Shown: in pieces, positions 1 through 64,000 of the stretch
Layout of the letters: every line of letters begins with the position of its first letter
Position numbering within the stretch: the first letter of the stretch is position 1
DNA from: Hyphobacterium indicum
GTDB taxonomy: Bacteria > Pseudomonadota > Alphaproteobacteria > Caulobacterales > Maricaulaceae
Direction: 5' to 3'
DNA length: 64,000 bases
Assembly (NCBI RefSeq): GCF_003129605.1
Contig: NZ_QBDX01000004.1
Location: 558,001 to 622,000 of the forward strand
The notes under the pieces: generated by a model
Database searches by the model: none
Told to the model about the DNA's origin: nothing
The model's input: only the letters and a program-made list of their open reading frames with translations
Program-made: the position numbers and the translations under genes

Positions 1-639
1 ATTTCGACGAACTCGGTGCGCACGGTTCTCGACTCCGTCGGGGCGCGCATGGCCGAATCCGGCGCATTCACACGCTATTTCGGACGGCTGCTGATCTTTC
101 TCGGCCTGCTGGGCACGTTCTGGGGTCTGCTGGCGGTTGTCTCCGAAGTGGGCGAAGCCGTCCGCGCTGTCACCGCCTCGTCCACAGGGGGAGAGGCCGA
201 CGTTCTGCGCCTGATGGCGGCGATTGAAAACCCGATACAAGGCATGGGCACAGCCTTCGCCTCCTCGCTTTTCGGCCTCGCCGGGTCCCTGATCATCGGC
301 TTTCTCGATTTGCAGGCCAGCCGCGCCCATAACCGCTTCTTCAACGAGATCGAGGAATGGCTGTCATCCATCTCGCGCGTGGCCGCAGCCGGCCCCGCGA
401 CGACGACGGATGGCGAGATGTCACCTGCCTATGTCGGCGCCTTGCTGGAACAGACCGCCGAGACTCTCGACCGGCTGTCGCATACGCTGGAAAAACACAC
501 GCGCGATCTGGATGCGACATTGCGCCGGGTCGCCGAGGAGAATGCCTCCGGCCAGCAGGAAGCGGCCCGGGCCTTGCGCGACGAGATTCGCGTTCTGGTC
601 CGCGCGATCGAAGCCCAGAACCGGTCACGGGGCGGCTAG
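1..639 (+). CDS. MotA/TolQ/ExbB-family proton channel protein (5' end cut off)
   Basis: The reading frame is open from base 1, so the N-terminus lies outside the window; 212 residues remain. Two hydrophobic segments are visible, one near the start (GRLLIFLGLLGTFWGLL) and one about 50 residues later (FASSLFGLAGSLIIGF), which match the last two helices of the MotA/ExbB channel fold. A long charged, coiled-coil-like tail follows. The gene ends 3 bases before an OmpA/MotB-like partner, so the pair probably forms an ion-driven inner-membrane machine that reaches to peptidoglycan. No flagellar gene is visible, so a non-flagellar MotAB/TolQR-like role is likelier. The true start cannot be seen. Confidence 0.8.
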   Translation: MSTNSVRTVLDSVGARMAESGAFTRYFGRLLIFLGLLGTFWGLLAVVSEVGEAVRAVTASSTGGEADVLRLMAAIENPIQGMGTAFASSLFGLAGSLIIGFLDLQASRAHNRFFNEIEEWLSSISRVAAAGPATTTDGEMSPAYVGALLEQTAETLDRLSHTLEKHTRDLDATLRRVAEENASGQQEAARALRDEIRVLVRAIEAQNRSRGG

Positions 640-642
640 AAG

Positions 643-1656
643 ATGAGTTTCGCGCCGCGCCTTTCCCGGTTCACGGAGAATGATTCCGGCGATTACTGGC
701 CAGGATTCGTTGACGCTCTGGCCACGCTGCTGTTGGTCATCGTTTTCCTGTTGTCGATTTTTGTGGCTGGCCAGTTTGCTCTCAGCCGCGCCCTCACCGG
801 CCGCGACGAACAACTCGCCTCGCTGAACGAGCAGCTGGCATCCCTGACCGACGAGCTGGCCCTGGCGGAAGGTGAAAACACGCGCCTGGAGCAGGAAATG
901 ACAACCCTTCGCGCCACGCTCTCCGATGTCCGGGCCGAGCGCGATGAATTGTCCGATCAGCTGGTTGTCGTCCTCGGTCAGATCGAGGATGTCCAGTCCC
1001 GGCTGATCCTCGAGGAAGAGATTACCGCCAGCCAGATGGATCAGCTCACCGCGCTGAACCTCCAGATGCAGGCCTTGCGCGACCAGCTGTCCGAGCTGAA
1101 CGGCCTCCTGGAAGCTGCCGAAGCCCGCGAAGCCGATCTGGAAAGCCAGATCTTCAATCTCGGCGAACGCCTGAATGCCGCACTGGCCAGCCGTGCGGCG
1201 GAACTGGCCCGCTACCGCTCGGACTTCTTCGGGCGGCTGCAGGAAATCCTCGGCAACCGGTCCGGTGTCAGCATTGTGGGAGACCGCTTTGTCTTCGAGA
1301 CCGATGTCCTTTTCGCCTCCGGGTCTGCGGCGCTGTCGAATGATGGCCGCGAAAGCCTGCGCCCGATCGCCGATGCGATCATCCAGCTCACCGATGAAAT
1401 CCCGGATGATATCGAATGGATTATCCGGATCGACGGCCATACCGACCCGCGGCCGATCCGCACCACCTATCCCTCCAACTGGCACCTCTCGGCCGCCCGG
1501 GCGATCTCCGTCGTCAACTGGTTCGAGGATCTGGGCGTGCCGCCGGAACACCTCGTCGCCGCAGGCTTTGGCGAGCACCAGCCGATTGCCGAAGGCACAT
1601 CCGAAGCCGCCTATGCCCGCAACCGCCGCATTGAACTGAAACTGACCAGCCGCTAG
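643..1656 (+). CDS. MotB/OmpA-like peptidoglycan-binding protein
   Basis: This is a 337-residue protein. A MotB-like entry helix (WPGFVDALATLLLVIVFLLS) carries an aspartate at about residue 24, where MotB and TolR have their proton-binding Asp. A long heptad-rich coiled coil (about 50-190) follows, then a C-terminal OmpA domain (about 205-337). The OmpA motifs IDGHTD, NWHLSAARA, GFGEHQP and ARNRRIEL supply the Asp and Arg that bind diaminopimelate in the family. It is the stator-like partner of the channel gene 3 bases upstream. The coiled coil is longer than in flagellar MotB. Confidence 0.85.
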   Translation: MSFAPRLSRFTENDSGDYWPGFVDALATLLLVIVFLLSIFVAGQFALSRALTGRDEQLASLNEQLASLTDELALAEGENTRLEQEMTTLRATLSDVRAERDELSDQLVVVLGQIEDVQSRLILEEEITASQMDQLTALNLQMQALRDQLSELNGLLEAAEAREADLESQIFNLGERLNAALASRAAELARYRSDFFGRLQEILGNRSGVSIVGDRFVFETDVLFASGSAALSNDGRESLRPIADAIIQLTDEIPDDIEWIIRIDGHTDPRPIRTTYPSNWHLSAARAISVVNWFEDLGVPPEHLVAAGFGEHQPIAEGTSEAAYARNRRIELKLTSR

Positions 1657-1668
1657 CGGCAAACCCGC

Positions 1669-1697
1669 TTGCCCTTTGAGACACCCTCCGCTATAAG
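1669..1697 (+). promoter_or_regulatory. sigma70-type promoter for rpmE
   Basis: A -35 box TTGCCC (1669-1674) and a -10 box TATAAG (1692-1697) are separated by 17 bases. They lie 55 bases before the rpmE start. A small hairpin, CCGCC (1698-1702) with GGCGG (1711-1715), falls at the expected 5' end of the message. Assigned by eye from consensus; the start site is not proven. Confidence 0.5.
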
Positions 1698-1751
1698 CCG
1701 CCGCTCATTTGGCGGAGTGATCCGCAAGACAGCCTGACGTGCCGGAGCACC

Positions 1752-1973
1752 ATGATGCAAAAAGACATTCATCCCGATTATCACATGATCAATGTGACCA
1801 TGACCAACGGCACGACCTTCCAGACCCGTTCGACCTGGGGCAAGGAAGGCGACACGCTGAACCTGGATATCGACCCGACCACGCACCCGGCCTGGACCGG
1901 TGGCGACCAGAAGCTGATGGACCGCGGTGGCCGCGTGTCGCGCTTCAAGGACAAGTTCAAGGGTTTCGCCTGA
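1752..1973 (+). CDS. rpmE: 50S ribosomal protein L31
   Basis: This 73-residue protein has the bacterial L31 pattern: KDIHPDYH at the N-terminus, RSTWGKEGD in the middle, and HPAWTGG followed by [12 protein letters not shown] at the end. The CxxC pair of zinc-binding L31 is absent, so this is the zinc-free form, as is usual in alphaproteobacteria. Two ATG codons are adjacent (1752 and 1755); GGAG just upstream can serve either. It has its own promoter and a strong terminator. Confidence 0.95.
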
Positions 1974-1997
1974 TCCTTTTCAAGGATATCGGAATCG

Positions 1998-2030
1998 AAA
2001 AGGCGTGGAACCCCGGTCCCGCGCCTTTTT
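1998..2030 (+). terminator. intrinsic terminator after rpmE
   Basis: The stem AAAAGGCG (1998-2005) pairs with CGCCTTTT; the second arm runs directly into the T-tract ending at 2030. It sits 25 bases after the rpmE stop and before the convergent rcdA gene. Confidence 0.8.
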
Positions 2031-2048
2031 CATGTCCGCAAACGGCGT

Positions 2049-2570
2049 CTAGCTGAAAGCGTTTTTCAGACGGTTCAACTGGTCTTCAACCGGGCTGCTG
2101 CCATTGGGCGCCCCGGTCTCCAGGAACAGGGAATCGTCAATCCGCTTGAGGCGCGCATAAAGCTGACGCGACCGGGCTGCGAGGTCGGCCAGCACGCCGG
2201 GAACGGGATCGCCATCGGCGGGCCACAAATCCTCGACATCATCATCATCCGGCAAGCGGTACTGGCCGGTCACCAGCTGATCCGCCGGCAGATCGCCCTC
2301 GGCCACCTGCCGCTGCGCGAGCAGCCATGAGGCCGCCTGCATCAGACGGGTGGTCAGCTTCATGCTTTCGGCGGCATAGGCCAGGGCTCCGGCGCGCCCG
2401 AGCGCCTTGGCATCCTCCCGCCCCGGACCGTCGAGATAGGATGCGGTCTCTTCCACCATGTCCATGCCATCGCGGAACAGGCGCGCAAAATGTTCGCTGC
2501 CGGCAAATTCCGCCACGCGCTCTGCCGGATTGCCCGACTGAAAACCGGTATCACTTACCACGTCACTCAT
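2049..2570 (-). CDS. rcdA: RcdA, ClpXP adaptor for CtrA degradation (DUF1465)
   Basis: This 173-residue protein matches the RcdA/DUF1465 family. The sequence around FARLFRDGMDMVEETASYLDG and the helix AESMKLTTRLMQAASWLLAQR are the family core, and a short disordered tail follows. In Caulobacter RcdA links ClpX to the CpdR and PopA adaptors so that CtrA is destroyed at the G1-S transition. The start at 2570 is chosen because AGGCAGG precedes it at normal spacing and the protein then has the family's usual length; the frame stays open further upstream, but that part is low-complexity. DUF1192 lies 55 bases upstream on the same strand. Confidence 0.85.
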   Translation of the reverse strand: MSDVVSDTGFQSGNPAERVAEFAGSEHFARLFRDGMDMVEETASYLDGPGREDAKALGRAGALAYAAESMKLTTRLMQAASWLLAQRQVAEGDLPADQLVTGQYRLPDDDDVEDLWPADGDPVPGVLADLAARSRQLYARLKRIDDSLFLETGAPNGSSPVEDQLNRLKNAFS

Positions 2571-2625
2571 ACCTGCCTGATTCGATCCACATGCCGGAGA
2601 GTCTGCAATTGGCGGGCCATATTCA

Positions 2626-2820
2626 TCAACCCTGCCGGAAGATCGACTCGGCGGCCGCGCGTCCGGATTGCTTGGACGCAATCATCTCGTCAATGCGGAT
2701 GATTTCGCCTTCGATAGCGGCCCGCCTTTCCTGAAGGTCTGCAATCGAAAACTCCGAAAGGTCCTCGCCCGGAACAATGACGTTCGACCTCTTTTTCAGG
2801 GGTGCATCTTCGTCAAACAT
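2626..2820 (-). CDS. DUF1192 family small coiled-coil protein
   Basis: This is a 64-residue protein. A variable charged N-terminus is followed by a single amphipathic helix (FSIADLQERRAAIEGEIIRI) and an end (KQSGRAAAESIF) typical of DUF1192, a family of unknown function common in alphaproteobacteria. It is co-oriented with rcdA, which starts 55 bases downstream, and the two probably share a transcript. Confidence 0.75.
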   Translation of the reverse strand: MFDEDAPLKKRSNVIVPGEDLSEFSIADLQERRAAIEGEIIRIDEMIASKQSGRAAAESIFRQG

Positions 2821-2898
2821 GTCAGCCTCCCTCTCTTGCGGTCTGCCACACTAGCGCTCACCATTGAGCTTGTCGCCCCTCTGAATGAAAGCCGGATC

Positions 2899-3885
2899 AT
2901 GCCCGTCCCGACAACACACCGGATTGCCATCGTCCCACACCCCGGCGGGCCCGAAGCGATCGAGATTGTCGCACGCCCGCTGCCGGAGCTGTTACCGGAC
3001 GAGATCCTGATCCGGACCGCCGCATGCGGTGTGAACAGGCCGGACACGTTCGAACGGATGGGATTTTACCCGCCCCCGCCCGGAGCGCCGGACGGCCTGG
3101 GGCTGGAAGCCGCCGGCATTGTCGAGGCAGCCGGATCGTCCGTTGACCGTTTCAAGCCCGGAGATCCGGTCTGTGCGCTGGTCACCGGAGGCGGCTATTC
3201 CGATTATGTGATCGCCAAGGTCGGCAGCACCCTGCCCGCACCGGACGGAATGGATCTGGCCGCGGCCGCCGGCTTGCCGGAAACCGTGTTCACCGTCTGG
3301 GCCAATGTGTTCGAGGCCGGGCAGTTGAAAGCCGGCGAGATACTGCTCGTGCATGGCGGGGCGGGCGGCATCGGCACGACCGCCATCCAGATGGGCAGGG
3401 CGGCGGGGGCACGCGTCTTTGCGACAGCCAGCTCGGCGGACAAATGCGCGATCTGCGAGCGGCTGGGCGCGGAAAGGGCCATCAATTATCGCGAGGAAGA
3501 CTTTGCAGCAATCCTCCGCGACGCCGGCGGGGCCGATGTCATCCTGGATATGGTTGGCGGTCCGTACCTGCAGAAGAATATCGATTGCGCGGCATTCCGG
3601 GGGCGCATCATCCAGATCGCATTCCTGCAGGGCTCGCGCATTGAAGCCGATTTCATGCGTCTGATGCTGAAACAGCTCACCCTGACGGGCTCCACCTTGC
3701 GCGCCCGCCCGGATGCGGAGAAGGCCGCGCTCGCCAGCGCCATAGAGAGCAACGTCTGGCCCTGGATTTCCAGGGGTCAAATCAGTCCTGAAATCTTCCG
3801 CACCTTCCCGCTCTCGGATGCGGCCGAGGCACACCGGTTGATGGAGTCCGGCGGGCATTACGGCAAAATCCTGCTGACGCCCTGA
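2899..3885 (+). CDS. NADPH:quinone oxidoreductase, zinc-independent MDR family
   Basis: A 328-residue medium-chain dehydrogenase/reductase. The N-terminal GroES-like domain includes AACGVNRPDTFERMGFYPPP. The Rossmann motif VHGGAGGIGTTAIQ (about 147-160) binds NADPH, and GGADVILDMVGG is the usual quinone-reductase strand. No zinc-binding cysteine set is present, as expected for QOR/PIG3-type enzymes. The start at 2899 removes a long unrelated extension and gives the standard MPVPTTHRIAIV opening. It probably reduces quinones or enones in the cytoplasm; the natural substrate is unknown. Confidence 0.85.
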   Translation: MPVPTTHRIAIVPHPGGPEAIEIVARPLPELLPDEILIRTAACGVNRPDTFERMGFYPPPPGAPDGLGLEAAGIVEAAGSSVDRFKPGDPVCALVTGGGYSDYVIAKVGSTLPAPDGMDLAAAAGLPETVFTVWANVFEAGQLKAGEILLVHGGAGGIGTTAIQMGRAAGARVFATASSADKCAICERLGAERAINYREEDFAAILRDAGGADVILDMVGGPYLQKNIDCAAFRGRIIQIAFLQGSRIEADFMRLMLKQLTLTGSTLRARPDAEKAALASAIESNVWPWISRGQISPEIFRTFPLSDAAEAHRLMESGGHYGKILLTP

Positions 3886-3977
3886 AGCTGATCCCTTTTC
3901 AGCGTCCTCGTCGCGCGCTATAAGACGCGCAAATCGCTGGATCGCCTTAGACTTGAGCCAGCGTCGGAAAGCCATCC

Positions 3978-4002
3978 AACCCGGCATCCGTGCCGGGTTT
4001 TT
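3978..4002 (+). terminator. intrinsic terminator between the quinone reductase and trcR
   Basis: The perfect 9-bp stem AACCCGGCA (3978-3986) / TGCCGGGTT (3991-3999) has a four-base loop and ends in a short T-tract to 4002. It lies 92 bases after the reductase stop and only 36 bases before the trcR start. It may end the upstream transcript, or act as a leader attenuator if the trcR promoter is further upstream. Confidence 0.7.
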
Positions 4003-4038
4003 CTATGGCTGGAACACATTGCGTCTGGAGACGAAGAA

Positions 4039-4731
4039 ATGACCGAAATTCTGATGCCGAAAGCCACGGCTGTCTGGCTCGTCGACAATACCGCGCTGAC
4101 CTTCGAGCAGATTGCCGATTTCTGTGGCCTGCACCGCCTGGAAGTCAAAGGCATTGCCGATGGCGATGTCGCCGTGGGTGTGCGTGGCTCCGACCCCGTC
4201 TCCAACGGCCAGCTGACCCGCGAGGAAATCGCCAAGGCCGAAGCCGATGCGGATTACCGGATGACGGCGGTGAAACACCGCTATGATGATCTGCATCAGC
4301 CGCGCAAGAAACGCGGCCCGCGCTATACGCCGCTGTCGCGCCGTCAGTCGCGCCCGGATGCCATTGCTTGGCTGGTGCGCAATCACCCGGAGCTGACGGA
4401 TGCCCAGATTTCCAAACTGATCGGCACGACGAAGACCACGATTGAAGCCGTTCGCGAGCGCACACACTGGAATTCGTCCAATATCAAACCGACCGATCCG
4501 GTCACGCTGGGCCTGACAACCCAGATCGATCTGGACGAACAGGTCCGCAAGGCATCTTCACGCCGCGAAAAGCTGGAAGAAGAGCGGAAGGCGTCCGGTC
4601 AGGATCCGATTGCCGGACCGGCTGATGCTGAACCCGAAGAGCATGAAACCGCCACCAGCATGGACGAGGTCAATCTCGAAACCCTGTTCGGCGGCGGCAA
4701 GAAGTCTCAGTCGGATGATGACGACAAATAG
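4039..4731 (+). CDS. trcR: DUF1013/TrcR-type cell-cycle transcriptional regulator
   Basis: This 230-residue protein opens with MPKATAVWLVDNTALTFEQIADFCGLH, the strongly conserved N-terminus of DUF1013 proteins. A second helix-turn-helix-like stretch, AIAWLVRNHPELTDAQISKLIGTTK, lies near 118-145. The C-terminal 60 residues are acidic and low-complexity. The family is annotated as the cell-cycle regulator TrcR; direct DNA targets are not evident here. rcdA nearby makes a small cell-cycle neighbourhood. The 3' end overlaps the convergent SDR gene by 25 bases. Confidence 0.8.
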   Translation: MTEILMPKATAVWLVDNTALTFEQIADFCGLHRLEVKGIADGDVAVGVRGSDPVSNGQLTREEIAKAEADADYRMTAVKHRYDDLHQPRKKRGPRYTPLSRRQSRPDAIAWLVRNHPELTDAQISKLIGTTKTTIEAVRERTHWNSSNIKPTDPVTLGLTTQIDLDEQVRKASSRREKLEEERKASGQDPIAGPADAEPEEHETATSMDEVNLETLFGGGKKSQSDDDDK

Positions 4732-5516
4732 TTGAGGGCCAGGCGGCCACCATCGGCGTAAATGCATTCGCCGGTGATGTAGCTGGCATCCTTCGATGCG
4801 AGGAATGCGACGACCCCGGCGATCTCGTCGGGGTCGCCTATTTTCCCGACCGGCGTGCGCGACAGGATTTTGGTCATCGCTTTGCGGTCATCCATGACCG
4901 CTTTCAGAACATCGGTATTGATACTGCCCGGGCCGACCGCATTCACGCGCACACCGCGCGCAGCAAGTGCCAGCGCCATGGATTTCGTCATCTGGTTGAT
5001 CGCCCCCTTGGTGGCGCAATAGGCCAGCTGATCCGGGATTGCGACGACCGCATTGACCGAAGACATGTTGATAATGGCATAGCGTTTCCGGCAATCATCC
5101 GGACGTTCATCATCCTGCTCGATCTGTTCGGCCATCTGCCTGGCCGCCGCACGGGCCACCAGAAAGGCCCCGCGCAGATTGACCGACATCACCTTGTCGA
5201 AATCGTCCGTTTCCAGCGTCAGCACATCGCCCTTGGCGATGATTCCGGCATTATTGACCAGCACATCCAGACGGCCGAAAGCGGAGCGTGTTTCCGCCAT
5301 CAGATTGGCAACCGACAATTTGTCCGAAACATCGCAGTCCACAAACAGCGCGCGGTCCTTGTCCGCACCCAGCTCATCCGCCAGCGCCTTGCCCGCATCC
5401 CGGTCGCGGTCGGCGATGACGACTTTCAGACCGTCTTCGGCGAAACGCCGCGCGCAGGCACGGCCAATTCCGTTGGCTCCGCCGGTAACGATAACAACGC
5501 GGTCTGACTGGGCCAT
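4707..5516 (-). CDS. SDR-family oxidoreductase
   Basis: A classical 269-residue short-chain dehydrogenase. The cofactor motif TGGANGIG is at 11-18, NNAG at 88-91, the catalytic serine near 152-153 and the YxxxK pair at Y166/K170. An acidic residue after the second strand (ADRD) suggests NAD rather than NADP. The C-terminus GECIYADGGRLAL is typical of 3-oxoacyl-ACP reductase-like SDRs. The substrate cannot be predicted. It is followed 13 bases later by the co-oriented TPR gene in coordinate order, but that gene is upstream in transcription, so the two may be cotranscribed. Confidence 0.85.
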   Translation of the reverse strand: MAQSDRVVIVTGGANGIGRACARRFAEDGLKVVIADRDRDAGKALADELGADKDRALFVDCDVSDKLSVANLMAETRSAFGRLDVLVNNAGIIAKGDVLTLETDDFDKVMSVNLRGAFLVARAAARQMAEQIEQDDERPDDCRKRYAIINMSSVNAVVAIPDQLAYCATKGAINQMTKSMALALAARGVRVNAVGPGSINTDVLKAVMDDRKAMTKILSRTPVGKIGDPDEIAGVVAFLASKDASYITGECIYADGGRLALNYLSSSSD

Positions 5517-5529
5517 TTCCGGATCCGTT

Positions 5530-6399
5530 CTATTCGTCGCCGGCGCGGGTGCGCCGGTAATCGGACTCTATCGTCTCTGAATCAGGCGCCAGCTCATAGG
5601 CCCTTGCATACAGCTCGCGCGCTTCATCCATCCGTCCGACGCCCTCGAGCGCCGCCGCCCGCGAGTGGACAATAGCGCCATTGTCAGGCTCGGCCTCGAC
5701 GGCCTGATCGCACAGGGGCAGGGCCGTGGCAAACTGTTCATCGACGATCAGGGACCAGCACAGCGCATTCAGCGTGAAGCCGCTCTCCGGCTCGAGCTCG
5801 ACGGCACGGCGCGCATGGTCAATCGCCTGGGCTCTCATTCCGAGCTCCAGAAAAGAGGCCGACAGATTGATCCATCCACCCGGCCATTCCGGTTCCAGTC
5901 GTGTGACGGTTTCAAACGCGACCACCGCCTCGGCTTCGCGGCCCGAGGCTGAATAGGCGCGGCCAAGATTGAGATGGGTCATGATATCGTCCGGCAGATC
6001 GGCAACGGCCGCTTCAAGATCGCTCAACGCTCCGTCAATATCTTCTGTCGCCAGACGCGCAATGCCCCGATTGCGCCGGACATAGGAATTGTCGAATTCC
6101 ACGCCCTGTGTTTCAGCGATGGCATAGGCGATGTTGAACGCCTGAAGCGCCTCCTCAAACCGCTGTTCATACAGATAGGCCCCGCCGAGACGGGTATGAA
6201 TGATGGCATCTTCACCGGGTTCCAGAGCGGCGGTCTCGAGACAGGCCTCGAACTGGACAATCGCTTCAGCGGCATCGCCAGCGGTCAGTGAATCCTCGCC
6301 CGCCTGGCAAGGATCATTCGCGGCGGCCTCATTTGAGGTTTTCTGGGCGCATGCCGGTGCGGTGGCGGCAAGAGCAAAGACAAGAAAAGCTCGAAACAT
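5530..6399 (-). CDS. secreted tetratricopeptide-repeat protein
   Basis: This 289-residue protein opens with a signal peptide (MFRAFLVFALAATAPACA). The cysteine after APA could be a lipidation site, though the lipobox is imperfect. About six TPR units follow, for example HLNLGRAYSASGREAEAVVAFE and NALCWSLIVDEQFATALPLCD. TPR arrays act as protein-binding scaffolds, here probably in the periplasm. The start at 6399 is chosen because it places the signal peptide at the N-terminus; the frame is open for 11 codons upstream. The ligand is unknown. Confidence 0.75.
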   Translation of the reverse strand: MFRAFLVFALAATAPACAQKTSNEAAANDPCQAGEDSLTAGDAAEAIVQFEACLETAALEPGEDAIIHTRLGGAYLYEQRFEEALQAFNIAYAIAETQGVEFDNSYVRRNRGIARLATEDIDGALSDLEAAVADLPDDIMTHLNLGRAYSASGREAEAVVAFETVTRLEPEWPGGWINLSASFLELGMRAQAIDHARRAVELEPESGFTLNALCWSLIVDEQFATALPLCDQAVEAEPDNGAIVHSRAAALEGVGRMDEARELYARAYELAPDSETIESDYRRTRAGDE

Positions 6400-6437
6400 G
6401 CGTCGGCTCCAAATACATTCCGGTTTGATCATGCAAT

Positions 6438-6465
6438 TAGGGCGGCCTTTCGCAAGGCCGCCCTA
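6438..6465. terminator. strong GC hairpin between DUF465 and TPR genes, no U-tract
   Basis: A perfect 12-bp stem, TAGGGCGGCCTT (6438-6449) with AAGGCCGCCCTA (6454-6465), has a four-base loop. It lies between two minus-strand genes, downstream of the DUF465 gene and upstream of the TPR gene. No T-run follows on either strand, so it may be a weak or factor-aided terminator, or a transcript-stabilising hairpin. Confidence 0.5.
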
Positions 6466-6488
6466 CCGTGAATTTGATCAAATAGACG

Positions 6489-6659
6489 TTAGTGACTTCG
6501 TCGCAAGAGCTCTATCTGTTCCTTAAGTCTGAGCTTTTCCCGCTTGAGTGAGGCAATCTGAAGCGTGTCGGAGCCGGGGCGCTTGCTTTCGTGTTCGATC
6601 TTGGTGTCCAGTTGATTGTGACGAGCGTCCAGTTCACGGATGTGCGCTTCAATCGTCAT
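6489..6659 (-). CDS. DUF465/YdcH-family small coiled-coil protein
   Basis: This 56-residue protein has the DUF465 signature: a first helix (IEAHIRELDARHNQLDTKIE) and a second with LKREKLRLKEQIELL. The family forms short helical hairpins of unknown function. The start at 6659 has AAGGAGG at good spacing; the upstream extension is unlikely. A second, related DUF465 gene lies at 7880-8095, on the other side of ubiX. Confidence 0.85.
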   Translation of the reverse strand: MTIEAHIRELDARHNQLDTKIEHESKRPGSDTLQIASLKREKLRLKEQIELLRRSH

Positions 6660-6750
6660 AAGTCGCCTCCTTGCGTTAAATACGACGGAATAATGAATTG
6701 AAACACCGTCTGGCCTATGTGTCACTTCACAATTCGTATCGGAGCAAAAA

Positions 6751-7353
6751 ATGTCTGAACGCGGACGGATAATCGTCGGAATTTCCGGGGCTTCAGGCGT
6801 GATCTACGGCATTCGCGCTCTGCAGGCGCTGCGCGAGCTGGATGTTGAAACACACCTGATCGCGTCGAAAGCTGCCGAGATGACAATGGGTTATGAAACC
6901 GACTATACGCCAGCTTCGCTCAGGGCGCTGGCCGATTACGTCTACAAGCCCTCCGATATCGGCGCATCCATCGCCTCCGGATCTTTCCGCAATAGGGGCA
7001 TGCTGGTCGCCCCCTGCTCGGTCCGGTCCATGTCGGAAATCGCCACCGGCGTGACGTCCGGCCTGATCGCCCGGGCCGCCGATGTGACATTGAAGGAGCG
7101 CCGCCGGCTGGTCCTTATGGTCCGCGAAACGCCGTTTCATCTGGGCCATTTGCGCACGATGACCGCGCTGACCGAGATGGGGGCCGTCATTCATCCGCCC
7201 CTGCCGGCTTTCTACACCAATCCCGCGACAATTGACGATCTGGTCAACCAGTCCGTGGGCCGGGCGCTGGACATGTTCGGCCTCGACTGGACGCCGACAC
7301 GGAGATGGGGCGAGGATCTGGAAGGCGGCAAGCGCCCGTCTGCCGCGCGATGA
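6751..7353 (+). CDS. ubiX: UbiX flavin prenyltransferase
   Basis: This 200-residue protein carries the FMN-binding motif GISGASGVIYG at 10-20 and the family strings APCSVRSMSEIATGVTSGLI and LVLMVRETPFHLGHLRTM. UbiX joins dimethylallyl phosphate to FMN to make prenylated FMN, the cofactor of the UbiD decarboxylase in ubiquinone synthesis. ubiD is not in the window. The stop overlaps the next gene's start (ATGA), so translation is coupled. Confidence 0.95.
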   Translation: MSERGRIIVGISGASGVIYGIRALQALRELDVETHLIASKAAEMTMGYETDYTPASLRALADYVYKPSDIGASIASGSFRNRGMLVAPCSVRSMSEIATGVTSGLIARAADVTLKERRRLVLMVRETPFHLGHLRTMTALTEMGAVIHPPLPAFYTNPATIDDLVNQSVGRALDMFGLDWTPTRRWGEDLEGGKRPSAAR

Positions 7354-7817
7354 GCCATGCCTTCTGGGACTGGTCGCTCGAGTGCTATGACCGGCCGGCT
7401 GTGGCCTCTGCCTGCCTCCACCTGCAGGATCAGCACGGGCTGAACATCAATATCTGCCTGTGGTGCTGCTGGCTGGCCGAGGAAGGCCGCACGGCCGGAC
7501 CGGCCATTGCACAGGCCATCAACGCGCTGAAACCCTGGAACGGCGAAATCACCGCCGCCATCCGCGACATCCGCCGCAAGCTGAAGGACCAGCCGCGGGC
7601 CGGGGCGCTATACAGATCGGTTCTGGCCTGTGAGCTCGATGCCGAACAGGTCGAGCAGGACATATTGTTCGAACTCGCGGCGGATCTTCCGGCAAGTCCA
7701 TGGAATAAGGAAGAAACGGCGGCGCGGGCGCTGGACGGATATGCCCGGACACGGGGCGTTCAGCCCGATTTTACCCCGCTATTGAAAGCCGTTTTCTCTA
7801 CCGTCAAAAAAGTGTAA
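7350..7817 (+). CDS. TIGR02444-family protein of unknown function
   Basis: This 155-residue protein has the family's aromatic- and cysteine-rich core, SHAFWDWSLECYDRPAVASA and NINICLWCCWLAEEGR. No catalytic motif is recognised and no function is assigned in the family. The start is an ATG that overlaps the ubiX stop by four bases, so it is in one operon with ubiX; proximity suggests, but does not show, a link to ubiquinone or flavin metabolism. Confidence 0.75.
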   Translation: MSHAFWDWSLECYDRPAVASACLHLQDQHGLNINICLWCCWLAEEGRTAGPAIAQAINALKPWNGEITAAIRDIRRKLKDQPRAGALYRSVLACELDAEQVEQDILFELAADLPASPWNKEETAARALDGYARTRGVQPDFTPLLKAVFSTVKKV

Positions 7818-7879
7818 GACACGCTTTCGCTGCGCGTGGCGGGCGAATCCAGAGCAACAATAAAGAAATAAAAACAGCG

Positions 7880-8095
7880 ATGAGCGAAGAAGAATTCCTC
7901 GAGCAATCCACCATAAGGGCGAAGATTGACGAGCTGAAATTCCGGCACCGGTCGCTGGATTCCGAAGTTCTGGCGCTGCAGGAAACCGGCGTCACCGACC
8001 AGCTGAAACTGGCACGCCTGAAGAAGGAAAAGCTTCAGCTCAAGGACCGGATCGCCGAGCTCGAAGACCGCCTCACACCCGACATTATCGCTTAG
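7880..8095 (+). CDS. DUF465/YdcH-family small coiled-coil protein (second copy)
   Basis: This 71-residue protein has two helices, TIRAKIDELKFRHRSLDSEV and LKKEKLQLKDRIAELEDRL, related to the DUF465 protein at 6489-6659. The shared pattern LKxEKLxLKxxIxxL suggests that the two are paralogues. Its function is unknown. It follows the TIGR02444 gene by 62 bases and ends two bases before the convergent GGDEF gene. Confidence 0.8.
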   Translation: MSEEEFLEQSTIRAKIDELKFRHRSLDSEVLALQETGVTDQLKLARLKKEKLQLKDRIAELEDRLTPDIIA

Positions 8096-8097
8096 AT

Positions 8098-8835
8098 CTA
8101 GCCGGTCGCGGCGGACTTCAATTCCTGCTTGCGCGCATACATGGCGGCATCGGCCTGGGCCATCGCGGCATCGACATTGAGGCCGGGCTGCAGCGGGTGA
8201 ACGCCCCAGGCGGCATTGATATAGAGCTCACGGCCATCATGAATGAACGGGTTGCTCTCGATTTCGTCCGCCAGGCCACGCGCCTTGTGTTCGGCCTGGC
8301 TGACGGTGGTGAGCGTCAGAACGACGCCAAACTCGTCACCGCCCAGCCGTCCGACAGAATCGGTTTCACGCAGATTGGCGGTCAGGGTTGCCGCCACATG
8401 ATGCAGGGCAGCGTCACCGGCCGCATGGCCGAAACTGTCATTGATGTCCTTGAAACCGTTCAGGTCAAAATAGACCAGAGCCGAAGGCGCTTCGTGGCGC
8501 TCGGCCAGGGCCAGGGCGCGGGAGACTTCGCGCACAAAAGCCCGGCGGTTGAGCACAGGCAGCAGCACGTCATGATCCGCCAGCGATTCCAGTTCCCGCA
8601 CCCGGTTGCGCAAGCGCTCCGTATCCTTGCGGAGCTGGTCCACCTCGCCCATCAGGCCGAGCAGCGCGCGCTGTACATTCGGCGTCAGCTCGTTTTCCGG
8701 CACACCCATGATCTGCGCAGCATCGCGCGGTGCAGAGGCGGAAGACGCCGAACCTGTACTGCCGCTCGCGGACGCTTTTGAGGCATCTCCCGCCGGCTTC
8801 ATCTTGTTCAGCGCATCAAAAGGACGAATTCGCAT
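8098..8835 (-). CDS. GGDEF-domain diguanylate cyclase
   Basis: This 245-residue protein has a Ser/Ala-rich N-terminus (about 15-40), a short coiled coil (about 60-85) and a GGDEF domain (about 86-240). The active-site motif GGDEF is intact at 165-169, and an inhibitory-site RxxD (R156-D159) lies five residues before it, so product feedback by c-di-GMP is expected. No membrane or sensor domain is present, so it is probably a cytosolic c-di-GMP synthase. It is divergent from purE. Confidence 0.85.
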   Translation of the reverse strand: MRIRPFDALNKMKPAGDASKASASGSTGSASSASAPRDAAQIMGVPENELTPNVQRALLGLMGEVDQLRKDTERLRNRVRELESLADHDVLLPVLNRRAFVREVSRALALAERHEAPSALVYFDLNGFKDINDSFGHAAGDAALHHVAATLTANLRETDSVGRLGGDEFGVVLTLTTVSQAEHKARGLADEIESNPFIHDGRELYINAAWGVHPLQPGLNVDAAMAQADAAMYARKQELKSAATG

Positions 8836-8926
8836 GTCGACAGCCCGGATTATCTGATCCTGTGCAAAACTTGGCGAAGGGCAGTTAAGAAAGCGTCAAG
8901 GTTAATGACCGGTTTTGCCCTTTTCC

Positions 8927-8954
8927 TTGACGCCGCCCGGCATCTGCGTATGTT
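8927..8954 (+). promoter_or_regulatory. sigma70-type promoter for purEK
   Basis: TTGACG (8927-8932) and TATGTT (8949-8954) are separated by 16 bases, 32 bases before the purE start. The match to consensus is good; it is inferred by eye only. Confidence 0.5.
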
Positions 8955-8986
8955 CCCGCGCTTCCTGAAGGCCGAGGAGGCTTACC

Positions 8987-9478
8987 GTGAGCGCCACAGC
9001 GCCCCGCATCGCCATCATCATGGGATCCCGGTCCGACTGGCCGACCATGAAGGCGGCTGCCGACATTCTTGATACGCTGGAAGCCGATTATTCGACCCGT
9101 GTTGTCTCCGCCCATCGCACGCCGGACCGCATGGCGGAATTCGCCAGAACCGCGAAGGACAAGGGCGTTCAGGTCATTATTGCCGGCGCGGGGGGCGCAG
9201 CCCACCTTCCGGGCATGGTGGCCGCAATGACCCCGCTGCCCGTCCTCGGCGTGCCGGTGGAATCCAAGGCCCTGGACGGCATGGACAGCCTGCTTTCCAT
9301 CGTCCAGATGCCGGGAGGCGTTCCGGTCGGCACGCTCGCCATCGGCAAGCCCGGCGCAAAGAATGCCGGATTGCTGGCCGCATCCATCATCGCCCTGTCG
9401 GACGATGCGCTCGCCGCCCGGCTGCAACAGTGGCGGAAAGCCCAGTCCGATTCGGTTCCAGACACGGTGGAAGACTGA
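8987..9478 (+). CDS. purE: N5-carboxyaminoimidazole ribonucleotide mutase
   Basis: This 163-residue class I PurE carries the motifs [12 protein letters not shown] (about 10-21), [11 protein letters not shown] and [13 protein letters not shown], which build the nucleotide and CO2-transfer site. It converts N5-CAIR to CAIR in purine synthesis, taking the product of PurK, whose gene starts 6 bases downstream. Translation starts at GTG with GAGGAGG at ideal spacing. Confidence 0.95.
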
Positions 9479-9484
9479 CCCGGC

Positions 9485-10561
9485 ATGACTGAAGCGCTCG
9501 CGCCCGGCTCTGTCATCGGCATTCTCGGCGGCGGCCAGCTGGGCCGGATGCTGGCCCTCGCCGGTGCCCGCCTCGGTTTCGACATTCATGTCTTTGATAC
9601 CCAGGCCAATGGCCCCGCCGCACGGGTTGCCGCGCGCAGCTGGGCGGCGCCCTGGGAGGATGACGGCGCGGTGCAGACCTTTGCCGCCCGCTGCGATGTC
9701 CTGACCTTTGAATTCGAGAATATTCCGGCCTCCGCGCTGGCGGCGGCCGAAAGCGCCGCGCCCGTAAGGCCGGGCCGCAAATCCCTGGAATTCACGCAGG
9801 ACCGGCTCATCGAGAAGCGCTTCATCCGCGACGCCGGCTGCAATACGGTCGATTTTGCGGAGGTCAATTCTGTGGCCGACCTGGAAGCGGCCGTGGCCCG
9901 TCTCGGCCGCCCGTCCATTCTCAAGACCCGCCGCTTTGGCTATGACGGCAAGGGGCAAGCCGTCATCCGCGACGGGACGGATCTTTCCGGCGCCTGGGCT
10001 TCAATCGGGGAGCAACCTGCCATTCTGGAAGCCTTTGCCCCCTTCAAGCGGGAGCTGTCAGTCGTCGCCGCCCGGGCGGCGGATGGACAGATGGCCGTCT
10101 ATCCCTTGGCCGAAAATACCCATTCAGGCGGCATCCTCAGAACATCCACAGCCCCGGCCGCTGTCCGGCCGGAAACCGAGGCCCGCGCCATCTCCATTGC
10201 CCATGCCATTGGAACCGGCCTTGATCATATAGGCGTCTTCGCGGTCGAACTGTTCGACATGGATGGCGAGCTGGTCGTCAATGAAATTGCTCCCCGGGTG
10301 CACAATACCGGTCACTGGACCATGGATGCCTGCATGTGCAGCCAGTTTGAACAGCACATCCGCGCCGTCGCCGGCTGGCCTCTGGGCGGCACGCAACCCC
10401 ATTCGGCGTGCGAGATGACCAATCTCATTGGCGAGGATGCCGCGCCCTGGAGGGATCTCGCCGCAGATGAAACGGCCTGCCTGCATCTCTATGGCAAGCG
10501 CGATGCGCGGCCCGGGCGGAAAATGGGCCATATCAACCGGCTTTCCCCGATTTCGGACTGA
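9485..10561 (+). CDS. purK: 5-(carboxyamino)imidazole ribonucleotide synthase
   Basis: This 358-residue protein opens with the PurK N-domain motif GILGGGQLGRML and carries ATP-grasp features (TRRFGYDGKGQ about 149-159, VFAVELFDMDGELVVNEIAPR, HNTGHWT). It makes N5-CAIR from AIR, bicarbonate and ATP. It is the second gene of the purEK operon. Confidence 0.95.
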   Translation: MTEALAPGSVIGILGGGQLGRMLALAGARLGFDIHVFDTQANGPAARVAARSWAAPWEDDGAVQTFAARCDVLTFEFENIPASALAAAESAAPVRPGRKSLEFTQDRLIEKRFIRDAGCNTVDFAEVNSVADLEAAVARLGRPSILKTRRFGYDGKGQAVIRDGTDLSGAWASIGEQPAILEAFAPFKRELSVVAARAADGQMAVYPLAENTHSGGILRTSTAPAAVRPETEARAISIAHAIGTGLDHIGVFAVELFDMDGELVVNEIAPRVHNTGHWTMDACMCSQFEQHIRAVAGWPLGGTQPHSACEMTNLIGEDAAPWRDLAADETACLHLYGKRDARPGRKMGHINRLSPISD

Positions 10562-10602
10562 TACACCCTTGCGCTCTGCATTCCTGCCGGTATGGGAAAC
10601 AC

Positions 10603-11385
10603 ATGACGGTTCAGCGCCCCGATATCTGGCGACAGGAAACTGGCCCCTTTGACATCATCGGGGACATCCATGGCTGCGCGCGTGAACTCGAGAAACTGCT
10701 CGAAAAACTGGGATATCACCTCCAGTCCCGCGGTCCGAAAGGCCGCCGGACCACCCGCATCACCCATGAACAGAACCGCAAGGTGGTTCTGGTCGGTGAC
10801 CTGGTGGACCGCGGCCCGGCCTCCATGGATGTGCTCCGCTTTGCCATGCAGGGCGAAAAAGACGGCACGGTAAGCTGTGTCATCGGCAATCATGACGATA
10901 AATTCCTGCGCTGGCTCAAGGGCCGCGAGGTGCGGATCACAAAAAGCCTGCAGACCACGATCGACGAGGCCGATGCGGAGAAACCGAAATTCCTGGAGGA
11001 TGTCCGCCACTATCTCGAGGCCCTGCCCAGCCATCTGATTCTCGATCACGGGCGGCTGCTCATTGCCCATGCCGGTCTGCCGGAAAAATATCACGGCATT
11101 GAAAACCGGGCCTCCCGCACCTTCGCCATGTTCGGGGAAACAACCGGACAGACCGATGATCTTGGCTTTCCGATCCGGCGCGACTGGGCCCGCAATTATC
11201 GCGGCGAAGCCACCGTGGTGCATGGTCATGTCGCGGAAAAGAAAGTCCGCCGGAAGAATAATGTCTGGTGCCTCGATACGGGCTGCGTCTACGGCCACAA
11301 GCTGACCGCCCTGCGCTGGCCGGAACAGGAAATCGTCCAGATCAGGGCCAAGCGGGACTGGTTCCCGCATCCGCGCTTTCCCTAG
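10603..11385 (+). CDS. PrpE/ApaH-like metallophosphoesterase
   Basis: This 260-residue protein contains the calcineurin-type metal motifs in order: GDIHGC (about 21-26), GDLVDRGP (about 65-72), GNHD (about 98-101), IAHAG and VVHGHV. These build a two-metal phosphoesterase site. The order and size resemble bacterial PrpE/Ap4A-hydrolase and PP1-like enzymes; the substrate (dinucleotide polyphosphate or phosphoprotein) cannot be told. The 3' end shares CTAG with the convergent COQ9 gene. Confidence 0.85.
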   Translation: MTVQRPDIWRQETGPFDIIGDIHGCARELEKLLEKLGYHLQSRGPKGRRTTRITHEQNRKVVLVGDLVDRGPASMDVLRFAMQGEKDGTVSCVIGNHDDKFLRWLKGREVRITKSLQTTIDEADAEKPKFLEDVRHYLEALPSHLILDHGRLLIAHAGLPEKYHGIENRASRTFAMFGETTGQTDDLGFPIRRDWARNYRGEATVVHGHVAEKKVRRKNNVWCLDTGCVYGHKLTALRWPEQEIVQIRAKRDWFPHPRFP

Positions 11386-12041
11386 GCGCGGCGGCGGCCG
11401 CCATATCGCAATCCTGACAGGATCTGCGCCGGATCCGGCAGATCCGCGGTCAGCTTGCGCCAGCTGGCCTTGGCTTTCTCGAACTCCATGACATTCTCGA
11501 TTCGCCGGTCGAGGAAGGCTTTGGCTTTCATCTTGTCCGGCGTCTCGTCATTCAGCCAGACCGCCAGGCTGGACGTGTAGACGGCCGACAATATGGCGCG
11601 CTTGGAATACCAGTTGAAATCGGTCGACGGATCGTTCAGCGCGCGCCAGATGTCATCCGATGTCGCCCAGATCAGTTCCGCCCCCAGGCTTGCGGCATCA
11701 TGCAGCATCAGCCGCGCCCGTGCCCGGCGCGCCGCTTCCTCATGCGGACCGATCGCGTCCAGCCGCGCCTGCACCGCGAATGTCACCCGCTGCCGGATTT
11801 TCATGGATTTGAGGTCCGCGGCCGCCATTGTCTCCCGCATTTGCTGGTCCATCTGTCGGGACCAGTGCGCAATGAGATCGAGCGCCCCGCGCGGCGCCGC
11901 CAGCAGGATGGCCCCGGAGCTCAATCCGGCGTCAGTCCCGGCCTGCCGGACCATCTCGTCCGTCCATCCGTCAAACGCCGCATGGCGCAAGGCAGCCTGC
12001 AACAGCCGGTCGGGATCGGAAGGGTGTGAATTCTGCTTCAT
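11382..12041 (-). CDS. COQ9-family protein
   Basis: This 219-residue protein matches the COQ9 family. An N-terminal TetR-like helical part (LLQAALRHAAFDGWTDEMV) leads into the COQ9 core (DDIWRALNDPSTDFNWYSKR, AVYTSSLAVWLNDE). COQ9 binds lipids and presents ubiquinone intermediates to COQ7-type hydroxylases. The start at 12041 gives the usual MKQNSHP opening; an upstream GTG-like extension is unlikely. It is divergent from rpsU, an arrangement common in alphaproteobacteria. Confidence 0.85.
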   Translation of the reverse strand: MKQNSHPSDPDRLLQAALRHAAFDGWTDEMVRQAGTDAGLSSGAILLAAPRGALDLIAHWSRQMDQQMRETMAAADLKSMKIRQRVTFAVQARLDAIGPHEEAARRARARLMLHDAASLGAELIWATSDDIWRALNDPSTDFNWYSKRAILSAVYTSSLAVWLNDETPDKMKAKAFLDRRIENVMEFEKAKASWRKLTADLPDPAQILSGLRYGGRRRA

Positions 12042-12106
12042 GCCGCTTATGTAGAACACCCGCGCCGCCACGTCGATGTGCATGTCGTCACAGGCGTTTA
12101 TGGGTG

Positions 12107-12135
12107 TGGACAGGGTGCGCCAGCTCTGCTAATAG
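12107..12135 (+). promoter_or_regulatory. sigma70-type promoter for rpsU
   Basis: TGGACA (12107-12112) and TAATAG (12130-12135) are separated by 17 bases, about 85 bases before the rpsU start. This is a close match to consensus, found by eye. Confidence 0.5.
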
Positions 12136-12219
12136 CCGCGCCTCTCGGCAAGAGACCTGCGGTCGTACGAATCTGGTGCGGCTGCGCAACAGATTGACAC
12201 GAACCCAGGAGAGCGGACC

Positions 12220-12453
12220 ATCGTTCAGATTATTGTGCGCGAGAATAATGTGGAGCAAGCGCTCCGCGCGCTGAAAAAGAAGATGCAGCGGGAAGGCACT
12301 TTCCGCGAAATGAAGCGTCGCAATCACTTCGAGAAGCCCTCGGAGAAGCGCGCGCGCCAGAAGGCAGAGGCCATCCGCCGTGCCCGCAAGCTGGCCCGCA
12401 AGCGCGCCCAGCGCGAAGGTCTGATTGCAGGACCGAAGCCGCGCCGGCCATAG
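12220..12453 (+). CDS. rpsU: 30S ribosomal protein S21, apparent ATC start codon
   Basis: The 77-residue product has the conserved S21 sequence: (M)[19 protein letters not shown], then [19 protein letters not shown] and a basic tail. The conserved N-terminal MVQI corresponds to ATC GTT CAG ATT at 12220-12231, where other S21 genes have ATG. AGGAG (12207-12211) is eight bases upstream of the ATC, ideal spacing. The next usable codon, GTG at 12235, would remove five conserved residues and lie 23 bases from the Shine-Dalgarno sequence. A sequencing error at the start codon cannot be excluded. Confidence 0.85.
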
Positions 12454-12485
12454 CCGCAGGTTCAAGCCGATACAGGTTTAAGATC

Positions 12486-12516
12486 AAACGCCGCGCTTAT
12501 CCCAGCGCGGCGTTTT
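12486..12516 (+). terminator. intrinsic terminator after rpsU
   Basis: A 12-bp stem, AAACGCCGCGCT (12486-12497) with AGCGCGGCGTTT (12504-12515), has a six-base loop and a T-tract. The symmetric A- and T-runs allow it to work in both directions, so it can also serve the convergent ABC permease gene that ends at 12518. Confidence 0.85.
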
Positions 12517-12517
12517 C

Positions 12518-13978
12518 TTATGCATTTCCCGATTTTCCGAATTTCAGCAGACGCTTGATGGAAGAGGCGTTCGCGCGCCCCATCGAGCCCTGCCGGAAGA
12601 CATAGCTGGCGAGCGAGATGATGGCCGCCGCCGTCACCAGCATGCCGATCGAGGTCGCAATCATCTCGATCAGGGCGGGATCCGTCTGCAACCGCGCCAT
12701 CATCAGGAAAGGCGTCCAGATCGGCACCCATGAGGCATATTGCAGGAAAAGCGAATCCGGATTCTCGATGGTCGCCATGATGATCACGAACGGCACCATC
12801 ATGACCAGAATCATCGGGCTCATCAGTGACTGTGCCTCCTGCAGCGTGTCGCAGAGCGAGCCTATGGCCAGATAGACCGTCCCGTACATCAGATAGCCGA
12901 CCGCAAAATAGCCGATGGCCGGAATCAGCAGGCCGGGATCAAACACCGCCGACAGGATATCGGCGGCTGGCAGGTCCGCGGCCACGGCAAAAGCCTGCAG
13001 CCCGGCCAGTCCGCCCGAGCCGATTCCGCCCCAGACGAGCATGAAGGTCGCGGAGACCGCAGCCAGCCCCAGCAGCTTGCCGATCAGGATTTCATGATAG
13101 CGGGCCGTCGCCAGAAGGGTTTCGAGGATCTTGTTGCCCTTCTCCTCGATCATCGCCGTCAGCAGCATGTTGGTGACCGAGAAAATCATCATCCACAGGC
13201 CGATGGAAAAGGCGATGCCGACAATAAAAGGCAGCCGGTCCGCGAGATTGACCTCGGACGATTCCCGGCCGCGCTCGGGGGAATTCTCGGTGATCCCCGG
13301 CGACATCGCATAGATCCGCCCCAGGACCGCTTCGGAAATGCCGGCATCGGCCAGGGCATTGCTGCGCACATGATTGCGGAGCGCATCGCGGGCACTGGTC
13401 CGCAAGCCGCCACTGGTCCGGTTGGTACTCCAGTATTCCGCCGTAATGCCGTACTCGCCACCGGGCAGGAACCGCACGGCCGCAAACAGCGGGTGTTGTT
13501 CCCCGTCGATGCTGAGCGTCTGTTCGCCGAGCAAATAGGGCCGCAGCCCGTCAATCGTTTCGGCCGGCGGGTCCACCCGCACATAATTGCTGCGAAATTG
13601 CGCGGCCGAGATATCGACCGGCACGCCAAGCGCATTCACCGCTTCCGGAAAGCCTTCCAGACCCGGCTCGGCATTGATCGCCGCCTCGATCGCCGGAATG
13701 GCATCTGCGCGTCCCGCCGCCTCGGCGACACCGCGCAAGGCTGCGATGGCTTCTTCCTTGGCTCCGTCATTCAGCTCTTCGTCGATCAGCGCTTCAAAGC
13801 CGGTACCGGTTTCATCGAGCACAACATAATAACGGGTCGGCTGGGCATTCTCGGCCAGGATGGAGATTCCGATAAAGACCGCCATGATGAAGGGCATCGC
13901 CAGCAGTGACAGCCAGAAACCCCAGGTCGCGACATAGGACAGGTATTCGCGGCGGGCCATGAGATAGATAGCACGCAT
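12518..13978 (-). CDS. NatB/ABC-2-type exporter permease
   Basis: This 486-residue membrane protein has one N-terminal helix (GFWLSLLAMPFIMAVFIGIS), a large extracytoplasmic domain (about 45-235), and five or six helices in the C-terminal half (for example FIVGIAFSIGLWMMIFSVTN). This layout is that of the NatB/CcmB-like ABC-2 permeases that export Na+ or small molecules. Its start overlaps the stop of the ATPase gene by one base (TAATG), so the two form one two-gene exporter operon. The substrate is unknown. Confidence 0.8.
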   Translation of the reverse strand: MRAIYLMARREYLSYVATWGFWLSLLAMPFIMAVFIGISILAENAQPTRYYVVLDETGTGFEALIDEELNDGAKEEAIAALRGVAEAAGRADAIPAIEAAINAEPGLEGFPEAVNALGVPVDISAAQFRSNYVRVDPPAETIDGLRPYLLGEQTLSIDGEQHPLFAAVRFLPGGEYGITAEYWSTNRTSGGLRTSARDALRNHVRSNALADAGISEAVLGRIYAMSPGITENSPERGRESSEVNLADRLPFIVGIAFSIGLWMMIFSVTNMLLTAMIEEKGNKILETLLATARYHEILIGKLLGLAAVSATFMLVWGGIGSGGLAGLQAFAVAADLPAADILSAVFDPGLLIPAIGYFAVGYLMYGTVYLAIGSLCDTLQEAQSLMSPMILVMMVPFVIIMATIENPDSLFLQYASWVPIWTPFLMMARLQTDPALIEMIATSIGMLVTAAAIISLASYVFRQGSMGRANASSIKRLLKFGKSGNA

Positions 13979-14910
13979 TATACGGTCTCCCGGTTGGACG
14001 TCTCGACGAGTTCGACAAAGACATCATGGAGATGGGCCCGCATCGGCTCGAAACGCGCCAGACGCACCCCGCCTTCAACACAGGCTTTCAGCACGTCCTG
14101 GGCGTCTGAGCCGGCCGCCAGCTCGATCGTCCAGCCTTTCAGGCCCTCGGGTGCCGGTTGCGCCTCGACAGCGCCCAGCGCGCCGACAATCGGTTTGAGG
14201 TCATGATCCGAGGCCGTTTCGATGATGACACGGCGCGGCACCTGCGACAGCGCCTGCGGCACATCCCCGTCAAACACCTTCCGGCCCTTCGAGATCAGGA
14301 CGATCTGGTCACACAGACGTTCGGCATGTTCCATGACATGGGTCGAGAACAGGATGGTCTTGCCGCGTTTCGCCTCGTCGCGGATCATCTCTTCGAGCAT
14401 TTTCTGATTGACCGGGTCGAGCCCGGAAAACGGTTCGTCCAGGATGATGAATTCGGGATCGTGGGCCAGCGTGGCGATGATTTGCACCTTCTGCGCCATC
14501 CCCTTGGACATTTCCTTGATCTTCTTTTTCGCCTCGTCGCCCAGCCCGAAGCGGTCAAGACCCTCCCGCGCGGCCTTGCGTGCGGCAGGCATGCTCATGC
14601 CCTTCATCCGGCCAAAGAAAATGATGACGTCCTCGGCCTTCATTTTCTTGTAGATGCCGCGTTCTTCCGGAAGAAAGCCGACGCGTTGCAATACGGCAGC
14701 CTTCGGCGGCTGACCGAAGAGCCGGACCTTGCCGTCATCCGGCTTTATGATGCCCAGCGCGATACGGAGAGAGGTGGTCTTTCCGGCACCGTTGGGGCCG
14801 AGAAATCCGGTAATCTGACCGCGATTGACCGCAAGATCGAAACCGGAAACAGCCGTCTGGCCGGAATAGCGCTTGCTGACGCCTTCCAGCGATAAAATTG
14901 TCTCGGTCAT
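13978..14910 (-). CDS. NatA-type ABC transporter ATP-binding protein
   Basis: This 310-residue ATPase has Walker A (GPNGAGKT, about 37-44), the Q-loop at LPEERG, a signature region (MSKGMAQKVQ, a variant of LSGGQ) and Walker B (FIILDEPFSGLDP). The C-terminal 80 residues form an accessory domain typical of NatA/DUF4162 proteins. Signature MSKGM instead of LSGGQ is usual in this subfamily. The start at 14910 gives the normal MTETILSLEGVSKRY opening. Confidence 0.85.
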   Translation of the reverse strand: MTETILSLEGVSKRYSGQTAVSGFDLAVNRGQITGFLGPNGAGKTTSLRIALGIIKPDDGKVRLFGQPPKAAVLQRVGFLPEERGIYKKMKAEDVIIFFGRMKGMSMPAARKAAREGLDRFGLGDEAKKKIKEMSKGMAQKVQIIATLAHDPEFIILDEPFSGLDPVNQKMLEEMIRDEAKRGKTILFSTHVMEHAERLCDQIVLISKGRKVFDGDVPQALSQVPRRVIIETASDHDLKPIVGALGAVEAQPAPEGLKGWTIELAAGSDAQDVLKACVEGGVRLARFEPMRAHLHDVFVELVETSNRETV

Positions 14911-15022
14911 AACTGTCCCTGTCTGCGCGATTTGCGCCGCACCATAACCGTGCGCGCTTTCAATGAAAGCGGGACCTGCGGCGGGCCTGTCTCTCCCGGT
15001 GTCAGGCCCCAGGGTCCTGACC

Positions 15023-15517
15023 CTAAGCCGCCGGCAGAACGAAATAGAGCAGATCGAGTGGCGGCGGCTCCAGCCCGAATGCCGAGAGCATGTGATGCGC
15101 CTGGCCGCGGTGGTGGGTCTGGTGATTGAAGACATGCGTCAGGATCACCGTCCGCGGCAGATGATGCGGATCACCGCGCGTATTGGTGTAATGCGCCTCG
15201 CCGTCATAGGCGTCTTGCGGCAATTCAGACACATATCCCTCGATCCGCCGGTCCATGGCTTCCCGCGCCATCCACAATTCGCCCAGTGTTTCAAAAGGCC
15301 TGTCCCGCAGATTTGTGTGGGTGGGGCCCTCACCGGTCAGACGGTGCATCCAGATCCGGTCGGCGATCAGGATATGGCTGAGCGTGCCGAACAGGCTGCC
15401 GAAGAATGCGCCATTGTTTTCGGTCAGCCGGTCTTCCGGCAACGCTGCAGCGGCATCGTATAAGCGATCATTGGCCCAGGCATTATAGGCCGCAAGGCGC
15501 AGAAAGTGATCACGCAT
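15023..15517 (-). CDS. DinB-family metal-binding protein
   Basis: This 164-residue four-helix protein has the DinB fold markers YNAWANDRLYDA and LSHILIADRIWMHRL and the metal triad H48, H132 and H136 (FNHQTHHRGQ). DinB/YfiT proteins are thiol-dependent transferases or hydrolases, many of unknown substrate. The start at 15517 has a GGAAGGG upstream; an ATG nine codons earlier (15544) is possible but has a weaker ribosome site. Confidence 0.8.
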   Translation of the reverse strand: MRDHFLRLAAYNAWANDRLYDAAAALPEDRLTENNGAFFGSLFGTLSHILIADRIWMHRLTGEGPTHTNLRDRPFETLGELWMAREAMDRRIEGYVSELPQDAYDGEAHYTNTRGDPHHLPRTVILTHVFNHQTHHRGQAHHMLSAFGLEPPPLDLLYFVLPAA

Positions 15518-15598
15518 TTGTGCTCGACCCTTCCGGTTTGTCATTTGTTTCCCCGCTCACAGTGTTTCAGAAATTGCGTAGAAAAAAGGGGAAGCCGC

Positions 15599-16174
15599 AT
15601 GAAATCGATAATTATCGGAACCGCTCTGATCATCGCCGCAACGCCGGTTCTGGCGCAGGATGCGTATGAGCTGGATCCCTCCCACACCCAGGTCGTCTTT
15701 TCGGTGGACCGCTTCGGGTTCACGACCATTTTCGGCAGCTTCATGGATGCGGGCGGAACGGTTTTGCTCGATGCCGAAAACCCGGAAAACTCCAGCGTGA
15801 CGGCTCAGGTCGAAACAGCCTCCGTTTTCCTGGGTCATCCCACCCGGGACCAGCATGTCGCCGGTCAGCACTGGCTCAATGCCGAAGCCAATCCACAGCT
15901 GACATTTGACTCAACCCGCGTGTCTGTGACCGGCGAGAACACGGCCGAAGTCACCGGCATGCTGACCCTCTGGGGCGAATCCAGGGAAGTCACTTTTGAT
16001 GTGACGCTGAACCAGCTTGCCCGCGATCCGGCCACCCAGCGGCAAGCGGCCGGTTTTACCCTGACCGGCATGATTGACCGCAGCGACTGGGGTCACACGA
16101 CAGCGTCCGCGCTGGTGGGGTCCGAAATCGGTATCCGGATCGAGGCGCTCGCCCACCTGCGTGAAGACGAGTAG
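15599..16174 (+). CDS. periplasmic YceI-family lipid-binding protein
   Basis: A signal peptide (MKSIIIGTALIIAATPVLAQ) is followed by a YceI beta-barrel: YELDPSHTQVVFSVDRFGFT at the start, HPTRDQHVAGQHWLNAE in the middle, and a C-terminal GIRIEALAHL. The total is 191 residues. YceI/TT1927B proteins bind isoprenoid lipids such as polyprenols. The start at 15599 has GGGGAAG in front. It is divergent from dinB. Confidence 0.85.
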   Translation: MKSIIIGTALIIAATPVLAQDAYELDPSHTQVVFSVDRFGFTTIFGSFMDAGGTVLLDAENPENSSVTAQVETASVFLGHPTRDQHVAGQHWLNAEANPQLTFDSTRVSVTGENTAEVTGMLTLWGESREVTFDVTLNQLARDPATQRQAAGFTLTGMIDRSDWGHTTASALVGSEIGIRIEALAHLREDE

Positions 16175-16207
16175 CCTCGCGCCCGGCAGCAGTGCTAGAG
16201 GGGCGGC

Positions 16208-16537
16208 ATGGCTATTGATCTGACCGCCGCCCGCCAGCGCCTGCTGGACCTGAAAGAGGAATTGCTGGCCCTGTCGCGCAGCGGCCAGGATGACCGCAAG
16301 CCGGTGGTGCTGGATCAGCAATCGGTCGGCCGCCTGTCGCGTCTGGATTCCATGCAGGTGCAGGCCATGGCCAGGGCCGCCGATGCGCGCCGCGCCATGG
16401 CCATCCGCCAGATAGACGCCGCGCTCATCCGCATGGATGAAGGCGAATATGGCTGGTGCGTGGAGTGTGGTGAGGAAATTGTGCCCAAACGCCTGGACAG
16501 CGACCCGGCCGCGCCGCGCTGTTCGGCTTGTGCCTAA
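16208..16537 (+). CDS. TraR/DksA-family C4 zinc-finger protein
   Basis: This 109-residue protein has a helical N-terminal half and a C4 zinc finger with C84, C87, C105 and C108 (CVECGEE ... CSACA). It is shorter than DksA (about 150) and lacks the DxxDxA tip of true DksA, so it is closer to the short TraR/YbiI-like proteins. It may bind the secondary channel of RNA polymerase. The 3' end overlaps the convergent methyltransferase gene by CTAA. Confidence 0.8.
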   Translation: MAIDLTAARQRLLDLKEELLALSRSGQDDRKPVVLDQQSVGRLSRLDSMQVQAMARAADARRAMAIRQIDAALIRMDEGEYGWCVECGEEIVPKRLDSDPAAPRCSACA

Positions 16538-17154
16538 GCCACTTTCGCCGCGCCGATATAGTCATACGCCACGATTCTGGGTGTTTTGGGCATATAGCCC
16601 GCCTCCAGCTTATCGATGGAAAAACCGCCTTCTGTGATCAGGCGGTCAATCGGCCGGGCCAGATGGCACCCGCCGGCAAAGACTTTCCAGACCGGCTCGA
16701 TCCGGCTTTGCCATTTGAGGACACCGGCATCGGGGGCCGCACCATGTTCGCAGAAGAGCAGCCGCCCGCCGGGTTTCAAGACCCTTCGGATTTCCGCCAT
16801 CGCTCCCGCAACATCCGGCAGGGAACACAGCGTGTAGGTCAAAACCACCGTATCCGCTGTCGCCGCTTCAAGAGGCAGGTCTTCGGCGACCGCATCGACC
16901 AGCTCGACCGGCAGGGAGTATTGCTGAATTGACCGCGCCGCCTTTTTGCGCAGGCCGGCATTTGGCTCGATTCCAATGACCGCCTTCACCCTGCTCGAAT
17001 CATAGAGCGGCAGATTCGGAGCCGCTCCCATGCCGATTTCCACGACCACGCCGTCCGCTTCGGGTACGATTTTGGCGCGTTGCTTCATGATCGGCGATTG
17101 TTTGCACGCCGTTCCGATCAGATTGGGCAGAATGACACGGTTGTAGAATGACAT
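16534..17154 (-). CDS. class I SAM-dependent methyltransferase
   Basis: This 206-residue protein has motif I VVEIGMGAAPNLPLYD (about 37-52), an acidic end of strand 2 (IGIEPN), motif IV-like VVLTYTLCSLPD, and EIRRVLKPGGRLLFCEHG after it. The overall pattern resembles METTL7/UbiE-like small methyltransferases acting on thiols, lipids or quinones. No target-specific motif is seen. Confidence 0.8.
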   Translation of the reverse strand: MSFYNRVILPNLIGTACKQSPIMKQRAKIVPEADGVVVEIGMGAAPNLPLYDSSRVKAVIGIEPNAGLRKKAARSIQQYSLPVELVDAVAEDLPLEAATADTVVLTYTLCSLPDVAGAMAEIRRVLKPGGRLLFCEHGAAPDAGVLKWQSRIEPVWKVFAGGCHLARPIDRLITEGGFSIDKLEAGYMPKTPRIVAYDYIGAAKVA

Positions 17155-17163
17155 GAGGTGACG

Positions 17164-17448
17164 CTAGTCGATGCCGGGAAAGCTCTCAACAAATTCGATC
17201 TGTATATCGCCAAAGCTTTCGACAAAGCGGATGGTGAAGTCCGGGAAACTCTCCACAAACTCCCATTCGCCGCAATCATCGGGGAAGCTGTCCACGACTT
17301 TCACCTTCAGATCGGGAAAGCTGGTGACCACTTCGACATCAATATCGGCGAAGCTTTCAACGACCTGCACCTCGCCATAAAGCGGGATGCCGTTCCAGGT
17401 GCAATCTTCGCTGATATCGAAAGCCGCCAGAGCCAGTAATTCAATCAT
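17164..17448 (-). CDS. small 11-residue-repeat (SFPD) beta protein; candidate knotted fold
   Basis: This 94-residue protein consists of six copies of a V-[ED]-S-F-[PAG]-D unit, with Val at 30, 41, 52, 65, 76 and 87. The spacing is exactly 11, apart from a 13-residue step in the middle marked by CGEWEF (59-64). Two cysteines (16 and 59) could pair. The pattern of three units, a Gly-x-Trp break, three more units and a terminal PG recalls the DUF6150 '7(1) septoil knot' family, but that is from memory of the pattern and the loop residues differ. The start at 17448 has GGGGAGGTG; an upstream start is less likely. Function is unknown. It lies between a methyltransferase and suhB. Confidence 0.7.
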   Translation of the reverse strand: MIELLALAAFDISEDCTWNGIPLYGEVQVVESFADIDVEVVTSFPDLKVKVVDSFPDDCGEWEFVESFPDFTIRFVESFGDIQIEFVESFPGID

Positions 17449-17504
17449 GGTGCACCTCCCCGGATCACAGGAAGCCACACCTTACATGAATGCACGCTGA
17501 CCGG

Positions 17505-18299
17505 TCAGGCCGCCGCTTTCAGCTTTTCGGCGATCTGGCGCGAGATGTTTTCATTGCCGGCGATGATATTGCCGGTCTCCAGCGGATCGCCTGCGCCATC
17601 CGCCTCGATATGATAGCCGCCCGCCTCGCGCACCATGATGATTCCGGCGGCGATATCCCAGGCTTTCAGATCCCGTTCCCAGAAGGCATCGAACCGCCCG
17701 GCCGCCGTCCACGCCAGATCCAGCGACGCGGCGCCATAACGGCGGATGCCGGCCACGCCCGGCATGATCTGATGCAGCTCTTTCAGGAAACGCGCATGAC
17801 CGCGCTTTCCGAAATAGGGGGTGCCGGTGGCAATCACGCATTCCGTCAGCTCGCGCCGTCCCGAGACCCGCAAGCGGCGCTCATCCAGCCAGGCCCCATA
17901 GCCTTTTTCGGCGTGGAACATGTCGCCATTGACCGGGTTGTAGATCACCCCGGCGACGATCTCGCCGAGCCGTTCCAGCGCGATGGACACGGCAAAATGC
18001 GGCTGGCTGTGAATGAAATTCGTCGTCCCGTCCAGCGGATCGACAATCCAGCGATGGGTCTTGTCCGTGCCTTCGACCTCGCCGCGTTCTTCCATCAGGA
18101 AGCCATAGCCCGGCCGTGCCGCATCCAGCGCTTCGTAGATGACATCCTCGGCCTTGCGGTCGGCGGCAGACACAAAGTCCGCCGGTCCCTTGCGGGAAAC
18201 CTGCAGATGTTCCACTTCGCCGAAATCGCGTGCCAGTCCGCGGCCGGCCTTGCGGGCCGCATTCTGCATGACTTCCATGAGGGCGGTGACGCGTCCCAC
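17505..18299 (-). CDS. suhB: inositol monophosphatase family protein
   Basis: This 264-residue protein has the metal-binding motifs of the family: MEERGE, WIVDPLDGTTNF (about 83-94) and, near the end, WDIAAGIIMVREAGG. SuhB-type enzymes hydrolyse inositol phosphates and also take part in rRNA transcription in some bacteria. It begins at a GTG that overlaps the efp stop by one base, so efp and suhB are translationally linked on one message; this order is common in the Caulobacter group. Confidence 0.9.
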   Translation of the reverse strand: MGRVTALMEVMQNAARKAGRGLARDFGEVEHLQVSRKGPADFVSAADRKAEDVIYEALDAARPGYGFLMEERGEVEGTDKTHRWIVDPLDGTTNFIHSQPHFAVSIALERLGEIVAGVIYNPVNGDMFHAEKGYGAWLDERRLRVSGRRELTECVIATGTPYFGKRGHARFLKELHQIMPGVAGIRRYGAASLDLAWTAAGRFDAFWERDLKAWDIAAGIIMVREAGGYHIEADGAGDPLETGNIIAGNENISRQIAEKLKAAA

Positions 18300-18865
18300 T
18301 AGTCAGCCCGCTTCTGATAGCTGCCGTCTTCGGTGGAAATGATCACCCGCTCACCGACGCCGACGAAAGGCGGAACAGAGGTGCGCACACCATTCGACAG
18401 CACCGCCGGCTTGTAGGAATTGGCCGCGGTCTGGCCTTTGACCACCGGCTCGGTATCGGCAATTTCCAGCTCGACAAATTGCGGCAGCGTCAGGCCGATG
18501 GGCCGGTCCTCGTAGAATTCCAGCACGACGGTCATGCCGTCCGTCAGAAAGGCCGCGGTCTCCTCGCCGACGAAATCCATCTGCAATTCGATCTGCTCGT
18601 AATTTTCCTGATCCATGAAGGTCGCCATCGTGTCGTCCTTGAACAGGAACTGGAAGTCCTTCTGCTCCAGACGCACGCGCTCCACCTTGTCGGCGGCGCG
18701 AAAACGCTCATTCAGCTTGCGGCCGTCGAGGATGTTCTTCATCTCGACCTGGGCGAAAGCCCCGCCCTTGCCCGGCTTCACGGCATCGGCCTTTACAACC
18801 GTCCAGAGCGTATCCTGGTGCTGCAGCACCATGCCCGGCTTCACTTCATTCCCGTTGATCTTCAT
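18299..18865 (-). CDS. efp: translation elongation factor P
   Basis: This 188-residue protein has the three EF-P domains. The conserved tip loop VKPGKGGAF carries Lys33, the residue beta-lysylated by EpmA in many bacteria. [12 protein letters not shown] and the C-terminal [19 protein letters not shown] are family hallmarks. EF-P rescues ribosomes stalled at polyproline. No epmA or epmB is visible in this window. suhB follows on the same message. Confidence 0.97.
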
Positions 18866-18901
18866 GGACGATCATCCCGTTCGCTGTCTTCACGATGTCA
18901 A

Positions 18902-18932
18902 CCGGCCTCCGCCCGCAACAGGCGGAGGCCGG
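18902..18932. terminator. 12-bp GC hairpin upstream of efp, no U-tract
   Basis: CCGGCCTCCGCC (18902-18913) pairs perfectly with GGCGGAGGCCGG (18921-18932) over a seven-base loop. It lies between the holin-like gene and efp, both on the minus strand. Neither side has a T-run, so it may be a non-canonical terminator or a 5' leader element of efp. It resembles the hairpin at 6438-6465 in strength and lack of T-tract. Confidence 0.45.
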
Positions 18933-18984
18933 AAAGTTGCGCGCGTCCTATCAGGCAGCGCGGCGGGCGGCAAGCACTGTCAGC

Positions 18985-19470
18985 CTAGGGATCGTCGCGG
19001 GCCGGCAGGCGGTATCCGCCAAACAGCCAGTCGAACACGTCCTTGACGATGAAGCTGGCCCCGCCCAGCGCCGCAATCGCGGCATCACGGCTCGCCCCGC
19101 CTTGCAGAAAGGCGGGTAATTGCGCCTCGATGTCCGGGAAGAACTGCCCCAGAAGCATCACCGCGAGGACCGCTGCGCCCACCCAGGCCAGCGCCAGGAT
19201 GAAGCCCTTGCGGCGCCCCCGGCGGCGGGCGGTGCCGAAACGGTCCCTTCTGTCCGCCTCGCGCATCACATTGCGCACGGCTTCACGCAGTTCCGGGCTT
19301 TCCAGCAGGCGGGTCCCGATCTGGCCGGGCTCGTCTTCGCCGGTCGCTGTGGCGGCCAGTGACAGGACCTGCTGCCCCTGGTGACCGGAGCGCACGCGGC
19401 GCGCCATCCGGTCATCGAATCCCGCCAGCAACAGAAGCTCGCGGGCCTGATTGCGTCTGCGGTTGATCAT
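18985..19470 (-). CDS. small membrane protein beside an endolysin, candidate holin
   Basis: This 161-residue protein has a basic, helical N-terminal half and one clear transmembrane helix near 92-110 (FILALAWVGAAVLAVMLLG). A second weaker hydrophobic stretch (AIAALGGASFIVKDVFDWLF) is near the C-terminus. Its ATG overlaps the stop of the GH108 endolysin gene (ATGA), the classic layout of a lysis pair. The layout recalls the separate endolysin-holin locus of gene transfer agents. I do not recognise the family with certainty. Confidence 0.55.
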   Translation of the reverse strand: MINRRRNQARELLLLAGFDDRMARRVRSGHQGQQVLSLAATATGEDEPGQIGTRLLESPELREAVRNVMREADRRDRFGTARRRGRRKGFILALAWVGAAVLAVMLLGQFFPDIEAQLPAFLQGGASRDAAIAALGGASFIVKDVFDWLFGGYRLPARDDP

Positions 19471-20057
19471 ACCCAGGCTCCATTGGCTGAATTGTCAGGA
19501 AGATCGGACGTATCGAATGGCGGCGGCGGATCGGTCCAGCCGGCCGCTTCCGGCTTCGGAATCGCGAGCGAGACCGCGCTCATCAGGCGGCGCGACCATC
19601 CAAGACCGAAGACGGAGAAGGTCGACAGCTTGCCGTAGAAATGCATGCGCCGGGCCGCATATTCCTCGATCAGGGCTGTGGCGTCGGCGGCAATGACCGC
19701 GCCCAGCGTTTGCGGGCCGATAATGCCGTCATCGGTCACGCCGGCGGCCTGTTGCAGGAAAAGCGTCGCGCGGTAGGGCCCGTGATTGACGGCCGCATCA
19801 AACAGGATGAATCCCACCCCCTTCGGCATATCGCTGCACCGGCAGGCATCCCAGTATCGCGCCTTGTAGATCTGGGCCGCTTCCTGGAGCGTCAGATGCT
19901 GGACATCCTCCCGTGTCACCGGCGTGCCGCGCCATTCGGCCAGCGTGCCGATGGTGATGCCCATATTGGTGGCCCCGCCGGGATCGGACGGATGGTCCAC
20001 ATAGCCGCCTTCAAACTGGAGAATGTGTTCCAGAGCGGTATCAAAATGAGTGGTCAT
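19467..20057 (-). CDS. GH108-family peptidoglycan hydrolase (endolysin-like)
   Basis: This 196-residue protein has the GH108 core: ILQFEGGYVDHPSDPGGATN with the catalytic Glu in EGGY, then the YWDACRC region and FILFDAAVNHGPYRA. A peptidoglycan-binding segment (GVTDDGIIGPQTLGAV) follows. No signal peptide is present, so export would need a holin, which the next gene may provide. The start at 20057 has GGGGAGG. Similar genes serve phages and gene transfer agents; no other phage gene is nearby. Confidence 0.85.
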   Translation of the reverse strand: MTTHFDTALEHILQFEGGYVDHPSDPGGATNMGITIGTLAEWRGTPVTREDVQHLTLQEAAQIYKARYWDACRCSDMPKGVGFILFDAAVNHGPYRATLFLQQAAGVTDDGIIGPQTLGAVIAADATALIEEYAARRMHFYGKLSTFSVFGLGWSRRLMSAVSLAIPKPEAAGWTDPPPPFDTSDLPDNSANGAWV

Positions 20058-20132
20058 GTCAGCCTCCCCTGTTGTTGTCTGACAGGGCGCAGGCTGGCGG
20101 CGGGTCAAGGCATCAAAAGGACCCAATCAGGG

Positions 20133-21335
20133 TTATCGCGCCCGATATGCGGCAATTTCGGACCGGATCTGTTCAGCTTCTGTTTGGGAAAGATGGTTTT
20201 CCAGCTGGGCCTGAAGCCGGGTCCGGTCGGTATTGGCTGACAGCGAGCCATCCATTTCGTATTCGGCCATCAGCGCCCAGTAATAGGACCGCACAAGGTC
20301 ACGATCGACGCCATCGCCGGTCGCCAGGGCGAGCGCGTAGAGATAGCGGGATTCCGCATCCCCCCCGACCGCGCCCTGCGCAAACCATTCCGCCGCGAGC
20401 ACCGGATCGGGGGCCCGGTCCGGCCCGCCGGCATGCAGCATCAGGCCATATTGCCCCATGGCGGGCGCAAAGCCGGCCTCTGCCGATTGCCGGATCAGAT
20501 CGAACGCCAGCGCAGCATCTTCAGCACCGCCTTCGCCGGAATTGGCCATCAGGCCCGCCTGCAGGGCGGCTTCGGCATGATTGGCTTCGGCAGCGCGCAA
20601 ATACCACTGCCGGGCGGCGGCGGGATTTTGCGGCCCGCGCGCCCAGATATCGTGCATCTGTGCCAGCTGGAACATGGCTTCGGCATTGCCCTGACTGGCC
20701 GCCCGCTCAGCCCATTCCATGGCCAGAGGCGCATCCTGCGGCACGGGCGAGGCTTTCAGGATCAGGGCATAGGCCAGCATCGCCTCTATGTTTCCGGCCT
20801 GCGCGGCCCGCTGGAAATAATTGCGCGCCTCATTGGGAAGCAGGCTGCCGCGCGACGCCTCGGCCATACGGCCAAGCCGGTAGAGCGCAACGGGTTCGTT
20901 CTGATCCGCCGCCCGGCGGTACCAGCGCACGGCCTGCGCATCACTGGCTTCTTCAATCTGTCCGTTTTCGTGCAGCAAACCGGCCAGGGTGGCCGCCCGC
21001 GCATGACCCCCGGATGCCGCGCTGCGGGCATGAAGAAAGGCCGTTTCAAATTCCCCGGTCGCATAGGCCAGCTGCGCCTCGTCGAATATCTCCGCCACGC
21101 TGCTCTGACCGGATGGCGCGACCGTGACCGGCGTGTCCGCGTCCGCATCCTCGATCGAGAGCGCGTCATTCTGGCGGTCGACATCAATGAGCTGCAATCC
21201 CCGCAGGGGCGGCGCGGGCGCGTCATCGCCGGCATCCGCAGGCGTCTCCACAGACGGGGTATCCTCCTGCGCCGCCGCTTGTCCGGTCACAGCCAGAAGG
21301 AATAAAAACAGCGCGGCCAATACGCGACAGACCAT
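20133..21335 (-). CDS. secreted Sel1-repeat protein
   Basis: This 400-residue protein has a signal peptide (VLAALFLFLLAVTGQAAAQ), a Pro/Asp-rich linker (about 25-75), then about seven Sel1/TPR-like repeats with the pattern A..W...AA..G...A....G. Sel1 arrays are solenoid scaffolds for protein complexes, often at the envelope. The start at 21335 has GAGG at six bases; a TTG two codons upstream is less likely. It lies 12 bases after thiE on the same strand. Confidence 0.8.
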   Translation of the reverse strand: MVCRVLAALFLFLLAVTGQAAAQEDTPSVETPADAGDDAPAPPLRGLQLIDVDRQNDALSIEDADADTPVTVAPSGQSSVAEIFDEAQLAYATGEFETAFLHARSAASGGHARAATLAGLLHENGQIEEASDAQAVRWYRRAADQNEPVALYRLGRMAEASRGSLLPNEARNYFQRAAQAGNIEAMLAYALILKASPVPQDAPLAMEWAERAASQGNAEAMFQLAQMHDIWARGPQNPAAARQWYLRAAEANHAEAALQAGLMANSGEGGAEDAALAFDLIRQSAEAGFAPAMGQYGLMLHAGGPDRAPDPVLAAEWFAQGAVGGDAESRYLYALALATGDGVDRDLVRSYYWALMAEYEMDGSLSANTDRTRLQAQLENHLSQTEAEQIRSEIAAYRAR

Positions 21336-21347
21336 GGTCAACCTCGT

Positions 21348-21968
21348 CTACTCGCCCCGCATCAATGCATTGAACGCTATAATGGCTGCGGCCGGTCCGT
21401 CCACATGCGACCACACACCCGATGACACGGCCAGGAAATCCGCCCCCGCTTCGATCAGCGGCCGGGCATTGTCCACCGTGATGCCGCCAATGGCCACACA
21501 GGGCAGTTCGAACAGGTCCGACCACCATTCCAGAATTTCCGGATCGGCACGGGTTGGCGCGTCCTTGGTCGATGTCGGATTGAAGGCCCCGAAGGCGACA
21601 TAATCGGCCCCCGCCTCTCCCGCCTGCATCGCCAGATGGCGGGAATTGTGACAGGTCACGCCCAGCATGCGGTTCGGGCCAATGGCCGCGCGCGCCTGTC
21701 TGGCCTGCACATCCCCCTGCCCGACATGCACGCCGTCACAGCCCAGCGCCACGGCCAGCTCCGGATCATCATTGAGGATGACGGCCACACCGCGCGATTG
21801 CGCCAGACGGATCAGCGGCGGCGCGAGGCGTTTGATTTCTTCCGGAGAGTGATCCTTCAGGCGCAGCTGCAAAGCCGCCACCTCACCGGCATTCAGCGCC
21901 CCGGCGAGCGTGTCTTCAAAACCGGCCTCAAGGCGCGGCGGCGTGATCAGATAAAGCTGGCAGGTCAT
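21348..21968 (-). CDS. thiE: thiamine phosphate synthase
   Basis: This 206-residue TIM barrel has the ThiE markers: LYLITPP at the start, QLRLKD (substrate lysine), [44 protein letters not shown] and VAIGGI. It joins HMP-pyrophosphate and THZ-phosphate to make thiamine phosphate. No other thiamine gene is adjacent. The start at 21968 gives the standard length; an ATG four codons upstream (21980) is also possible. Confidence 0.9.
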
Positions 21969-22098
21969 GGAGAGCCCCATAACCCTTTCCCTGGCCCGAA
22001 GAAAGCCTGAAGCGAAGCGACTCGCCCGCCACGAGAAAGGGGTTGCGAAACCGTTAAGTGTCAGAGACCTTGACCACCGGGTGGGGAGGACAAGAAGA

Positions 22099-22491
22099 AT
22101 GCTGCGTATTCTGAATATGCTGATCCTGGGCGGATTGGCGATCTGGGCGGCCTCTTTCTTTCTGAGCGGTCCGGCTTCAAGCGCCGGCACAATCACACTT
22201 TCGATGCAGGAACGGGCCGCCATGGCTGATGAAGCCTGTGCGGCGGCCTGGGCAGCGCTGCCCGGCTTTGGGCCGGTTACGGCGCAGGGCGCGGACGTGC
22301 GCGAGGATTATGACGAGGTCTATGCCTGCACCGGCATTGTGCCGCAAGCGGGCGAGGTCCTGCTGGTCGCACGCTATGCCGGCGGGCCACGCGAACACGC
22401 TGTCAGCTACCGCATCGACGCGCTCTGCGACGCCACCGGCAAATCCCTGCTGGAAGATGGCGGACGCCTGCCGGAAGCGTGCGAGGGCTAG
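22099..22491 (+). CDS. hypothetical membrane-anchored, cysteine-containing protein
   Basis: This 130-residue protein has one N-terminal helix ([19 protein letters not shown]) and a periplasmic part with four cysteines (in [18 protein letters not shown] and EACEG), which could form two disulfides. The start at 22099 has GGAGGA at eight bases. I do not recognise the family. It is divergent from thiE and ends at CTAG, which is shared with an open minus-strand frame downstream of mltF. Confidence 0.6.
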
Positions 22492-22607
22492 ACGTCTTCG
22501 ATGATGTTGACGCCGTCCTCGCCGCGGGATTCCCAGAAGAAGCGCTCGATAATGCGTATGCCGCCATCAGAGCGGCGGTGAGCGTGGCCGGCGCCAACGC
22601 CGGTCAA
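22488..22607 (-). other. in-frame 39-codon open extension after the mltF stop
   Basis: Directly after the mltF TGA (22608-22610) the same frame continues with TTG and stays open for 39 codons. It includes RIIERFFWESRGEDG and ends at a TAG that overlaps the stop of the convergent gene by CTAG. By my count 31 of the 39 codons end in G or C, like real coding sequence here. It could be a small separate peptide starting at TTG, a readthrough tail of MltF, or the remains of a longer MltF cut by a nonsense change. No ribosome site is seen before the TTG. Confidence 0.35.
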
Positions 22608-23972
22608 TCAGCGCAAATTGGCGTCCAGCATGGCGCGATAGGTGCGGATACGCTCGACATAACGGACCGGCTCATGCCCGCGCGCATAGCCGTAGCGGAC
22701 GGTCGAATAATATTCCGGGCGGGTCAGCAGCGGCAGGACCTGCTCCATCACCTCCCATGAATCCTTGTCGCGGCCCTGGCGCTCGGCCAGCAGGCGGGCA
22801 TCATAGATATGGCCCATACCGACATTATAGGCAGCCAGCGCGAACCAGATCCGGTCTTCGCCCTCAATGGTCTCGGGCAGGCGGTCATAAAGATCGGCGA
22901 GATAGGCCGCACCGCCCTCGACCGACTGCCGGGGATCCAGCCGGTCGGTGACACCGACGCGTTCCGCCGTCGGCAGGGTGAGCATCATCAGGCCACGAAC
23001 GCCGGTCGGGCTTTCGGCATGCGGGTCCCAGTGCGATTCCTGATAGGCCTGTGCGGCGAGTAATTCCCACTCAAACGGGGTCTCCTCCGCCGCGTCACGG
23101 AAGTAACGGCGGAACCGGGGCAGGCGATTTTCGATGCGCCGCACGAAGCGCGCGGTCTCGACATAGTCGAACGCGCCGAAATCCCCGAACCAGTCCTCCT
23201 CGATCTCCTCGATCAGACCAAAGGCATGCGCCTCGGCAAACCATTGATCGAGGGCTTCGGCCAGACCGTCTACCCGCCCGGAATGGGCCCAGGCGAGCGT
23301 CGATTCTTCCGACAGGTTGAGCGGGGTGATCAGTTCGGGATGCCGCTGGCGCGCAAAGGCGACGATGTGCGAGTCGGCCACCGTGCAATCAATGCGGCCG
23401 CGATCGACCGCCTCCAGCAGCGGCAGCGCCGATCCTGCGGGCCGCTCGTCGAATTCAATGCCGGGATGATCCTGCTGCAGGCGCCGCAGGGTCTCCGCAT
23501 GGGAGGAGTCCGCGACCACGGCAAGACGCAGGCCCGCCAGCTCTTCAAGCGAGCGGGCGCGCTCCCCGCCGCGGCGGCAGACCAGCCGCTCGCGGACATT
23601 CTTGTAGGCCGGGCCGAAACTGATCCGCTCCGACCGGACCTCATTGATGGTCAGATTGGCGGCGGCCAGATGGCCTTCGCCATTTTCCAGCGCCTCAATC
23701 AACGCGCCGATATCGCGCATCTCGCGAAAGCGGACGCTCAGCCCGTGGTCGCTCGCGAATGCCGATACGAGGTCCACTTCAAAACCGTCCGGCTCGCCAT
23801 TCCGCCGCTCATAGATGGTCTCACCCGGCAGGGTCAGCACCACCAGCTCGCCGCCGTCAACGACCGCGTTGAACGTCGCGTCCTCATTGGCGGGGCCGGA
23901 ACACTGGACGAGGAGGAGGGCGCTGACAGCAATGGCCAGACCCGCCCATGTCTGTAACGTCATTCGGGTCAT
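22608..23972 (-). CDS. mltF: membrane-bound lytic murein transglycosylase F
   Basis: This 454-residue protein has an N-terminal export signal with a possible lipidation Cys (LLLVQCSG). A periplasmic amino-acid-binding-like domain (about 35-260) follows, then a C-terminal lytic transglycosylase domain (about 285-440). The latter holds the catalytic Glu in AAQAYQESHWDP, then GVRGLMMLTLPTA and AAYNVGMGH, all hallmarks of family 1 SLT enzymes. It cleaves peptidoglycan to 1,6-anhydro muropeptides at the outer membrane. The start at 23972 is the first ATG that gives a clean signal peptide. See the in-frame open extension after its stop. Confidence 0.9.
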   Translation of the reverse strand: MTRMTLQTWAGLAIAVSALLLVQCSGPANEDATFNAVVDGGELVVLTLPGETIYERRNGEPDGFEVDLVSAFASDHGLSVRFREMRDIGALIEALENGEGHLAAANLTINEVRSERISFGPAYKNVRERLVCRRGGERARSLEELAGLRLAVVADSSHAETLRRLQQDHPGIEFDERPAGSALPLLEAVDRGRIDCTVADSHIVAFARQRHPELITPLNLSEESTLAWAHSGRVDGLAEALDQWFAEAHAFGLIEEIEEDWFGDFGAFDYVETARFVRRIENRLPRFRRYFRDAAEETPFEWELLAAQAYQESHWDPHAESPTGVRGLMMLTLPTAERVGVTDRLDPRQSVEGGAAYLADLYDRLPETIEGEDRIWFALAAYNVGMGHIYDARLLAERQGRDKDSWEVMEQVLPLLTRPEYYSTVRYGYARGHEPVRYVERIRTYRAMLDANLR

Positions 23973-24021
23973 GGCCCTTAAGGGTAGGGCCTCTGGCGGT
24001 GGTGTCAAAAAGGACCAGCCA

Positions 24022-24870
24022 TTAGAGGCCTTCGGCGCGCGCCTTGCGCCAGTAGATCAGCGCCAGCACCGTGACGACCAGCGGCACCATCAATCCGTAT
24101 TCGTCGATCCAGACCCCGGTCTGTTCTGTCTCAAGCGTCAGCGGCGTGTAGATCTTCTGGATAAAGATATTATGCGCCCCGTGGAACATGACGGCGGGCC
24201 AAAGGGAGCCCGAACGGAAGGTGTAATACGTCATGATCACCGACATGGCGACGATCATCAAAGTGAAACAGGCCAGCTGAAACAGCGTATTGCCGCCGCC
24301 ATAGGCGATGATGACCGGATAGTGCCAGACCGCCCATAACAGGCCGCTGACAAGGCAGGTCGCCTCGAACGACATCAACTTGCGGAGCTCCCAGACCAGA
24401 AAGCCGCGCCAGCCGATTTCCTCACCCGCAATCGTGCCCAGCGATTTCACGAACTGAACCACCGCCATAAGGACCACCATCAGGGTGATCACCATCCAGG
24501 TGGACGCTTCGGGAAGGCCCAGTTGCGCGCGCCAGTCGGCGAGAGTCTCCGGATTGCCCATACCGCCAAAGCCGAACACCCAGATAAGGCCATAGGCGGC
24601 CGAGACATAGAAAACCGGGATCAGATAACCGGCCCAATTGGCCTCGCACCCGCCCCAGCGCCAGGGCAATGACGATATATTCCGGCCCCGGAGCTTCAGC
24701 GTCACAAACGCCGACAGGGCGGGCATCATCATCAGCGTCCCGACATAGAGCGAGGTCGGCACCAGGCGCACGATCGCAAAATGTGCCACAGCGCTGGATA
24801 TCGCCAGAATCACCAGAAACAGGCCGAGCGTTGCGAAGGTTGATCGTTTGTCAGTCGCGTGTGTATCCAT
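24022..24870 (-). CDS. CPBP-family intramembrane metalloprotease
   Basis: This 282-residue protein has seven or eight transmembrane segments and the CPBP/Abi motifs: EEIGWRG (about 150-156), then WAVWHYP and a last AVMFHGAHN, which provide the Glu, Arg and His residues of the active site. In bacteria such proteins act in bacteriocin immunity, peptide maturation or stress. It is divergent from a MarR-type gene, with a shared operator between them, so it is probably under that regulator. The true substrate is unknown. Confidence 0.85.
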   Translation of the reverse strand: MDTHATDKRSTFATLGLFLVILAISSAVAHFAIVRLVPTSLYVGTLMMMPALSAFVTLKLRGRNISSLPWRWGGCEANWAGYLIPVFYVSAAYGLIWVFGFGGMGNPETLADWRAQLGLPEASTWMVITLMVVLMAVVQFVKSLGTIAGEEIGWRGFLVWELRKLMSFEATCLVSGLLWAVWHYPVIIAYGGGNTLFQLACFTLMIVAMSVIMTYYTFRSGSLWPAVMFHGAHNIFIQKIYTPLTLETEQTGVWIDEYGLMVPLVVTVLALIYWRKARAEGL

Positions 24871-24932
24871 GGCCTTATTCCTCCTGCGTCTCTGTTCCGG
24901 ATTGACCGGACCGGTCGCGATATCTATAAATA

Positions 24933-24956
24933 CACAATCAATTGTGCAATTAATTG
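24933..24956. promoter_or_regulatory. palindromic operator for the divergent CPBP/MarR pair
   Basis: CACAATCAATTGTG (24933-24946) is a perfect inverted repeat with a two-base centre. It is followed directly by a second palindrome, CAATTAATTG (24947-24956). Both sit in the 101-base space between the two divergent starts, in unusually AT-rich sequence. MarR regulators typically bind such sites, so it is probably the autoregulatory operator. Confidence 0.65.
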
Positions 24957-24971
24957 TGGAATATTTAAGGC

Positions 24972-25469
24972 ATGCAAAACAGCAACATCATGGACACGCA
25001 TCCGCTGAGCGGGGCCTTCCTGTCGAACAAGCTTCTGCGGCTGGTCGAGACGATCGCGGATCAGGGGGAGGAGCTGCTGAAATCAGATGGCATCCAGATT
25101 CCGCCACGCGCCATCTCGACCGTGCTGATGATCGGCGAGTTGAAAGACGTCACTGCGGCGGACATTGCCGGCGCCCTGGATCAGCCGCACCAGCTCGCGT
25201 CCCAGCGCGTCGCCCTGCTGATCGAGCTGGGCCTTGTTACAAAGCGGCCCCATGCCACCGACAGCCGCAGAAAGGTTCTGGAGCTCACCGCAGAGGGTCA
25301 GGCGCAATACGCCAGAATGATGGATATGCTCGGCCATATCCGGGCGGCCATGGAGGCGCTGTATGAAGAGCTGGGCTGCAATCTGGCCGACATGGCGGTA
25401 AAGGCCGTCGACGCCCTGAACGACCGCCCCCTGATCGAGCGCATCGGCAAAAGGCCGGAACGGGCATAA
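24972..25469 (+). CDS. MarR-family transcriptional regulator
   Basis: This 165-residue protein has a winged helix-turn-helix region, TVLMIGELKDVTAADIAGAL and HQLASQRVALLIELGLVTKRP, followed by DSRRKVLELTAEG, the typical MarR wing. Helices at each end would form the dimer. It is divergent from a CPBP protease gene, with palindromes between. The inducing ligand is unknown. Only AAGG is seen as a ribosome site, and the start follows closely after it. Confidence 0.8.
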   Translation: MQNSNIMDTHPLSGAFLSNKLLRLVETIADQGEELLKSDGIQIPPRAISTVLMIGELKDVTAADIAGALDQPHQLASQRVALLIELGLVTKRPHATDSRRKVLELTAEGQAQYARMMDMLGHIRAAMEALYEELGCNLADMAVKAVDALNDRPLIERIGKRPERA

Positions 25470-25571
25470 TCGCCGGCACAGACTGAATATTGACGCCGCC
25501 CTACCCCCTTCCAATTGCGCGGCTTGTCCTGCCAGACCATGCCTCCGGCCTTGCCGCGTCTATTTTCTTTT

Positions 25572-25587
25572 AATGTTTTAAAACAAT
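25572..25587. promoter_or_regulatory. near-palindrome AATGTTTTAAAACAAT (copy 1)
   Basis: This 16-base near-palindrome contains a perfect 12-base core, TGTTTTAAAACA (25574-25585). It differs at two positions from the second copy at 25835-25850. The two bracket the decayed small gene. Regulator binding is inferred only. Confidence 0.35.
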
Positions 25588-25809
25588 GGCAATGGAGAAG
25601 GGCCGGTCTCGGCCAACACAGAGCCGCGCTCATCCGCGATATACCCGGTGATGGCATAAACCGTATCGCAGCCGAATGTGCCGGTGGAGGCCGACGTGCT
25701 GTCATAATGTGCCAGCGGCGCATCCATGCCCGGACGATGCGGCTCCGACGACCCCCACCGCTCCGAAAACGCAAACAGTTCCGAAAACGCACAAAGTCCG
25801 AAGCCTCAA
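25578..25809 (-). pseudogene. probable frameshifted small secreted-protein gene
   Basis: One frame begins at TTG 25809 with a signal-peptide-like run (MRLRTLCVFGTVCVFGAVGV) and stops at 25702-25704. A second, overlapping frame, in which the last ATG is at 25727, reads on as APLAHYDSTSASTGTFGCDT and AITGYIADERGSVLAETG to a stop at 25578. A single frameshift would join the export signal to this mature part. No homologue is recognised. The signal region holds an 18-base duplication. It may also be a chance pairing of frames. Confidence 0.3.
25762..25791. repeat. direct repeat TCCGAAAACGCA, two copies
   Basis: TCCGAAAACGCA occurs at 25762-25773 and again at 25780-25791, an 18-base period. It lies in the putative signal-peptide region of the decayed gene. 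Confidence 0.6.
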
Positions 25810-25834
25810 ATAGCTCCGTTAGTTATTTCGTTTC

Positions 25835-25850
25835 ATTGTATTAAAACAAT
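25835..25850. promoter_or_regulatory. near-palindrome ATTGTATTAAAACAAT (copy 2)
   Basis: The sequence has the same layout as the site at 25572-25587 (14 of 16 bases shared), with inverted ATTGT and ACAAT arms. It is 26 bases upstream of the TTG at 25809, where an operator or promoter element would be expected. Confidence 0.35.
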
Positions 25851-25958
25851 AAATCCGAAAATGGTGTGTGTCCCTGTTTTTTATCCCGAAGGTTACAAGG
25901 TGTCGAATGGGTCACTATCGCTTGTAGACCACGTCTTCGAAGACGGTTGTTGTTCAAC

Positions 25959-26663
25959 CTATCCGCCGCCCGTCGCGATGTTTATCCAGAAATCGGAAAA
26001 GACGATCGGCGAGGCAATGGCCTGAAAGACGACAAAGGCCGCCAACCCAATCCAGCTTGCCGGGTGAACCCTCCGGTATTTCAGAAAATCATAGACCGGC
26101 AGCAAAAGGACAAAGGCCAGGTTTCCGATCGGAATCAGGGGGCTGATAATGTTCTCGGGCAAGTGTCCGTAGAACAGGTAAATGCGTCCCAGAATGGTTG
26201 CGATAGCCGCGATGGCGGTTTGATACATGAATCTCAAATGCCAGTCGGTGCGTCTCCGCATCCCAATCGCGAGGCAGAGAAACAGGACGAATGCTGGCGT
26301 TGAATGAAACAGACGGAATCCGCCGCCCACGACATTGGAAAAATCATCCGCAGACGTGGGAAGCACGTCCAATTGCAAGGCAACACCGCTGATGACATTG
26401 CCTATTGCGACCAGCAAAGCGAGATATCCGACACGCTTGTGCCAGTGAACATTCCCGCTAACGATCAGCCAGGGCTGAACCACGAATATTGCCGTCCACA
26501 TAAGTGCAAATATGGCGTGCGGGTGCATCCACGGACTTGGAGGCGCATAGGAACCGGAGACCAGGGGCACAAAATATCGAGGTGCGAACGCCAGAACTGC
26601 CAGGAGCAGCAACACGATACCCGTATTGCGCATGAAACGGGCATCTGCCGTAATATTCACCAT
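25959..26663 (-). CDS. multi-pass membrane protein, DUF2306-like
   Basis: This 234-residue protein has about seven hydrophobic segments, from TGIVLLLLAVLAFAPRYFV to a final AAFVVFQAIASPIVFSDFW. Histidines recur at helix ends (PHAIFALMW, NVHWHKRVGYLAL, RLFHSTP, TDWHLRFM), a pattern like that of DUF2306 and cytochrome-b561-like proteins. Heme or quinone binding is possible but unproven. The start at 26663 has GGGGGAAG in front. The gene stands alone between AT-rich sequence and a long intergenic region. Confidence 0.6.
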   Translation of the reverse strand: MVNITADARFMRNTGIVLLLLAVLAFAPRYFVPLVSGSYAPPSPWMHPHAIFALMWTAIFVVQPWLIVSGNVHWHKRVGYLALLVAIGNVISGVALQLDVLPTSADDFSNVVGGGFRLFHSTPAFVLFLCLAIGMRRRTDWHLRFMYQTAIAAIATILGRIYLFYGHLPENIISPLIPIGNLAFVLLLPVYDFLKYRRVHPASWIGLAAFVVFQAIASPIVFSDFWINIATGGG

Positions 26664-27242
26664 GATCGCTTCCCCCATCTGCACCTTACGGCAGTACACC
26701 TTCCGGGCAAGCGCACAATTGCTGGCGAATGCGCAATCGGTCGCATTCCATAGGCCAGGCCTCAGCGGGGCCTATCAGACTTCCGATATTCCGGCGTCAC
26801 TGAAAATGAATCAGGGCTTCTAAACCCGAAGCCTCACAGCGTGCCCGCCATGCGCGGCCTGGTGCGCTCCTGGCACACGGGCATCCATCGGAGAGGGCGG
26901 AGCCGCGCGGCCCCCCTTATCCCCGGCGGCCCTGTTCCGCTTACACTCCCTGCCCGCATTCGGGCCCGCGCGCCCGGGCAGGCCCGTTGCGCCGTTTCCG
27001 GAAATTACGGGGATAAACCCGGAAAACCGGAGTCAGCTGGAGACTCACCGGAGTCCGGCCGGGGCCAGAATTGGAGCCATGACATGACCGGAATCGCTTT
27101 GCCAGACACGCTTATCCGCCCGTCAGCGCCCCGGAATTGGAGTCGGAGTTGTAGTAGGAGACAAAACGCCGATTCCGGTTTTATCCCCGCAATTTCCAAC
27201 ACTCCGGCCAATCCGCCGGCGGGCGAGCTGGCGGGCGTGGCA
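26664..27242. other. 579-base intergenic region between the DUF2306-like gene and fba
   Basis: No gene is supported. The first half holds nothing clear apart from a weak hairpin (GGCTTC 26815-26820 with GAAGCC 26828-26833). The second half holds the 198-base element with long inverted repeats, listed separately. A long open frame on the plus strand from 26841 runs antisense to the glycolytic operon and is an artefact of codon bias. Confidence 0.6.
27000..27197. repeat. 198-base element with 25-bp terminal inverted repeats
   Basis: The left end (27000-27024) and the reverse complement of the right end (27173-27197) agree at 23 of 25 positions; the shared core is CGGGGATAAA. A second inverted pair, ACCGGAATCG (27087-27096) and CGATTCCGGT (27170-27179), and the near-identical 12-mers CCAGAATTGGAG (27065-27076) and CCGGAATTGGAG (27131-27142) lie inside. 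It resembles a MITE-like or structured 3'-UTR element. No clear target-site duplication was seen. It lies 45 bases after fba on its transcript. Confidence 0.6.
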
Positions 27243-28271
27243 TCAGCCCTGTTTTTCCAATTCGGGCGTCCATTCGCCGATCGACGCCAGGCCATTCATC
27301 CGGGCCCGGTGATTGAAAGCTTTCTGCCCGGCGGCAACATCCTTGCCCTTCCACGCTTTCAGCGGGGCCGCTTGCAAAGCGCGGCCATAGGAGAAAGTCA
27401 GCGCCCACGGCAGGTCATAGGCCGCATTCATGGCATTGAGGTGCGCGGTCGCGTCCTCGTCCGACTGACCGCCCGAGAGGAAGGCAATTCCCGGCACCGC
27501 CGACGGCACGCAATTGGCCAGACACTGGACGGTCAGATCAGCCACATCCTCGACACTGGCCTGATCCGGACATTTCTTTCCGGGCACGATCATGTTCGGC
27601 TTCAGGATGGTGCCTTCCAGCTGCACGCCCTGGGCATAGAGCTCCTCATAGAGCTTTTTCAGCCCGTATTCGGTGACTTCATAGCAGCGCTCGATGGAGT
27701 GATCGCCATCCATCAGGACTTCCGGCTCGACAATCGGCACAATGCCCGCTTCCTGGCACAGGGCGGCATAGCGGGCGAGCGCGTGCATGTTCACATCCAC
27801 GCAATAGGGCGAGGGCATGCTGTCATCGCCCTCGCGGCCCATTTCGATCACGGCGCGCCACTTCGCAAAGCGCGCACCCAGCTCATGATATTCATTCAGG
27901 CGGTCCCGCAGGCCATCCAGGCCCTCGGTGATCTTCTCACCCGGGGCACCAGCCAGATCCTTGGCGCCCATATCGACCTTGATACCCGGAACCGCGCCGG
28001 CATCGGAAATCAGCTTCGCCAGCGGCGTGCCGTCAGCCGCTTTCTGGCGCAGCGTCTCGTCATAGAGAATGACGCCGGAGATATGCTCATTCATCGCCGG
28101 CTGCGTGCGGAACAGCATTTCTCGCCAGTCGCGGCGGCTGTCCTCGGTCGAGGTCAGGCCGATCGTGTCAAAGCGCTTCTTGATCGTGCCGGTGGATTCA
28201 TCCGCCGCCAGAATGCCCTTGCCGTGCGCCACCATCTGAATGGCAATGTCGTTGAGTTGTTCGAGATCCAT
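27243..28271 (-). CDS. class I fructose-bisphosphate aldolase
   Basis: This 342-residue enzyme is of the animal-like class I type: it begins with GKGILAADESTGTIKKRF and has the Schiff-base signature QLEGTILKPN with the catalytic lysine. FLSGGQSDEDA and PWALTFSYGRALQ are family strings. It splits fructose-1,6-bisphosphate to triose phosphates without a metal ion. It is the third gene of gap-pgk-fba, 42 bases after pgk. Confidence 0.95.
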   Translation of the reverse strand: MDLEQLNDIAIQMVAHGKGILAADESTGTIKKRFDTIGLTSTEDSRRDWREMLFRTQPAMNEHISGVILYDETLRQKAADGTPLAKLISDAGAVPGIKVDMGAKDLAGAPGEKITEGLDGLRDRLNEYHELGARFAKWRAVIEMGREGDDSMPSPYCVDVNMHALARYAALCQEAGIVPIVEPEVLMDGDHSIERCYEVTEYGLKKLYEELYAQGVQLEGTILKPNMIVPGKKCPDQASVEDVADLTVQCLANCVPSAVPGIAFLSGGQSDEDATAHLNAMNAAYDLPWALTFSYGRALQAAPLKAWKGKDVAAGQKAFNHRARMNGLASIGEWTPELEKQG

Positions 28272-28313
28272 CGTCTTGTCCCCAGCAGATCGGTATGTGT
28301 GAAAAGTCTAGCG

Positions 28314-29504
28314 TTAATCGGTGACCGCTTCCACGCCCGGCAAGGCCTTGCCTTCCATCCATTCAAGGAAAGCGCCACCCGCAGTGGAAACAAAGGTGAA
28401 ATCACCCGCCGCACCCGCCTGATTGAGCGCCGCGACGGTATCGCCGCCGCCGGCGACCGCAATCAACTTGTTCGCACGGGCGCGCTGGCCAACATATTTG
28501 GCGACCTCGACAGTGGACGTATTGAAAGGCGGTGTTTCAAAGGCCCCCAGCGGGCCATTCCAGATCAGGGTCCGGCAGGTATCAATCGTATCGGCAAGCG
28601 CATCCACGGTCGCCGGTCCGCAATCGAGCGCCATCATGCCAGCCGGAATGTCATCCACCGGGACCGTCACCGTGTCCGGATTGGCGGCAAACTCCCGCGC
28701 ACAGACCAGATCGACCGGCAGGATCATCTCGCAGCCATGTTTGCGGGCGGCCTCCAGAATGGCGCGGGCGGTATCGGCGAACTCCGCTTCATAGAGGCTC
28801 TTTCCGACATCATGACCTTGCGCCGCCAGGAAGGTATTGGCCATCGCCCCGCCGACAAACAACCGGTCGACCTTGCTGACGAGGTTTTCCAGAAGGTCGA
28901 TCTTGGTCGAGACCTTGGCCCCGCCGACAAGCGCGATGACCGGACGGCGGGGATCTTTCAGCGCCTGCGAAAGATGGTCGAGCTCCCGCTGCAGGGCATG
29001 CCCGGCATAGGCCGGCAGATACGCCGCCACGCCCGCCGTCGAGCCATGCGCCCGATGGGCGGCCGAGAATGCATCATTCACATAGATATCACCGAGCTTC
29101 GCCAGGGCCGCGGCAAATTCGGGATCATTCTTTTCCTCACCGGCATGAAAGCGGGTGTTTTCCAGCAGCAGCACACCGCCCGGCTTGAGGGCTTCGACAG
29201 CCGCCTCGGCCACAGGGCCGATGCAGTCTTCGGCAAACTCGACGGGCGCGGCGATCATATCCGCCAGCGGCGCAACCACCGGCATCAACGAGGCGTTCGC
29301 CACGCGCTGGCCTTTCGGTCGGCCGAAATGCGCCAGCAGGACAATTTTCGCACCGGCCGATTTCAGATAGCTGATCGTCGGCATCGCCGCCATCAGCCGG
29401 GTCGCATCCGTGACCACGCCATCCTTCATCGGCACATTGAAATCAACACGGACCAGAACCCGCTTGTCTTTCACGTCCGCGTCTTCGATCCGGCGCAATC
29501 CCAT
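28314..29504 (-). CDS. pgk: phosphoglycerate kinase
   Basis: This 396-residue protein has the N-domain motif RVLVRVDFNVPM with 3-phosphoglycerate residues, FGRPKG, and the C-domain AVAGGGDTVAAL near the end. It transfers phosphate from 1,3-bisphosphoglycerate to ADP. The start at 29504 has AGGGA at seven bases; a GTG directly before it is also in frame. It is the middle gene of the glycolytic operon, 24 bases after gap. Confidence 0.95.
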   Translation of the reverse strand: MGLRRIEDADVKDKRVLVRVDFNVPMKDGVVTDATRLMAAMPTISYLKSAGAKIVLLAHFGRPKGQRVANASLMPVVAPLADMIAAPVEFAEDCIGPVAEAAVEALKPGGVLLLENTRFHAGEEKNDPEFAAALAKLGDIYVNDAFSAAHRAHGSTAGVAAYLPAYAGHALQRELDHLSQALKDPRRPVIALVGGAKVSTKIDLLENLVSKVDRLFVGGAMANTFLAAQGHDVGKSLYEAEFADTARAILEAARKHGCEMILPVDLVCAREFAANPDTVTVPVDDIPAGMMALDCGPATVDALADTIDTCRTLIWNGPLGAFETPPFNTSTVEVAKYVGQRARANKLIAVAGGGDTVAALNQAGAAGDFTFVSTAGGAFLEWMEGKALPGVEAVTD

Positions 29505-29528
29505 CACAAATCCCTTGTATTCGGCAGC

Positions 29529-30542
29529 TTAGAGGAACCGGCCCATGGCCACGGCCGTATCGATCATGCGGCAAGCAAAGCCCCACTCATTATCATACCA
29601 TGTCATGACCCGCGCGAGACGGCCATCGATCACATTGGTCTTGTCAATGGCAACGATCGAGGAACGATTGTCATGATTATAGTCGATCGAGACCAGCGGA
29701 ATGTCATCATAACCGAGAATACCCTTCATCGGGCCATCGGCGGCGGCGCGAATGGCGGCGTTGATCTCTTCGGCATTCGTTTCCTTCGAAGGCACAAAAA
29801 CCAGATCAATCAGGGAGACATTCGGGGTCGGCACGCGAACCGCTGCCCCGTCCAGCTTGCCCGCCAGTTCCGGCAGCACCAGTCCGACGGCTTTGGCCGC
29901 GCCGGTCGAGGTCGGCACCATGGACATCGCCGCCGCCCGGGCACGATGCAGGTCCTTGTGGTTCCGGTCCAGCGTCGGCTGGTCGCCGGTATAGGCATGG
30001 ATCGTGGTGACATGGCCGCGCTCGATACCGACCGCGTCGTTCAGTACCTTCGCGACCGGCGCGAGACCATTCGTGGTGCAGGAGGCATTCGAAACCACCA
30101 AATCGCCGGCGGCCAGTTGATCATGGTTCACACCATAGACAATGGTCTTGTCGGCATTCTTGGCCGGCGCCGAGCACAGCACTTTCTTGGCACCTGAGCC
30201 TTCGATGTGCGCCATCGAGGCTTCCTTGGAATTGAATTTCCCCGTGCATTCCAGGACCAGATCAACGCCCATATCGCCCCAGGGCAATTGCGACGGATCG
30301 CGGTTCGAGACTTTCTGGATCTTGCCGAACCCGGCATCAATCCAGTCATCGCCGACGGTAATCTTTCCCGGATAGCGGCCATGCACGCTGTCATAGGTCA
30401 GCAGGTGAGCATTGGTTTCCGGGGTCGAGGAATCATTGATGGCAACCACCTCGATTTCGTCCCAGCGCTTTTCTTCCAGAACCGCGCGCAATGCCAGACG
30501 GCCGATGCGGCCAAATCCCGTAATAGCAACCCGAACAGCCAT
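29529..30542 (-). CDS. gap: type I glyceraldehyde-3-phosphate dehydrogenase
   Basis: This 337-residue enzyme has the NAD motif ITGFGRIGRLALR, the catalytic cysteine in SNASCTTNGLAP (about 155), HAYTGDQ and a C-terminal WYDNEWGFACRM. It is the first gene of gap-pgk-fba and sets the direction of the operon. The order is typical of alphaproteobacteria, though fba is often elsewhere. Confidence 0.97.
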   Translation of the reverse strand: MAVRVAITGFGRIGRLALRAVLEEKRWDEIEVVAINDSSTPETNAHLLTYDSVHGRYPGKITVGDDWIDAGFGKIQKVSNRDPSQLPWGDMGVDLVLECTGKFNSKEASMAHIEGSGAKKVLCSAPAKNADKTIVYGVNHDQLAAGDLVVSNASCTTNGLAPVAKVLNDAVGIERGHVTTIHAYTGDQPTLDRNHKDLHRARAAAMSMVPTSTGAAKAVGLVLPELAGKLDGAAVRVPTPNVSLIDLVFVPSKETNAEEINAAIRAAADGPMKGILGYDDIPLVSIDYNHDNRSSIVAIDKTNVIDGRLARVMTWYDNEWGFACRMIDTAVAMGRFL

Positions 30543-30619
30543 GCAAAATTCCTCTCGAGCAGGTAGGTGCGAGCCCCGCAGGCCCGCCTGAAACAGAGTC
30601 GCGCGCCGTTTAGCCGCTC

Positions 30620-31486
30620 TTAAACGCGACGTCCACTCATACCCATCATTTCAAGGCATCTTTCCAGCGACTCCTGCCAGTCCGGCAGGGTGATACCATA
30701 GACCGCCTGCGCTTTGGACAGATCAAGGCGCGTATCACCCGGACGGCGCGCGCGCGTTGGATAGGCGCTTGTGGGAATACCGGTCACAGGCGTGGAGAGC
30801 CCCGCCCCCGAAATCGACGCTTCCGCGAGATCTTTCCAGCTCGCCTCGCCGGAATTGGCGACATGCAACAATCCGCCTGCCGCCCCGCCGCGTAAATGCT
30901 CCACCAGTTCCAGCAAGGCGTCGGCCAGCGCATGGGCTTCGGTCGGGCGGCCGATCTGGTCATCAACCACATTCAGGGCATCGCGCCCGGCTGCCAGCTG
31001 CAACATGGTACGCACAAAGTTGGTGCCTTCATGAGCATAGACCCAACTCGTCCGGACAATCAGCGCATCCGGATTCACCCCCATCACGGCTTGCTCGCCG
31101 TCAGCCTTTGTCTGACCGTAAATGTTCAGCGGGGCGGTCGCGGCGGTCTCCGCGTAGGGCGCACCACCCAATCCGTTGAAGACATAATCGGTCGAGAGAT
31201 GAAGGAAGGGGATGCCGCGCGCTCCGGCAGCCCGCGCCAAGACGGCCGGAGCGGTTTCGTTCAGGGCCCGCGCGGCCTCAATATCATCCTCGGCCCGGTC
31301 TACGGCGGTATAGGCGGCCGCATTGATGATGGCGTCAGGCGATATCTGGCCGATGATATCGGCAATACCGGTCGGATGCGCGAGATCAATCTGTGGCCGG
31401 CCGATACGGACAACTTCGTGAGCCCCGGCCTCCCGCGCCAACGCTCTGGCCACCTGCCCCGTCGAACCGATCACCAGAATCTTCAT
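30620..31486 (-). CDS. rfbD: dTDP-4-dehydrorhamnose reductase
   Basis: This 288-residue SDR-like protein has the motif VIGSTGQVARAL at 5-16, FLHLSTDYVFNG, the YxxxK pair in IYGQTKADGE and IVRTSWVYA. It makes dTDP-L-rhamnose in the last step of the pathway. It overlaps rfbC by four bases (ATGA). rfbA and rfbB, needed for the first two steps, are not in the window. Confidence 0.9.
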   Translation of the reverse strand: MKILVIGSTGQVARALAREAGAHEVVRIGRPQIDLAHPTGIADIIGQISPDAIINAAAYTAVDRAEDDIEAARALNETAPAVLARAAGARGIPFLHLSTDYVFNGLGGAPYAETAATAPLNIYGQTKADGEQAVMGVNPDALIVRTSWVYAHEGTNFVRTMLQLAAGRDALNVVDDQIGRPTEAHALADALLELVEHLRGGAAGGLLHVANSGEASWKDLAEASISGAGLSTPVTGIPTSAYPTRARRPGDTRLDLSKAQAVYGITLPDWQESLERCLEMMGMSGRRV

Positions 31487-32055
31487 GACTTGTACTCGAA
31501 CAGCTTTGGCATCTCCGCCAGTTTTGGTGCATCGCGATCCTTCTTCGACACCACCGCATTTTCTGTATCCAACGGCCAGCGAATGCCGATCGCAGGGTCA
31601 TTCCAGAAAATACCGCCATCGTGCTCGGCGGAATACGGATTATCGACCTTGTAGGCGATTTCGCTCTCCGGCTCGATCGTGGCAAATCCGTGCGCAAAGC
31701 CGCGAGGCACCCAGAGCTGCAATCCGTTTTCCTCCGTCAGACTGGCCCCGGCCCATTGCCCGAAGGTGGGCGAACCATGCCGGATATCGACAATCACATC
31801 ATAAATGGCGCCGCGTGGGCACCTCACGAGTTTCGCTTGTGCCCTGGGCGGGGCTTGAAAATGAAGGCCGCGCACCGTGCCCGCAGCACTGGATCGCGAG
31901 GCGTTATCCTGCACAAAATCGGTATTGATGCCAGTAAGAGACTGAAACCGCTCTGCATTCCAGACCTCTTCGAACCAGCCTCTCTCATCGCCGAACCGCC
32001 GGGGCTCGATCAGAAACGCATCCTCGAAAGGTCCGAAACGTTCAAATTCTGGCAA
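31483..32055 (-). CDS. rfbC: dTDP-4-dehydrorhamnose 3,5-epimerase
   Basis: This 190-residue cupin has the RfbC motifs FGDERGWFEEVW, FVQDNASRS, GTVRGLHFQAPP (with the catalytic His) and WVPRGFAHGF. It performs the double epimerisation before RfbD. The start is placed at TTG 32055 because AGGAG lies seven bases upstream and the protein is then of standard length; an earlier TTG (32079) has no ribosome site. It is divergent from sqdB. Confidence 0.85.
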   Translation of the reverse strand: MPEFERFGPFEDAFLIEPRRFGDERGWFEEVWNAERFQSLTGINTDFVQDNASRSSAAGTVRGLHFQAPPRAQAKLVRCPRGAIYDVIVDIRHGSPTFGQWAGASLTEENGLQLWVPRGFAHGFATIEPESEIAYKVDNPYSAEHDGGIFWNDPAIGIRWPLDTENAVVSKKDRDAPKLAEMPKLFEYKS

Positions 32056-32114
32056 ATTGGGGCTCCTGCTCGCAAGCAACGGGATATATACTATCTGCGC
32101 GTCTAGAGCAGCAA

Positions 32115-32150
32115 AGCCTTGTCATCAGAGCTTCACCTTGCGACAAGGCT
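32115..32150. promoter_or_regulatory. inverted repeat in front of sqdB
   Basis: AGCCTTGTC (32115-32123) and GACAAGGCT (32142-32150) form a perfect 9-bp inverted repeat with an 18-base gap, in the space between the divergent rfbC and sqdB genes. It may be an operator or a leader hairpin 40 bases before the sqdB start; its regulator is unknown. Confidence 0.45.
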
Positions 32151-32190
32151 GACCAATCCGGAATTCATTATTACAGCGCAGGTGTTCATT

Positions 32191-33396
32191 ATGAAGGTGA
32201 TCGTTCTCGGTGGCGACGGTTTTTGCGGTTGGCCAACCGCCCTCCACCTTTCCAATCTCGGCCATGATGTGGTCATCGTCGACAATCTGTCGCGCCGCAA
32301 GATCGACATCGAGCTGGAAGTCGACAGCCTGACACCCATCCAGCCCATGAGTGTTCGTCTCGCCGCCTGGAAAGAAGTTTCGGGAAAGGATATCCGCTTT
32401 GTCGATCTGAATGTTGGCAAGGATTATCAGGAACTGCTCGACCTCATCCTCAAGGAAAAGCCCGACTCCATTGTTCATTTTGCCGAACAGCGTGCCGCGC
32501 CCTATTCGATGAAATCGGCCAAGCACAAGCGTTACACGGTCGACAATAATCTGAACGCCACCAATGACGTTCTCGCCGCCATCGTCGATTCCGGCCTCGA
32601 CATCCACCTCGTTCATCTCGGCACCATGGGGGTTTATGGATACGGCACGGCTGGAATGAAGATTCCCGAAGGCTATCTCAATGTGAAGATCGAGACGCCA
32701 CAGGGCCTGATCGACACCGAAATCCTCTACCCGGCCAATCCGGGGTCCATCTATCACATGACCAAGACGCAGGATGCCCTCTTCTTCCACTTCTACAACA
32801 AGAATGACGGAATGAAGATCACCGACCTGCATCAGGGGATCGTATGGGGAACACAGACTGAGGAGACCCGCAAGGACGAGCGGCTGATCAACCGCTTCGA
32901 CTATGATGGCGACTATGGCACCGTGCTGAACCGCTTCCTGATGCAGGCTGCGATCGGGCACCCGCTGACGGTTCATGGCACCGGTGGCCAGACCCGCGCC
33001 TTCATCCACATCCAGGACACTGTGCATTGCATCGAGCTGGCACTGAAAAACCGTCCGAAAACCGGTGATAGGGTGCACATCATGAACCAGATGACCGAAA
33101 CGCACCGGGTCAGAGAGCTGGCCGACATGATCGCCAATCTGACCGGTGCAGAGATTGCCAATCTGCCCAATCCTCGCAATGAAGCCGACGAGAACGACCT
33201 TCATGTGGAGAATGCCACTTTCCTGAAACTCGGCCTCAATCCGATCACGCTGGAAGCCGGTTTGATGGACGAAGTCACGGGAATTGCACGTAAATACAAG
33301 GATCGCTGCGATCTGTCGAAAGTGCCGTCCGTTTCCTACTGGAACAAGGACCGCGAAGCCGCGCAGAAAGACGCCAAGCTGAAAGCGGTATCCTAA
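32191..33396 (+). CDS. sqdB: UDP-sulfoquinovose synthase-like epimerase
   Basis: This 401-residue extended SDR matches SqdB/SQD1: VIVLGGDGFCGWPTALHLSN at the N-terminus, VDSLTPI, HFAEQRAAPYSM, LGTMGVYG and the YxxxK pair in SIYHMTK. These are the NAD and catalytic sites that convert UDP-glucose and sulfite to UDP-sulfoquinovose. The sulfoquinovosyl transferase (sqdX/sqdD) is not adjacent. The start at 32191 has AGGTG. It overlaps a sulfotransferase gene in the convergent orientation. Related archaeal and glycan-building enzymes are alternatives. Confidence 0.85.
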   Translation: MKVIVLGGDGFCGWPTALHLSNLGHDVVIVDNLSRRKIDIELEVDSLTPIQPMSVRLAAWKEVSGKDIRFVDLNVGKDYQELLDLILKEKPDSIVHFAEQRAAPYSMKSAKHKRYTVDNNLNATNDVLAAIVDSGLDIHLVHLGTMGVYGYGTAGMKIPEGYLNVKIETPQGLIDTEILYPANPGSIYHMTKTQDALFFHFYNKNDGMKITDLHQGIVWGTQTEETRKDERLINRFDYDGDYGTVLNRFLMQAAIGHPLTVHGTGGQTRAFIHIQDTVHCIELALKNRPKTGDRVHIMNQMTETHRVRELADMIANLTGAEIANLPNPRNEADENDLHVENATFLKLGLNPITLEAGLMDEVTGIARKYKDRCDLSKVPSVSYWNKDREAAQKDAKLKAVS

Positions 33397-34079
33397 AGCG
33401 CACCCTGACGCGGCCAGCCCGGATCATTCGGGCTGCCATGCCCGCGCTCGGGATAGCAGAAGGCAATCGCCGCTTCTGTTTGCGTGCCGGTGGGGCTGAG
33501 GCCGCAAAAATCGATCAGCTGTTCGACAAAGCGCTCCGGCCGGACCAGTGATTTTTCATAGCTGACGAGTGCAGCCGGAAGCGTGCAACGCTCCAGATAA
33601 TTGCGGCAAAGCTGATAGAGCGTCAGCGTTTCTTCCATTGCCGTCAGAAGCGGTTTCTGCGTCAGTAAATGCACCCGCTCTGCCGCCGCCTGCGGATCCC
33701 GGAAAACACATATCAGCCGGGGTGCCGGCAGCAAATCCTGCACCTGCGCCGCATAAAGGACGCCGTGCGGATCTTTCCAGCCCCAGGCCGTGCCGGCTGC
33801 TGCCCGCCTTTCGATCAGCGGCCGCATCCGTGACAGGGCCGTCCGGAAAGCTCCGCTGTGCGGATCCGCCAATTCCGTAACACTGCCCCGGGCTTCCTGA
33901 ATATCAAGATCCTCATTATTCCCGACACCTTGCCGCGCGCCCATATCGGCACCCAGAATCCGCAGGGCCCCTGCCACCATTGATGTGCCGCCACGCGGCG
34001 CGCCGAAAACGAAAATGCCCCGGCCTTCACCTTCCGGCGGCCCGGTCAACACATGTAGCGGTTCGGAACGTTCATACAT
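33393..34079 (-). CDS. sulfotransferase-family protein
   Basis: This 228-residue protein has the 5'-phosphosulfate loop FGAPRGGTSMVAGAL (about 24-38) and a 3'-phosphate-like CVFRDPQAAAERVH (about 124-137), the two PAPS-binding motifs of sulfotransferases. The acceptor is not predictable. It ends in CTAA shared with sqdB, so both strands are sulfur-related. No strong ribosome site is seen at the ATG, and argE precedes it by 6 bases on the same strand. Confidence 0.75.
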   Translation of the reverse strand: MYERSEPLHVLTGPPEGEGRGIFVFGAPRGGTSMVAGALRILGADMGARQGVGNNEDLDIQEARGSVTELADPHSGAFRTALSRMRPLIERRAAAGTAWGWKDPHGVLYAAQVQDLLPAPRLICVFRDPQAAAERVHLLTQKPLLTAMEETLTLYQLCRNYLERCTLPAALVSYEKSLVRPERFVEQLIDFCGLSPTGTQTEAAIAFCYPERGHGSPNDPGWPRQGAL

Positions 34080-34085
34080 GGTGCA

Positions 34086-35249
34086 TCATTCCGTCAGCCA
34101 TGCCGAGAGGCGGGTGAGAAAACCGATACACGCCTCCAGCTGGCTCAGCTCCACGAATTCGTCAGCTTTGTGCGCCTGCTCGATATAGCCAGGGCCGCAC
34201 ACCACAGTCGACAGGCCTGCTGTCTGGAATAATCCGGCTTCGGTTCCGAACGCCACAAAGCGCCGGGCATTATCACCTGTCAAACGGCGCGCCAGCTCTT
34301 CAGCCGCGCCGTTCTCTTCGGGCCGGAGCGGCGGCGCATCCGATCGCTGGATTACATCGACCCGGGCGCCGGGCGCATAACGCCGCATCCGGGCTTGCAC
34401 CTCGGCCGCTTTCTCCCGCAAAGCCTCGCCGGCGGCGCGGGCATCATCCCACGGGGCAGGCCGCATAAGACTTTCAAACCAGGCCTTGCGGGCCAGGATG
34501 TTTGTTGCCGTCCCGCCTTCCATCTGACCAATCGTGATCGTGCCATAGGGCGGGTCAAACGGGCTCTCAGCCGGAGCCGCTTGCCGCCAGGCTTCGGCCT
34601 GATCGACCAGATATTGCATCAGCGGGACAGCATGTGTGACAGCGCAAGCCCCGTCCTCGACCTTGGAGGAATGTGCTTCCAGGCCCTCGATTTCCACGCG
34701 CACCGAATAAAGGCCCTTATGCCCGGTCACCACTTTCATTCCGGTCGGTTCGCCGATAATGGCAATCGCGGGCTGCGGGCCGTTCGCGGTCATTTCACGG
34801 ATCATGTCCGGCGCGCCCAGGCACCCGACTTCTTCATCATAGGAAAACGCAAAATGGACCGGGCGCTTCAACGCCTGGCGCGCATAATCCCGCGCCAGAA
34901 CCAGGCAGCAGGCGATAAAGCCCTTCATGTCGCACGTGCCGCGTCCATACAAACGCCCATCGGCTTCGGTCATCACAAAGGGGTCTGTGGACCAGTCCTG
35001 CCCATCGACAGGAACGACATCGGTATGACCGGACAGGACCACGCCGCCATCCACCTCTGGCCCGAGCACGGCGTGCAGATTGGCTTTCGTACCGGAGGCA
35101 TCCACTGTCCGCTCACAAACGGCCCCGAGAGCTGAAAGGCGGGCTTCAATATAGTCGATGAGTTTCAGATTGCTGTCGCGGGAGACGGTCGCGATCCCGA
35201 TCAGATCGGCAATGCAGGCCTTAACGGAGTCAAGAGTGTGAGCGGTCAC
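34086..35249 (-). CDS. argE: acetylornithine deacetylase
   Basis: This 387-residue M20 peptidase-like enzyme has the metal-site motifs SGHTDVVPVDGQDW, GRGTCDMKGF, FSYDEEVGC and GEPTGMKVV, and the family string GGTATNILA. It removes acetate from N-acetylornithine in arginine synthesis. The start at GTG 35249 is chosen because AAGGA lies eight bases upstream; an ATG at 35273 has its GGGAG directly abutting and is less likely. The sulfotransferase follows on the same strand. Confidence 0.85.
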   Translation of the reverse strand: MTAHTLDSVKACIADLIGIATVSRDSNLKLIDYIEARLSALGAVCERTVDASGTKANLHAVLGPEVDGGVVLSGHTDVVPVDGQDWSTDPFVMTEADGRLYGRGTCDMKGFIACCLVLARDYARQALKRPVHFAFSYDEEVGCLGAPDMIREMTANGPQPAIAIIGEPTGMKVVTGHKGLYSVRVEIEGLEAHSSKVEDGACAVTHAVPLMQYLVDQAEAWRQAAPAESPFDPPYGTITIGQMEGGTATNILARKAWFESLMRPAPWDDARAAGEALREKAAEVQARMRRYAPGARVDVIQRSDAPPLRPEENGAAEELARRLTGDNARRFVAFGTEAGLFQTAGLSTVVCGPGYIEQAHKADEFVELSQLEACIGFLTRLSAWLTE

Positions 35250-35377
35250 GGAAGTCCATCCTTCAGGGTCCATCTCCCTAGCCCGCCCTTAAGGTTCGGG
35301 AAACCCTTTCTTTCCACGTGATTTTAAGACGTTTCAGGCATTTTCCGCTCAGGAATGGTGAATAAAGGCCTGCAACA

Positions 35378-36925
35378 ATGCGCGGAATTATTTCAAAATT
35401 CGCACACTTCCTCCGGGCTTCCGGCGGTAATGTCGCAACGGTATTCGCAATCGCTCTGGTGCCGATTTCGGTCATGGGAGGCGGTGCGGTTGATTTTGCA
35501 CAGGCCATGAATGCCCGCGGACGGCTCGCCGAAGCGCTGGATGCCGCTGCACTCGCAGTCGGCTCGCAACCCAACCTGTCCCGCGGACAGGCCGAACAGA
35601 TGGCGCTCGATTATATCGAGGCCAATTATCCGGCGCGCGAAATCGGCAGTGTCCACTCGATCTCGGTGAGCGTTGATGACGTAAATGGCATCGTACAGAT
35701 TTCCGGCCAGTCACGGGTCGAAACGACGCTGCTCGGCATCATGGGAATGGACTATATCAATGTGGACTGGATGAGCGAGGTCCGTCGGGCCCAGCAAAAT
35801 CTCGAACTCGTCATGGTGCTCGACAATACCGGCTCCATGAGCGGATCGAAAATCCGGTCCCTGCGGGATGCCGCTGCCCTTCTCACCGATATCCTGTTTG
35901 ACGGCGCACAGGAGCCCGACGATGTCAGGATTGGACTGGTGCCATTTGCCGCGACAGTGAATGTCGGAACACAATTCGAGCGCGCCTGGTGGCTGGATCC
36001 CGATGCCGAAAGCCCGCTGCATGCGCAATGGGCGGGGGGCGCACAGGAAATCGAAACCTGTACAGGACGTGGTCGCCGCAGGACCTGCACAACGGAAACC
36101 ATTGTGCCCAATGCCTGGGAGTTTTTTGATCAGTTGCGCAATACCAGCTGGGCAGGGTGTGTCGAGGCGCGGGCTGTGCCGCTGGACATCGAGGACGTAC
36201 CGCCCAGCCGGGCCAATCCGGAAACCCTGTTCCTGCCCTTTTTTGCGCCGGACGAGCCGGATATCTCGAACTTCTATAATGACTATCTCGACGACGACAT
36301 CGGCGGCGGTATATTCGAACGCCTCAGGAATCTTGCGAAATACGAATCTGGTCGACCGAACCGTGGCGGGCCCAATGATGGCTGCACCACCACGCCGGTC
36401 ACGCCGATGACACATGACCGTCGCACGGTCGAGAACGCCATTTCAGCGATGGGCGCGAGTGGAAACACCAATATTCCCAATGGTATTGGCTGGGGCATCC
36501 GCCTGATCTCGCCGCAGGAGCCGTTTACCGAGGGCACTGCCTATGGCGATCGCGAAACCATCAAGGCGATGGTGATCCTGACCGATGGTGACAATGTCCT
36601 CAGCGGGCACAATTCCGCACTGATGTCGCGATATAATGCCTATGGATACATTGCAGATGGCCGGTTGGGCATCCGGACCTCGTCGAGCAACCGTCTGTCG
36701 GATGCGCTGGATGAACGCACGCTGGCAGCCTGCCGCTATGCGCGCGATCAGGGTATCCGCATCTATACGATTACATTCCAGGTACGGAATTCTGCGACGC
36801 AGAACATGATGCGTGATTGTGCGTCTCATCCCAGCCTCTATTTCGACAGCCCGTCGAATGAAGCGCTTGAAGAGGCGTTCGAGGTGATCGCCGGTGACCT
36901 CGCCAATCTACGGATTTCGCGCTAA
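35378..36925 (+). CDS. TadG-like protein with a von Willebrand A domain (first copy)
   Basis: This 515-residue protein has a Tad-type N-terminal membrane anchor (ASGGNVATVFAIALVPISVM and GAVDFAQAMNARGRLAEALD) and a vWA domain from about 145. Its metal-ion site DNTGSMSG starts at D149, and there is a later MVILTDGDN strand. Tad pilus pseudopilins and vWA proteins use this layout to organise or regulate pili. No tad secretion genes are visible in the window. A second copy follows 107 bases downstream, after a terminator. Confidence 0.85.
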   Translation: MRGIISKFAHFLRASGGNVATVFAIALVPISVMGGGAVDFAQAMNARGRLAEALDAAALAVGSQPNLSRGQAEQMALDYIEANYPAREIGSVHSISVSVDDVNGIVQISGQSRVETTLLGIMGMDYINVDWMSEVRRAQQNLELVMVLDNTGSMSGSKIRSLRDAAALLTDILFDGAQEPDDVRIGLVPFAATVNVGTQFERAWWLDPDAESPLHAQWAGGAQEIETCTGRGRRRTCTTETIVPNAWEFFDQLRNTSWAGCVEARAVPLDIEDVPPSRANPETLFLPFFAPDEPDISNFYNDYLDDDIGGGIFERLRNLAKYESGRPNRGGPNDGCTTTPVTPMTHDRRTVENAISAMGASGNTNIPNGIGWGIRLISPQEPFTEGTAYGDRETIKAMVILTDGDNVLSGHNSALMSRYNAYGYIADGRLGIRTSSSNRLSDALDERTLAACRYARDQGIRIYTITFQVRNSATQNMMRDCASHPSLYFDSPSNEALEEAFEVIAGDLANLRISR

Positions 36926-36953
36926 ATCTGAGACGATATGGCGACCGATTTTT

Positions 36954-36988
36954 AACCCCGCGCACAGGAAGTCCGTGCGCGGGGTTTT
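36954..36988 (+). terminator. intrinsic terminator between the two TadG-like genes
   Basis: A 12-bp stem, AACCCCGCGCAC (36954-36965) with GTGCGCGGGGTT (36975-36986), has a nine-base loop and a T-tract to 36988. It separates the paralogues into two transcription units, or reduces expression of the second. Confidence 0.85.
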
Positions 36989-37032
36989 CATTTGCGGATT
37001 CCTGTTTCCCGTTGGAACAGGGATGGCCTGCA

Positions 37033-38517
37033 ATGAAGTTTTCAGGGCTCAGGACGTTTGGCCGCGATACACGCGGCAATGTCGCCATGCTGTTTTCGCT
37101 CATGCTCGTGCCGATCGTCGTCATGGGGGGCGGAGCGGTGGACTTCAATCAGGCGATGAATGCCCGGGCGCGCCTTGCAGAATCGCTGGACGCGGCCGCA
37201 CTCGCTGTCGGGTCCTCACCCAGCCTTTTGCCACAGGACGCGGTGTCTCTGGCCCAGGCCATCGTAACGGCCAATTACCCTGCCTACGAGATCGGTGATC
37301 TTGGCCCCGTCAATGTCGAGATCGACGATACCAATAATATTGTCATCCTCTCCGGCACATCGCGGGTTCAGACGGCGTTTCTCGGGCTGATCGGCATTGA
37401 TCATCTGACCGTCGACTGGGAGACTGAAGTCCGCCGCGCCCGCACGGCGCTCGAGCTCGTCATGGTGCTGGACAATACCGGTTCCATGTCGGGCTCGAAG
37501 ATCAGCGCCCTGCGCGATGCCGCCCTGATGCTCACCGACATCCTGCACGACAATGCCGATGATCCGGACATGCTCGAGATCGGCCTCGTGCCTTTCTCAT
37601 CGACTGTGAATGTCGGCCGCCAATTTGAGCGGGCCTGGTGGCTGGACCCGGACGGGATCGCGCCGAACCATTCCAACAATTTCTACCCGGACGCCAATCG
37701 CTGGGACGTGATTGATTCCATGCAGTATGAAAGCTGGGATGGATGTGTGGAGGCCCGCGATATTCCACTGGATATCGAGGATGTTCCGCCATCTCCCGGG
37801 GATCCGGATACACTTTTCCTGCCCTATTTTGCCCCGGACGAACCCAGCTATTATTCGGGTTACAGCAACAGTTACATGTCGGACGGGACGGGCAGTTCAA
37901 ACCAGCTTTTCCGCCTGATGAACTCCTATAAATATGCAGGTGTTAATCCATCCGGGGCGGCATCCAACTGGGGCTGCACAGCCCGTCCGATCACACCGCT
38001 GACCCGGAGCCGGTCGGTGATTGATAACGCCATTGGCGACATGATCGCCAGTGGCACGACGAATATCCCGATCGGCATCAGCTGGGGCGTCCGCGTACTT
38101 TCTCCGCAAGAACCCTTTACCGAGGGAAATGCGTATGATGATGACGAGAATATCAAGGCCATGGTGATCCTCACCGACGGCGAGAATGTCATCAATGGGC
38201 GTGGCAATATCAATTACTCGGATTATTCCGGCTATGGCTATATCCGTGAGGGACGGCTGGGTCTCATCACGTCGAGCTCGTGGGCGCTCGGCAATGCCCT
38301 GGACGAGCGAACGGCCGCAGCCTGCGCCTATGCCCGCGAACAGGGCATCCGAGTTTATACTATCACCTTCCAGGTCAGCTCGACTTCGACGCGGGACATG
38401 ATGCGCGATTGCGCCTCCCATCCCAGCCTCTATTTCGACAGCCCGTCAAACGAAGCCCTGCGCGATGCTTTCGAGCTGATCGCGGGCGATCTCGTCAATC
38501 TGCGTCTGTCGCGTTAA
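37033..38517 (+). CDS. TadG-like protein with a von Willebrand A domain (second copy)
   Basis: This 494-residue paralogue of the preceding gene has the same anchor (RGNVAMLFSLMLVPIVVMGG, GAVDFNQAMNARARLAESLD), a metal site starting at D147 (DNTGSMSG), and the same C-terminal end (CASHPSLYFDSPSNEAL). The two differ mainly in the central region, where this copy is Tyr/Ser-rich (YYSGYSNSYMSDG). The start at 37033 gives the same N-terminus as the first copy. The stop shares TTAA with the convergent FKBP gene. Confidence 0.85.
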   Translation: MKFSGLRTFGRDTRGNVAMLFSLMLVPIVVMGGGAVDFNQAMNARARLAESLDAAALAVGSSPSLLPQDAVSLAQAIVTANYPAYEIGDLGPVNVEIDDTNNIVILSGTSRVQTAFLGLIGIDHLTVDWETEVRRARTALELVMVLDNTGSMSGSKISALRDAALMLTDILHDNADDPDMLEIGLVPFSSTVNVGRQFERAWWLDPDGIAPNHSNNFYPDANRWDVIDSMQYESWDGCVEARDIPLDIEDVPPSPGDPDTLFLPYFAPDEPSYYSGYSNSYMSDGTGSSNQLFRLMNSYKYAGVNPSGAASNWGCTARPITPLTRSRSVIDNAIGDMIASGTTNIPIGISWGVRVLSPQEPFTEGNAYDDDENIKAMVILTDGENVINGRGNINYSDYSGYGYIREGRLGLITSSSWALGNALDERTAAACAYAREQGIRVYTITFQVSSTSTRDMMRDCASHPSLYFDSPSNEALRDAFELIAGDLVNLRLSR

Positions 38518-39137
38518 TCTCCGCAGTTGCCATCTTCGCGGCCCGGCAAGCAGATCAGTTCCATCCGGAAATACAAAGTTTGTTCCGGACCGATCGGGCC
38601 GCCGGGTGTTCCGCGCGCGCCGTAACCGAGCTCGGCCGGTATGAAGAGTTCCCACTCCTCTCCTGTCCGCATAAGGCCCAGTGCCTCGACCCAGCCACGG
38701 ATCAGGCGGTCCGAAGGAAACTCAGCAGGCGCACCCCGGGAATATGAGGAGTCAAACTCCTCCCCATCAATGCTCGTGCCTTGATAATGAACGCGGACGA
38801 TTTCACCGCCTTCCGGGGTCAGCCCCTCCTCCCCGGCAGCCCGCAGGATACGGAACTGCAGGCCTGATGGCAGCGCATAGACGCAAGGCTGAAAATTCAT
38901 CCGCTCGAGATAGAGCGAGCCCTCAACCTGATTGCGCTCCGCAGTGCTGGGATTTCCCTCGAATCTGGGCTCGCCAATATCAGGCACATCCATGCCGTCA
39001 AAATCAGCCGGATCACATTGACGTGCCGCCGCCACAATTGACGCGGGGTCAGAGGGGTCCGCGGGTACAGGAGGTTCGGATGGCGCGCTTGTGCAAGCGG
39101 TCAGGAGGGCAAGCGGGACAAGGGCAGTAAAACGCAT
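38514..39137 (-). CDS. lipoprotein FKBP-type peptidyl-prolyl isomerase
   Basis: This 207-residue protein has a lipoprotein signal with an intact lipobox (LLTAC). A linker leads to the FKBP domain (about 88-200) with VRVHYQGTSIDGEEFDSS, FPSDRLIRGWVEALGLMRTG and IPAELGYGARGTPG. It probably assists folding at the outer or inner membrane. Two cysteines lie before the FKBP core, in AARQCDPAD and QPCVYAL. Start at 39137, the first ATG before the signal peptide. Confidence 0.85.
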   Translation of the reverse strand: MRFTALVPLALLTACTSAPSEPPVPADPSDPASIVAAARQCDPADFDGMDVPDIGEPRFEGNPSTAERNQVEGSLYLERMNFQPCVYALPSGLQFRILRAAGEEGLTPEGGEIVRVHYQGTSIDGEEFDSSYSRGAPAEFPSDRLIRGWVEALGLMRTGEEWELFIPAELGYGARGTPGGPIGPEQTLYFRMELICLPGREDGNCGD

Positions 39138-39188
39138 GGCGGACTCCGGAAGCGGTCTTGATTTCTCTTTGGACGAGCCCATCGCAGC

Positions 39189-39698
39189 CTATTCGGCAGC
39201 ATCGGTCAATGCCTCTGACATCGCCGTCAGGACCAGTGGCCAGTTCTGCTGGAAATAGGCATAGGCCTCGTCCCATTCGCCGCCCTCGCCCCAGCCGGTA
39301 TGCGTCAGGGTCACGGACGTCAGGGTGTCAGACACCGGCATGATTTCGATGGTCAGTGGCGTCAGATGCGGCCGCACCTCCGGCATGTAAGGTGGCATGG
39401 CCCAGGTCACTGTCAGCATCCGGTTTTCCTGAAAGCCGAGCACAGTCGTGCCTTCTGACCCGCGCTGGCCTTCCGGCGCGTCAGGAAGGAAATAGACCTC
39501 ATAATCACCCCCCGGACGCAGATCGATACGGGATGCCGGGGCAAAGAAGGCCAGGCCCTCCTCTGTCGTCCACATCTCCCAGATTTCTCCCGGCGTCGCC
39601 TCCACCTCGACAGACGCCACAATAATCCGGTTGGTGGCGAGCGCCGGCGCAGAGAACAGCGCTCCCGACAGGATAATGAAAACCAGAACCCGAAACAT
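39189..39698 (-). CDS. exported SRPBCC/AHSA1-like domain protein
   Basis: This 169-residue protein has a signal peptide (MFRVLVFIILSGALFSAPAL) and an AHSA1/START-like domain with VEATPGEIWEMWTTEEGLAF, LRPGGDYEV and LTSVTLTHTGWGEGGEWDEA. AHSA1-like SRPBCC proteins usually act in the cytoplasm; an exported one is less usual. The ligand is unknown. It lies 51 bases upstream of the FKBP gene on the same strand. Confidence 0.75.
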   Translation of the reverse strand: MFRVLVFIILSGALFSAPALATNRIIVASVEVEATPGEIWEMWTTEEGLAFFAPASRIDLRPGGDYEVYFLPDAPEGQRGSEGTTVLGFQENRMLTVTWAMPPYMPEVRPHLTPLTIEIMPVSDTLTSVTLTHTGWGEGGEWDEAYAYFQQNWPLVLTAMSEALTDAAE

Positions 39699-39790
39699 CC
39701 AGATCTCCCGCGAAATAGCGATACGCGCGATACTACGACATCCTCGTGGTAACCGCGATGCATATCTCTGTGACAGTCCTACACAGCAAG

Positions 39791-42643
39791 CTATTCAGCC
39801 GAAGCCGGAAGGATGGTCACGCGGTAAGCCGTCTCATCAACCAGATAGGTGCGCGCAGCGGTCACAATCTCTTCCAAAGTGATATCCGAATAGTCGTCTG
39901 TAATCGTCCGGATGCGGTCGAGCCGTTCGGGATATTCAAATGATTGGGACAACCAGCCCAGCCATGCCGGATTGCTCTCGAACGCGTTCTGGATCTGCTC
40001 CAGAAGCGGCCGTCTCGCGCGCAAGAGCTCATCATCCGTAATTTCGCCATTGGCCATATCAGCTGCGATCTGCCCGATCGCCTCATAAACCGGATCGATA
40101 TTCTCGACTCGGATGTCGGCGCCGACATAGAGATAGCCATAACCGGGATGGTAGAAACTTTCGACATTCGAGGACGACGCCGAATAGGTGAAGGCTGCCC
40201 CTTCGCGTAGCTGTTCCGTCAGCTTGAGCGCCATGACGGCACGCATCAGGCGGATGACCCGTGACCTGCGGATGTCGCTGTCGTCCGTGGTCGGCCAATA
40301 GACATTCACCAGCGCCTGGTCATCCCCGCCATTATGGGTAAGGCGGATCGGTTCATCTGTGGCTTCCGGGAATTCCAGAATGCGGTTTTCAGCATAGTCC
40401 GGCCAATCATCGGCCCGCGGCGGCAAGGCACCGATCGTACCCGCAATTGCATCAATGACAGCCTGCTCTTCAAAATCGCCAACGACAGTGATCTCGATCG
40501 GCGCATTTTGCAGTGCCGGCGTCAGGAAGGCGCGCACATCGCCCAGATCGACGGCATCGGTTTCGGACTCCGTCGGGAAACCATAGCGCGTATCGCCGGA
40601 ACGCAGCATACGGGCAACATCCCGGGAGCGTATCCCCGCCGGGGTAGAGCCCAGATTGCGGCGCAGCTCCGGCAGTGATGCCCGGAATTGCGCAAGGCTT
40701 TCCGGCCGGTAGCCCGGCGCTGTCATATAGGCCGCCAACAGCTGGAATTGCAGGCCGAGATCGGCCGGTGTCGTGGTCGCCGACATCGTGAAAGACCCTG
40801 CCCCCACACTGAAACCACCGCCGACATTGCGTCCGGCCAGAATGCGGGACAGATCGTCGAAGGAATGCGCTTCCAGGCCACCGGATGTGAACACGCTGCT
40901 GGCAACCGTATCGACCACTGCCTCCTGCCGGGGTTCGATATCGCCCCGGCCAAACGTCATGTTGATCCGGATGACATCATCTTCGAAATCCGTCGCCTTG
41001 AGTGAGGCCCGCACGCCGTTTTCGAAGACCAGACGTGTAACGCCCAGATCCGCGATTTCGGTCCGCTCGACAATTGCACCCGGAGCGCCGAAATCCTCGT
41101 ACGCCCAGGCTGCCAGTTCGGCCTCTTCCATCGCTTCAACGTCTGTCTGCGCACTCTCATTCCAGACTTCGGCAATACGCGCTTCGGCCTCATCAATCTC
41201 GAGCGAGGTCGCGAGGAAGACCAGCGGCCCGTTTCCGGCCCATTGCGCGCGGAAGGCCGCATTGACGGCCTCAAGCGTAATGTTGTCTTCCAAGCCATTA
41301 TACCGCGCCAGCGTGTCGGCAGGGTGATTGAAAACCTGATTGTATCTCCAGGAACTCCAAAGAGCATTCGAAAGCGAGGATGAGGCACGCGTATCAGCCT
41401 GCTCTACAGCGGTTTCGAGAGCCGTCCGCAGATTGGTGAGTTGTTCGTCCAGCTCCGCCTGGGTGAAGCCGTGTTCCAGCGCCCGGCGCAATTCCTGCTC
41501 GACGAGGGCGAGGCCGTCTTCCCAGCGATCCGGCTGGGCAACGGCCAGAATATTGGCACGCGCCGCGAAACCGTATTCGTCTGTTGAATAGCCGGCACCG
41601 CCCTGAAGCAGCGGCGACGTCCCGGTATTGATAATCGTCGAAAAGCGGCGCGACACGATCGACGTCGCCAGTGAATCCAGGAGCCCGTCAAAGCGGCTCG
41701 CGATCGTATCGGCTTCAATTGTGTCGGGCTGTACGGATTCCACCGTCAATACGGTGAAAAATTCAGGATCGTGGAAATATCCGGTTTCGAAACCGCGTTC
41801 TATATCAACAGCGCCGGCTACAGGAGGTTCGGGCTCCGATTCCGATTGTGACCAGTCAGAAAAGATTTCCGCGATCTCGGCTTCAACCCGGTCGGGATTG
41901 ATGTCACCGACAATGACCAGCATCGCACGGTCAGGCGTGTAATAGGCATCATAATAGCGCGTGAAGGCTTCGCGCGGAGCGGTCCGGATCACTTCCGGGA
42001 TACCGATGGCATCCCGCCGGGCCACCAGGGAGTCCGGATAGCGAAACTCCATAAGCGCATTGCTCCAGCGCCGGACAGGCGTATTTCGGACCCGCTCTTC
42101 TGACAGGATGATATCGCGCTCCCGGTCAATCGCTTCGATATCCAGCGACATGTTCGACGCCGTCTCGCGCATGATGAACAGACCGGTATCAACCGTCTCG
42201 TCATCGACTTCCGGCATGTCGAGCTGATAGACGACATATTCGCGATTTGTACCCGCATTTGTGTCAGGGCCGAATTGCAGGCCATAGCGCTCCAGCAAGG
42301 CGACCATTTCGCCTTCAGGCACGTTCAGAGTGCCATTGAAGGCCATGTGTTCGATGAAGTGGGCAAGGCCGCGCTGATCATCTTCCTCGACCATGGAGCC
42401 GACATTGAACGCCATACGGATTGATGCGGTATCCGGAGGCGTATCATTCACCATGATCGCGTAACGCAAACCGTTCTCCAGCTGGCCATACCGGACCCCC
42501 GGGTCCGCCGGAATATCGCTTCTGTCCTGGGCAAAACCATCGCCCTGCAATGCGGAAGCCGCCACCGCAGGCAACATGACCATCGCCAGCCCGGCGATAA
42601 TGGCCATAGCCGGACGGCGTAGCACGCGAATATCTGGGAACAT
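39791..42643 (-). CDS. exported M16-family (pitrilysin-like) metallopeptidase
   Basis: This 950-residue protein has a signal peptide (MAIIAGLAMVMLPAVAASAL) and two M16 halves. The zinc motif HxxEH is intact in the first (HFIEHM, about 95-99), with the third ligand in a downstream SEERVRN. The second half has no zinc site, as usual for the family. M16 proteases degrade peptides in the periplasm or at the outer membrane. The start at 42643 has GGAAGGA. An orphan ABC ATPase gene lies upstream. Confidence 0.9.
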   Translation of the reverse strand: MFPDIRVLRRPAMAIIAGLAMVMLPAVAASALQGDGFAQDRSDIPADPGVRYGQLENGLRYAIMVNDTPPDTASIRMAFNVGSMVEEDDQRGLAHFIEHMAFNGTLNVPEGEMVALLERYGLQFGPDTNAGTNREYVVYQLDMPEVDDETVDTGLFIMRETASNMSLDIEAIDRERDIILSEERVRNTPVRRWSNALMEFRYPDSLVARRDAIGIPEVIRTAPREAFTRYYDAYYTPDRAMLVIVGDINPDRVEAEIAEIFSDWSQSESEPEPPVAGAVDIERGFETGYFHDPEFFTVLTVESVQPDTIEADTIASRFDGLLDSLATSIVSRRFSTIINTGTSPLLQGGAGYSTDEYGFAARANILAVAQPDRWEDGLALVEQELRRALEHGFTQAELDEQLTNLRTALETAVEQADTRASSSLSNALWSSWRYNQVFNHPADTLARYNGLEDNITLEAVNAAFRAQWAGNGPLVFLATSLEIDEAEARIAEVWNESAQTDVEAMEEAELAAWAYEDFGAPGAIVERTEIADLGVTRLVFENGVRASLKATDFEDDVIRINMTFGRGDIEPRQEAVVDTVASSVFTSGGLEAHSFDDLSRILAGRNVGGGFSVGAGSFTMSATTTPADLGLQFQLLAAYMTAPGYRPESLAQFRASLPELRRNLGSTPAGIRSRDVARMLRSGDTRYGFPTESETDAVDLGDVRAFLTPALQNAPIEITVVGDFEEQAVIDAIAGTIGALPPRADDWPDYAENRILEFPEATDEPIRLTHNGGDDQALVNVYWPTTDDSDIRRSRVIRLMRAVMALKLTEQLREGAAFTYSASSSNVESFYHPGYGYLYVGADIRVENIDPVYEAIGQIAADMANGEITDDELLRARRPLLEQIQNAFESNPAWLGWLSQSFEYPERLDRIRTITDDYSDITLEEIVTAARTYLVDETAYRVTILPASAE

Positions 42644-42735
42644 GTTATATCCTTCCGGAAAATTGCCTTTGGGCCGGACCCTACAGGTCCCGCCGCATTT
42701 CACTTAATAAAATAAAAGTCAGAATACCGCTCAGC

Positions 42736-44595
42736 CTAGTCGGTCGCGAGAACCGTTTCGATCGGATCATGTTCGGCGACAAAATGCCCCGGCGATACTT
42801 CCTGAAGCTGTGGCCGGTATTGCTCGGCTTCCGGGTCGTCAATGAGCCGCGATTTGAGGAAACGCAATTGCGCCCGCGGGTCCATCGGTGAGGGCAGATC
42901 CCCTTCCAGCTTCAACCGCTTCCGGGATTTTTCAACATCGGGATCAGGAATGGGTACAGCCGAAATCAGGGCCTGTGTATAGGGGTGGCGGGCATCATCA
43001 TAGATCGCCTTGCGGTCGGCCAGCTCCACCACGCGCCCCAGATAGAGCACCATGACCCGGTGAGAGACTTCGCGCACAACCGACAGGTCGTGGGAGATGA
43101 AAATCATCGACAGATCCATCTCCTTCTGGAGGTCAATCAGCAATTTGATGATCTGCGCCTGAATGGAGACGTCCAGAGCAGAAACGGCCTCGTCACAGAT
43201 CACCAGTTTCGGACTCAGGATCATGGCACGGGCAATACCGACGCGCTGATTCTGGCCACCAGACAATTCGTGCGGGTAGCGGTTGATCATGTCTGGATCG
43301 AGACCGACTTTTTCCATCATATTCCGGACCCGGTCCTGCCGTTGTGACCGGTTTAGTTGACGCTCATAGGTGAGCAACGGCTCCGCAATCGACGATCCAA
43401 CCGTCATGCGAGGGTCGAGCGATGCAAGAGGATCCTGGAATACAATCTGCAGGTCGCGGCGGGTTTTGCGCAGTGTGTTCTTGCGGATCGACGTCAGGTC
43501 CTTGCCAAGCCAGGCAACCGTGCCAGCGGTCGTTGGCACCAGTTGAAGGACAGCGCGGGCCAAAGTCGATTTACCGCAACCGGATTCACCGACAACCCCC
43601 AGCGTCTCCCCCTTGCGCAAATCAAAACTGACGCCATCAACCGCTTTCAAAGGCTTGCGTTTCGGAATCAGACCGCCGCCGACATTGATCGGGAAGTGAA
43701 CCTTTACATCGTCCACTTCCAACATGGGCTCCGAGCCCGAGACTTCCTCATAGGTCGGCAAGGCGACATGGCCGAGCTTGTCGGGCTGGTCGATTCGCGG
43801 CATCGCATCCAGCAGCATCCGCGTGTAGTCATTCTCCGGATTGTGGAAAATCTGCTCTACCGGACCGCTTTCCACATATACACCATGGCGCATCACCTCG
43901 ACACGGTCCGCCATGCGCGCCACCACGCCCATATCATGCGTGATGAGCGCGATGGCAGCACCGGTCTCGCGCTTCAGATCATCCATGATGTCCAGCACCT
44001 GGGCCTGGACGGTCACATCCAGCGCCGTTGTCGGCTCGTCAGCAATCAACAGGTCCGGCTCGCACAGCATCGACATGGCGATCATTACACGCTGCCGCAT
44101 TCCGCCGGACAACTCGTGCGGATACTGATTCAAACGGCTTTTCGCTTCCGGAATCCGGACGCGTTCCAGCCAGTCGAGTGCGCGCTTGTCTGCCGCATCA
44201 CCCTTCAAATTCATGTGTTTTTTCAAGACTTCGCGCATCTGGTCACCGACGCGCATATGCGGGGTCAGTGAGGTCAGAGGATCCTGAAAGATCATCGTCA
44301 TTGACTTCCCGCGAATGCGATTGAGCTTGCCCGGGCGCAGATTCAGGATTTCGGTACCGCGATACCTGATTGATCCGGTCGCGCGCCCATTGGAGGCCAA
44401 CAGGCCCATGGCTGACAGAAAGGTCTGGCTCTTGCCGGATCCTGACTCTCCCACAACCGCCAGACACTCGCCGGGATTGATGTGGAGATTGATACCCTTG
44501 ACGGCTTCGACCGCGCCATCCGGCGTCGAAAACGTCACCGCCAGATCCTCTACCGAGAGAATGGGGGCGGAACCGGTGCTGGGCTGCTGCGTCAC
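42736..44595 (-). CDS. fused oligopeptide ABC-transporter ATPase (two ATPase domains)
   Basis: This 619-residue protein has two complete ATPase domains. Walker A is GESGSGKS (49-56) in the first and GESGCGKS in the second; the signatures are LSGGMRQRV and LSGGQNQRV, and Walker B is LLIADEPTTALD and LVICDEAVSALD. The first resembles DppD, the second DppF, with the usual C-terminal oligopeptide/dipeptide extension. It should energise a peptide permease, but no permease or binding protein gene is adjacent. The M16 peptidase downstream on the same strand may work with it. Confidence 0.85.
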   Translation of the reverse strand: MTQQPSTGSAPILSVEDLAVTFSTPDGAVEAVKGINLHINPGECLAVVGESGSGKSQTFLSAMGLLASNGRATGSIRYRGTEILNLRPGKLNRIRGKSMTMIFQDPLTSLTPHMRVGDQMREVLKKHMNLKGDAADKRALDWLERVRIPEAKSRLNQYPHELSGGMRQRVMIAMSMLCEPDLLIADEPTTALDVTVQAQVLDIMDDLKRETGAAIALITHDMGVVARMADRVEVMRHGVYVESGPVEQIFHNPENDYTRMLLDAMPRIDQPDKLGHVALPTYEEVSGSEPMLEVDDVKVHFPINVGGGLIPKRKPLKAVDGVSFDLRKGETLGVVGESGCGKSTLARAVLQLVPTTAGTVAWLGKDLTSIRKNTLRKTRRDLQIVFQDPLASLDPRMTVGSSIAEPLLTYERQLNRSQRQDRVRNMMEKVGLDPDMINRYPHELSGGQNQRVGIARAMILSPKLVICDEAVSALDVSIQAQIIKLLIDLQKEMDLSMIFISHDLSVVREVSHRVMVLYLGRVVELADRKAIYDDARHPYTQALISAVPIPDPDVEKSRKRLKLEGDLPSPMDPRAQLRFLKSRLIDDPEAEQYRPQLQEVSPGHFVAEHDPIETVLATD

Positions 44596-44749
44596 GAGGG
44601 AACATCCTTGGTTATGCCAACATCGCGAGGATAAAGCCCGCGACCATTTTGGCCAGCATTCACATCAGGCCGGTAACAGCAATGCGAAGAAGGTTACGAA
44701 TTGGTGGGGATTTCGTATCCTGCGCTGCGATTCGCCAGGGAAATGACAG

Positions 44750-46996
44750 ATGAGCATTCGTCCAATCACGGCCGCACTGGAATCTTTGTTCGAGACCTCT
44801 CCCGATGCGGTGATCGTGACTGGCGCAAATCGTGAAGTCCAGGACATCAATCCGGCTTTTGTGAAGCTGATGGGTTATTCCCGCGAGGAGCTCATCGGAC
44901 GGTCTGTAGAAACCTTCTATCCTGACAAGGCCGCATTCGAACAAGTCTGGAAAGTCCGGGACGAGGCTTCCAGCCGCTTTATTTCAAAGCCGTATATCCA
45001 GTCCTACGCCCGAAAGGACGGTCGCGAAATCATATGCGAGACCGTCGGAATTCCTTTACGGGATGAAAATGGCCGCATCACCGGTTTTATGGCCATCGTG
45101 CGGGACGTCACGTGCGAGCAGATTCATCAGAGAGTGACATCGGAAGCCGATCGGATCTATCTGGATGCTCTGGAATCCAGCCGTGAGACTGCGTGGCGGC
45201 TGAATATTGCCGCCAGTGAAATCGAAGTCGCGGGGCCTGTGGCGCGCACGGTTTTCGGCGCGGCAGACGGAAAACTGACCATGAGCCTCGAGAAATGGAA
45301 AAGCCGCCTGATCGGCGATAGCCGGCAATTTTGCGATGCCCTGATCGCTGACATACTCGCTAGTGGAGAAGGCCGGGCGGACCTCGTCTTTCAATCGCTA
45401 GATGGATCAGAGGTGTTCGTAATCGACACAGGCCGCCTCATCCGGCGGGATGCCAGCGGAAACCCGTTGATCGCAGCCGGCCTTTTGACGGATGTGTCCC
45501 AGCACAAGGCGCTTGAACTCCGGCATGCAGAAACGGGGACTTATTTGTCAGCAGCACTGGAAGCAGCGGATCTCGGTGCCTGGCGTTTTGACCTTGTCAA
45601 CAATGTTTGCCGGCTCAGCGGTCCGCTGGCACGTCATGTGAAGCTCCGGACGCCCAACGAGGAGTTTACCGGCGCCTATTGGTGTTCGTTATTGCATCGT
45701 GAAGACGTCGGGAATGTTATCCGCAAGACAGCCAACATGGCCGAAGGCCGGACAAATGAGGTCAATGTCGCCTATCGGCTGAAGGACAAGAATGGCGATT
45801 GGCGTTGGATTCGCTCAATTGGCGGGGTCACACGTCATTCGGAGGATGGCCGGGGACTGGTTGCCAACGGCATCATCAAGGACGAAACCGAGACGATAAG
45901 ACTGCATGAGCGGCTGGAAGCAGAGCGTTATCGGTTCGAGACCATTTTCAGAAACACGCCGGCCATGCTGCACCAGATTGATTCCAACGGGATCGTGACA
46001 GATGTCAGCGCCTATTGGCTCAGCCATATGGGCTATACTCGCGACGAAGTGATCGGCCGCCCGTCTGTGGAATTCCTGACGGAAGAATCACGCATATATG
46101 CCACAAATCATGCTCTTTCGGATTTTATGGTCAACGGTAGGGCCAGAGACGTCGCGCTGCAATTCCGCAAAAAGAATGGTGAGGTGATCGACGGGCTGAT
46201 GAATGCCTATCTCGAAACCCACCCTGAAACTGGCGAACGCGTCGGCTATGGTGTCATCACGGATGTCACACAACTTCGCAAAGCCTATCGCGATCTGGAA
46301 CGCTCCAACCGGGAACTGGACCGCTTTGCGACGATCGCCTCTCATGATCTGCAAGAACCGCTGAGGAAAATTACCGCTTTTGCCGCCATGCTCCGGAACC
46401 GCTATGCCGGACAGATGGACACTGACGGGATCAGGTGTCTGGAATTTCTTGCTGATGCCGCATCACGGATGCAAAAGCTGATAGACGACCTTCTCGAATA
46501 TTCCCAGCTTGAAATTCGTCCGGTCAAGCCGGAGCAACTGTCGCTGAGGGCTTTGACGGCGGAAATTGAAGCTCAGCTATCAACACGGATTACACAGACG
46601 GAAACCAAGGTTACCGTAACCGGTGAAGACGAGATATTCGCCGACCGGTTCCTGCTGACACAGATCCTGCAAAACCTTCTCTCCAACGCCATCAAATACC
46701 GGTCGCTGAAGGCACCTGAAATCAGCATCAAAATGGAAAGGGCGCCCGAAGGCTGGTCAATCTCGGTCACGGATAACGGGATTGGCTTCGATCCCAAATT
46801 CGCCGCCCAGATATTCGAACCATTCCGCCGATTGCACCCCCGCGGTGAATATGAAGGTGCCGGTATCGGTCTGGCTGTTGTCCGCCAGGCTGTCGATCGG
46901 CAAAACGGCCGGATATCTGTTGATACCCGGCCGCAGTCCGGTTCGACCTTTACTGTATTCCTGCCGCACAATGCGGCACAGCAACGAGTTGCCTAA
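44750..46996 (+). CDS. multi-PAS sensor histidine kinase
   Basis: This 748-residue cytosolic kinase has about four PAS/PAC domains (approximately 10-130, 135-250, 260-390, 400-520). The HisKA region has its phospho-acceptor in ATIASHDLQEPLRK (H532), and the ATPase domain has LLSNAIKYR, DNGIGFD and GAGIGLAVVR. No transmembrane helix is seen, so it senses an internal cue, perhaps light, redox or oxygen. No response regulator is adjacent. The stop overlaps the convergent desaturase gene by CTAA. Confidence 0.9.
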   Translation: MSIRPITAALESLFETSPDAVIVTGANREVQDINPAFVKLMGYSREELIGRSVETFYPDKAAFEQVWKVRDEASSRFISKPYIQSYARKDGREIICETVGIPLRDENGRITGFMAIVRDVTCEQIHQRVTSEADRIYLDALESSRETAWRLNIAASEIEVAGPVARTVFGAADGKLTMSLEKWKSRLIGDSRQFCDALIADILASGEGRADLVFQSLDGSEVFVIDTGRLIRRDASGNPLIAAGLLTDVSQHKALELRHAETGTYLSAALEAADLGAWRFDLVNNVCRLSGPLARHVKLRTPNEEFTGAYWCSLLHREDVGNVIRKTANMAEGRTNEVNVAYRLKDKNGDWRWIRSIGGVTRHSEDGRGLVANGIIKDETETIRLHERLEAERYRFETIFRNTPAMLHQIDSNGIVTDVSAYWLSHMGYTRDEVIGRPSVEFLTEESRIYATNHALSDFMVNGRARDVALQFRKKNGEVIDGLMNAYLETHPETGERVGYGVITDVTQLRKAYRDLERSNRELDRFATIASHDLQEPLRKITAFAAMLRNRYAGQMDTDGIRCLEFLADAASRMQKLIDDLLEYSQLEIRPVKPEQLSLRALTAEIEAQLSTRITQTETKVTVTGEDEIFADRFLLTQILQNLLSNAIKYRSLKAPEISIKMERAPEGWSISVTDNGIGFDPKFAAQIFEPFRRLHPRGEYEGAGIGLAVVRQAVDRQNGRISVDTRPQSGSTFTVFLPHNAAQQRVA

Positions 46997-47925
46997 CGAC
47001 TCACCGGCACAGGCGCTGGCAGGAATTGCGGTGCAATCTTGAGGTCTCTGGCCAGCTTCAGCTTGTTCATGATCAGCAGGGCCGTGCCGTTATAATCGAC
47101 AATGCGGTTCCAGAATCCCCGCTTGGGCAAGTGCAGAGCACTACGCGGAAACTCGTGATGGTGCCCGTGGAGCGCTTCGCCACCTGTCAGGAAGGCCAGG
47201 AAATAATCAAACCATTTAGGCGTATTCAGATGGCCGAACACATTGACGCCAAGGGTGGTCGCATGAAACTGGATAGCGCGGCCAATCACCAGAGACGCGT
47301 GAAGAATTGCGATGAGAACAATCGGCCCGCCAAGCATATAGGTGATGGCATATGCAGCCAGTGGCACCAGAAGGTGGGCGATCAGATAAAGCCAGAGGAA
47401 GTGCTTGTCGTGGAAGCGAACCACAGAATACCGGTCCAGCCATCGCGCCGTCGGGCGCTCGAGATCGGCTGCGTCACGCCACATTAACCAGCCAACCCAG
47501 GCCCATAGCTTGCTTTCATGCGGATTATGCGGGTCGCCGGCACGGTCGGCCCAATGATGGTGCTGGGTATGATAATTTACCCAGTCCTTCATTCGGCCTT
47601 GCATCGCAATGATGCAATTGACCATCACCATGATCTGCGCCGGCACGGCCAGCTGGCCTGCGCGGTGTTGCAGCACTCTGTGAAGGGGCCCAATGCCCAT
47701 ATTGCAGATAAAGATGGCCATGCCTGTCGCGGCTATGGCCAGAGGAGCATACCACCAGTGCAGCGTCACACCTTCAAAAATGAGTCCGGTAATGATGGCC
47801 GCCAGCAGCGCCAGAACACCAAGGGCCGGGTAGACAATCGCCGAGAAAACGCTGGCCCAGTCCAGCGTGCGCCAATTTTTCAGTATCGCTTCAGAGCGGG
47901 CAATGATGGAGTCATCAGGAGTCAT
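46993..47925 (-). CDS. membrane fatty-acid (acyl-CoA) desaturase
   Basis: This 310-residue protein has four to six helices and the three histidine boxes of delta-9 type desaturases: HRVLQHR (about 82-88), HTQHHH (about 119-124) and GHHHEFP (about 255-261). These bind the di-iron centre that inserts a cis double bond into acyl chains. It lies beside a CapD-like gene with no obvious functional link. It could adjust membrane fluidity. Confidence 0.9.
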   Translation of the reverse strand: MTPDDSIIARSEAILKNWRTLDWASVFSAIVYPALGVLALLAAIITGLIFEGVTLHWWYAPLAIAATGMAIFICNMGIGPLHRVLQHRAGQLAVPAQIMVMVNCIIAMQGRMKDWVNYHTQHHHWADRAGDPHNPHESKLWAWVGWLMWRDAADLERPTARWLDRYSVVRFHDKHFLWLYLIAHLLVPLAAYAITYMLGGPIVLIAILHASLVIGRAIQFHATTLGVNVFGHLNTPKWFDYFLAFLTGGEALHGHHHEFPRSALHLPKRGFWNRIVDYNGTALLIMNKLKLARDLKIAPQFLPAPVPVSR

Positions 47926-48082
47926 TCATTCAACCTTCTGGACACTTCAGACACGGGAGCTGGTCTGGCTTTCAACATGATGCACGATGTGCGCTTTTTA
48001 GGAAGATTGGCAAGGGCAAATGAAACGTCCGTAAACAAACAAATGCCTGAAATTACAACTTATTGATGTACGACAAATTGTT

Positions 48083-49960
48083 TCAATTTTCACGAATTCG
48101 TCCGACATCGGATCGAATCTGGTCAGAAAGCTCTACAGCACTGTGGGTTCGAGAAAATTCGATGAGGCTTTCAACATCCGCCCAGCCATATCGGCTCGCC
48201 GGATTTGGCCTGACTTTTTGCAGTCCGTCCATCGTCGAAATGAGTTCCTCACCGGCGTCAATCAGAGATTCCCGTATTTTCTCGCCCGGACGCAACCCCG
48301 TGACTTCAATTTCAATGTCGGATTCCGAGCCCGCGGGCGCACATAATTCGATCAGGCGTTGGGCCATATCCATGATTTTGACCGGCTCACCCATATCCAG
48401 CACATAAACTGCAGGGTCACCGCCATTCTTCGCCGCTTCAAGCGTGGCATGGAGGACCAGCTGTACGGCCTCCGGCACAGTCATGAAATATCTCTCCATA
48501 TCCGGATGTGTAATCGTCACCGGACCGCCAGCCTCAATCTGGGATCGGAAAATCGGAACCACCGAACCATTTGAACCCAGCACATTGCCGAACCGCACGA
48601 CACCAAAGCGTGTTGGTCCATCAGCCTCCTCGGCCATCCTGTGAATGACGGCCTCGGCGAGCCGTTTCGCTCCCCCCATGACGTTAACCGGTGCCACGGC
48701 CTTGTCCGTCGAGATCAGTACCATTTGTGCGACACCGAATTCGCGCGCGGCGCGGGCAACATTCGCGGTCCCAAGGACATTCGTCTCCACAGCCTGCCGC
48801 GGATGCTCCTCCATCAACGAGACATGCTTGAGTGCTGCAGCGTGAAAAATGACCTGCGGACGGGTCGTTTCGATGACATCCCTGATGGCTTCGCCATCAC
48901 GAATATCACGCAACAGAGCGCGATGTTTGACCGAAGTGAATTTTTCCGAAATCTCGCGATCAATATCAAAAAGTGGAGTCTCCGCAAAATCCAACATCAC
49001 CAGCTCTGAACAGCCCAGAGCCGCCGCTTGGCGGCAAAGTTCGGCACCGATCGTGCCCCCGGCTCCGGTGACCATTACCCGGCGCCCGCGGAATCCGGTA
49101 CGCAAGGGCTCAAGTGGCAGTGTGACCGGCGGCCGCGACAACAAGTCTTCCAGCTTCAGCTTGCGTAACCGGAAACGGCGATGATCGCTTTCCGACAATT
49201 CGGCTGTCCGCGGCAATGTCAGGATTCGAAAGTCACGTTTGCGTAAACGCGCGATTGCCGCACGGTCGATGCCCTTGAGCGATGTCGGCGGCGCAGTGAA
49301 TACCAACGCAATATCGCTTTCGGCGCCGTCTGTCTGCGCATCGGCAATCGCTTCCAGCACTTTTGTGCTGCCGAGTACGCGAATGCCTCTTATGCCCTGC
49401 CCGGACAGACTGTCTTCGTCGAGGACTATGCCAACCGGCTCATATCCAAAGTCAGGCCGGTCACTCACTTCGCGCAGTGTCGCTTCCACATCCGCAGGTG
49501 TACCGATCAGAATCATACGGGGCTTGCCCGCATGGATAGGTTTGACCGGAAACGGCAGAAGCAATTCCGACAGTCTCTGCTCCCGCGCCGCGCGGACAGC
49601 AGACCGGACCAGCATCATTCCGCCCGTCGCCAGCATCCAGGCAAAACCGTAAAACTCGCCAGACCCCATGGCCTGACGGAAAATCAGGTAATTGATGGCC
49701 GCCAGCCCCAGTGTTGCAAACAAGGTAACCTGGACGATCCGGAGCAGGTCCGGCGGGGATACATAACGCCATGAATGCCGGTAGACGCGCGCCGGCAGCT
49801 GCGCAATGATGATTAGGATGGCGAAAACCAGCCCGTTTGCAAACCACGCCCCGTAGCCGCCTGACGGCAAGCTGCCGGGAGAGGCCAGAAACCAGCCGCC
49901 CGCAAATGCCCCGAGCGCAATCAGGACATCAATCAGCAACTTGGTTGTTATTGTCAGCAA
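48083..49960 (-). CDS. CapD/FlaA1-family membrane UDP-sugar 4,6-dehydratase
   Basis: This 625-residue protein has four N-terminal helices, a CoA-binding-like domain (about 145-275) and a Rossmann dehydratase domain starting at VMVTGAGGTIGAELCRQ. The SDR active site has the Met variant MGGAK in the place of YxxxK (ISTDKAVAPVNVMGGAKRLA), as in WbpM. NTVLG-like and RPGEKI motifs are present. It should make a 4-keto-6-deoxy sugar nucleotide for surface glycan synthesis. No glycosyltransferase is next to it. Confidence 0.9.
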   Translation of the reverse strand: MLTITTKLLIDVLIALGAFAGGWFLASPGSLPSGGYGAWFANGLVFAILIIIAQLPARVYRHSWRYVSPPDLLRIVQVTLFATLGLAAINYLIFRQAMGSGEFYGFAWMLATGGMMLVRSAVRAAREQRLSELLLPFPVKPIHAGKPRMILIGTPADVEATLREVSDRPDFGYEPVGIVLDEDSLSGQGIRGIRVLGSTKVLEAIADAQTDGAESDIALVFTAPPTSLKGIDRAAIARLRKRDFRILTLPRTAELSESDHRRFRLRKLKLEDLLSRPPVTLPLEPLRTGFRGRRVMVTGAGGTIGAELCRQAAALGCSELVMLDFAETPLFDIDREISEKFTSVKHRALLRDIRDGEAIRDVIETTRPQVIFHAAALKHVSLMEEHPRQAVETNVLGTANVARAAREFGVAQMVLISTDKAVAPVNVMGGAKRLAEAVIHRMAEEADGPTRFGVVRFGNVLGSNGSVVPIFRSQIEAGGPVTITHPDMERYFMTVPEAVQLVLHATLEAAKNGGDPAVYVLDMGEPVKIMDMAQRLIELCAPAGSESDIEIEVTGLRPGEKIRESLIDAGEELISTMDGLQKVRPNPASRYGWADVESLIEFSRTHSAVELSDQIRSDVGRIREN

Positions 49961-50041
49961 AAGAGCCCCCGCTCCTCCAGCATTTCAGAATAGGCAGCTT
50001 ATACGGAAGCCGGGCCGTATGTGGGTGAAATTTTGCAGTCG

Positions 50042-50578
50042 TCAGAACGGGTTCAGCGTATAGCCATCCTCTTGCAACAGAGCATGCGCTGTCATCGCAG
50101 ACAGTGACATTGTAACCCCTGGCAGAAGGCTTTCTGCCGCAACGCCATAATGGGCCGCCGACTGACCGCAGACAAAAATCTCGACCTCGTGCCCGGTGAG
50201 CGCCTCGACAAGCGCCGCGTTGAGGCCGGATTGTCCCCCTTCCACATCCGCAACATCAAGAACCGCACGCCCGTGAACGACAATCGCAAGATCGATATTC
50301 TCGAGATCAAGACCGGCTCGCGCATGCATATTCAGAAAACGCGCCGCGGATACCAGCGTCCGGTTCAACTCGCCGTTTTCTGCAGGCATTGCTGTATCGA
50401 ACGCCACACGTAACCGTGTATCCGGCGACAGAACTTGTGCGCCCGGAATGTCTGCCACCGGCCCGAAATTCTCGATCACCGGTCCGGTTGAAAACGCCTG
50501 CTGGGCCGCTGCAGCCGGCGCACTGAGCATGGCCAGACCGCCTGCAATGCAGATCAGGAGTTTGCCGGATATTCTCAT
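50042..50578 (-). CDS. exported DsrE-family protein
   Basis: This 178-residue protein has a signal peptide (LLICIAGGLAMLSAPAAAAQ) and a DsrE-like fold: IDLAIVVHGRAVLDV, EIFVCGQSAAHYG with a central cysteine, and LLPGVTMSLSAM near the end. DsrE/YrkE proteins carry sulfur or have unknown roles. It overlaps the MFS gene by four bases (ATGA), so the two are one operon. Confidence 0.8.
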   Translation of the reverse strand: MRISGKLLICIAGGLAMLSAPAAAAQQAFSTGPVIENFGPVADIPGAQVLSPDTRLRVAFDTAMPAENGELNRTLVSAARFLNMHARAGLDLENIDLAIVVHGRAVLDVADVEGGQSGLNAALVEALTGHEVEIFVCGQSAAHYGVAAESLLPGVTMSLSAMTAHALLQEDGYTLNPF

Positions 50579-51945
50579 TCGCCTGCCTCCCAGTCTCTGG
50601 CTACAGATCTTGATGCCAGCAGGAATAGCGCCGCCGCAGGAATAATCATTCCGGCAATCGCCATGATGGCATACCGTAACGCCTGATCACCGTAAGCTTC
50701 GCGGAAATAGTCACTGAGCGCTCCCACCGCCGGTGGCCCCATCCCCAACCCGATAATGTTGATTATGAATAATAGCACAGCGGGTGCCATGGCCCGCATC
50801 GAAGGCTTCACAAGGTTTTGCGCGACTGCCCAGACCGGACCATACCACATCGATCCCAGCGCGCTGGCGACACCCAGGAGCAGGAAAGCCATCCAGTTGG
50901 GCGGAATGGAGAGCGACGCAAAATAGAGCGGCAATGAAATCAGCAAGGCTGTGCCTGGAATCGCCGTATAAGCCCCCAGCCATTTTCCCGAAAACCTGTC
51001 GGTCAGATATCCCCCTGCCAGCGTGCCGATGAACCCGCCGCCACCGATAACAAAGGAATAAGGGATGGCGGCATTCGCCAGTGCATCCTGCGGAGCCACG
51101 CCGGCCGCCAGCGAGATGCGTATGAAATAGCTCAGCAGCCATGGAAAGAGGCCATAGCCTACGAGCGACGCAATGGCGGCCGCGAAAGCAAGGTACCAGA
51201 AAGACGGCTTTTTCGAGAGCGCCCGGACAACATCTCCCAGCGAGGACTTGCTGCCATCCTGCGCAGCACCGTCGAAGCGTCCACGCGGTGGCTCCTTGAC
51301 AGTCAGCTTCAGGATGATGGCGAGGATGACCCCGGGAATGCCAATGATCAGAAAGGGAACACGCCAGGCAACATCTGCGCCGATGACCGCAAGATACTGA
51401 GGCGCACCATGGACTTCGTAATAGTCGGCAACCCAGCGGTACAGGATCGCCGTAATGAGAATGCCCAGCACCGATCCGATCGGAATGCCCAGCGAATAGA
51501 CAGAGAGTGCACCGGCACGCTTGCGCGGCGGTACATAGTCAGAAATGAGCGAGTGAGCGGGCGGCGAACACCCGGCCTCGCCGATCCCGACACCCACCCG
51601 CATCAGGAACAGCATGAGATAGGAGTTTACCAGTCCGAACAGCGCGGTAAACGCGCTCCAGACCGCCAGCGATATGGAGATGATCGACACCCGGTTCCAC
51701 CGGTCAGCCAGAAAGGCAATCGGCAACCCCAACACAGCATAGAGCAAGGCAAAGGCCGGGCCGGTCAGCAGACCCAGCTGCAAGTCCGAAAGACCGAAAT
51801 AGGCCTTGATCGGCTCCTGCATGACCGCAACGATCTGGCGGTCGATGAAGTTGAAAGTATAGACCACAAACAGGGCCAGAATGACATATCGGGCATAGCC
51901 CGGGCTTTGCAGGCGCGCAGCGCCGGCCACAGCTTGATCGGCCAT
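50575..51945 (-). CDS. MFS transporter, spinster-like
   Basis: This 456-residue protein has twelve predicted helices. The motif between helices 2 and 3 (FLADRWNRVSIISIS) and the first-helix signature YVILALFVVYTFNFIDRQIV are of the spinster/organic-anion MFS family. The substrate is unknown. The start at 51945 has GGGGGAG. DsrE follows directly. It is divergent from the UrcA-like gene. Confidence 0.85.
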   Translation of the reverse strand: MADQAVAGAARLQSPGYARYVILALFVVYTFNFIDRQIVAVMQEPIKAYFGLSDLQLGLLTGPAFALLYAVLGLPIAFLADRWNRVSIISISLAVWSAFTALFGLVNSYLMLFLMRVGVGIGEAGCSPPAHSLISDYVPPRKRAGALSVYSLGIPIGSVLGILITAILYRWVADYYEVHGAPQYLAVIGADVAWRVPFLIIGIPGVILAIILKLTVKEPPRGRFDGAAQDGSKSSLGDVVRALSKKPSFWYLAFAAAIASLVGYGLFPWLLSYFIRISLAAGVAPQDALANAAIPYSFVIGGGGFIGTLAGGYLTDRFSGKWLGAYTAIPGTALLISLPLYFASLSIPPNWMAFLLLGVASALGSMWYGPVWAVAQNLVKPSMRAMAPAVLLFIINIIGLGMGPPAVGALSDYFREAYGDQALRYAIMAIAGMIIPAAALFLLASRSVARDWEAGE

Positions 51946-52272
51946 AAGTTCTCCCCCTTCGCCCGCCCCTTTCCGGTACGTGGCTTTGACAGCCACACTA
52001 AAGCAAGCGGCGAATCTGGCAATCGACTCCGCTATGTGGACAAACCAGGAAGGTTCAAGCTGAAATTCGGGAGAACTTCACCAATTCACAAACAGGATCA
52101 GATCAAACGCACCTGACGCAAACTTTTTATCCCATTGTTATTTAATGTGTTATTTACGTATCTGTCATTGTCACAAAAATCCGCTTTTTGTCCGTACTCA
52201 AATCGTTTACAAATATATGACAATCCGGTGACACTAGCATAACGATCCCGACACAATCAGGGGAGATCCGAA
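51946..52272. other. 327-base divergent intergenic region
   Basis: This region carries the MFS ribosome site at its left end and the leader of the UrcA-like gene at its right end. It is AT-rich from about 52100 and contains an AT hairpin, ACAAAAA (52173-52179) with TTTTTGT (52185-52191). No gene is seen. It probably holds both promoters; a TTGTCC (52188-52193) with AAATAT 17 bases later is a weak candidate. Confidence 0.5.
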
Positions 52273-52596
52273 ATGAAGAAAACAATTCTCGCAATCGCTG
52301 CCGCAGGCGTTCTGGCTGCGCCAGCCTTCGGGGCAGGCGAAATATTCCAGTTTGCCGCAAATACCTCTGACCTCGAAAATACGCAGAGTGTCGCGCAATT
52401 ATATGAGCGGCTGGACACGGCGGTTCTGGACTATTGCGCTGATCTCGTGGACGCGCCGCAACTTGAAACCTGTCACATTCAGGTCCTTGCGGCCGTCGTC
52501 GAACAATTTGACAGCCCGGCACTGGCAGCGGTGCATGAGCGGGCAACAGGCTCGGTTGGCAGCGTCGAGCTGGCAGCCCGGGATGACGGTGTCTGA
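52273..52596 (+). CDS. UrcA-like exported small protein
   Basis: This 107-residue protein has a signal peptide (MKKTILAIAAAGVLAAPAFG) and a helical mature part with two cysteines, LDYCADL and ETCHIQVL, the spacing of the UrcA family of alphaproteobacteria. Its function is unknown. GGGGAG precedes the start at eight bases. A terminator follows 90 bases after the stop. Confidence 0.65.
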   Translation: MKKTILAIAAAGVLAAPAFGAGEIFQFAANTSDLENTQSVAQLYERLDTAVLDYCADLVDAPQLETCHIQVLAAVVEQFDSPALAAVHERATGSVGSVELAARDDGV

Positions 52597-52912
52597 TCAA
52601 CACCGTTATAGCGCAGAGTAGCGCCGGCCGGGTCTGAATGACCCCCGTCCTGCGGGATCGGGCCTTGCCGGCCGCTACCATTTTTGAAACACCCGGACTT
52701 CGTGCCGGGTGTTTTCATTTTCGCGACCCAATTGCAGCGTGAAAAAGACATACCGGACGTATCGCCGCCAGAACGCCTGAATTGATCGAAGTTGGCAGAG
52801 ATCAACAAATTCCCGCCACACATTCTGACTACGAGCCAGAAGTATTCATGCGGGACAGCAGCTTGTAGGCTGAAAAGCTTGAACAGGGTCACTTGGCTGG
52901 ACTGAAATACGA
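52597..52912. other. 316-base intergenic region before tamA
   Basis: It holds the terminator listed separately. The remaining 200 bases before tamA show nothing beyond likely leader sequence; no clear ribosome site is seen directly before the tamA ATG. Confidence 0.4.
52687..52715 (+). terminator. intrinsic terminator after the UrcA-like gene
   Basis: A 10-bp stem, AAACACCCGG (52687-52696) with CCGGGTGTTT (52705-52714), has an eight-base loop and a T-tract. It separates the UrcA-like gene from tamA. Confidence 0.8.
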
Positions 52913-54625
52913 ATGTTGAGACTCGCACTGACAATTCTTGTGGCGTTGGCACCTCCCGTTTTCAGCGAGGAGCCGCTGGCACGTCTGCAAGGCATTGGCG
53001 ATGCAGCGCTTGAGGAAAGAATCTATGAAATCCTCGGCACGTCAAAAGCGCCCCTGAGCAACGAAATTGCGATCCGGAGAGAGCTGCGCACAGCTCAGGA
53101 CCGGGCGTCCCGCTTCCTTCGGGCGCAGGGATATTACGCCGCCGAGATTCTGGCTGAGGTAGATGAGACAGGCCTGCCTCTGCTCCGCATTTCCACAGGA
53201 GCACAATTTGCACTGGATGATGTATCGGTCGAAACCGGCTCGGGCGCTGCCAACGCCATTGCCCGCAATGCCATTGAGCGCCCGGCAGACAATGCACTGA
53301 CCGCCGAATGGGTGCTGGGAGCAGAGGCAGCGGCCCAGGCAGCGCTGGAAAACGAAGGCTGGCCTGAAGCCGAGGCTCTGCCCCGTGATGTCGTGGTTGA
53401 TCATGCGCAACAAGTAGGGGATGTGCGCTTTCACTTCCGCACCGGGCCCTTTACCCGCTATGGAAATGTCCAGCTGCAGACGCGGGGTTGGCGTCCTGCC
53501 TTCGTTCAAAGACTGGCCACATTCGAACCTGGCGCTCCCGCCCGCCTGTCCGGGCTCAACGCGTTCGAGAGCCGCCTCGAGGGACTCACCAGCGTGCGCA
53601 GCGCCCTTGTCAGTCTCGGCCCATCGGAGAATGGCGATGACATTCGTGAGGTAAATGTCGCACTAACCCCGGCACCACGCCATGCTGTTGAAGCCACAAT
53701 AAGCCTGTCGACCACCGAAGGCGCTGGCATCGGCGCCTCCTGGACACGGCGGAACCTGTTTGGCGGAGACGAATCCTTGAGCCTCAGCGGAGAGCTGGCG
53801 ACACTCGTTCAGTCACTTCAGGCTGACTTATCCGTGCCATATTGGCGGCGCATTGATCAACGTCTGGTGTTGACCACCGGACTTAAATCAGAAGACACCG
53901 ACGCATTCCAGCAGAATGAATTCACCGCCGGGGTCACACTGTTCCGGGAATTGACTGAACATCTCGATTTGCGGCTGGGTGCGCTCGCAGACATCTCCCG
54001 CGTAACAGATGCCTCGGGCGAGCGGGATATCAATTCCCTGCGGTTAACCTCAGCACTTGCTTTCGACCAGCGGGATAACCCGCTTGATCCGCAGTCCGGT
54101 GTCCAGGCGGCCTTGATCGTCAATCCTGGATACAGTTTTGGCGACGCAGAAGCCGCCTATTTCCAGACTGAAATCCGCACCAGTACTTATTACCCTTTAT
54201 CGCGCCACTTAACCGCTGCAGCGCGTATCCGGCTCGGCTCAATCATTGGCGCAGCGGCTACCGACATCGCGGCAGACCAACGCTTTTATGCCGGCGGAGG
54301 GGGGTCAGCGCGTGGATTTGAATATCAAACACTATCGCCGCTCGGACCGGATGGCGCGCCGGCTGGAGGTCTTTCGGTGACCGAACTGAATGCTGAATTG
54401 CGTTGGCGTGGCGAAGGCAGGTGGGGTGCAGTCGCATTTGTTGATACAGCTTTCGCAGGCGCAAACCAGACACCCGAATTTGATAATCTCCGCACCGGAA
54501 TCGGCCTCGGTCTTCGCTATTATTTCGACTTCGCCCCTGTGCGTTTCGATCTGGCCACGCCGCTGGACCGCCGCTCGGGTGAAGACCCGGTCCATGTCTA
54601 TATCAGTATCGGGCAAGCCTTTTGA
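52913..54625 (+). CDS. tamA: TamA, Omp85-family outer-membrane translocation protein
   Basis: This 570-residue protein has a signal peptide (MLRLALTILVALAPPVFS), about three POTRA domains (approximately 20-240) and a C-terminal beta-barrel. The barrel contains YAGGGGSARGFEYQ, the Omp85 L6-loop region with its conserved VRGF/Y-like motif, and a final strand ending in HVYISIGQAF, with the terminal aromatic typical of barrel proteins. It works with TamB in outer-membrane assembly or lipid transport. The stop overlaps the tamB start (TTGA). Confidence 0.9.
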   Translation: MLRLALTILVALAPPVFSEEPLARLQGIGDAALEERIYEILGTSKAPLSNEIAIRRELRTAQDRASRFLRAQGYYAAEILAEVDETGLPLLRISTGAQFALDDVSVETGSGAANAIARNAIERPADNALTAEWVLGAEAAAQAALENEGWPEAEALPRDVVVDHAQQVGDVRFHFRTGPFTRYGNVQLQTRGWRPAFVQRLATFEPGAPARLSGLNAFESRLEGLTSVRSALVSLGPSENGDDIREVNVALTPAPRHAVEATISLSTTEGAGIGASWTRRNLFGGDESLSLSGELATLVQSLQADLSVPYWRRIDQRLVLTTGLKSEDTDAFQQNEFTAGVTLFRELTEHLDLRLGALADISRVTDASGERDINSLRLTSALAFDQRDNPLDPQSGVQAALIVNPGYSFGDAEAAYFQTEIRTSTYYPLSRHLTAAARIRLGSIIGAAATDIAADQRFYAGGGGSARGFEYQTLSPLGPDGAPAGGLSVTELNAELRWRGEGRWGAVAFVDTAFAGANQTPEFDNLRTGIGLGLRYYFDFAPVRFDLATPLDRRSGEDPVHVYISIGQAF

Positions 54626-57600
54626 CCCTTTCAGACCGCCCCTTGCTGAAACGCTGGCTGATCCGGTCCCTGATTGCGCTGGGCGTAGTGCTCACCCTCC
54701 TGTTGGGTCTGATCTGGGCTGCCTCCGGACCGGCAGGCCGCTGGGCGGTGATGCATTTTGCCGATGAACGCGATTTGCCTCGCGGACTGGTGCTCGATAT
54801 CGAGGGCTTGAGCGGCAATATACTAAGCAATCCCCGGGTCGAACGCATTTCTGTCAGCGATACCGAAGGGGTTTTCCTCACCGCCGAAACAGTTGCGCTC
54901 CGCTGGAATTCCCTGGCGCTTCTTGGTGGCCAAATCAGCATTGACCGGATTGTTGCGGCACAGATCGAATTGAACCGCCGTCCTGTGCTGGCCGCCTCAT
55001 CCGGGGGCGGTGGCCGCTTGCCGTCCATCAGGGCAGGTGCCATCAACATCCAGCAGCTCGCGCTTGGTGAAAGCGTTATCGGCGAAGCTGCAGTCTTTTC
55101 GATAGAAGGCGAAGCGCGGCTTCGCGACAGCGGCCGCCTGGCGGTCAGTATTGTCCGCACTGATGTCGAGGGAGACCGCGTCGCCGGCGAAATCACATGG
55201 ACAGACGATGGCGGAATAGAAGGCGAAGCTGACGCTTTTATTTCCGGCAACGGGCCGATTGCTGCATTTCTGAATCTGGGAGGGCGCGATGCCCGGCTGG
55301 CGGGCCGGATGAGCGGCACCCTGAATCAGGGGACAGGCGAAGCTCGTTTGACACTGGCTGGCGAAGACGCCGCCAGTGCCGCTTTTGACTGGCAGGAAGA
55401 ACGCTGGACCTCACGCATAGATGCAGATGGAAGCGTTTTTGAAGCCATCCGCAGCCTGCCATTCGACCCGCAGGCCCGCATCCGTGCCGAAGGCACGCTC
55501 TCGCCATTCCGCCCGGTCCTTGTGGATGCAGGAGGCGAAGGCTGGCGGGTCAATATGACGCCGGCAGGGCCGCAACGGGTCTCCGCCAGCCTCGAACTGT
55601 CACAGCCGGTCTGGCAGGCACTGGCCGGAAACAGCGTCGCGATTGAACAGGCAGAATGGTCAGGAATCGTTGATTATGCCTCGGGCATCACAGCAGACGG
55701 TCTTCTCCGGGCGGGCAATATCCGTGCAGGCGGAACGGCCATCGAGGAAATTGGCGGATCGCTCCTGTTCACGCGGAGCGAGGGCGAAAACGCCATCTTT
55801 GCGGACCTGACGGCCTCGCAGGTCGCACTGCCGGACAATCCGCAAATCGATTCACTGTCCTGGGCCGGCCTCTCGGCGGAAATCCGGCAGAATGACGGAC
55901 TCTATGTCTTCGAAGCACTGAATCTGACGTCTGATCTGTTGGAAGTGACCGGCGATGTGCAACTCGATCCGGACGGCTGGGTGCTGGCTGGCGATGCCCG
56001 GCTGGCTCTGCTCGACATTGGCGCTTTGACCGATCAGGCCTCCGGCACATCAACGGCAGATCTGCGTATTGAACACCTTTCGCGCAACCGGTTGGCGCTC
56101 GGCGCAGAACTTCATGGCGGAAACATTCAATGGCGGCAGGAGACGTTGGCCGCGCTGTTGAACGATGCCGAGGCATCCTTTCGCATAACCAGCGATTATA
56201 CCGCCTGGCAAATCGGAAATCTGGGCCTGGAGAGCACAGAAACCGTCCTCCGGGGTGAGGCCAGCGGCGCGGGAGAAAGCTGGACCGCCGCTCTGGACGC
56301 AGCGGTCAATACTGACCTTGCCCTGGCAAATGCCGTGATTGGCGGCGGCGCGGCCTTTGCGCTCGAAATAGCGGGGGAAGGCCAGAACGCCACGGGAAAT
56401 ATTGTCATTTCCACACCACGCTTCGAACTGGCCGGGCAGGCTTTCGCCGAACCGCGCCTTGGTCTGGACTTTGCCTATAGTCCGGACCAGCAGACCGCGG
56501 ACTGGCAGCTGGAGACCCGGTCCGGTCATGGGGACCTGCAAGCCACCGGCACAGCGCTCCGCAGCAGCGGCACTGTGGTTCTGACCCTGGACCAGGGGCA
56601 ATTGGACCGCTTCGGCTTTACCGGCGGTGCCCGGCTCGATGACGAAGGTTTCACCGCTTCCGTGGCTGGCCGCGACTGGCGTTTTTCGAGTGGCGAGCTG
56701 AGCCGGGTCGATCTGACAGCTTCCAACCGCTCTGGCGATATTGCGATCACAGTGGAAGCGAACGGCGAGTTCCGCGACCCGTTTAACCTCTCGGCCGAGG
56801 CAAGAGTGACGGAAGATCAGGTCGCAACCCGTTTGATAGCCGACTGGGCCGGTATCGCGATCTCGACGTCCGGGCCGGTCATCTACCGGTTCAGCGGAGA
56901 CACGCCCTCCCTGACCGGCAATTTGATCACAGGCGGCGGCGAGACGCGCATCCGCTGGACAGCAGAAGAGCAATTGCGGGTCTCCATCAGGGATCTGCCC
57001 GCCGGGATTGTCGCCACGGCCGCAGCGCTGCCGGCGCTGGATGGTAATATCGATCTTGATCTGGCCCTCGGTTACGCAGACCGGCGTTGGACAGGGACGC
57101 TGGAAGCCAGTGCCACCCAGCTAATTGTCCGCCGCTTTGCGGAAAGCGGAGCTGTTGATCTGGGCCTGACCGGGCGGCTCGGCAACAATCTGGATCTGGC
57201 GATCACAGTGGCAGGAGTAGATCTGACGGGCGAAGCGGACCTGGCCCGGACTGGCACAATTGGCGATCTCCGGGAACTGGGCAGTGATGCGCCGCTGTCC
57301 GGCACGATGACAATGTCCGGTGCCATCGAACCACTGCTGGCGCTGGTCATCGCCGATTCCCGCCAGCTCGCCGGAAGAGTTAGCGCGGATCTCGCCGTGT
57401 CCGGAACCGTTTTCCGTCCGGAATTGCGTGGCGAGACAATTATTTCTGACGGCCGTTATGTCTCTGAAGAACTGGGCGTGGCTATCGAGAATGTCGCGGC
57501 AATCGCCCGATGGGACAATGACCGCTTTCGGATTGAGCAGTTTACCGCAACGGGCCCTGCCGGCGGCGAGCTCAGTGTTTCAGGAGAAGGCGGATTGGGT

Positions 57601-58548
57601 CAGAATGGCTGGGAAGCATCGGCGCGCGCCGAATTTTCCGGGTTCAACGCCGTGCAACGCCCGGATCTGTCCGTTATTGCCTCTGGCACATCTGATGTGG
57701 TGCTATCGCGAAATGGGATAGACATTACCGGGGATGTCGTGCTCGACCGCGTCAATGCCCGCCCGCCGGAAGCCTCTGCGCCGTCCTTTTCAGAAATCGA
57801 GGTCACCGAGATCAACCGGCCGGACGGCAGCAGCGGCCAACCGGCACGCCGCATTCCGGTCACCCATGATATTCGCGTTCGTGCCGATGACAGTATTTTT
57901 GTTTCTGGCGAAGCGTTCTCGACGGAGTGGCGCGGCAGCTGGCATGTCACAGGCAGTCCGTCCGCACCGCATATCAATGGCGATGCCATTCTCGTCAACG
58001 GGCGGGCCTTCCTGCTCAATCGGGCATTCCGTTTTCAGGAAGGGCGGGTCGCGCTGTCCGGTCCCGTCAGTTCGGCGGAAATAGACTTGCTGGCCCGGCA
58101 CCAGCGGGAAGGCTTGACGGTTGATGCCCGTATTTCCGGACCGGTTTCCGCACCGCAATTAACGCTTTCGAGCGAGCCATCCCTGCCCGAGGATGAAATC
58201 CTCGCGCGTCTGTTGTTCGACCGCAACTCCGGCCAGTTGAGCCCGCTGGAAACCGCGACAATCGCCGCCCAGCTCTCCGGCCAGAACCTGTTCGGCATTG
58301 TCGGCGGTTTACGGCGCGCAGCCGGGCTCGACCGGCTGGACTTTGCGGCCGGTGAAAATGGCGAGATCGTCATTACCGGGGGCCAGCAATTGACCGATGA
58401 TGTCTATCTGGAACTGGAAAGCAGCGGCTCGGCGCTATCGTCTGCGCGTCTCGAATGGACGCTGACCCCGGATTTCACGCTGCTCTCACGTCTGACCGGC
58501 GACACCCAGGCGTCCATCGCGCTGCGCTGGCGGACAGAATACGATTAG
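54622..58548 (+). CDS. tamB: TamB, translocation and assembly module protein
   Basis: This 1308-residue protein has one N-terminal membrane helix (LIRSLIALGVVLTLLLGLIW), a very long beta-rich body and the C-terminal DUF490 domain (about 950-1308) with NGRAFLLNRAFRFQEGRV and LSSEPSLPEDEILARLLF. TamB spans the periplasm and moves phospholipids or assists barrel proteins. It starts at a TTG that overlaps the tamA stop; the downstream sequence is continuous with the membrane helix. The end shares TTAG with a convergent CoA ligase gene. Confidence 0.9.
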   Translation: MTLSDRPLLKRWLIRSLIALGVVLTLLLGLIWAASGPAGRWAVMHFADERDLPRGLVLDIEGLSGNILSNPRVERISVSDTEGVFLTAETVALRWNSLALLGGQISIDRIVAAQIELNRRPVLAASSGGGGRLPSIRAGAINIQQLALGESVIGEAAVFSIEGEARLRDSGRLAVSIVRTDVEGDRVAGEITWTDDGGIEGEADAFISGNGPIAAFLNLGGRDARLAGRMSGTLNQGTGEARLTLAGEDAASAAFDWQEERWTSRIDADGSVFEAIRSLPFDPQARIRAEGTLSPFRPVLVDAGGEGWRVNMTPAGPQRVSASLELSQPVWQALAGNSVAIEQAEWSGIVDYASGITADGLLRAGNIRAGGTAIEEIGGSLLFTRSEGENAIFADLTASQVALPDNPQIDSLSWAGLSAEIRQNDGLYVFEALNLTSDLLEVTGDVQLDPDGWVLAGDARLALLDIGALTDQASGTSTADLRIEHLSRNRLALGAELHGGNIQWRQETLAALLNDAEASFRITSDYTAWQIGNLGLESTETVLRGEASGAGESWTAALDAAVNTDLALANAVIGGGAAFALEIAGEGQNATGNIVISTPRFELAGQAFAEPRLGLDFAYSPDQQTADWQLETRSGHGDLQATGTALRSSGTVVLTLDQGQLDRFGFTGGARLDDEGFTASVAGRDWRFSSGELSRVDLTASNRSGDIAITVEANGEFRDPFNLSAEARVTEDQVATRLIADWAGIAISTSGPVIYRFSGDTPSLTGNLITGGGETRIRWTAEEQLRVSIRDLPAGIVATAAALPALDGNIDLDLALGYADRRWTGTLEASATQLIVRRFAESGAVDLGLTGRLGNNLDLAITVAGVDLTGEADLARTGTIGDLRELGSDAPLSGTMTMSGAIEPLLALVIADSRQLAGRVSADLAVSGTVFRPELRGETIISDGRYVSEELGVAIENVAAIARWDNDRFRIEQFTATGPAGGELSVSGEGGLGQNGWEASARAEFSGFNAVQRPDLSVIASGTSDVVLSRNGIDITGDVVLDRVNARPPEASAPSFSEIEVTEINRPDGSSGQPARRIPVTHDIRVRADDSIFVSGEAFSTEWRGSWHVTGSPSAPHINGDAILVNGRAFLLNRAFRFQEGRVALSGPVSSAEIDLLARHQREGLTVDARISGPVSAPQLTLSSEPSLPEDEILARLLFDRNSGQLSPLETATIAAQLSGQNLFGIVGGLRRAAGLDRLDFAAGENGEIVITGGQQLTDDVYLELESSGSALSSARLEWTLTPDFTLLSRLTGDTQASIALRWRTEYD

Positions 58549-60149
58549 GTTCGCAGCCGGAAACGCTGAATCTTGCCGGTCTGGGTTTTCGGCAGGGCAT
58601 CAGTGAAATGAATCGCCCGCGGATATTTGTACGGCGCAATGGTCAGCTTGACGAAATCCTGCAGCTCCTTTGCCATTTCTTCCCCCGCGAGAAGCGGTTG
58701 TTTCAGAACGACATGCGCGGCGACAATGGTGCCGCGATTGTCACAGGCCTGACCAACGACCGCACATTCAGCTACGGCCTCATGCATCAATAAAGCCTGT
58801 TCGACCTCTGGCCCGGCAATATTATAGCCGGAGGCCACAATCAGATCATCAGCCCGGCTGACATACCAGAAATATCCATCCGGATCGCGGCGATAGAGAT
58901 CACCGGTAATATTCCAGCCATTCCTGACATATGTTTTTTGCCGGTCATCCGCGAGATAGAGACAGCCCGTCGGACCCCGCACGGCAAGTTTTCCGATTTC
59001 GCCATCCGGTACGGGTTCACCGTCCTCGCCAATGACACATGCCTCATACCCGGGAACGGCCTTTCCGGTCGCACCGGGCCGGATATCCCGCCCGGTGGCG
59101 GAGATAAAAATATGGATCATTTCGGTAGCGCCTATACCGTCAACCAGACGGACACCGGTGGCATCTTTCCACGCCCGCCAGGTCGCTTCCGGCAAATGCT
59201 CGCCCGCCGAAACGCCGCTACGCAGCGAAGACAGATCGTAGGCGTCTTTCAGCGCGATCATCGCCCTGTAGCCGGTCGGCGCGGTGAAGGTATGCGTCAC
59301 ACCAAAGCGCTGAATCGTTTCGCACAGCGCCTCGAAACCCGGTCTGGGCGCCAGCGCAACCGCGATACCGGCCCGGGCTGGAAAGACCACGAAAGCGCCA
59401 AGCCCGAACGTGAAGGCAAAGGGTGGCGTGCCCGCATAGATATCGCCCTTTTCTGGTTCCAGCATCGCGCCGAACGTGTCGGCCATCGCCAGCACGCTGC
59501 GATGGAAATGCGCGCAGGCCTTCGGTTCGCCCGTCGTTCCAGATGTGAAAGCCAGAAGGGCAATGTCATCTGCCGCCGTATCACACGCATCGAAGCTGTC
59601 CGGCTTTGTGGCCATGAGCACAGCCATCTCTTCGCCCTTGCCCATCAGGACCAGGCGCTCAAGGCCGCTGCCAGTGGCCATTGATTTCTCCACCGCCTCT
59701 TTAAGCGGCGCGGCACACAGTGCCAGACGGATTTTCGCTTTCTTGGCAATCTTGGTGATTTCGGGCTCGCGCAGAAGCGGCATGGTCATCACCGCAATAC
59801 CTCCGGCCTTGAGCACGCCATACCAGGCCACCATCATGTCGATGGAATTGGGGCCGTGGATCAGAACACGCTCACCGCTGACCAGATCGAGATCATCCAC
59901 AAGCACATGGGCTAGCCGGTTCGCCTCGGCCGCCAGCTCGGCATAAGTCAGCCTTCGCGCTTCGGAATAGACCGCAACCCGGTCCCCCCAGCCCTTCGCG
60001 AGCGCGGCGTCCAGTAATTCGGCGGCAGCATTCAGGCGTTCAGGATAATCAACGGCTGGAGTGTCAAAACGGAAATCCGGCCAGTCACTTTCCGCTGGCA
60101 GGCTGTCACGCGCAAATCCGTCCGCATAGCCTGATGGCGCCATCGGCAT
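58545..60149 (-). CDS. aryl-CoA ligase of the 2-aminobenzoate/benzoate-CoA type
   Basis: This 534-residue ANL ligase has the adenylation motif FTSGTTGEPKA (about 184-194), GIGATEMIHIF, ITGDLYRR and the C-terminal lysine in LPKTQTGKIQRF. The opening with FARDSLPAESDWPDF and DYPERLN resembles anthranilate- and benzoate-CoA ligases. It should activate an aromatic acid with CoA and ATP. The start at 60149 has GGGGAG seven bases upstream; ATG 60164 lacks one. It is divergent from a thiolase. Confidence 0.8.
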   Translation of the reverse strand: MPMAPSGYADGFARDSLPAESDWPDFRFDTPAVDYPERLNAAAELLDAALAKGWGDRVAVYSEARRLTYAELAAEANRLAHVLVDDLDLVSGERVLIHGPNSIDMMVAWYGVLKAGGIAVMTMPLLREPEITKIAKKAKIRLALCAAPLKEAVEKSMATGSGLERLVLMGKGEEMAVLMATKPDSFDACDTAADDIALLAFTSGTTGEPKACAHFHRSVLAMADTFGAMLEPEKGDIYAGTPPFAFTFGLGAFVVFPARAGIAVALAPRPGFEALCETIQRFGVTHTFTAPTGYRAMIALKDAYDLSSLRSGVSAGEHLPEATWRAWKDATGVRLVDGIGATEMIHIFISATGRDIRPGATGKAVPGYEACVIGEDGEPVPDGEIGKLAVRGPTGCLYLADDRQKTYVRNGWNITGDLYRRDPDGYFWYVSRADDLIVASGYNIAGPEVEQALLMHEAVAECAVVGQACDNRGTIVAAHVVLKQPLLAGEEMAKELQDFVKLTIAPYKYPRAIHFTDALPKTQTGKIQRFRLRT

Positions 60150-60238
60150 GGCATCTCTCCCCATTTGCCGCGCAGCTGTTTAGTCTCGCTTCGAGTCGCC
60201 GCGCTGTCATTGCGGTTATTGTGCACGAGGACACCCCC

Positions 60239-61435
60239 ATGACGGAAGCTTTTCTCTACACTGGCCTGCGAACGCCCATCGGCAAATATGCCGGAGGCTT
60301 GTCATCTGTCCGCACGGACGACCTTGCGGCATTGCCGATACGGGCCTTGGCCGAACGCCATCCGGAGCTGCCGGAAGTCGTCGAGGAAGTCGTTCTGGGC
60401 TGCGCTAACCAGTCCGGTGAGGACAATCGCAATGTCGCCCGAATGGCCGTGCTCCTGTCGGGTCTTGGCGAGACCGTGCCCGGTGTGACTGTGAACCGGC
60501 TCTGCGCCAGCGGGCTCGAAGCAGTGGCCCAGGCTTCATTCCGTATACGGAGTGGGGGGCTATCTTGTATTGTTGCTGGCGGCGTGGAGAGCATGACGCG
60601 TGCGCCTTTTGTCATGGCCAAGGCCGATACCGGTTTTTCGCGATCGGCAAAACTGGAAGACACAACGATCGGCTGGCGCTTTGTGAATCCCGGGATCGAG
60701 CGGCTCTACGGTGTCGACTCCATGGGGGAAACCGCCGAAAATCTGGCGGAGGAATTCAACATTTCCCGCGAGGACCAGGACGCGTTTGCCGCCCGGTCGC
60801 AAGCATTGGCAAGTGCAGCCGCGCCTCAGCTTGAAGATCAGATTACGCCAGTCGCCAGTCCCCGGCGCAAGGGTGATCCGGTTATCGCGAGCGAGGATGA
60901 ACACCCGCGTCCGGACGTCACCACGGAGAGTCTTGCGAAACTGCCCGCCGCTTTCCGGGAGGGTGGCAGCGTGACCGCCGGGAATGCGTCGGGTGTGAAT
61001 GACGGATCGGCAGCTCTGATCATAGGGGATGAAGCCGCAGGCAAGAGGATCGGCCTCGAACCACTCGCGCGGATCGTTTCCTATGCCACGGCAGGTGTGC
61101 CGCCGCGCACCATGGGCATCGGTCCGGTCCCGGCAACCCGGAAGGCGCTTGCGCTGGCGGGTCTGACTCTGAGCGACATGGACGTGATCGAGCTCAACGA
61201 GGCGTTCGCGGCACAGGTTCTGGCCTGCACGCGCAGCTGGAGCATCGCCGATGATGATCAGCGATTGAATGCCTGGGGCGGAGCGATTGCTCTGGGTCAT
61301 CCCCTCGGCATGAGCGGTGCTCGGCTCGTGCTCACAGCCGCACATCGATTGAAGGAAACGGGCGGGCGCTATGCCCTCGTCACCCTCTGTGTCGGCGTCG
61401 GCCAGGGCGCGGCCATGGTGCTGGAGCGGGTTTAG
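60239..61435 (+). CDS. thiolase (beta-ketoadipyl-CoA/acetyl-CoA acyltransferase type)
   Basis: This 398-residue enzyme has the nucleophilic Cys89 in NRLCASGLEA, the GHPLGMSGAR histidine loop and the second cysteine in TLCVGVGQGAA, near 384. Thiolytic cleavage of a 3-oxoacyl-CoA is expected. The start at 60239 is the ATG that gives MTEAFLYTGLRTPIG. It is divergent from the CoA ligase and convergent with ridA, and fits the last step of the surrounding CoA pathway. Confidence 0.9.
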   Translation: MTEAFLYTGLRTPIGKYAGGLSSVRTDDLAALPIRALAERHPELPEVVEEVVLGCANQSGEDNRNVARMAVLLSGLGETVPGVTVNRLCASGLEAVAQASFRIRSGGLSCIVAGGVESMTRAPFVMAKADTGFSRSAKLEDTTIGWRFVNPGIERLYGVDSMGETAENLAEEFNISREDQDAFAARSQALASAAAPQLEDQITPVASPRRKGDPVIASEDEHPRPDVTTESLAKLPAAFREGGSVTAGNASGVNDGSAALIIGDEAAGKRIGLEPLARIVSYATAGVPPRTMGIGPVPATRKALALAGLTLSDMDVIELNEAFAAQVLACTRSWSIADDDQRLNAWGGAIALGHPLGMSGARLVLTAAHRLKETGGRYALVTLCVGVGQGAAMVLERV

Positions 61436-61824
61436 TCCGGCATCACCGCTGTCGTCTCGATCTCGATCAGCGCACGCGGCTCAATGAGCCCGGCGACGAT
61501 AACAAAGGCCATGACAGGATAATTTTTCCCCATCAGCTTTTTCCAGATCGCGCCAAGTTTCGGCGCGGCATCCAGATAGGCCTGCCGGTCGGTGATATAG
61601 CCGGTCATGCGTGCGATATGCTCCGGCCCGGCCCCGGCTTCAGCCAGCACCGCGAGCGTGTTTTTCAGGACCTGTTCGAACTGATCGGCGAAATCACCCG
61701 AGACGATCGTCTCTGTCTCGTCCCAACCGATCTGGCCGGCGACGAAGATCTGCCGGCCTGTCGCCTCGATCCCGTTGGAATAGCCTTTCGGGCGCGGCCA
61801 GTTTTCCGGATTGAGCACTTTCAT
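61432..61824 (-). CDS. RidA/YjgF-family enamine/imine deaminase
   Basis: This 130-residue protein has RidA features: [11 protein letters not shown], a central [18 protein letters not shown] and a C-terminal [10 protein letters not shown] with the conserved Arg that binds the substrate carboxylate. RidA proteins hydrolyse reactive enamines and imines. Its overlap with the acyl-CoA dehydrogenase gene (ATGA) places it in the degradation operon. Confidence 0.85.
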
Positions 61825-62993
61825 GAGGCCGTCTCCGACAGGATGTGGCGGGCAATGATCAGTTTTTGCACTTCCGATGCCCCTTCATAGATCCGCAAAG
61901 CCCGGATATCGCGATAGAGCGCTTCGGGAACCGAACCTTTGGTGACGCCCTGCCCACCGAAAATCTGTACTGCCTTGTCGATCGTTTGTTGTGCAGTTTC
62001 CGTCGCGTAGAATTTGGACATCGCCGCTTCGCGCGATATCCGGCCAACGCCTGAATCTTTCATCCAGGCCCCACGATAGATCAGCAAGGCGCTGGCATCG
62101 ATATCAATCGCCATCTCGGCCAGTTGCGATTGCACGACCGGCATGTCGGACAGCGTGGCACCGAACAACTCTCGCGACTGCGCCCGCGACCGGGCTTCAT
62201 CCATCGCCCGTCGGGCAAAGCCCAGCGCAGCCGCAGCGACTGTAGAGCGGAACACATCCAGCGTTCCCATCGCATATTTGAACCCGGCATTTTCCTCCCC
62301 GATCAGCGCCGAAGCCGGGATGCGGCAATCCTCGAATTTCAGCCGCGCCAGCGGGTGCGGGGCGATCACCTCGATCCGTTCGGCAACCGACAGGCCGGGC
62401 GTATCCGCTGGAACGACAAAGGCGGAAATACCGCGCGCACCCGCCTCGCCGGTCCGGGCAAAGACGACATAGAAACCGGCAATCCCGCCATTGGAAATAT
62501 AGGTCTTTTCGCCATTGAGAATGTAGCTATCGCTATCGCGTGTCGCACTCATGGCCAGCGAGGCAACGTCCGATCCTGCTGCCGGTTCGGTCAGGGCAAA
62601 AGCGGCCAGCGTCTCGCCGGACGCGACTTTCGGCAGCCACTCGTCTTTCTGCTCATGAGAGCCAAAAAGAGAAATCGTTCCCGACCCCAGCCCCTGCATG
62701 GCGAAGACGAAATCGGCGAGCCCCGAATGATAGCCCAGCGTCTCGCGCATGAGGCAGAGCGAACGGAGATCCAGTGTCGCGTTGGTTCCGCCGTATTCGC
62801 CGGGTACGCAATTTTTCAGCCAGCCAGCCTCACCCATTTTCCGGGCCAGCATCCGGCAATCCTCATCAATATCGGTATGTTCGGAAAAGCCGCTTGTCCC
62901 GATCTCTGCAGCACACCAGCCGCGGGCGGCATGAGCCAGATCGCGATGCCGATCCTCGAAGAAGGGCCAGTCCAGAAACGTCCGGTCCGCCAT
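61821..62993 (-). CDS. acyl-CoA dehydrogenase
   Basis: This 390-residue enzyme has the family signatures [16 protein letters not shown] (about 120-135), [26 protein letters not shown] and, near the C-terminus, [16 protein letters not shown] with the likely catalytic base (Glu). FAD-dependent alpha-beta desaturation of an acyl-CoA is expected. The start at 62993 follows AGGGA. It lies two bases after the enoyl-CoA hydratase stop. Confidence 0.9.
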
Positions 62994-62995
62994 GG

Positions 62996-63805
62996 TCAAT
63001 TTCCCTCGAAGACAGGCTTCTCTTTCGCGATGAAGGCCCGGTAGGCACGGCGGAAATCCTCGGTCTGCATACAGATGGCCTGTGCCTGCGCTTCGGCCTC
63101 GATCGCCTGATCGATCCCCATATCCCATTCCGCATTCAGCTGGGTCTTGGTGATCCCATTGGCAAAAGTCGGTCCGGTGGCAATCCGCTCAGCCCACTTC
63201 CCGGCCTCGTTTATCAACTCATTGGCAGCCACCAGCGCATTCCAGAAACCCCAGCTTTGGCCTTCTTCAGCGCTCATGGAACGGCCAAAGAACAGCAATT
63301 CGCTGGCCCGTCCCTGCCCGATAATGCGGGGCAGAATGGCGCAAGCACCCATATCACATCCGGCCAGTCCAACCCGGTTGAACAGGAAGGCGGTTTTGGC
63401 GTCCGGTGTGGCGATGCGCAGATCCGATGCCATGGCAAGGATCGCCCCGGCCCCGACACAGACCCCGTCGACCGCGGCAATGACCGGTTGCGGGCAATGC
63501 CGGATGGCCTTCACCAGATCACCGGTCATCCGGGTGAATTCCAGGAGTTGCGGCATGTCCATTTCGGTCAGCGGCCCGATGATCTCCCGCACATCGCCGC
63601 CGGAACAGAAATTCCCGCCAGAGCCGGTCAGGATGATGGCCTTGACGTCCGGCGCATAAACCAGCGCACGGAAGAATTCACGCAGCTCGGTATAGCTTTC
63701 AAATGTCAGGGGGTTTTTCTTCTCGGGCCGGTTCAGCGTGACCGTCCCGACGCCATTATCAAACGACCACAGGAAATGTTCCGGATTGTGCGTGGCGGGA
63801 TTCAT
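62996..63805 (-). CDS. enoyl-CoA hydratase/isomerase family protein
   Basis: This 269-residue crotonase has the oxyanion-hole motifs [20 protein letters not shown] (about 56-75) and [21 protein letters not shown] Glu equivalent to crotonase catalytic Glu144 is not obvious, so it may act as a hydratase, hydrolase or ring-opening enzyme. It overlaps the next upstream gene (ATGA), confirming the operon. Confidence 0.85.
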
Positions 63806-64000
63806 ACCTTCATCTCCTGCATTTCCGCGGCACGTTTCAGATTGCGCGCCAGCTGCACATGACCGGCAATATACTGGTTCGGAACGTCCACACCACGATA
63901 GCCCAGCTCCGCCGCCGCGCGCAGCGTCCAGTAGGGATCGGAGAGATGGGGCCGCGCCAGCGCCACCAGATCGGCCCGGCCCGCAGCGAGAATCGAATTG
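63802..64000 (-). CDS. C-terminal end of a flavin oxidoreductase (2-aminobenzoyl-CoA or salicylyl-CoA type; partial)
   Basis: About 65 residues remain, ending in [20 protein letters not shown]. The strings [20 protein letters not shown] and [14 protein letters not shown] resemble the C-terminus of the Old-Yellow-Enzyme half of bifunctional 2-aminobenzoyl-CoA monooxygenase/reductase and salicylyl-CoA 5-hydroxylase proteins. The N-terminal part lies outside the window, so the monooxygenase half cannot be checked. Confidence 0.6.

Follow-up and report, generated by a model that had tools for sequence, protein, structure and literature searches.

The window, as we call the whole stretch of 64,000 nucleotides analysed here, comes from Hyphobacterium, a genus placed in the Maricaulales, Maricaulaceae. 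On its minus strand lies a small gene for a repeat protein, hereafter called the window protein. Its features, and those around it, are as follows.

16534–17154, minus strand: class I methyltransferase gene, directly downstream of the repeat protein gene (Pfam Methyltransf_11, E 4.6e-18)
17164–17166, minus strand: stop codon of the 94-residue repeat protein (reading frame)
17167–17448, minus strand: 94-residue repeat protein, homologue of Q9PR55 (reading frame, phmmer match to PDB 8iwa, purifying selection)
17167–17262, minus strand: second half of the repeat region, residues 63–94, repeats 4–6 (alignments; predicted strands 61–64, 71–76 and 82–87)
17263–17274, minus strand: central break, Cys59-Gly60-Glu61-Trp62 (Gly60 in 100 of 100 aligned rows, Trp62 in 98 of 100)
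17275–17370, minus strand: first half of the repeat region, residues 27–58, repeats 1–3 (alignments; predicted strands 25–29, 36–40 and 47–51)
17401–17403, minus strand: Cys16, presumed disulfide partner of Cys59 (co-occurrence in 100 aligned rows)
17404–17448, minus strand: short hydrophobic N-terminus without Lys or Arg, residues 1–15 (leader survey; mean pLDDT of 52 for residues 1–10)
17455–17461, minus strand: GGGGAGG, resembling a ribosome-binding site, ahead of the ATG (also upstream in L002, L003, L004 and L005)

The gene is real and under purifying selection. Its frame of 94 residues is counted from the ATG at 17448, which was chosen because GGGGAGG stands ahead of it here and in each of the four close relatives examined; the GTG at 17478, the start of a 104-residue frame in a mechanical list of open reading frames, was set aside. 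The codon differences from the four close relatives fall mostly at the third position, and the NG86 dN/dS values are 0.025/0.257, 0.039/0.556, 0.060/0.567 and 0.122/0.926. The window genome holds a single match to the repeat protein. In our genome collection, its nearest relatives belong to metagenome-assembled genomes (MAGs) labelled “Alphaproteobacteria” (96%), “Rhodobacterales” (91%) and Hyphobacterium (82%).

Residues 27–94 are filled by six repeats of about 11 residues, with the pattern V-x-S-F-[APG]-[DG]. The repeat valines occupy positions 30, 41, 52, 65, 76 and 87, exactly where an earlier, sequence-only reading of this DNA had put them, and the Gly60-Glu61-Trp62 break and the coordinates were also correctly given there. 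That reading described the whole protein as a strict repeat. The period of 11 is indeed strong, with 27 identities at this offset as compared to a shuffle mean of 6.2 (0 of 2000 shuffles reach 27; none of the other periods from 5 to 19 is prominent in the 94-residue protein by the same kind of test), but residues 1–26 lie outside the repeat. Likewise, the exact 11-residue spacing holds within each half and widens to 13 across the middle (11-11-13-11-11), and the six “SFPD” repeats share Ser-Phe in all six loops, while exact SFPD occurs in just three of them (in order, SFAD, SFPD, SFPD, SFPD, SFGD and SFPG). The repeat in the 94-residue protein is thus real, and its layout is pseudo-duplicated: three 11-residue repeats, a Cys-Gly-x-Trp break, and three more repeats.

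To our knowledge, no knot confirmed experimentally so far is more complex than that of Q9PR55. Sequence comparison identifies Q9PR55 as the nearest characterised protein to the window protein. A phmmer search of the window protein against all PDB sequences returned 8iwa, “Uncharacterized protein UU089.1”, with an E-value of 2.5e-9, the next match standing at 0.043. A profile of 38 rows (alignment A1) matched 8iwa at E 1.2e-15 and no second sequence up to E 1, and a profile of 96 rows matched it at E 1.6e-13, with a second sequence at 0.31. The PDB entry titles identify the 8iwa protein as Q9PR55, and one of them reads “Solution structure of a 7_1 knotted Q9PR55”. The alignment places residues 28–83 of the window protein on residues 28–85 of the 89-residue 8iwa chain, and thereby covers the knotted core, residues 27–83, given in the excerpted text of Brems et al. 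2022, where a 7_1 knot was predicted for Q9PR55 (PMC9278004). This knot has been confirmed by an X-ray experiment, as stated in passages of PMC13352647 and PMC11223836, and a passage of PMC11184937 also mentions its experimental confirmation. On the evidence of the phmmer search and both profiles, we consider the homology of the window protein to 7_1-knotted Q9PR55 to be firm.

The Ureaplasma urealyticum protein (Q9PR55 or UU089.1; PDB 8iwa, 8iwb, 8iwc, 8jrm and 8w68) resembles the window protein in its V-x-S-F-[PG]-D repeats, its SFPD and SFGD loops, and its central break, and the whole core can be aligned. In contrast, it is 89 residues long, and its central stretch is two residues longer and lacks the C-G-x-W motif. 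After the fifth repeat, Q9PR55 has only four residues, whereas the window protein has 11, which include the sixth repeat. The tie to a knotted family, which the sequence-only reading had raised as one possibility, is borne out by a clear homologue (phmmer E 2.5e-9, profile E 1.2e-15). The same reading had regarded the SFPD loops as a departure from the knotted family. Since knotted Q9PR55 carries SFPD and SFGD as well, these loops are a shared feature, and not a difference.

How widely is this family distributed? Among 60 genomes close to that of the window, 22 have a match, the window genome being one of them, and these represent 9 of 30 genera. The genome collection yielded 22 loci, partly overlapping those of the 60 nearby genomes; by title, their sources are, among others, MAGs of Leptospiraceae, Spirochaetaceae, Bacteroidales, Deltaproteobacteria and Gammaproteobacteria. 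In genomes drawn from particular taxa, matches occur in 6 of 398 from the window's phylum, 30 of 247 from the order of G060 (a Bacteroidales MAG), 12 of 395 from the phylum of G060, 12 of 30 from the order of G062 (a Leptospiraceae MAG), and 4 of 198 from the family of G541. Five loci lie among viral contigs, and 50,697 phage records contained no match. Of 72,556 plasmid records, three matched: the Leptospira weilii plasmids NZ_CP092209.1 and NZ_CP092208.1 carry relatives with 45–46% identity, annotated as hypothetical, and the Burkholderia stagnalis record NZ_CP156686.1 carries an unannotated relative at 45–46% identity.

From the fetched loci, we collected 99 distinct domains, excluding fragments shorter than 65 residues, duplicates, domains with E above 1e-5, the hits on plasmids, and matches for which there was no locus. 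Together with the window query they form an alignment of 100 rows, in which the window protein is also present as L001. Between residues 23 and 92 of the window protein, 89 of the 100 rows are complete and free of indels; in the other 11, there is an indel or one end is missing. The sixth loop is missing in four domains (L044, L083, L112 and L113), as it apparently is in Q9PR55. Two genomes from the order of G060 each encode a tandem pair of domains in one open frame (L100:1222–1755, plus strand; L106:1498–2040, minus strand), and one Bacteroidales MAG has two copies of the gene, separated by about 1.7 kb (L043, 6001–6276 and 7938–8213), with the cysteines displaced in both. In a Deltaproteobacteria MAG, the domain (L041:5956–6345 and beyond) is followed by a Cys-rich stretch and then by a hydrophobic C-terminal segment, like that of a surface-anchored protein.

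The window protein matches no Pfam family at the cut-off, and its Pfam and NCBIfam matches are weak and below it. One of the 38 A1 members, probably L041, weakly matches DUF4215. The matches to DUF6893, SnoaL and other families in single members are weak and scattered, and were taken as chance.

The predicted structure bears on the topology. With the 38-row alignment, AF2 gave a pLDDT of 42.7, and no fold search was made from this model. For the same protein with 96 more diverse rows (the 99 domains minus L114, L117 and L146, with L001 entered as the window protein), the mean pLDDT rose to 91.8 (90.4–91.8 over five models) with a pTM of 0.81, and six strands were predicted, at the positions listed above. 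A Foldseek search of this model against 350,542 PDB chains returned four chains of Q9PR55, with E-values from 1.1e-6 to 1.6e-4, and no other chain with an E-value under 2.7; a search of BFVD returned nothing below E 0.5. Despite this match, the model superposes poorly on the solved Q9PR55 structures, with TM-scores of 0.29–0.31 by query and 0.31–0.37 by target and an rmsd of 10.0–10.1 Å over 64–68 columns. The Foldseek E-value may largely derive from sequence, because the identity in the Foldseek alignments is 40–42%. The poor superposition of the model counts against a simple identity of fold with Q9PR55. It could mean that the AF2 model is wrong, that the chain is truly interlaced in a different way in this branch with three repeats on each side (the “3+3” branch), or that the two structures have to be matched in another register. 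The abstract of PMC11795689 describes AF2 as over-confident on perfect repeats, and the very confident prediction obtained here (pLDDT 91.8), which disagrees with a solved homologue, calls for caution.

These results allow two other views of the fold. One is that the window protein is homologous to Q9PR55 and has another topology: a 5_1 knot, a knot with more crossings or of opposite handedness, or no knot at all. Insofar as another knot is meant, this overlaps with the explanation that we favour below. The poor superposition of a confident model points in this direction, as do the sixth repeat, within 11 residues where Q9PR55 has four, and the protein P73136. The latter has 112 residues, is 48% identical to its homologue Q9PR55, and was predicted to form a 5_1 knot, according to the excerpted text of Brems et al. 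2022 (PMC9278004). Because homologues with 48% identity are predicted to have different knots, 5_1 and 7_1, homology does not fix the knot type. However, the AF2 model may be wrong, and the Foldseek search still singles out Q9PR55 below E 2.7 among all of the chains. We therefore regard a different topology as a serious possibility, though not the one to be expected.

The other view is an ordinary open β-solenoid or repeat sheet, in which case the likeness to Q9PR55 would be driven by the repeats. Its strict 11-residue period and the poor superposition on 8iwa would suit a solenoid, and AF2 is reported, in the abstract of PMC11795689, to be biased toward solenoids. The Foldseek list also contains a HET-s amyloid, which we take to be a solenoid, at E 7.0 and a probability of 0.00. 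Nevertheless, the same search provided no structural match to known solenoids, with no PDB chain besides Q9PR55 below E 2.7. The central break of the window protein aligns with that of Q9PR55, and the profiles are selective: up to E 1, a single PDB sequence is matched by the 38-row profile, and the second match of the 96-row profile comes only at 0.31. An open solenoid is accordingly improbable. Loop-to-loop covariation, used as a guide to which repeats are neighbours, was uninformative, as it is confounded by the overall loop type (93 rows; seven named rows were removed for indels or duplication). As to prediction in general, AF2 is blind to topological barriers, and the 5_1 and 7_1 predictions may nonetheless be real, according to passages of PMC10672856. 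Judging from the homology, the chain of the window protein is likely to be knotted, and we leave the knot type unspecified.

The sequence-only reading had pointed to DUF6150, which it took for a septoil-knot family; our literature search found no paper naming DUF6150. In the order of G060, 73 of the 247 genomes contain DUF6150, and 29 of 30 loci have three repeats, G-x-W, and three repeats, although the extraction pattern itself required the W motif (L066 was unmatched). The two families share this layout, but DUF6150 has 13-residue repeats of the N-R-Y-D-A-D type and a C-terminal tail, in contrast to the 11-residue repeats with S-F-[APG]-[DG] loops of the window protein. In profile–profile comparison by hhalign, the narrow alignment gave an E-value of 0.0029 (probability 10.8%), and the broad alignment, which leaves out the bridging sequences, gave 4.7e-5 (probability 68.3%) with the break in register. 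A reversed control gave 0.4, and none of 60 column shuffles did better than 0.057. Bridging sequences exist: L117, which is absent from alignments A1 and A4, scores E 4.8e-10 with the A1 profile and passes the 27-bit cut-off of PF19647 with 37.1 bits, and one G290 locus scores with both (E 4.2e-28 with PF19647 and 2.9e-7 with A1). From the shared layout, the hhalign score and the bridging sequences, we take DUF6150 to be a sister of the window protein's family.

A closer relationship, in which the window protein would itself be a branch of DUF6150, draws on the identical layout, the hhalign score obtained without bridging sequences, and L117. Against it stand the repeat length, the different loops, and the Pfam model: PF19647 has no match to the window protein even with a limit of E 10 (the gathering score of 27 bits is not reached), to the window genome up to E 1, to any of the 38 members up to E 1, or to any of the 96 members up to E 0.01. 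We consider such a branch hardly probable. The earlier suggestion of DUF6150 thus held for the layout and for the distant relationship, and failed at the level of the Pfam model. The DUF6150 profile did not match 8iwa up to E 10, and the viral contigs scanned with it contained no relative.

The family also has a conserved pair of cysteines. Cys16 and Cys59 occur together in 83 of the 100 rows; 16 rows lack both, and one row has only one of the two. A Fisher test of these counts overstates the association, as the rows are related and the window protein is counted twice. The discordant row is L044, the open frame of which has a Cys ahead of an insertion. Four of the 16 rows without the pair (two in L043, L115 and L116) have cysteines at nearby positions, whereas the others mostly belong to a subgroup with V-D-[VL]-[ST]-[KR] replacing the N-terminal C-T-x-x-G. 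The co-occurrence suggests a disulfide bond between Cys16 and Cys59, which is presumed in the following.

The leaders of the 99 domains were classified by a crude rule: 61 have Lys or Arg with a hydrophobic stretch, 17 are hydrophobic without Lys or Arg, and 21 have none, a class that includes the second domains of double proteins and the frames for which no Met was identified by the rule. Among 16 loci from the window's family, the leader lacks Lys and Arg in 11, three have none, and two have one with Lys or Arg (L007 and L020). L020, which comes from a congeneric genome, carries what looks like an ordinary signal peptide, and the window protein, L002 and L004 have MIELLALAAFDIS in common. 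Residues 1–15 of the window protein are possibly a vestigial signal peptide. Our reading of these leaders is that export was ancestral and that the leader has decayed in the window's branch. The 11 leaders without Lys or Arg and the three loci with none argue against export and a disulfide there; the window copy may have lost its export signal, and its branch is possibly intracellular. In the order of G060, the domain is preceded by hardly any leader in L088, L095, L096, L097 and L105. Both cysteines are missing from L097 as well, which would fit an intracellular form.

Taken together, we propose that the window protein is probably a knotted member, by descent, of the Q9PR55 family, forming a stable domain with an ancestral disulfide and ancestral export.

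Fold: By descent, the window protein belongs to a family of bacterial repeat proteins in which one structure, that of the 7_1-knotted Q9PR55 of Ureaplasma, has been solved. The two halves of the window protein would intertwine to give a knotted chain, as in Q9PR55 and as predicted for P73136, and this knotting would make a very small and very stable domain.

Disulfide and export: Most relatives would be exported, and the bond between Cys16 and Cys59 would pin the N-terminal arm to the central break.

Role: As our best guess, the function is that of a very stable exported domain. It might serve as a degradation-resistant scaffold or binding domain in the envelope or elsewhere outside the cytoplasm.

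A bolder extension of this proposal is that the 3+3 branch forms a torus knot unlike that of Q9PR55, differing in crossing number or handedness, with Q9PR55 as the solved, shorter member. The superfamily, including DUF6150, would then move between knots of differing complexity through the gain or loss of 11-residue repeats, and the disulfide would lock most of the members. We advance this only speculatively, as somewhat doubtful. Q9PR55, the sole solved relative found, is now placed in a broad bacterial family tied to DUF6150, and dozens of small natural variants in repeat number and cysteine pair are available for studying the origin, folding and type change of knots.

Finally, we examined the genomic neighbourhood. 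No neighbour is constant across the family, and the largest cluster of neighbours covers 9 of 96 loci, mostly with flanks of about 1.5 kb. A homologue of the methyltransferase lies downstream in 16 of the 96 family loci by tblastn, on the opposite strand in five of the 16; the window's family, with 16 loci in all, accounts for 11 of them, Maricaulis for four, and an alphaproteobacterial MAG for one. The remaining 80 loci gave no hit; as most have about 1.5 kb of flank, a partner further away would escape. The adjacency of the methyltransferase therefore looks like regional synteny, rather than a family-wide link. Upstream of the repeat protein gene lie an inositol-monophosphatase-family gene and the gene for elongation factor P, and a gene for a glycosyl hydrolase 108 protein, in which a peptidoglycan domain is predicted, is located near the latter (19470–20126, minus strand).
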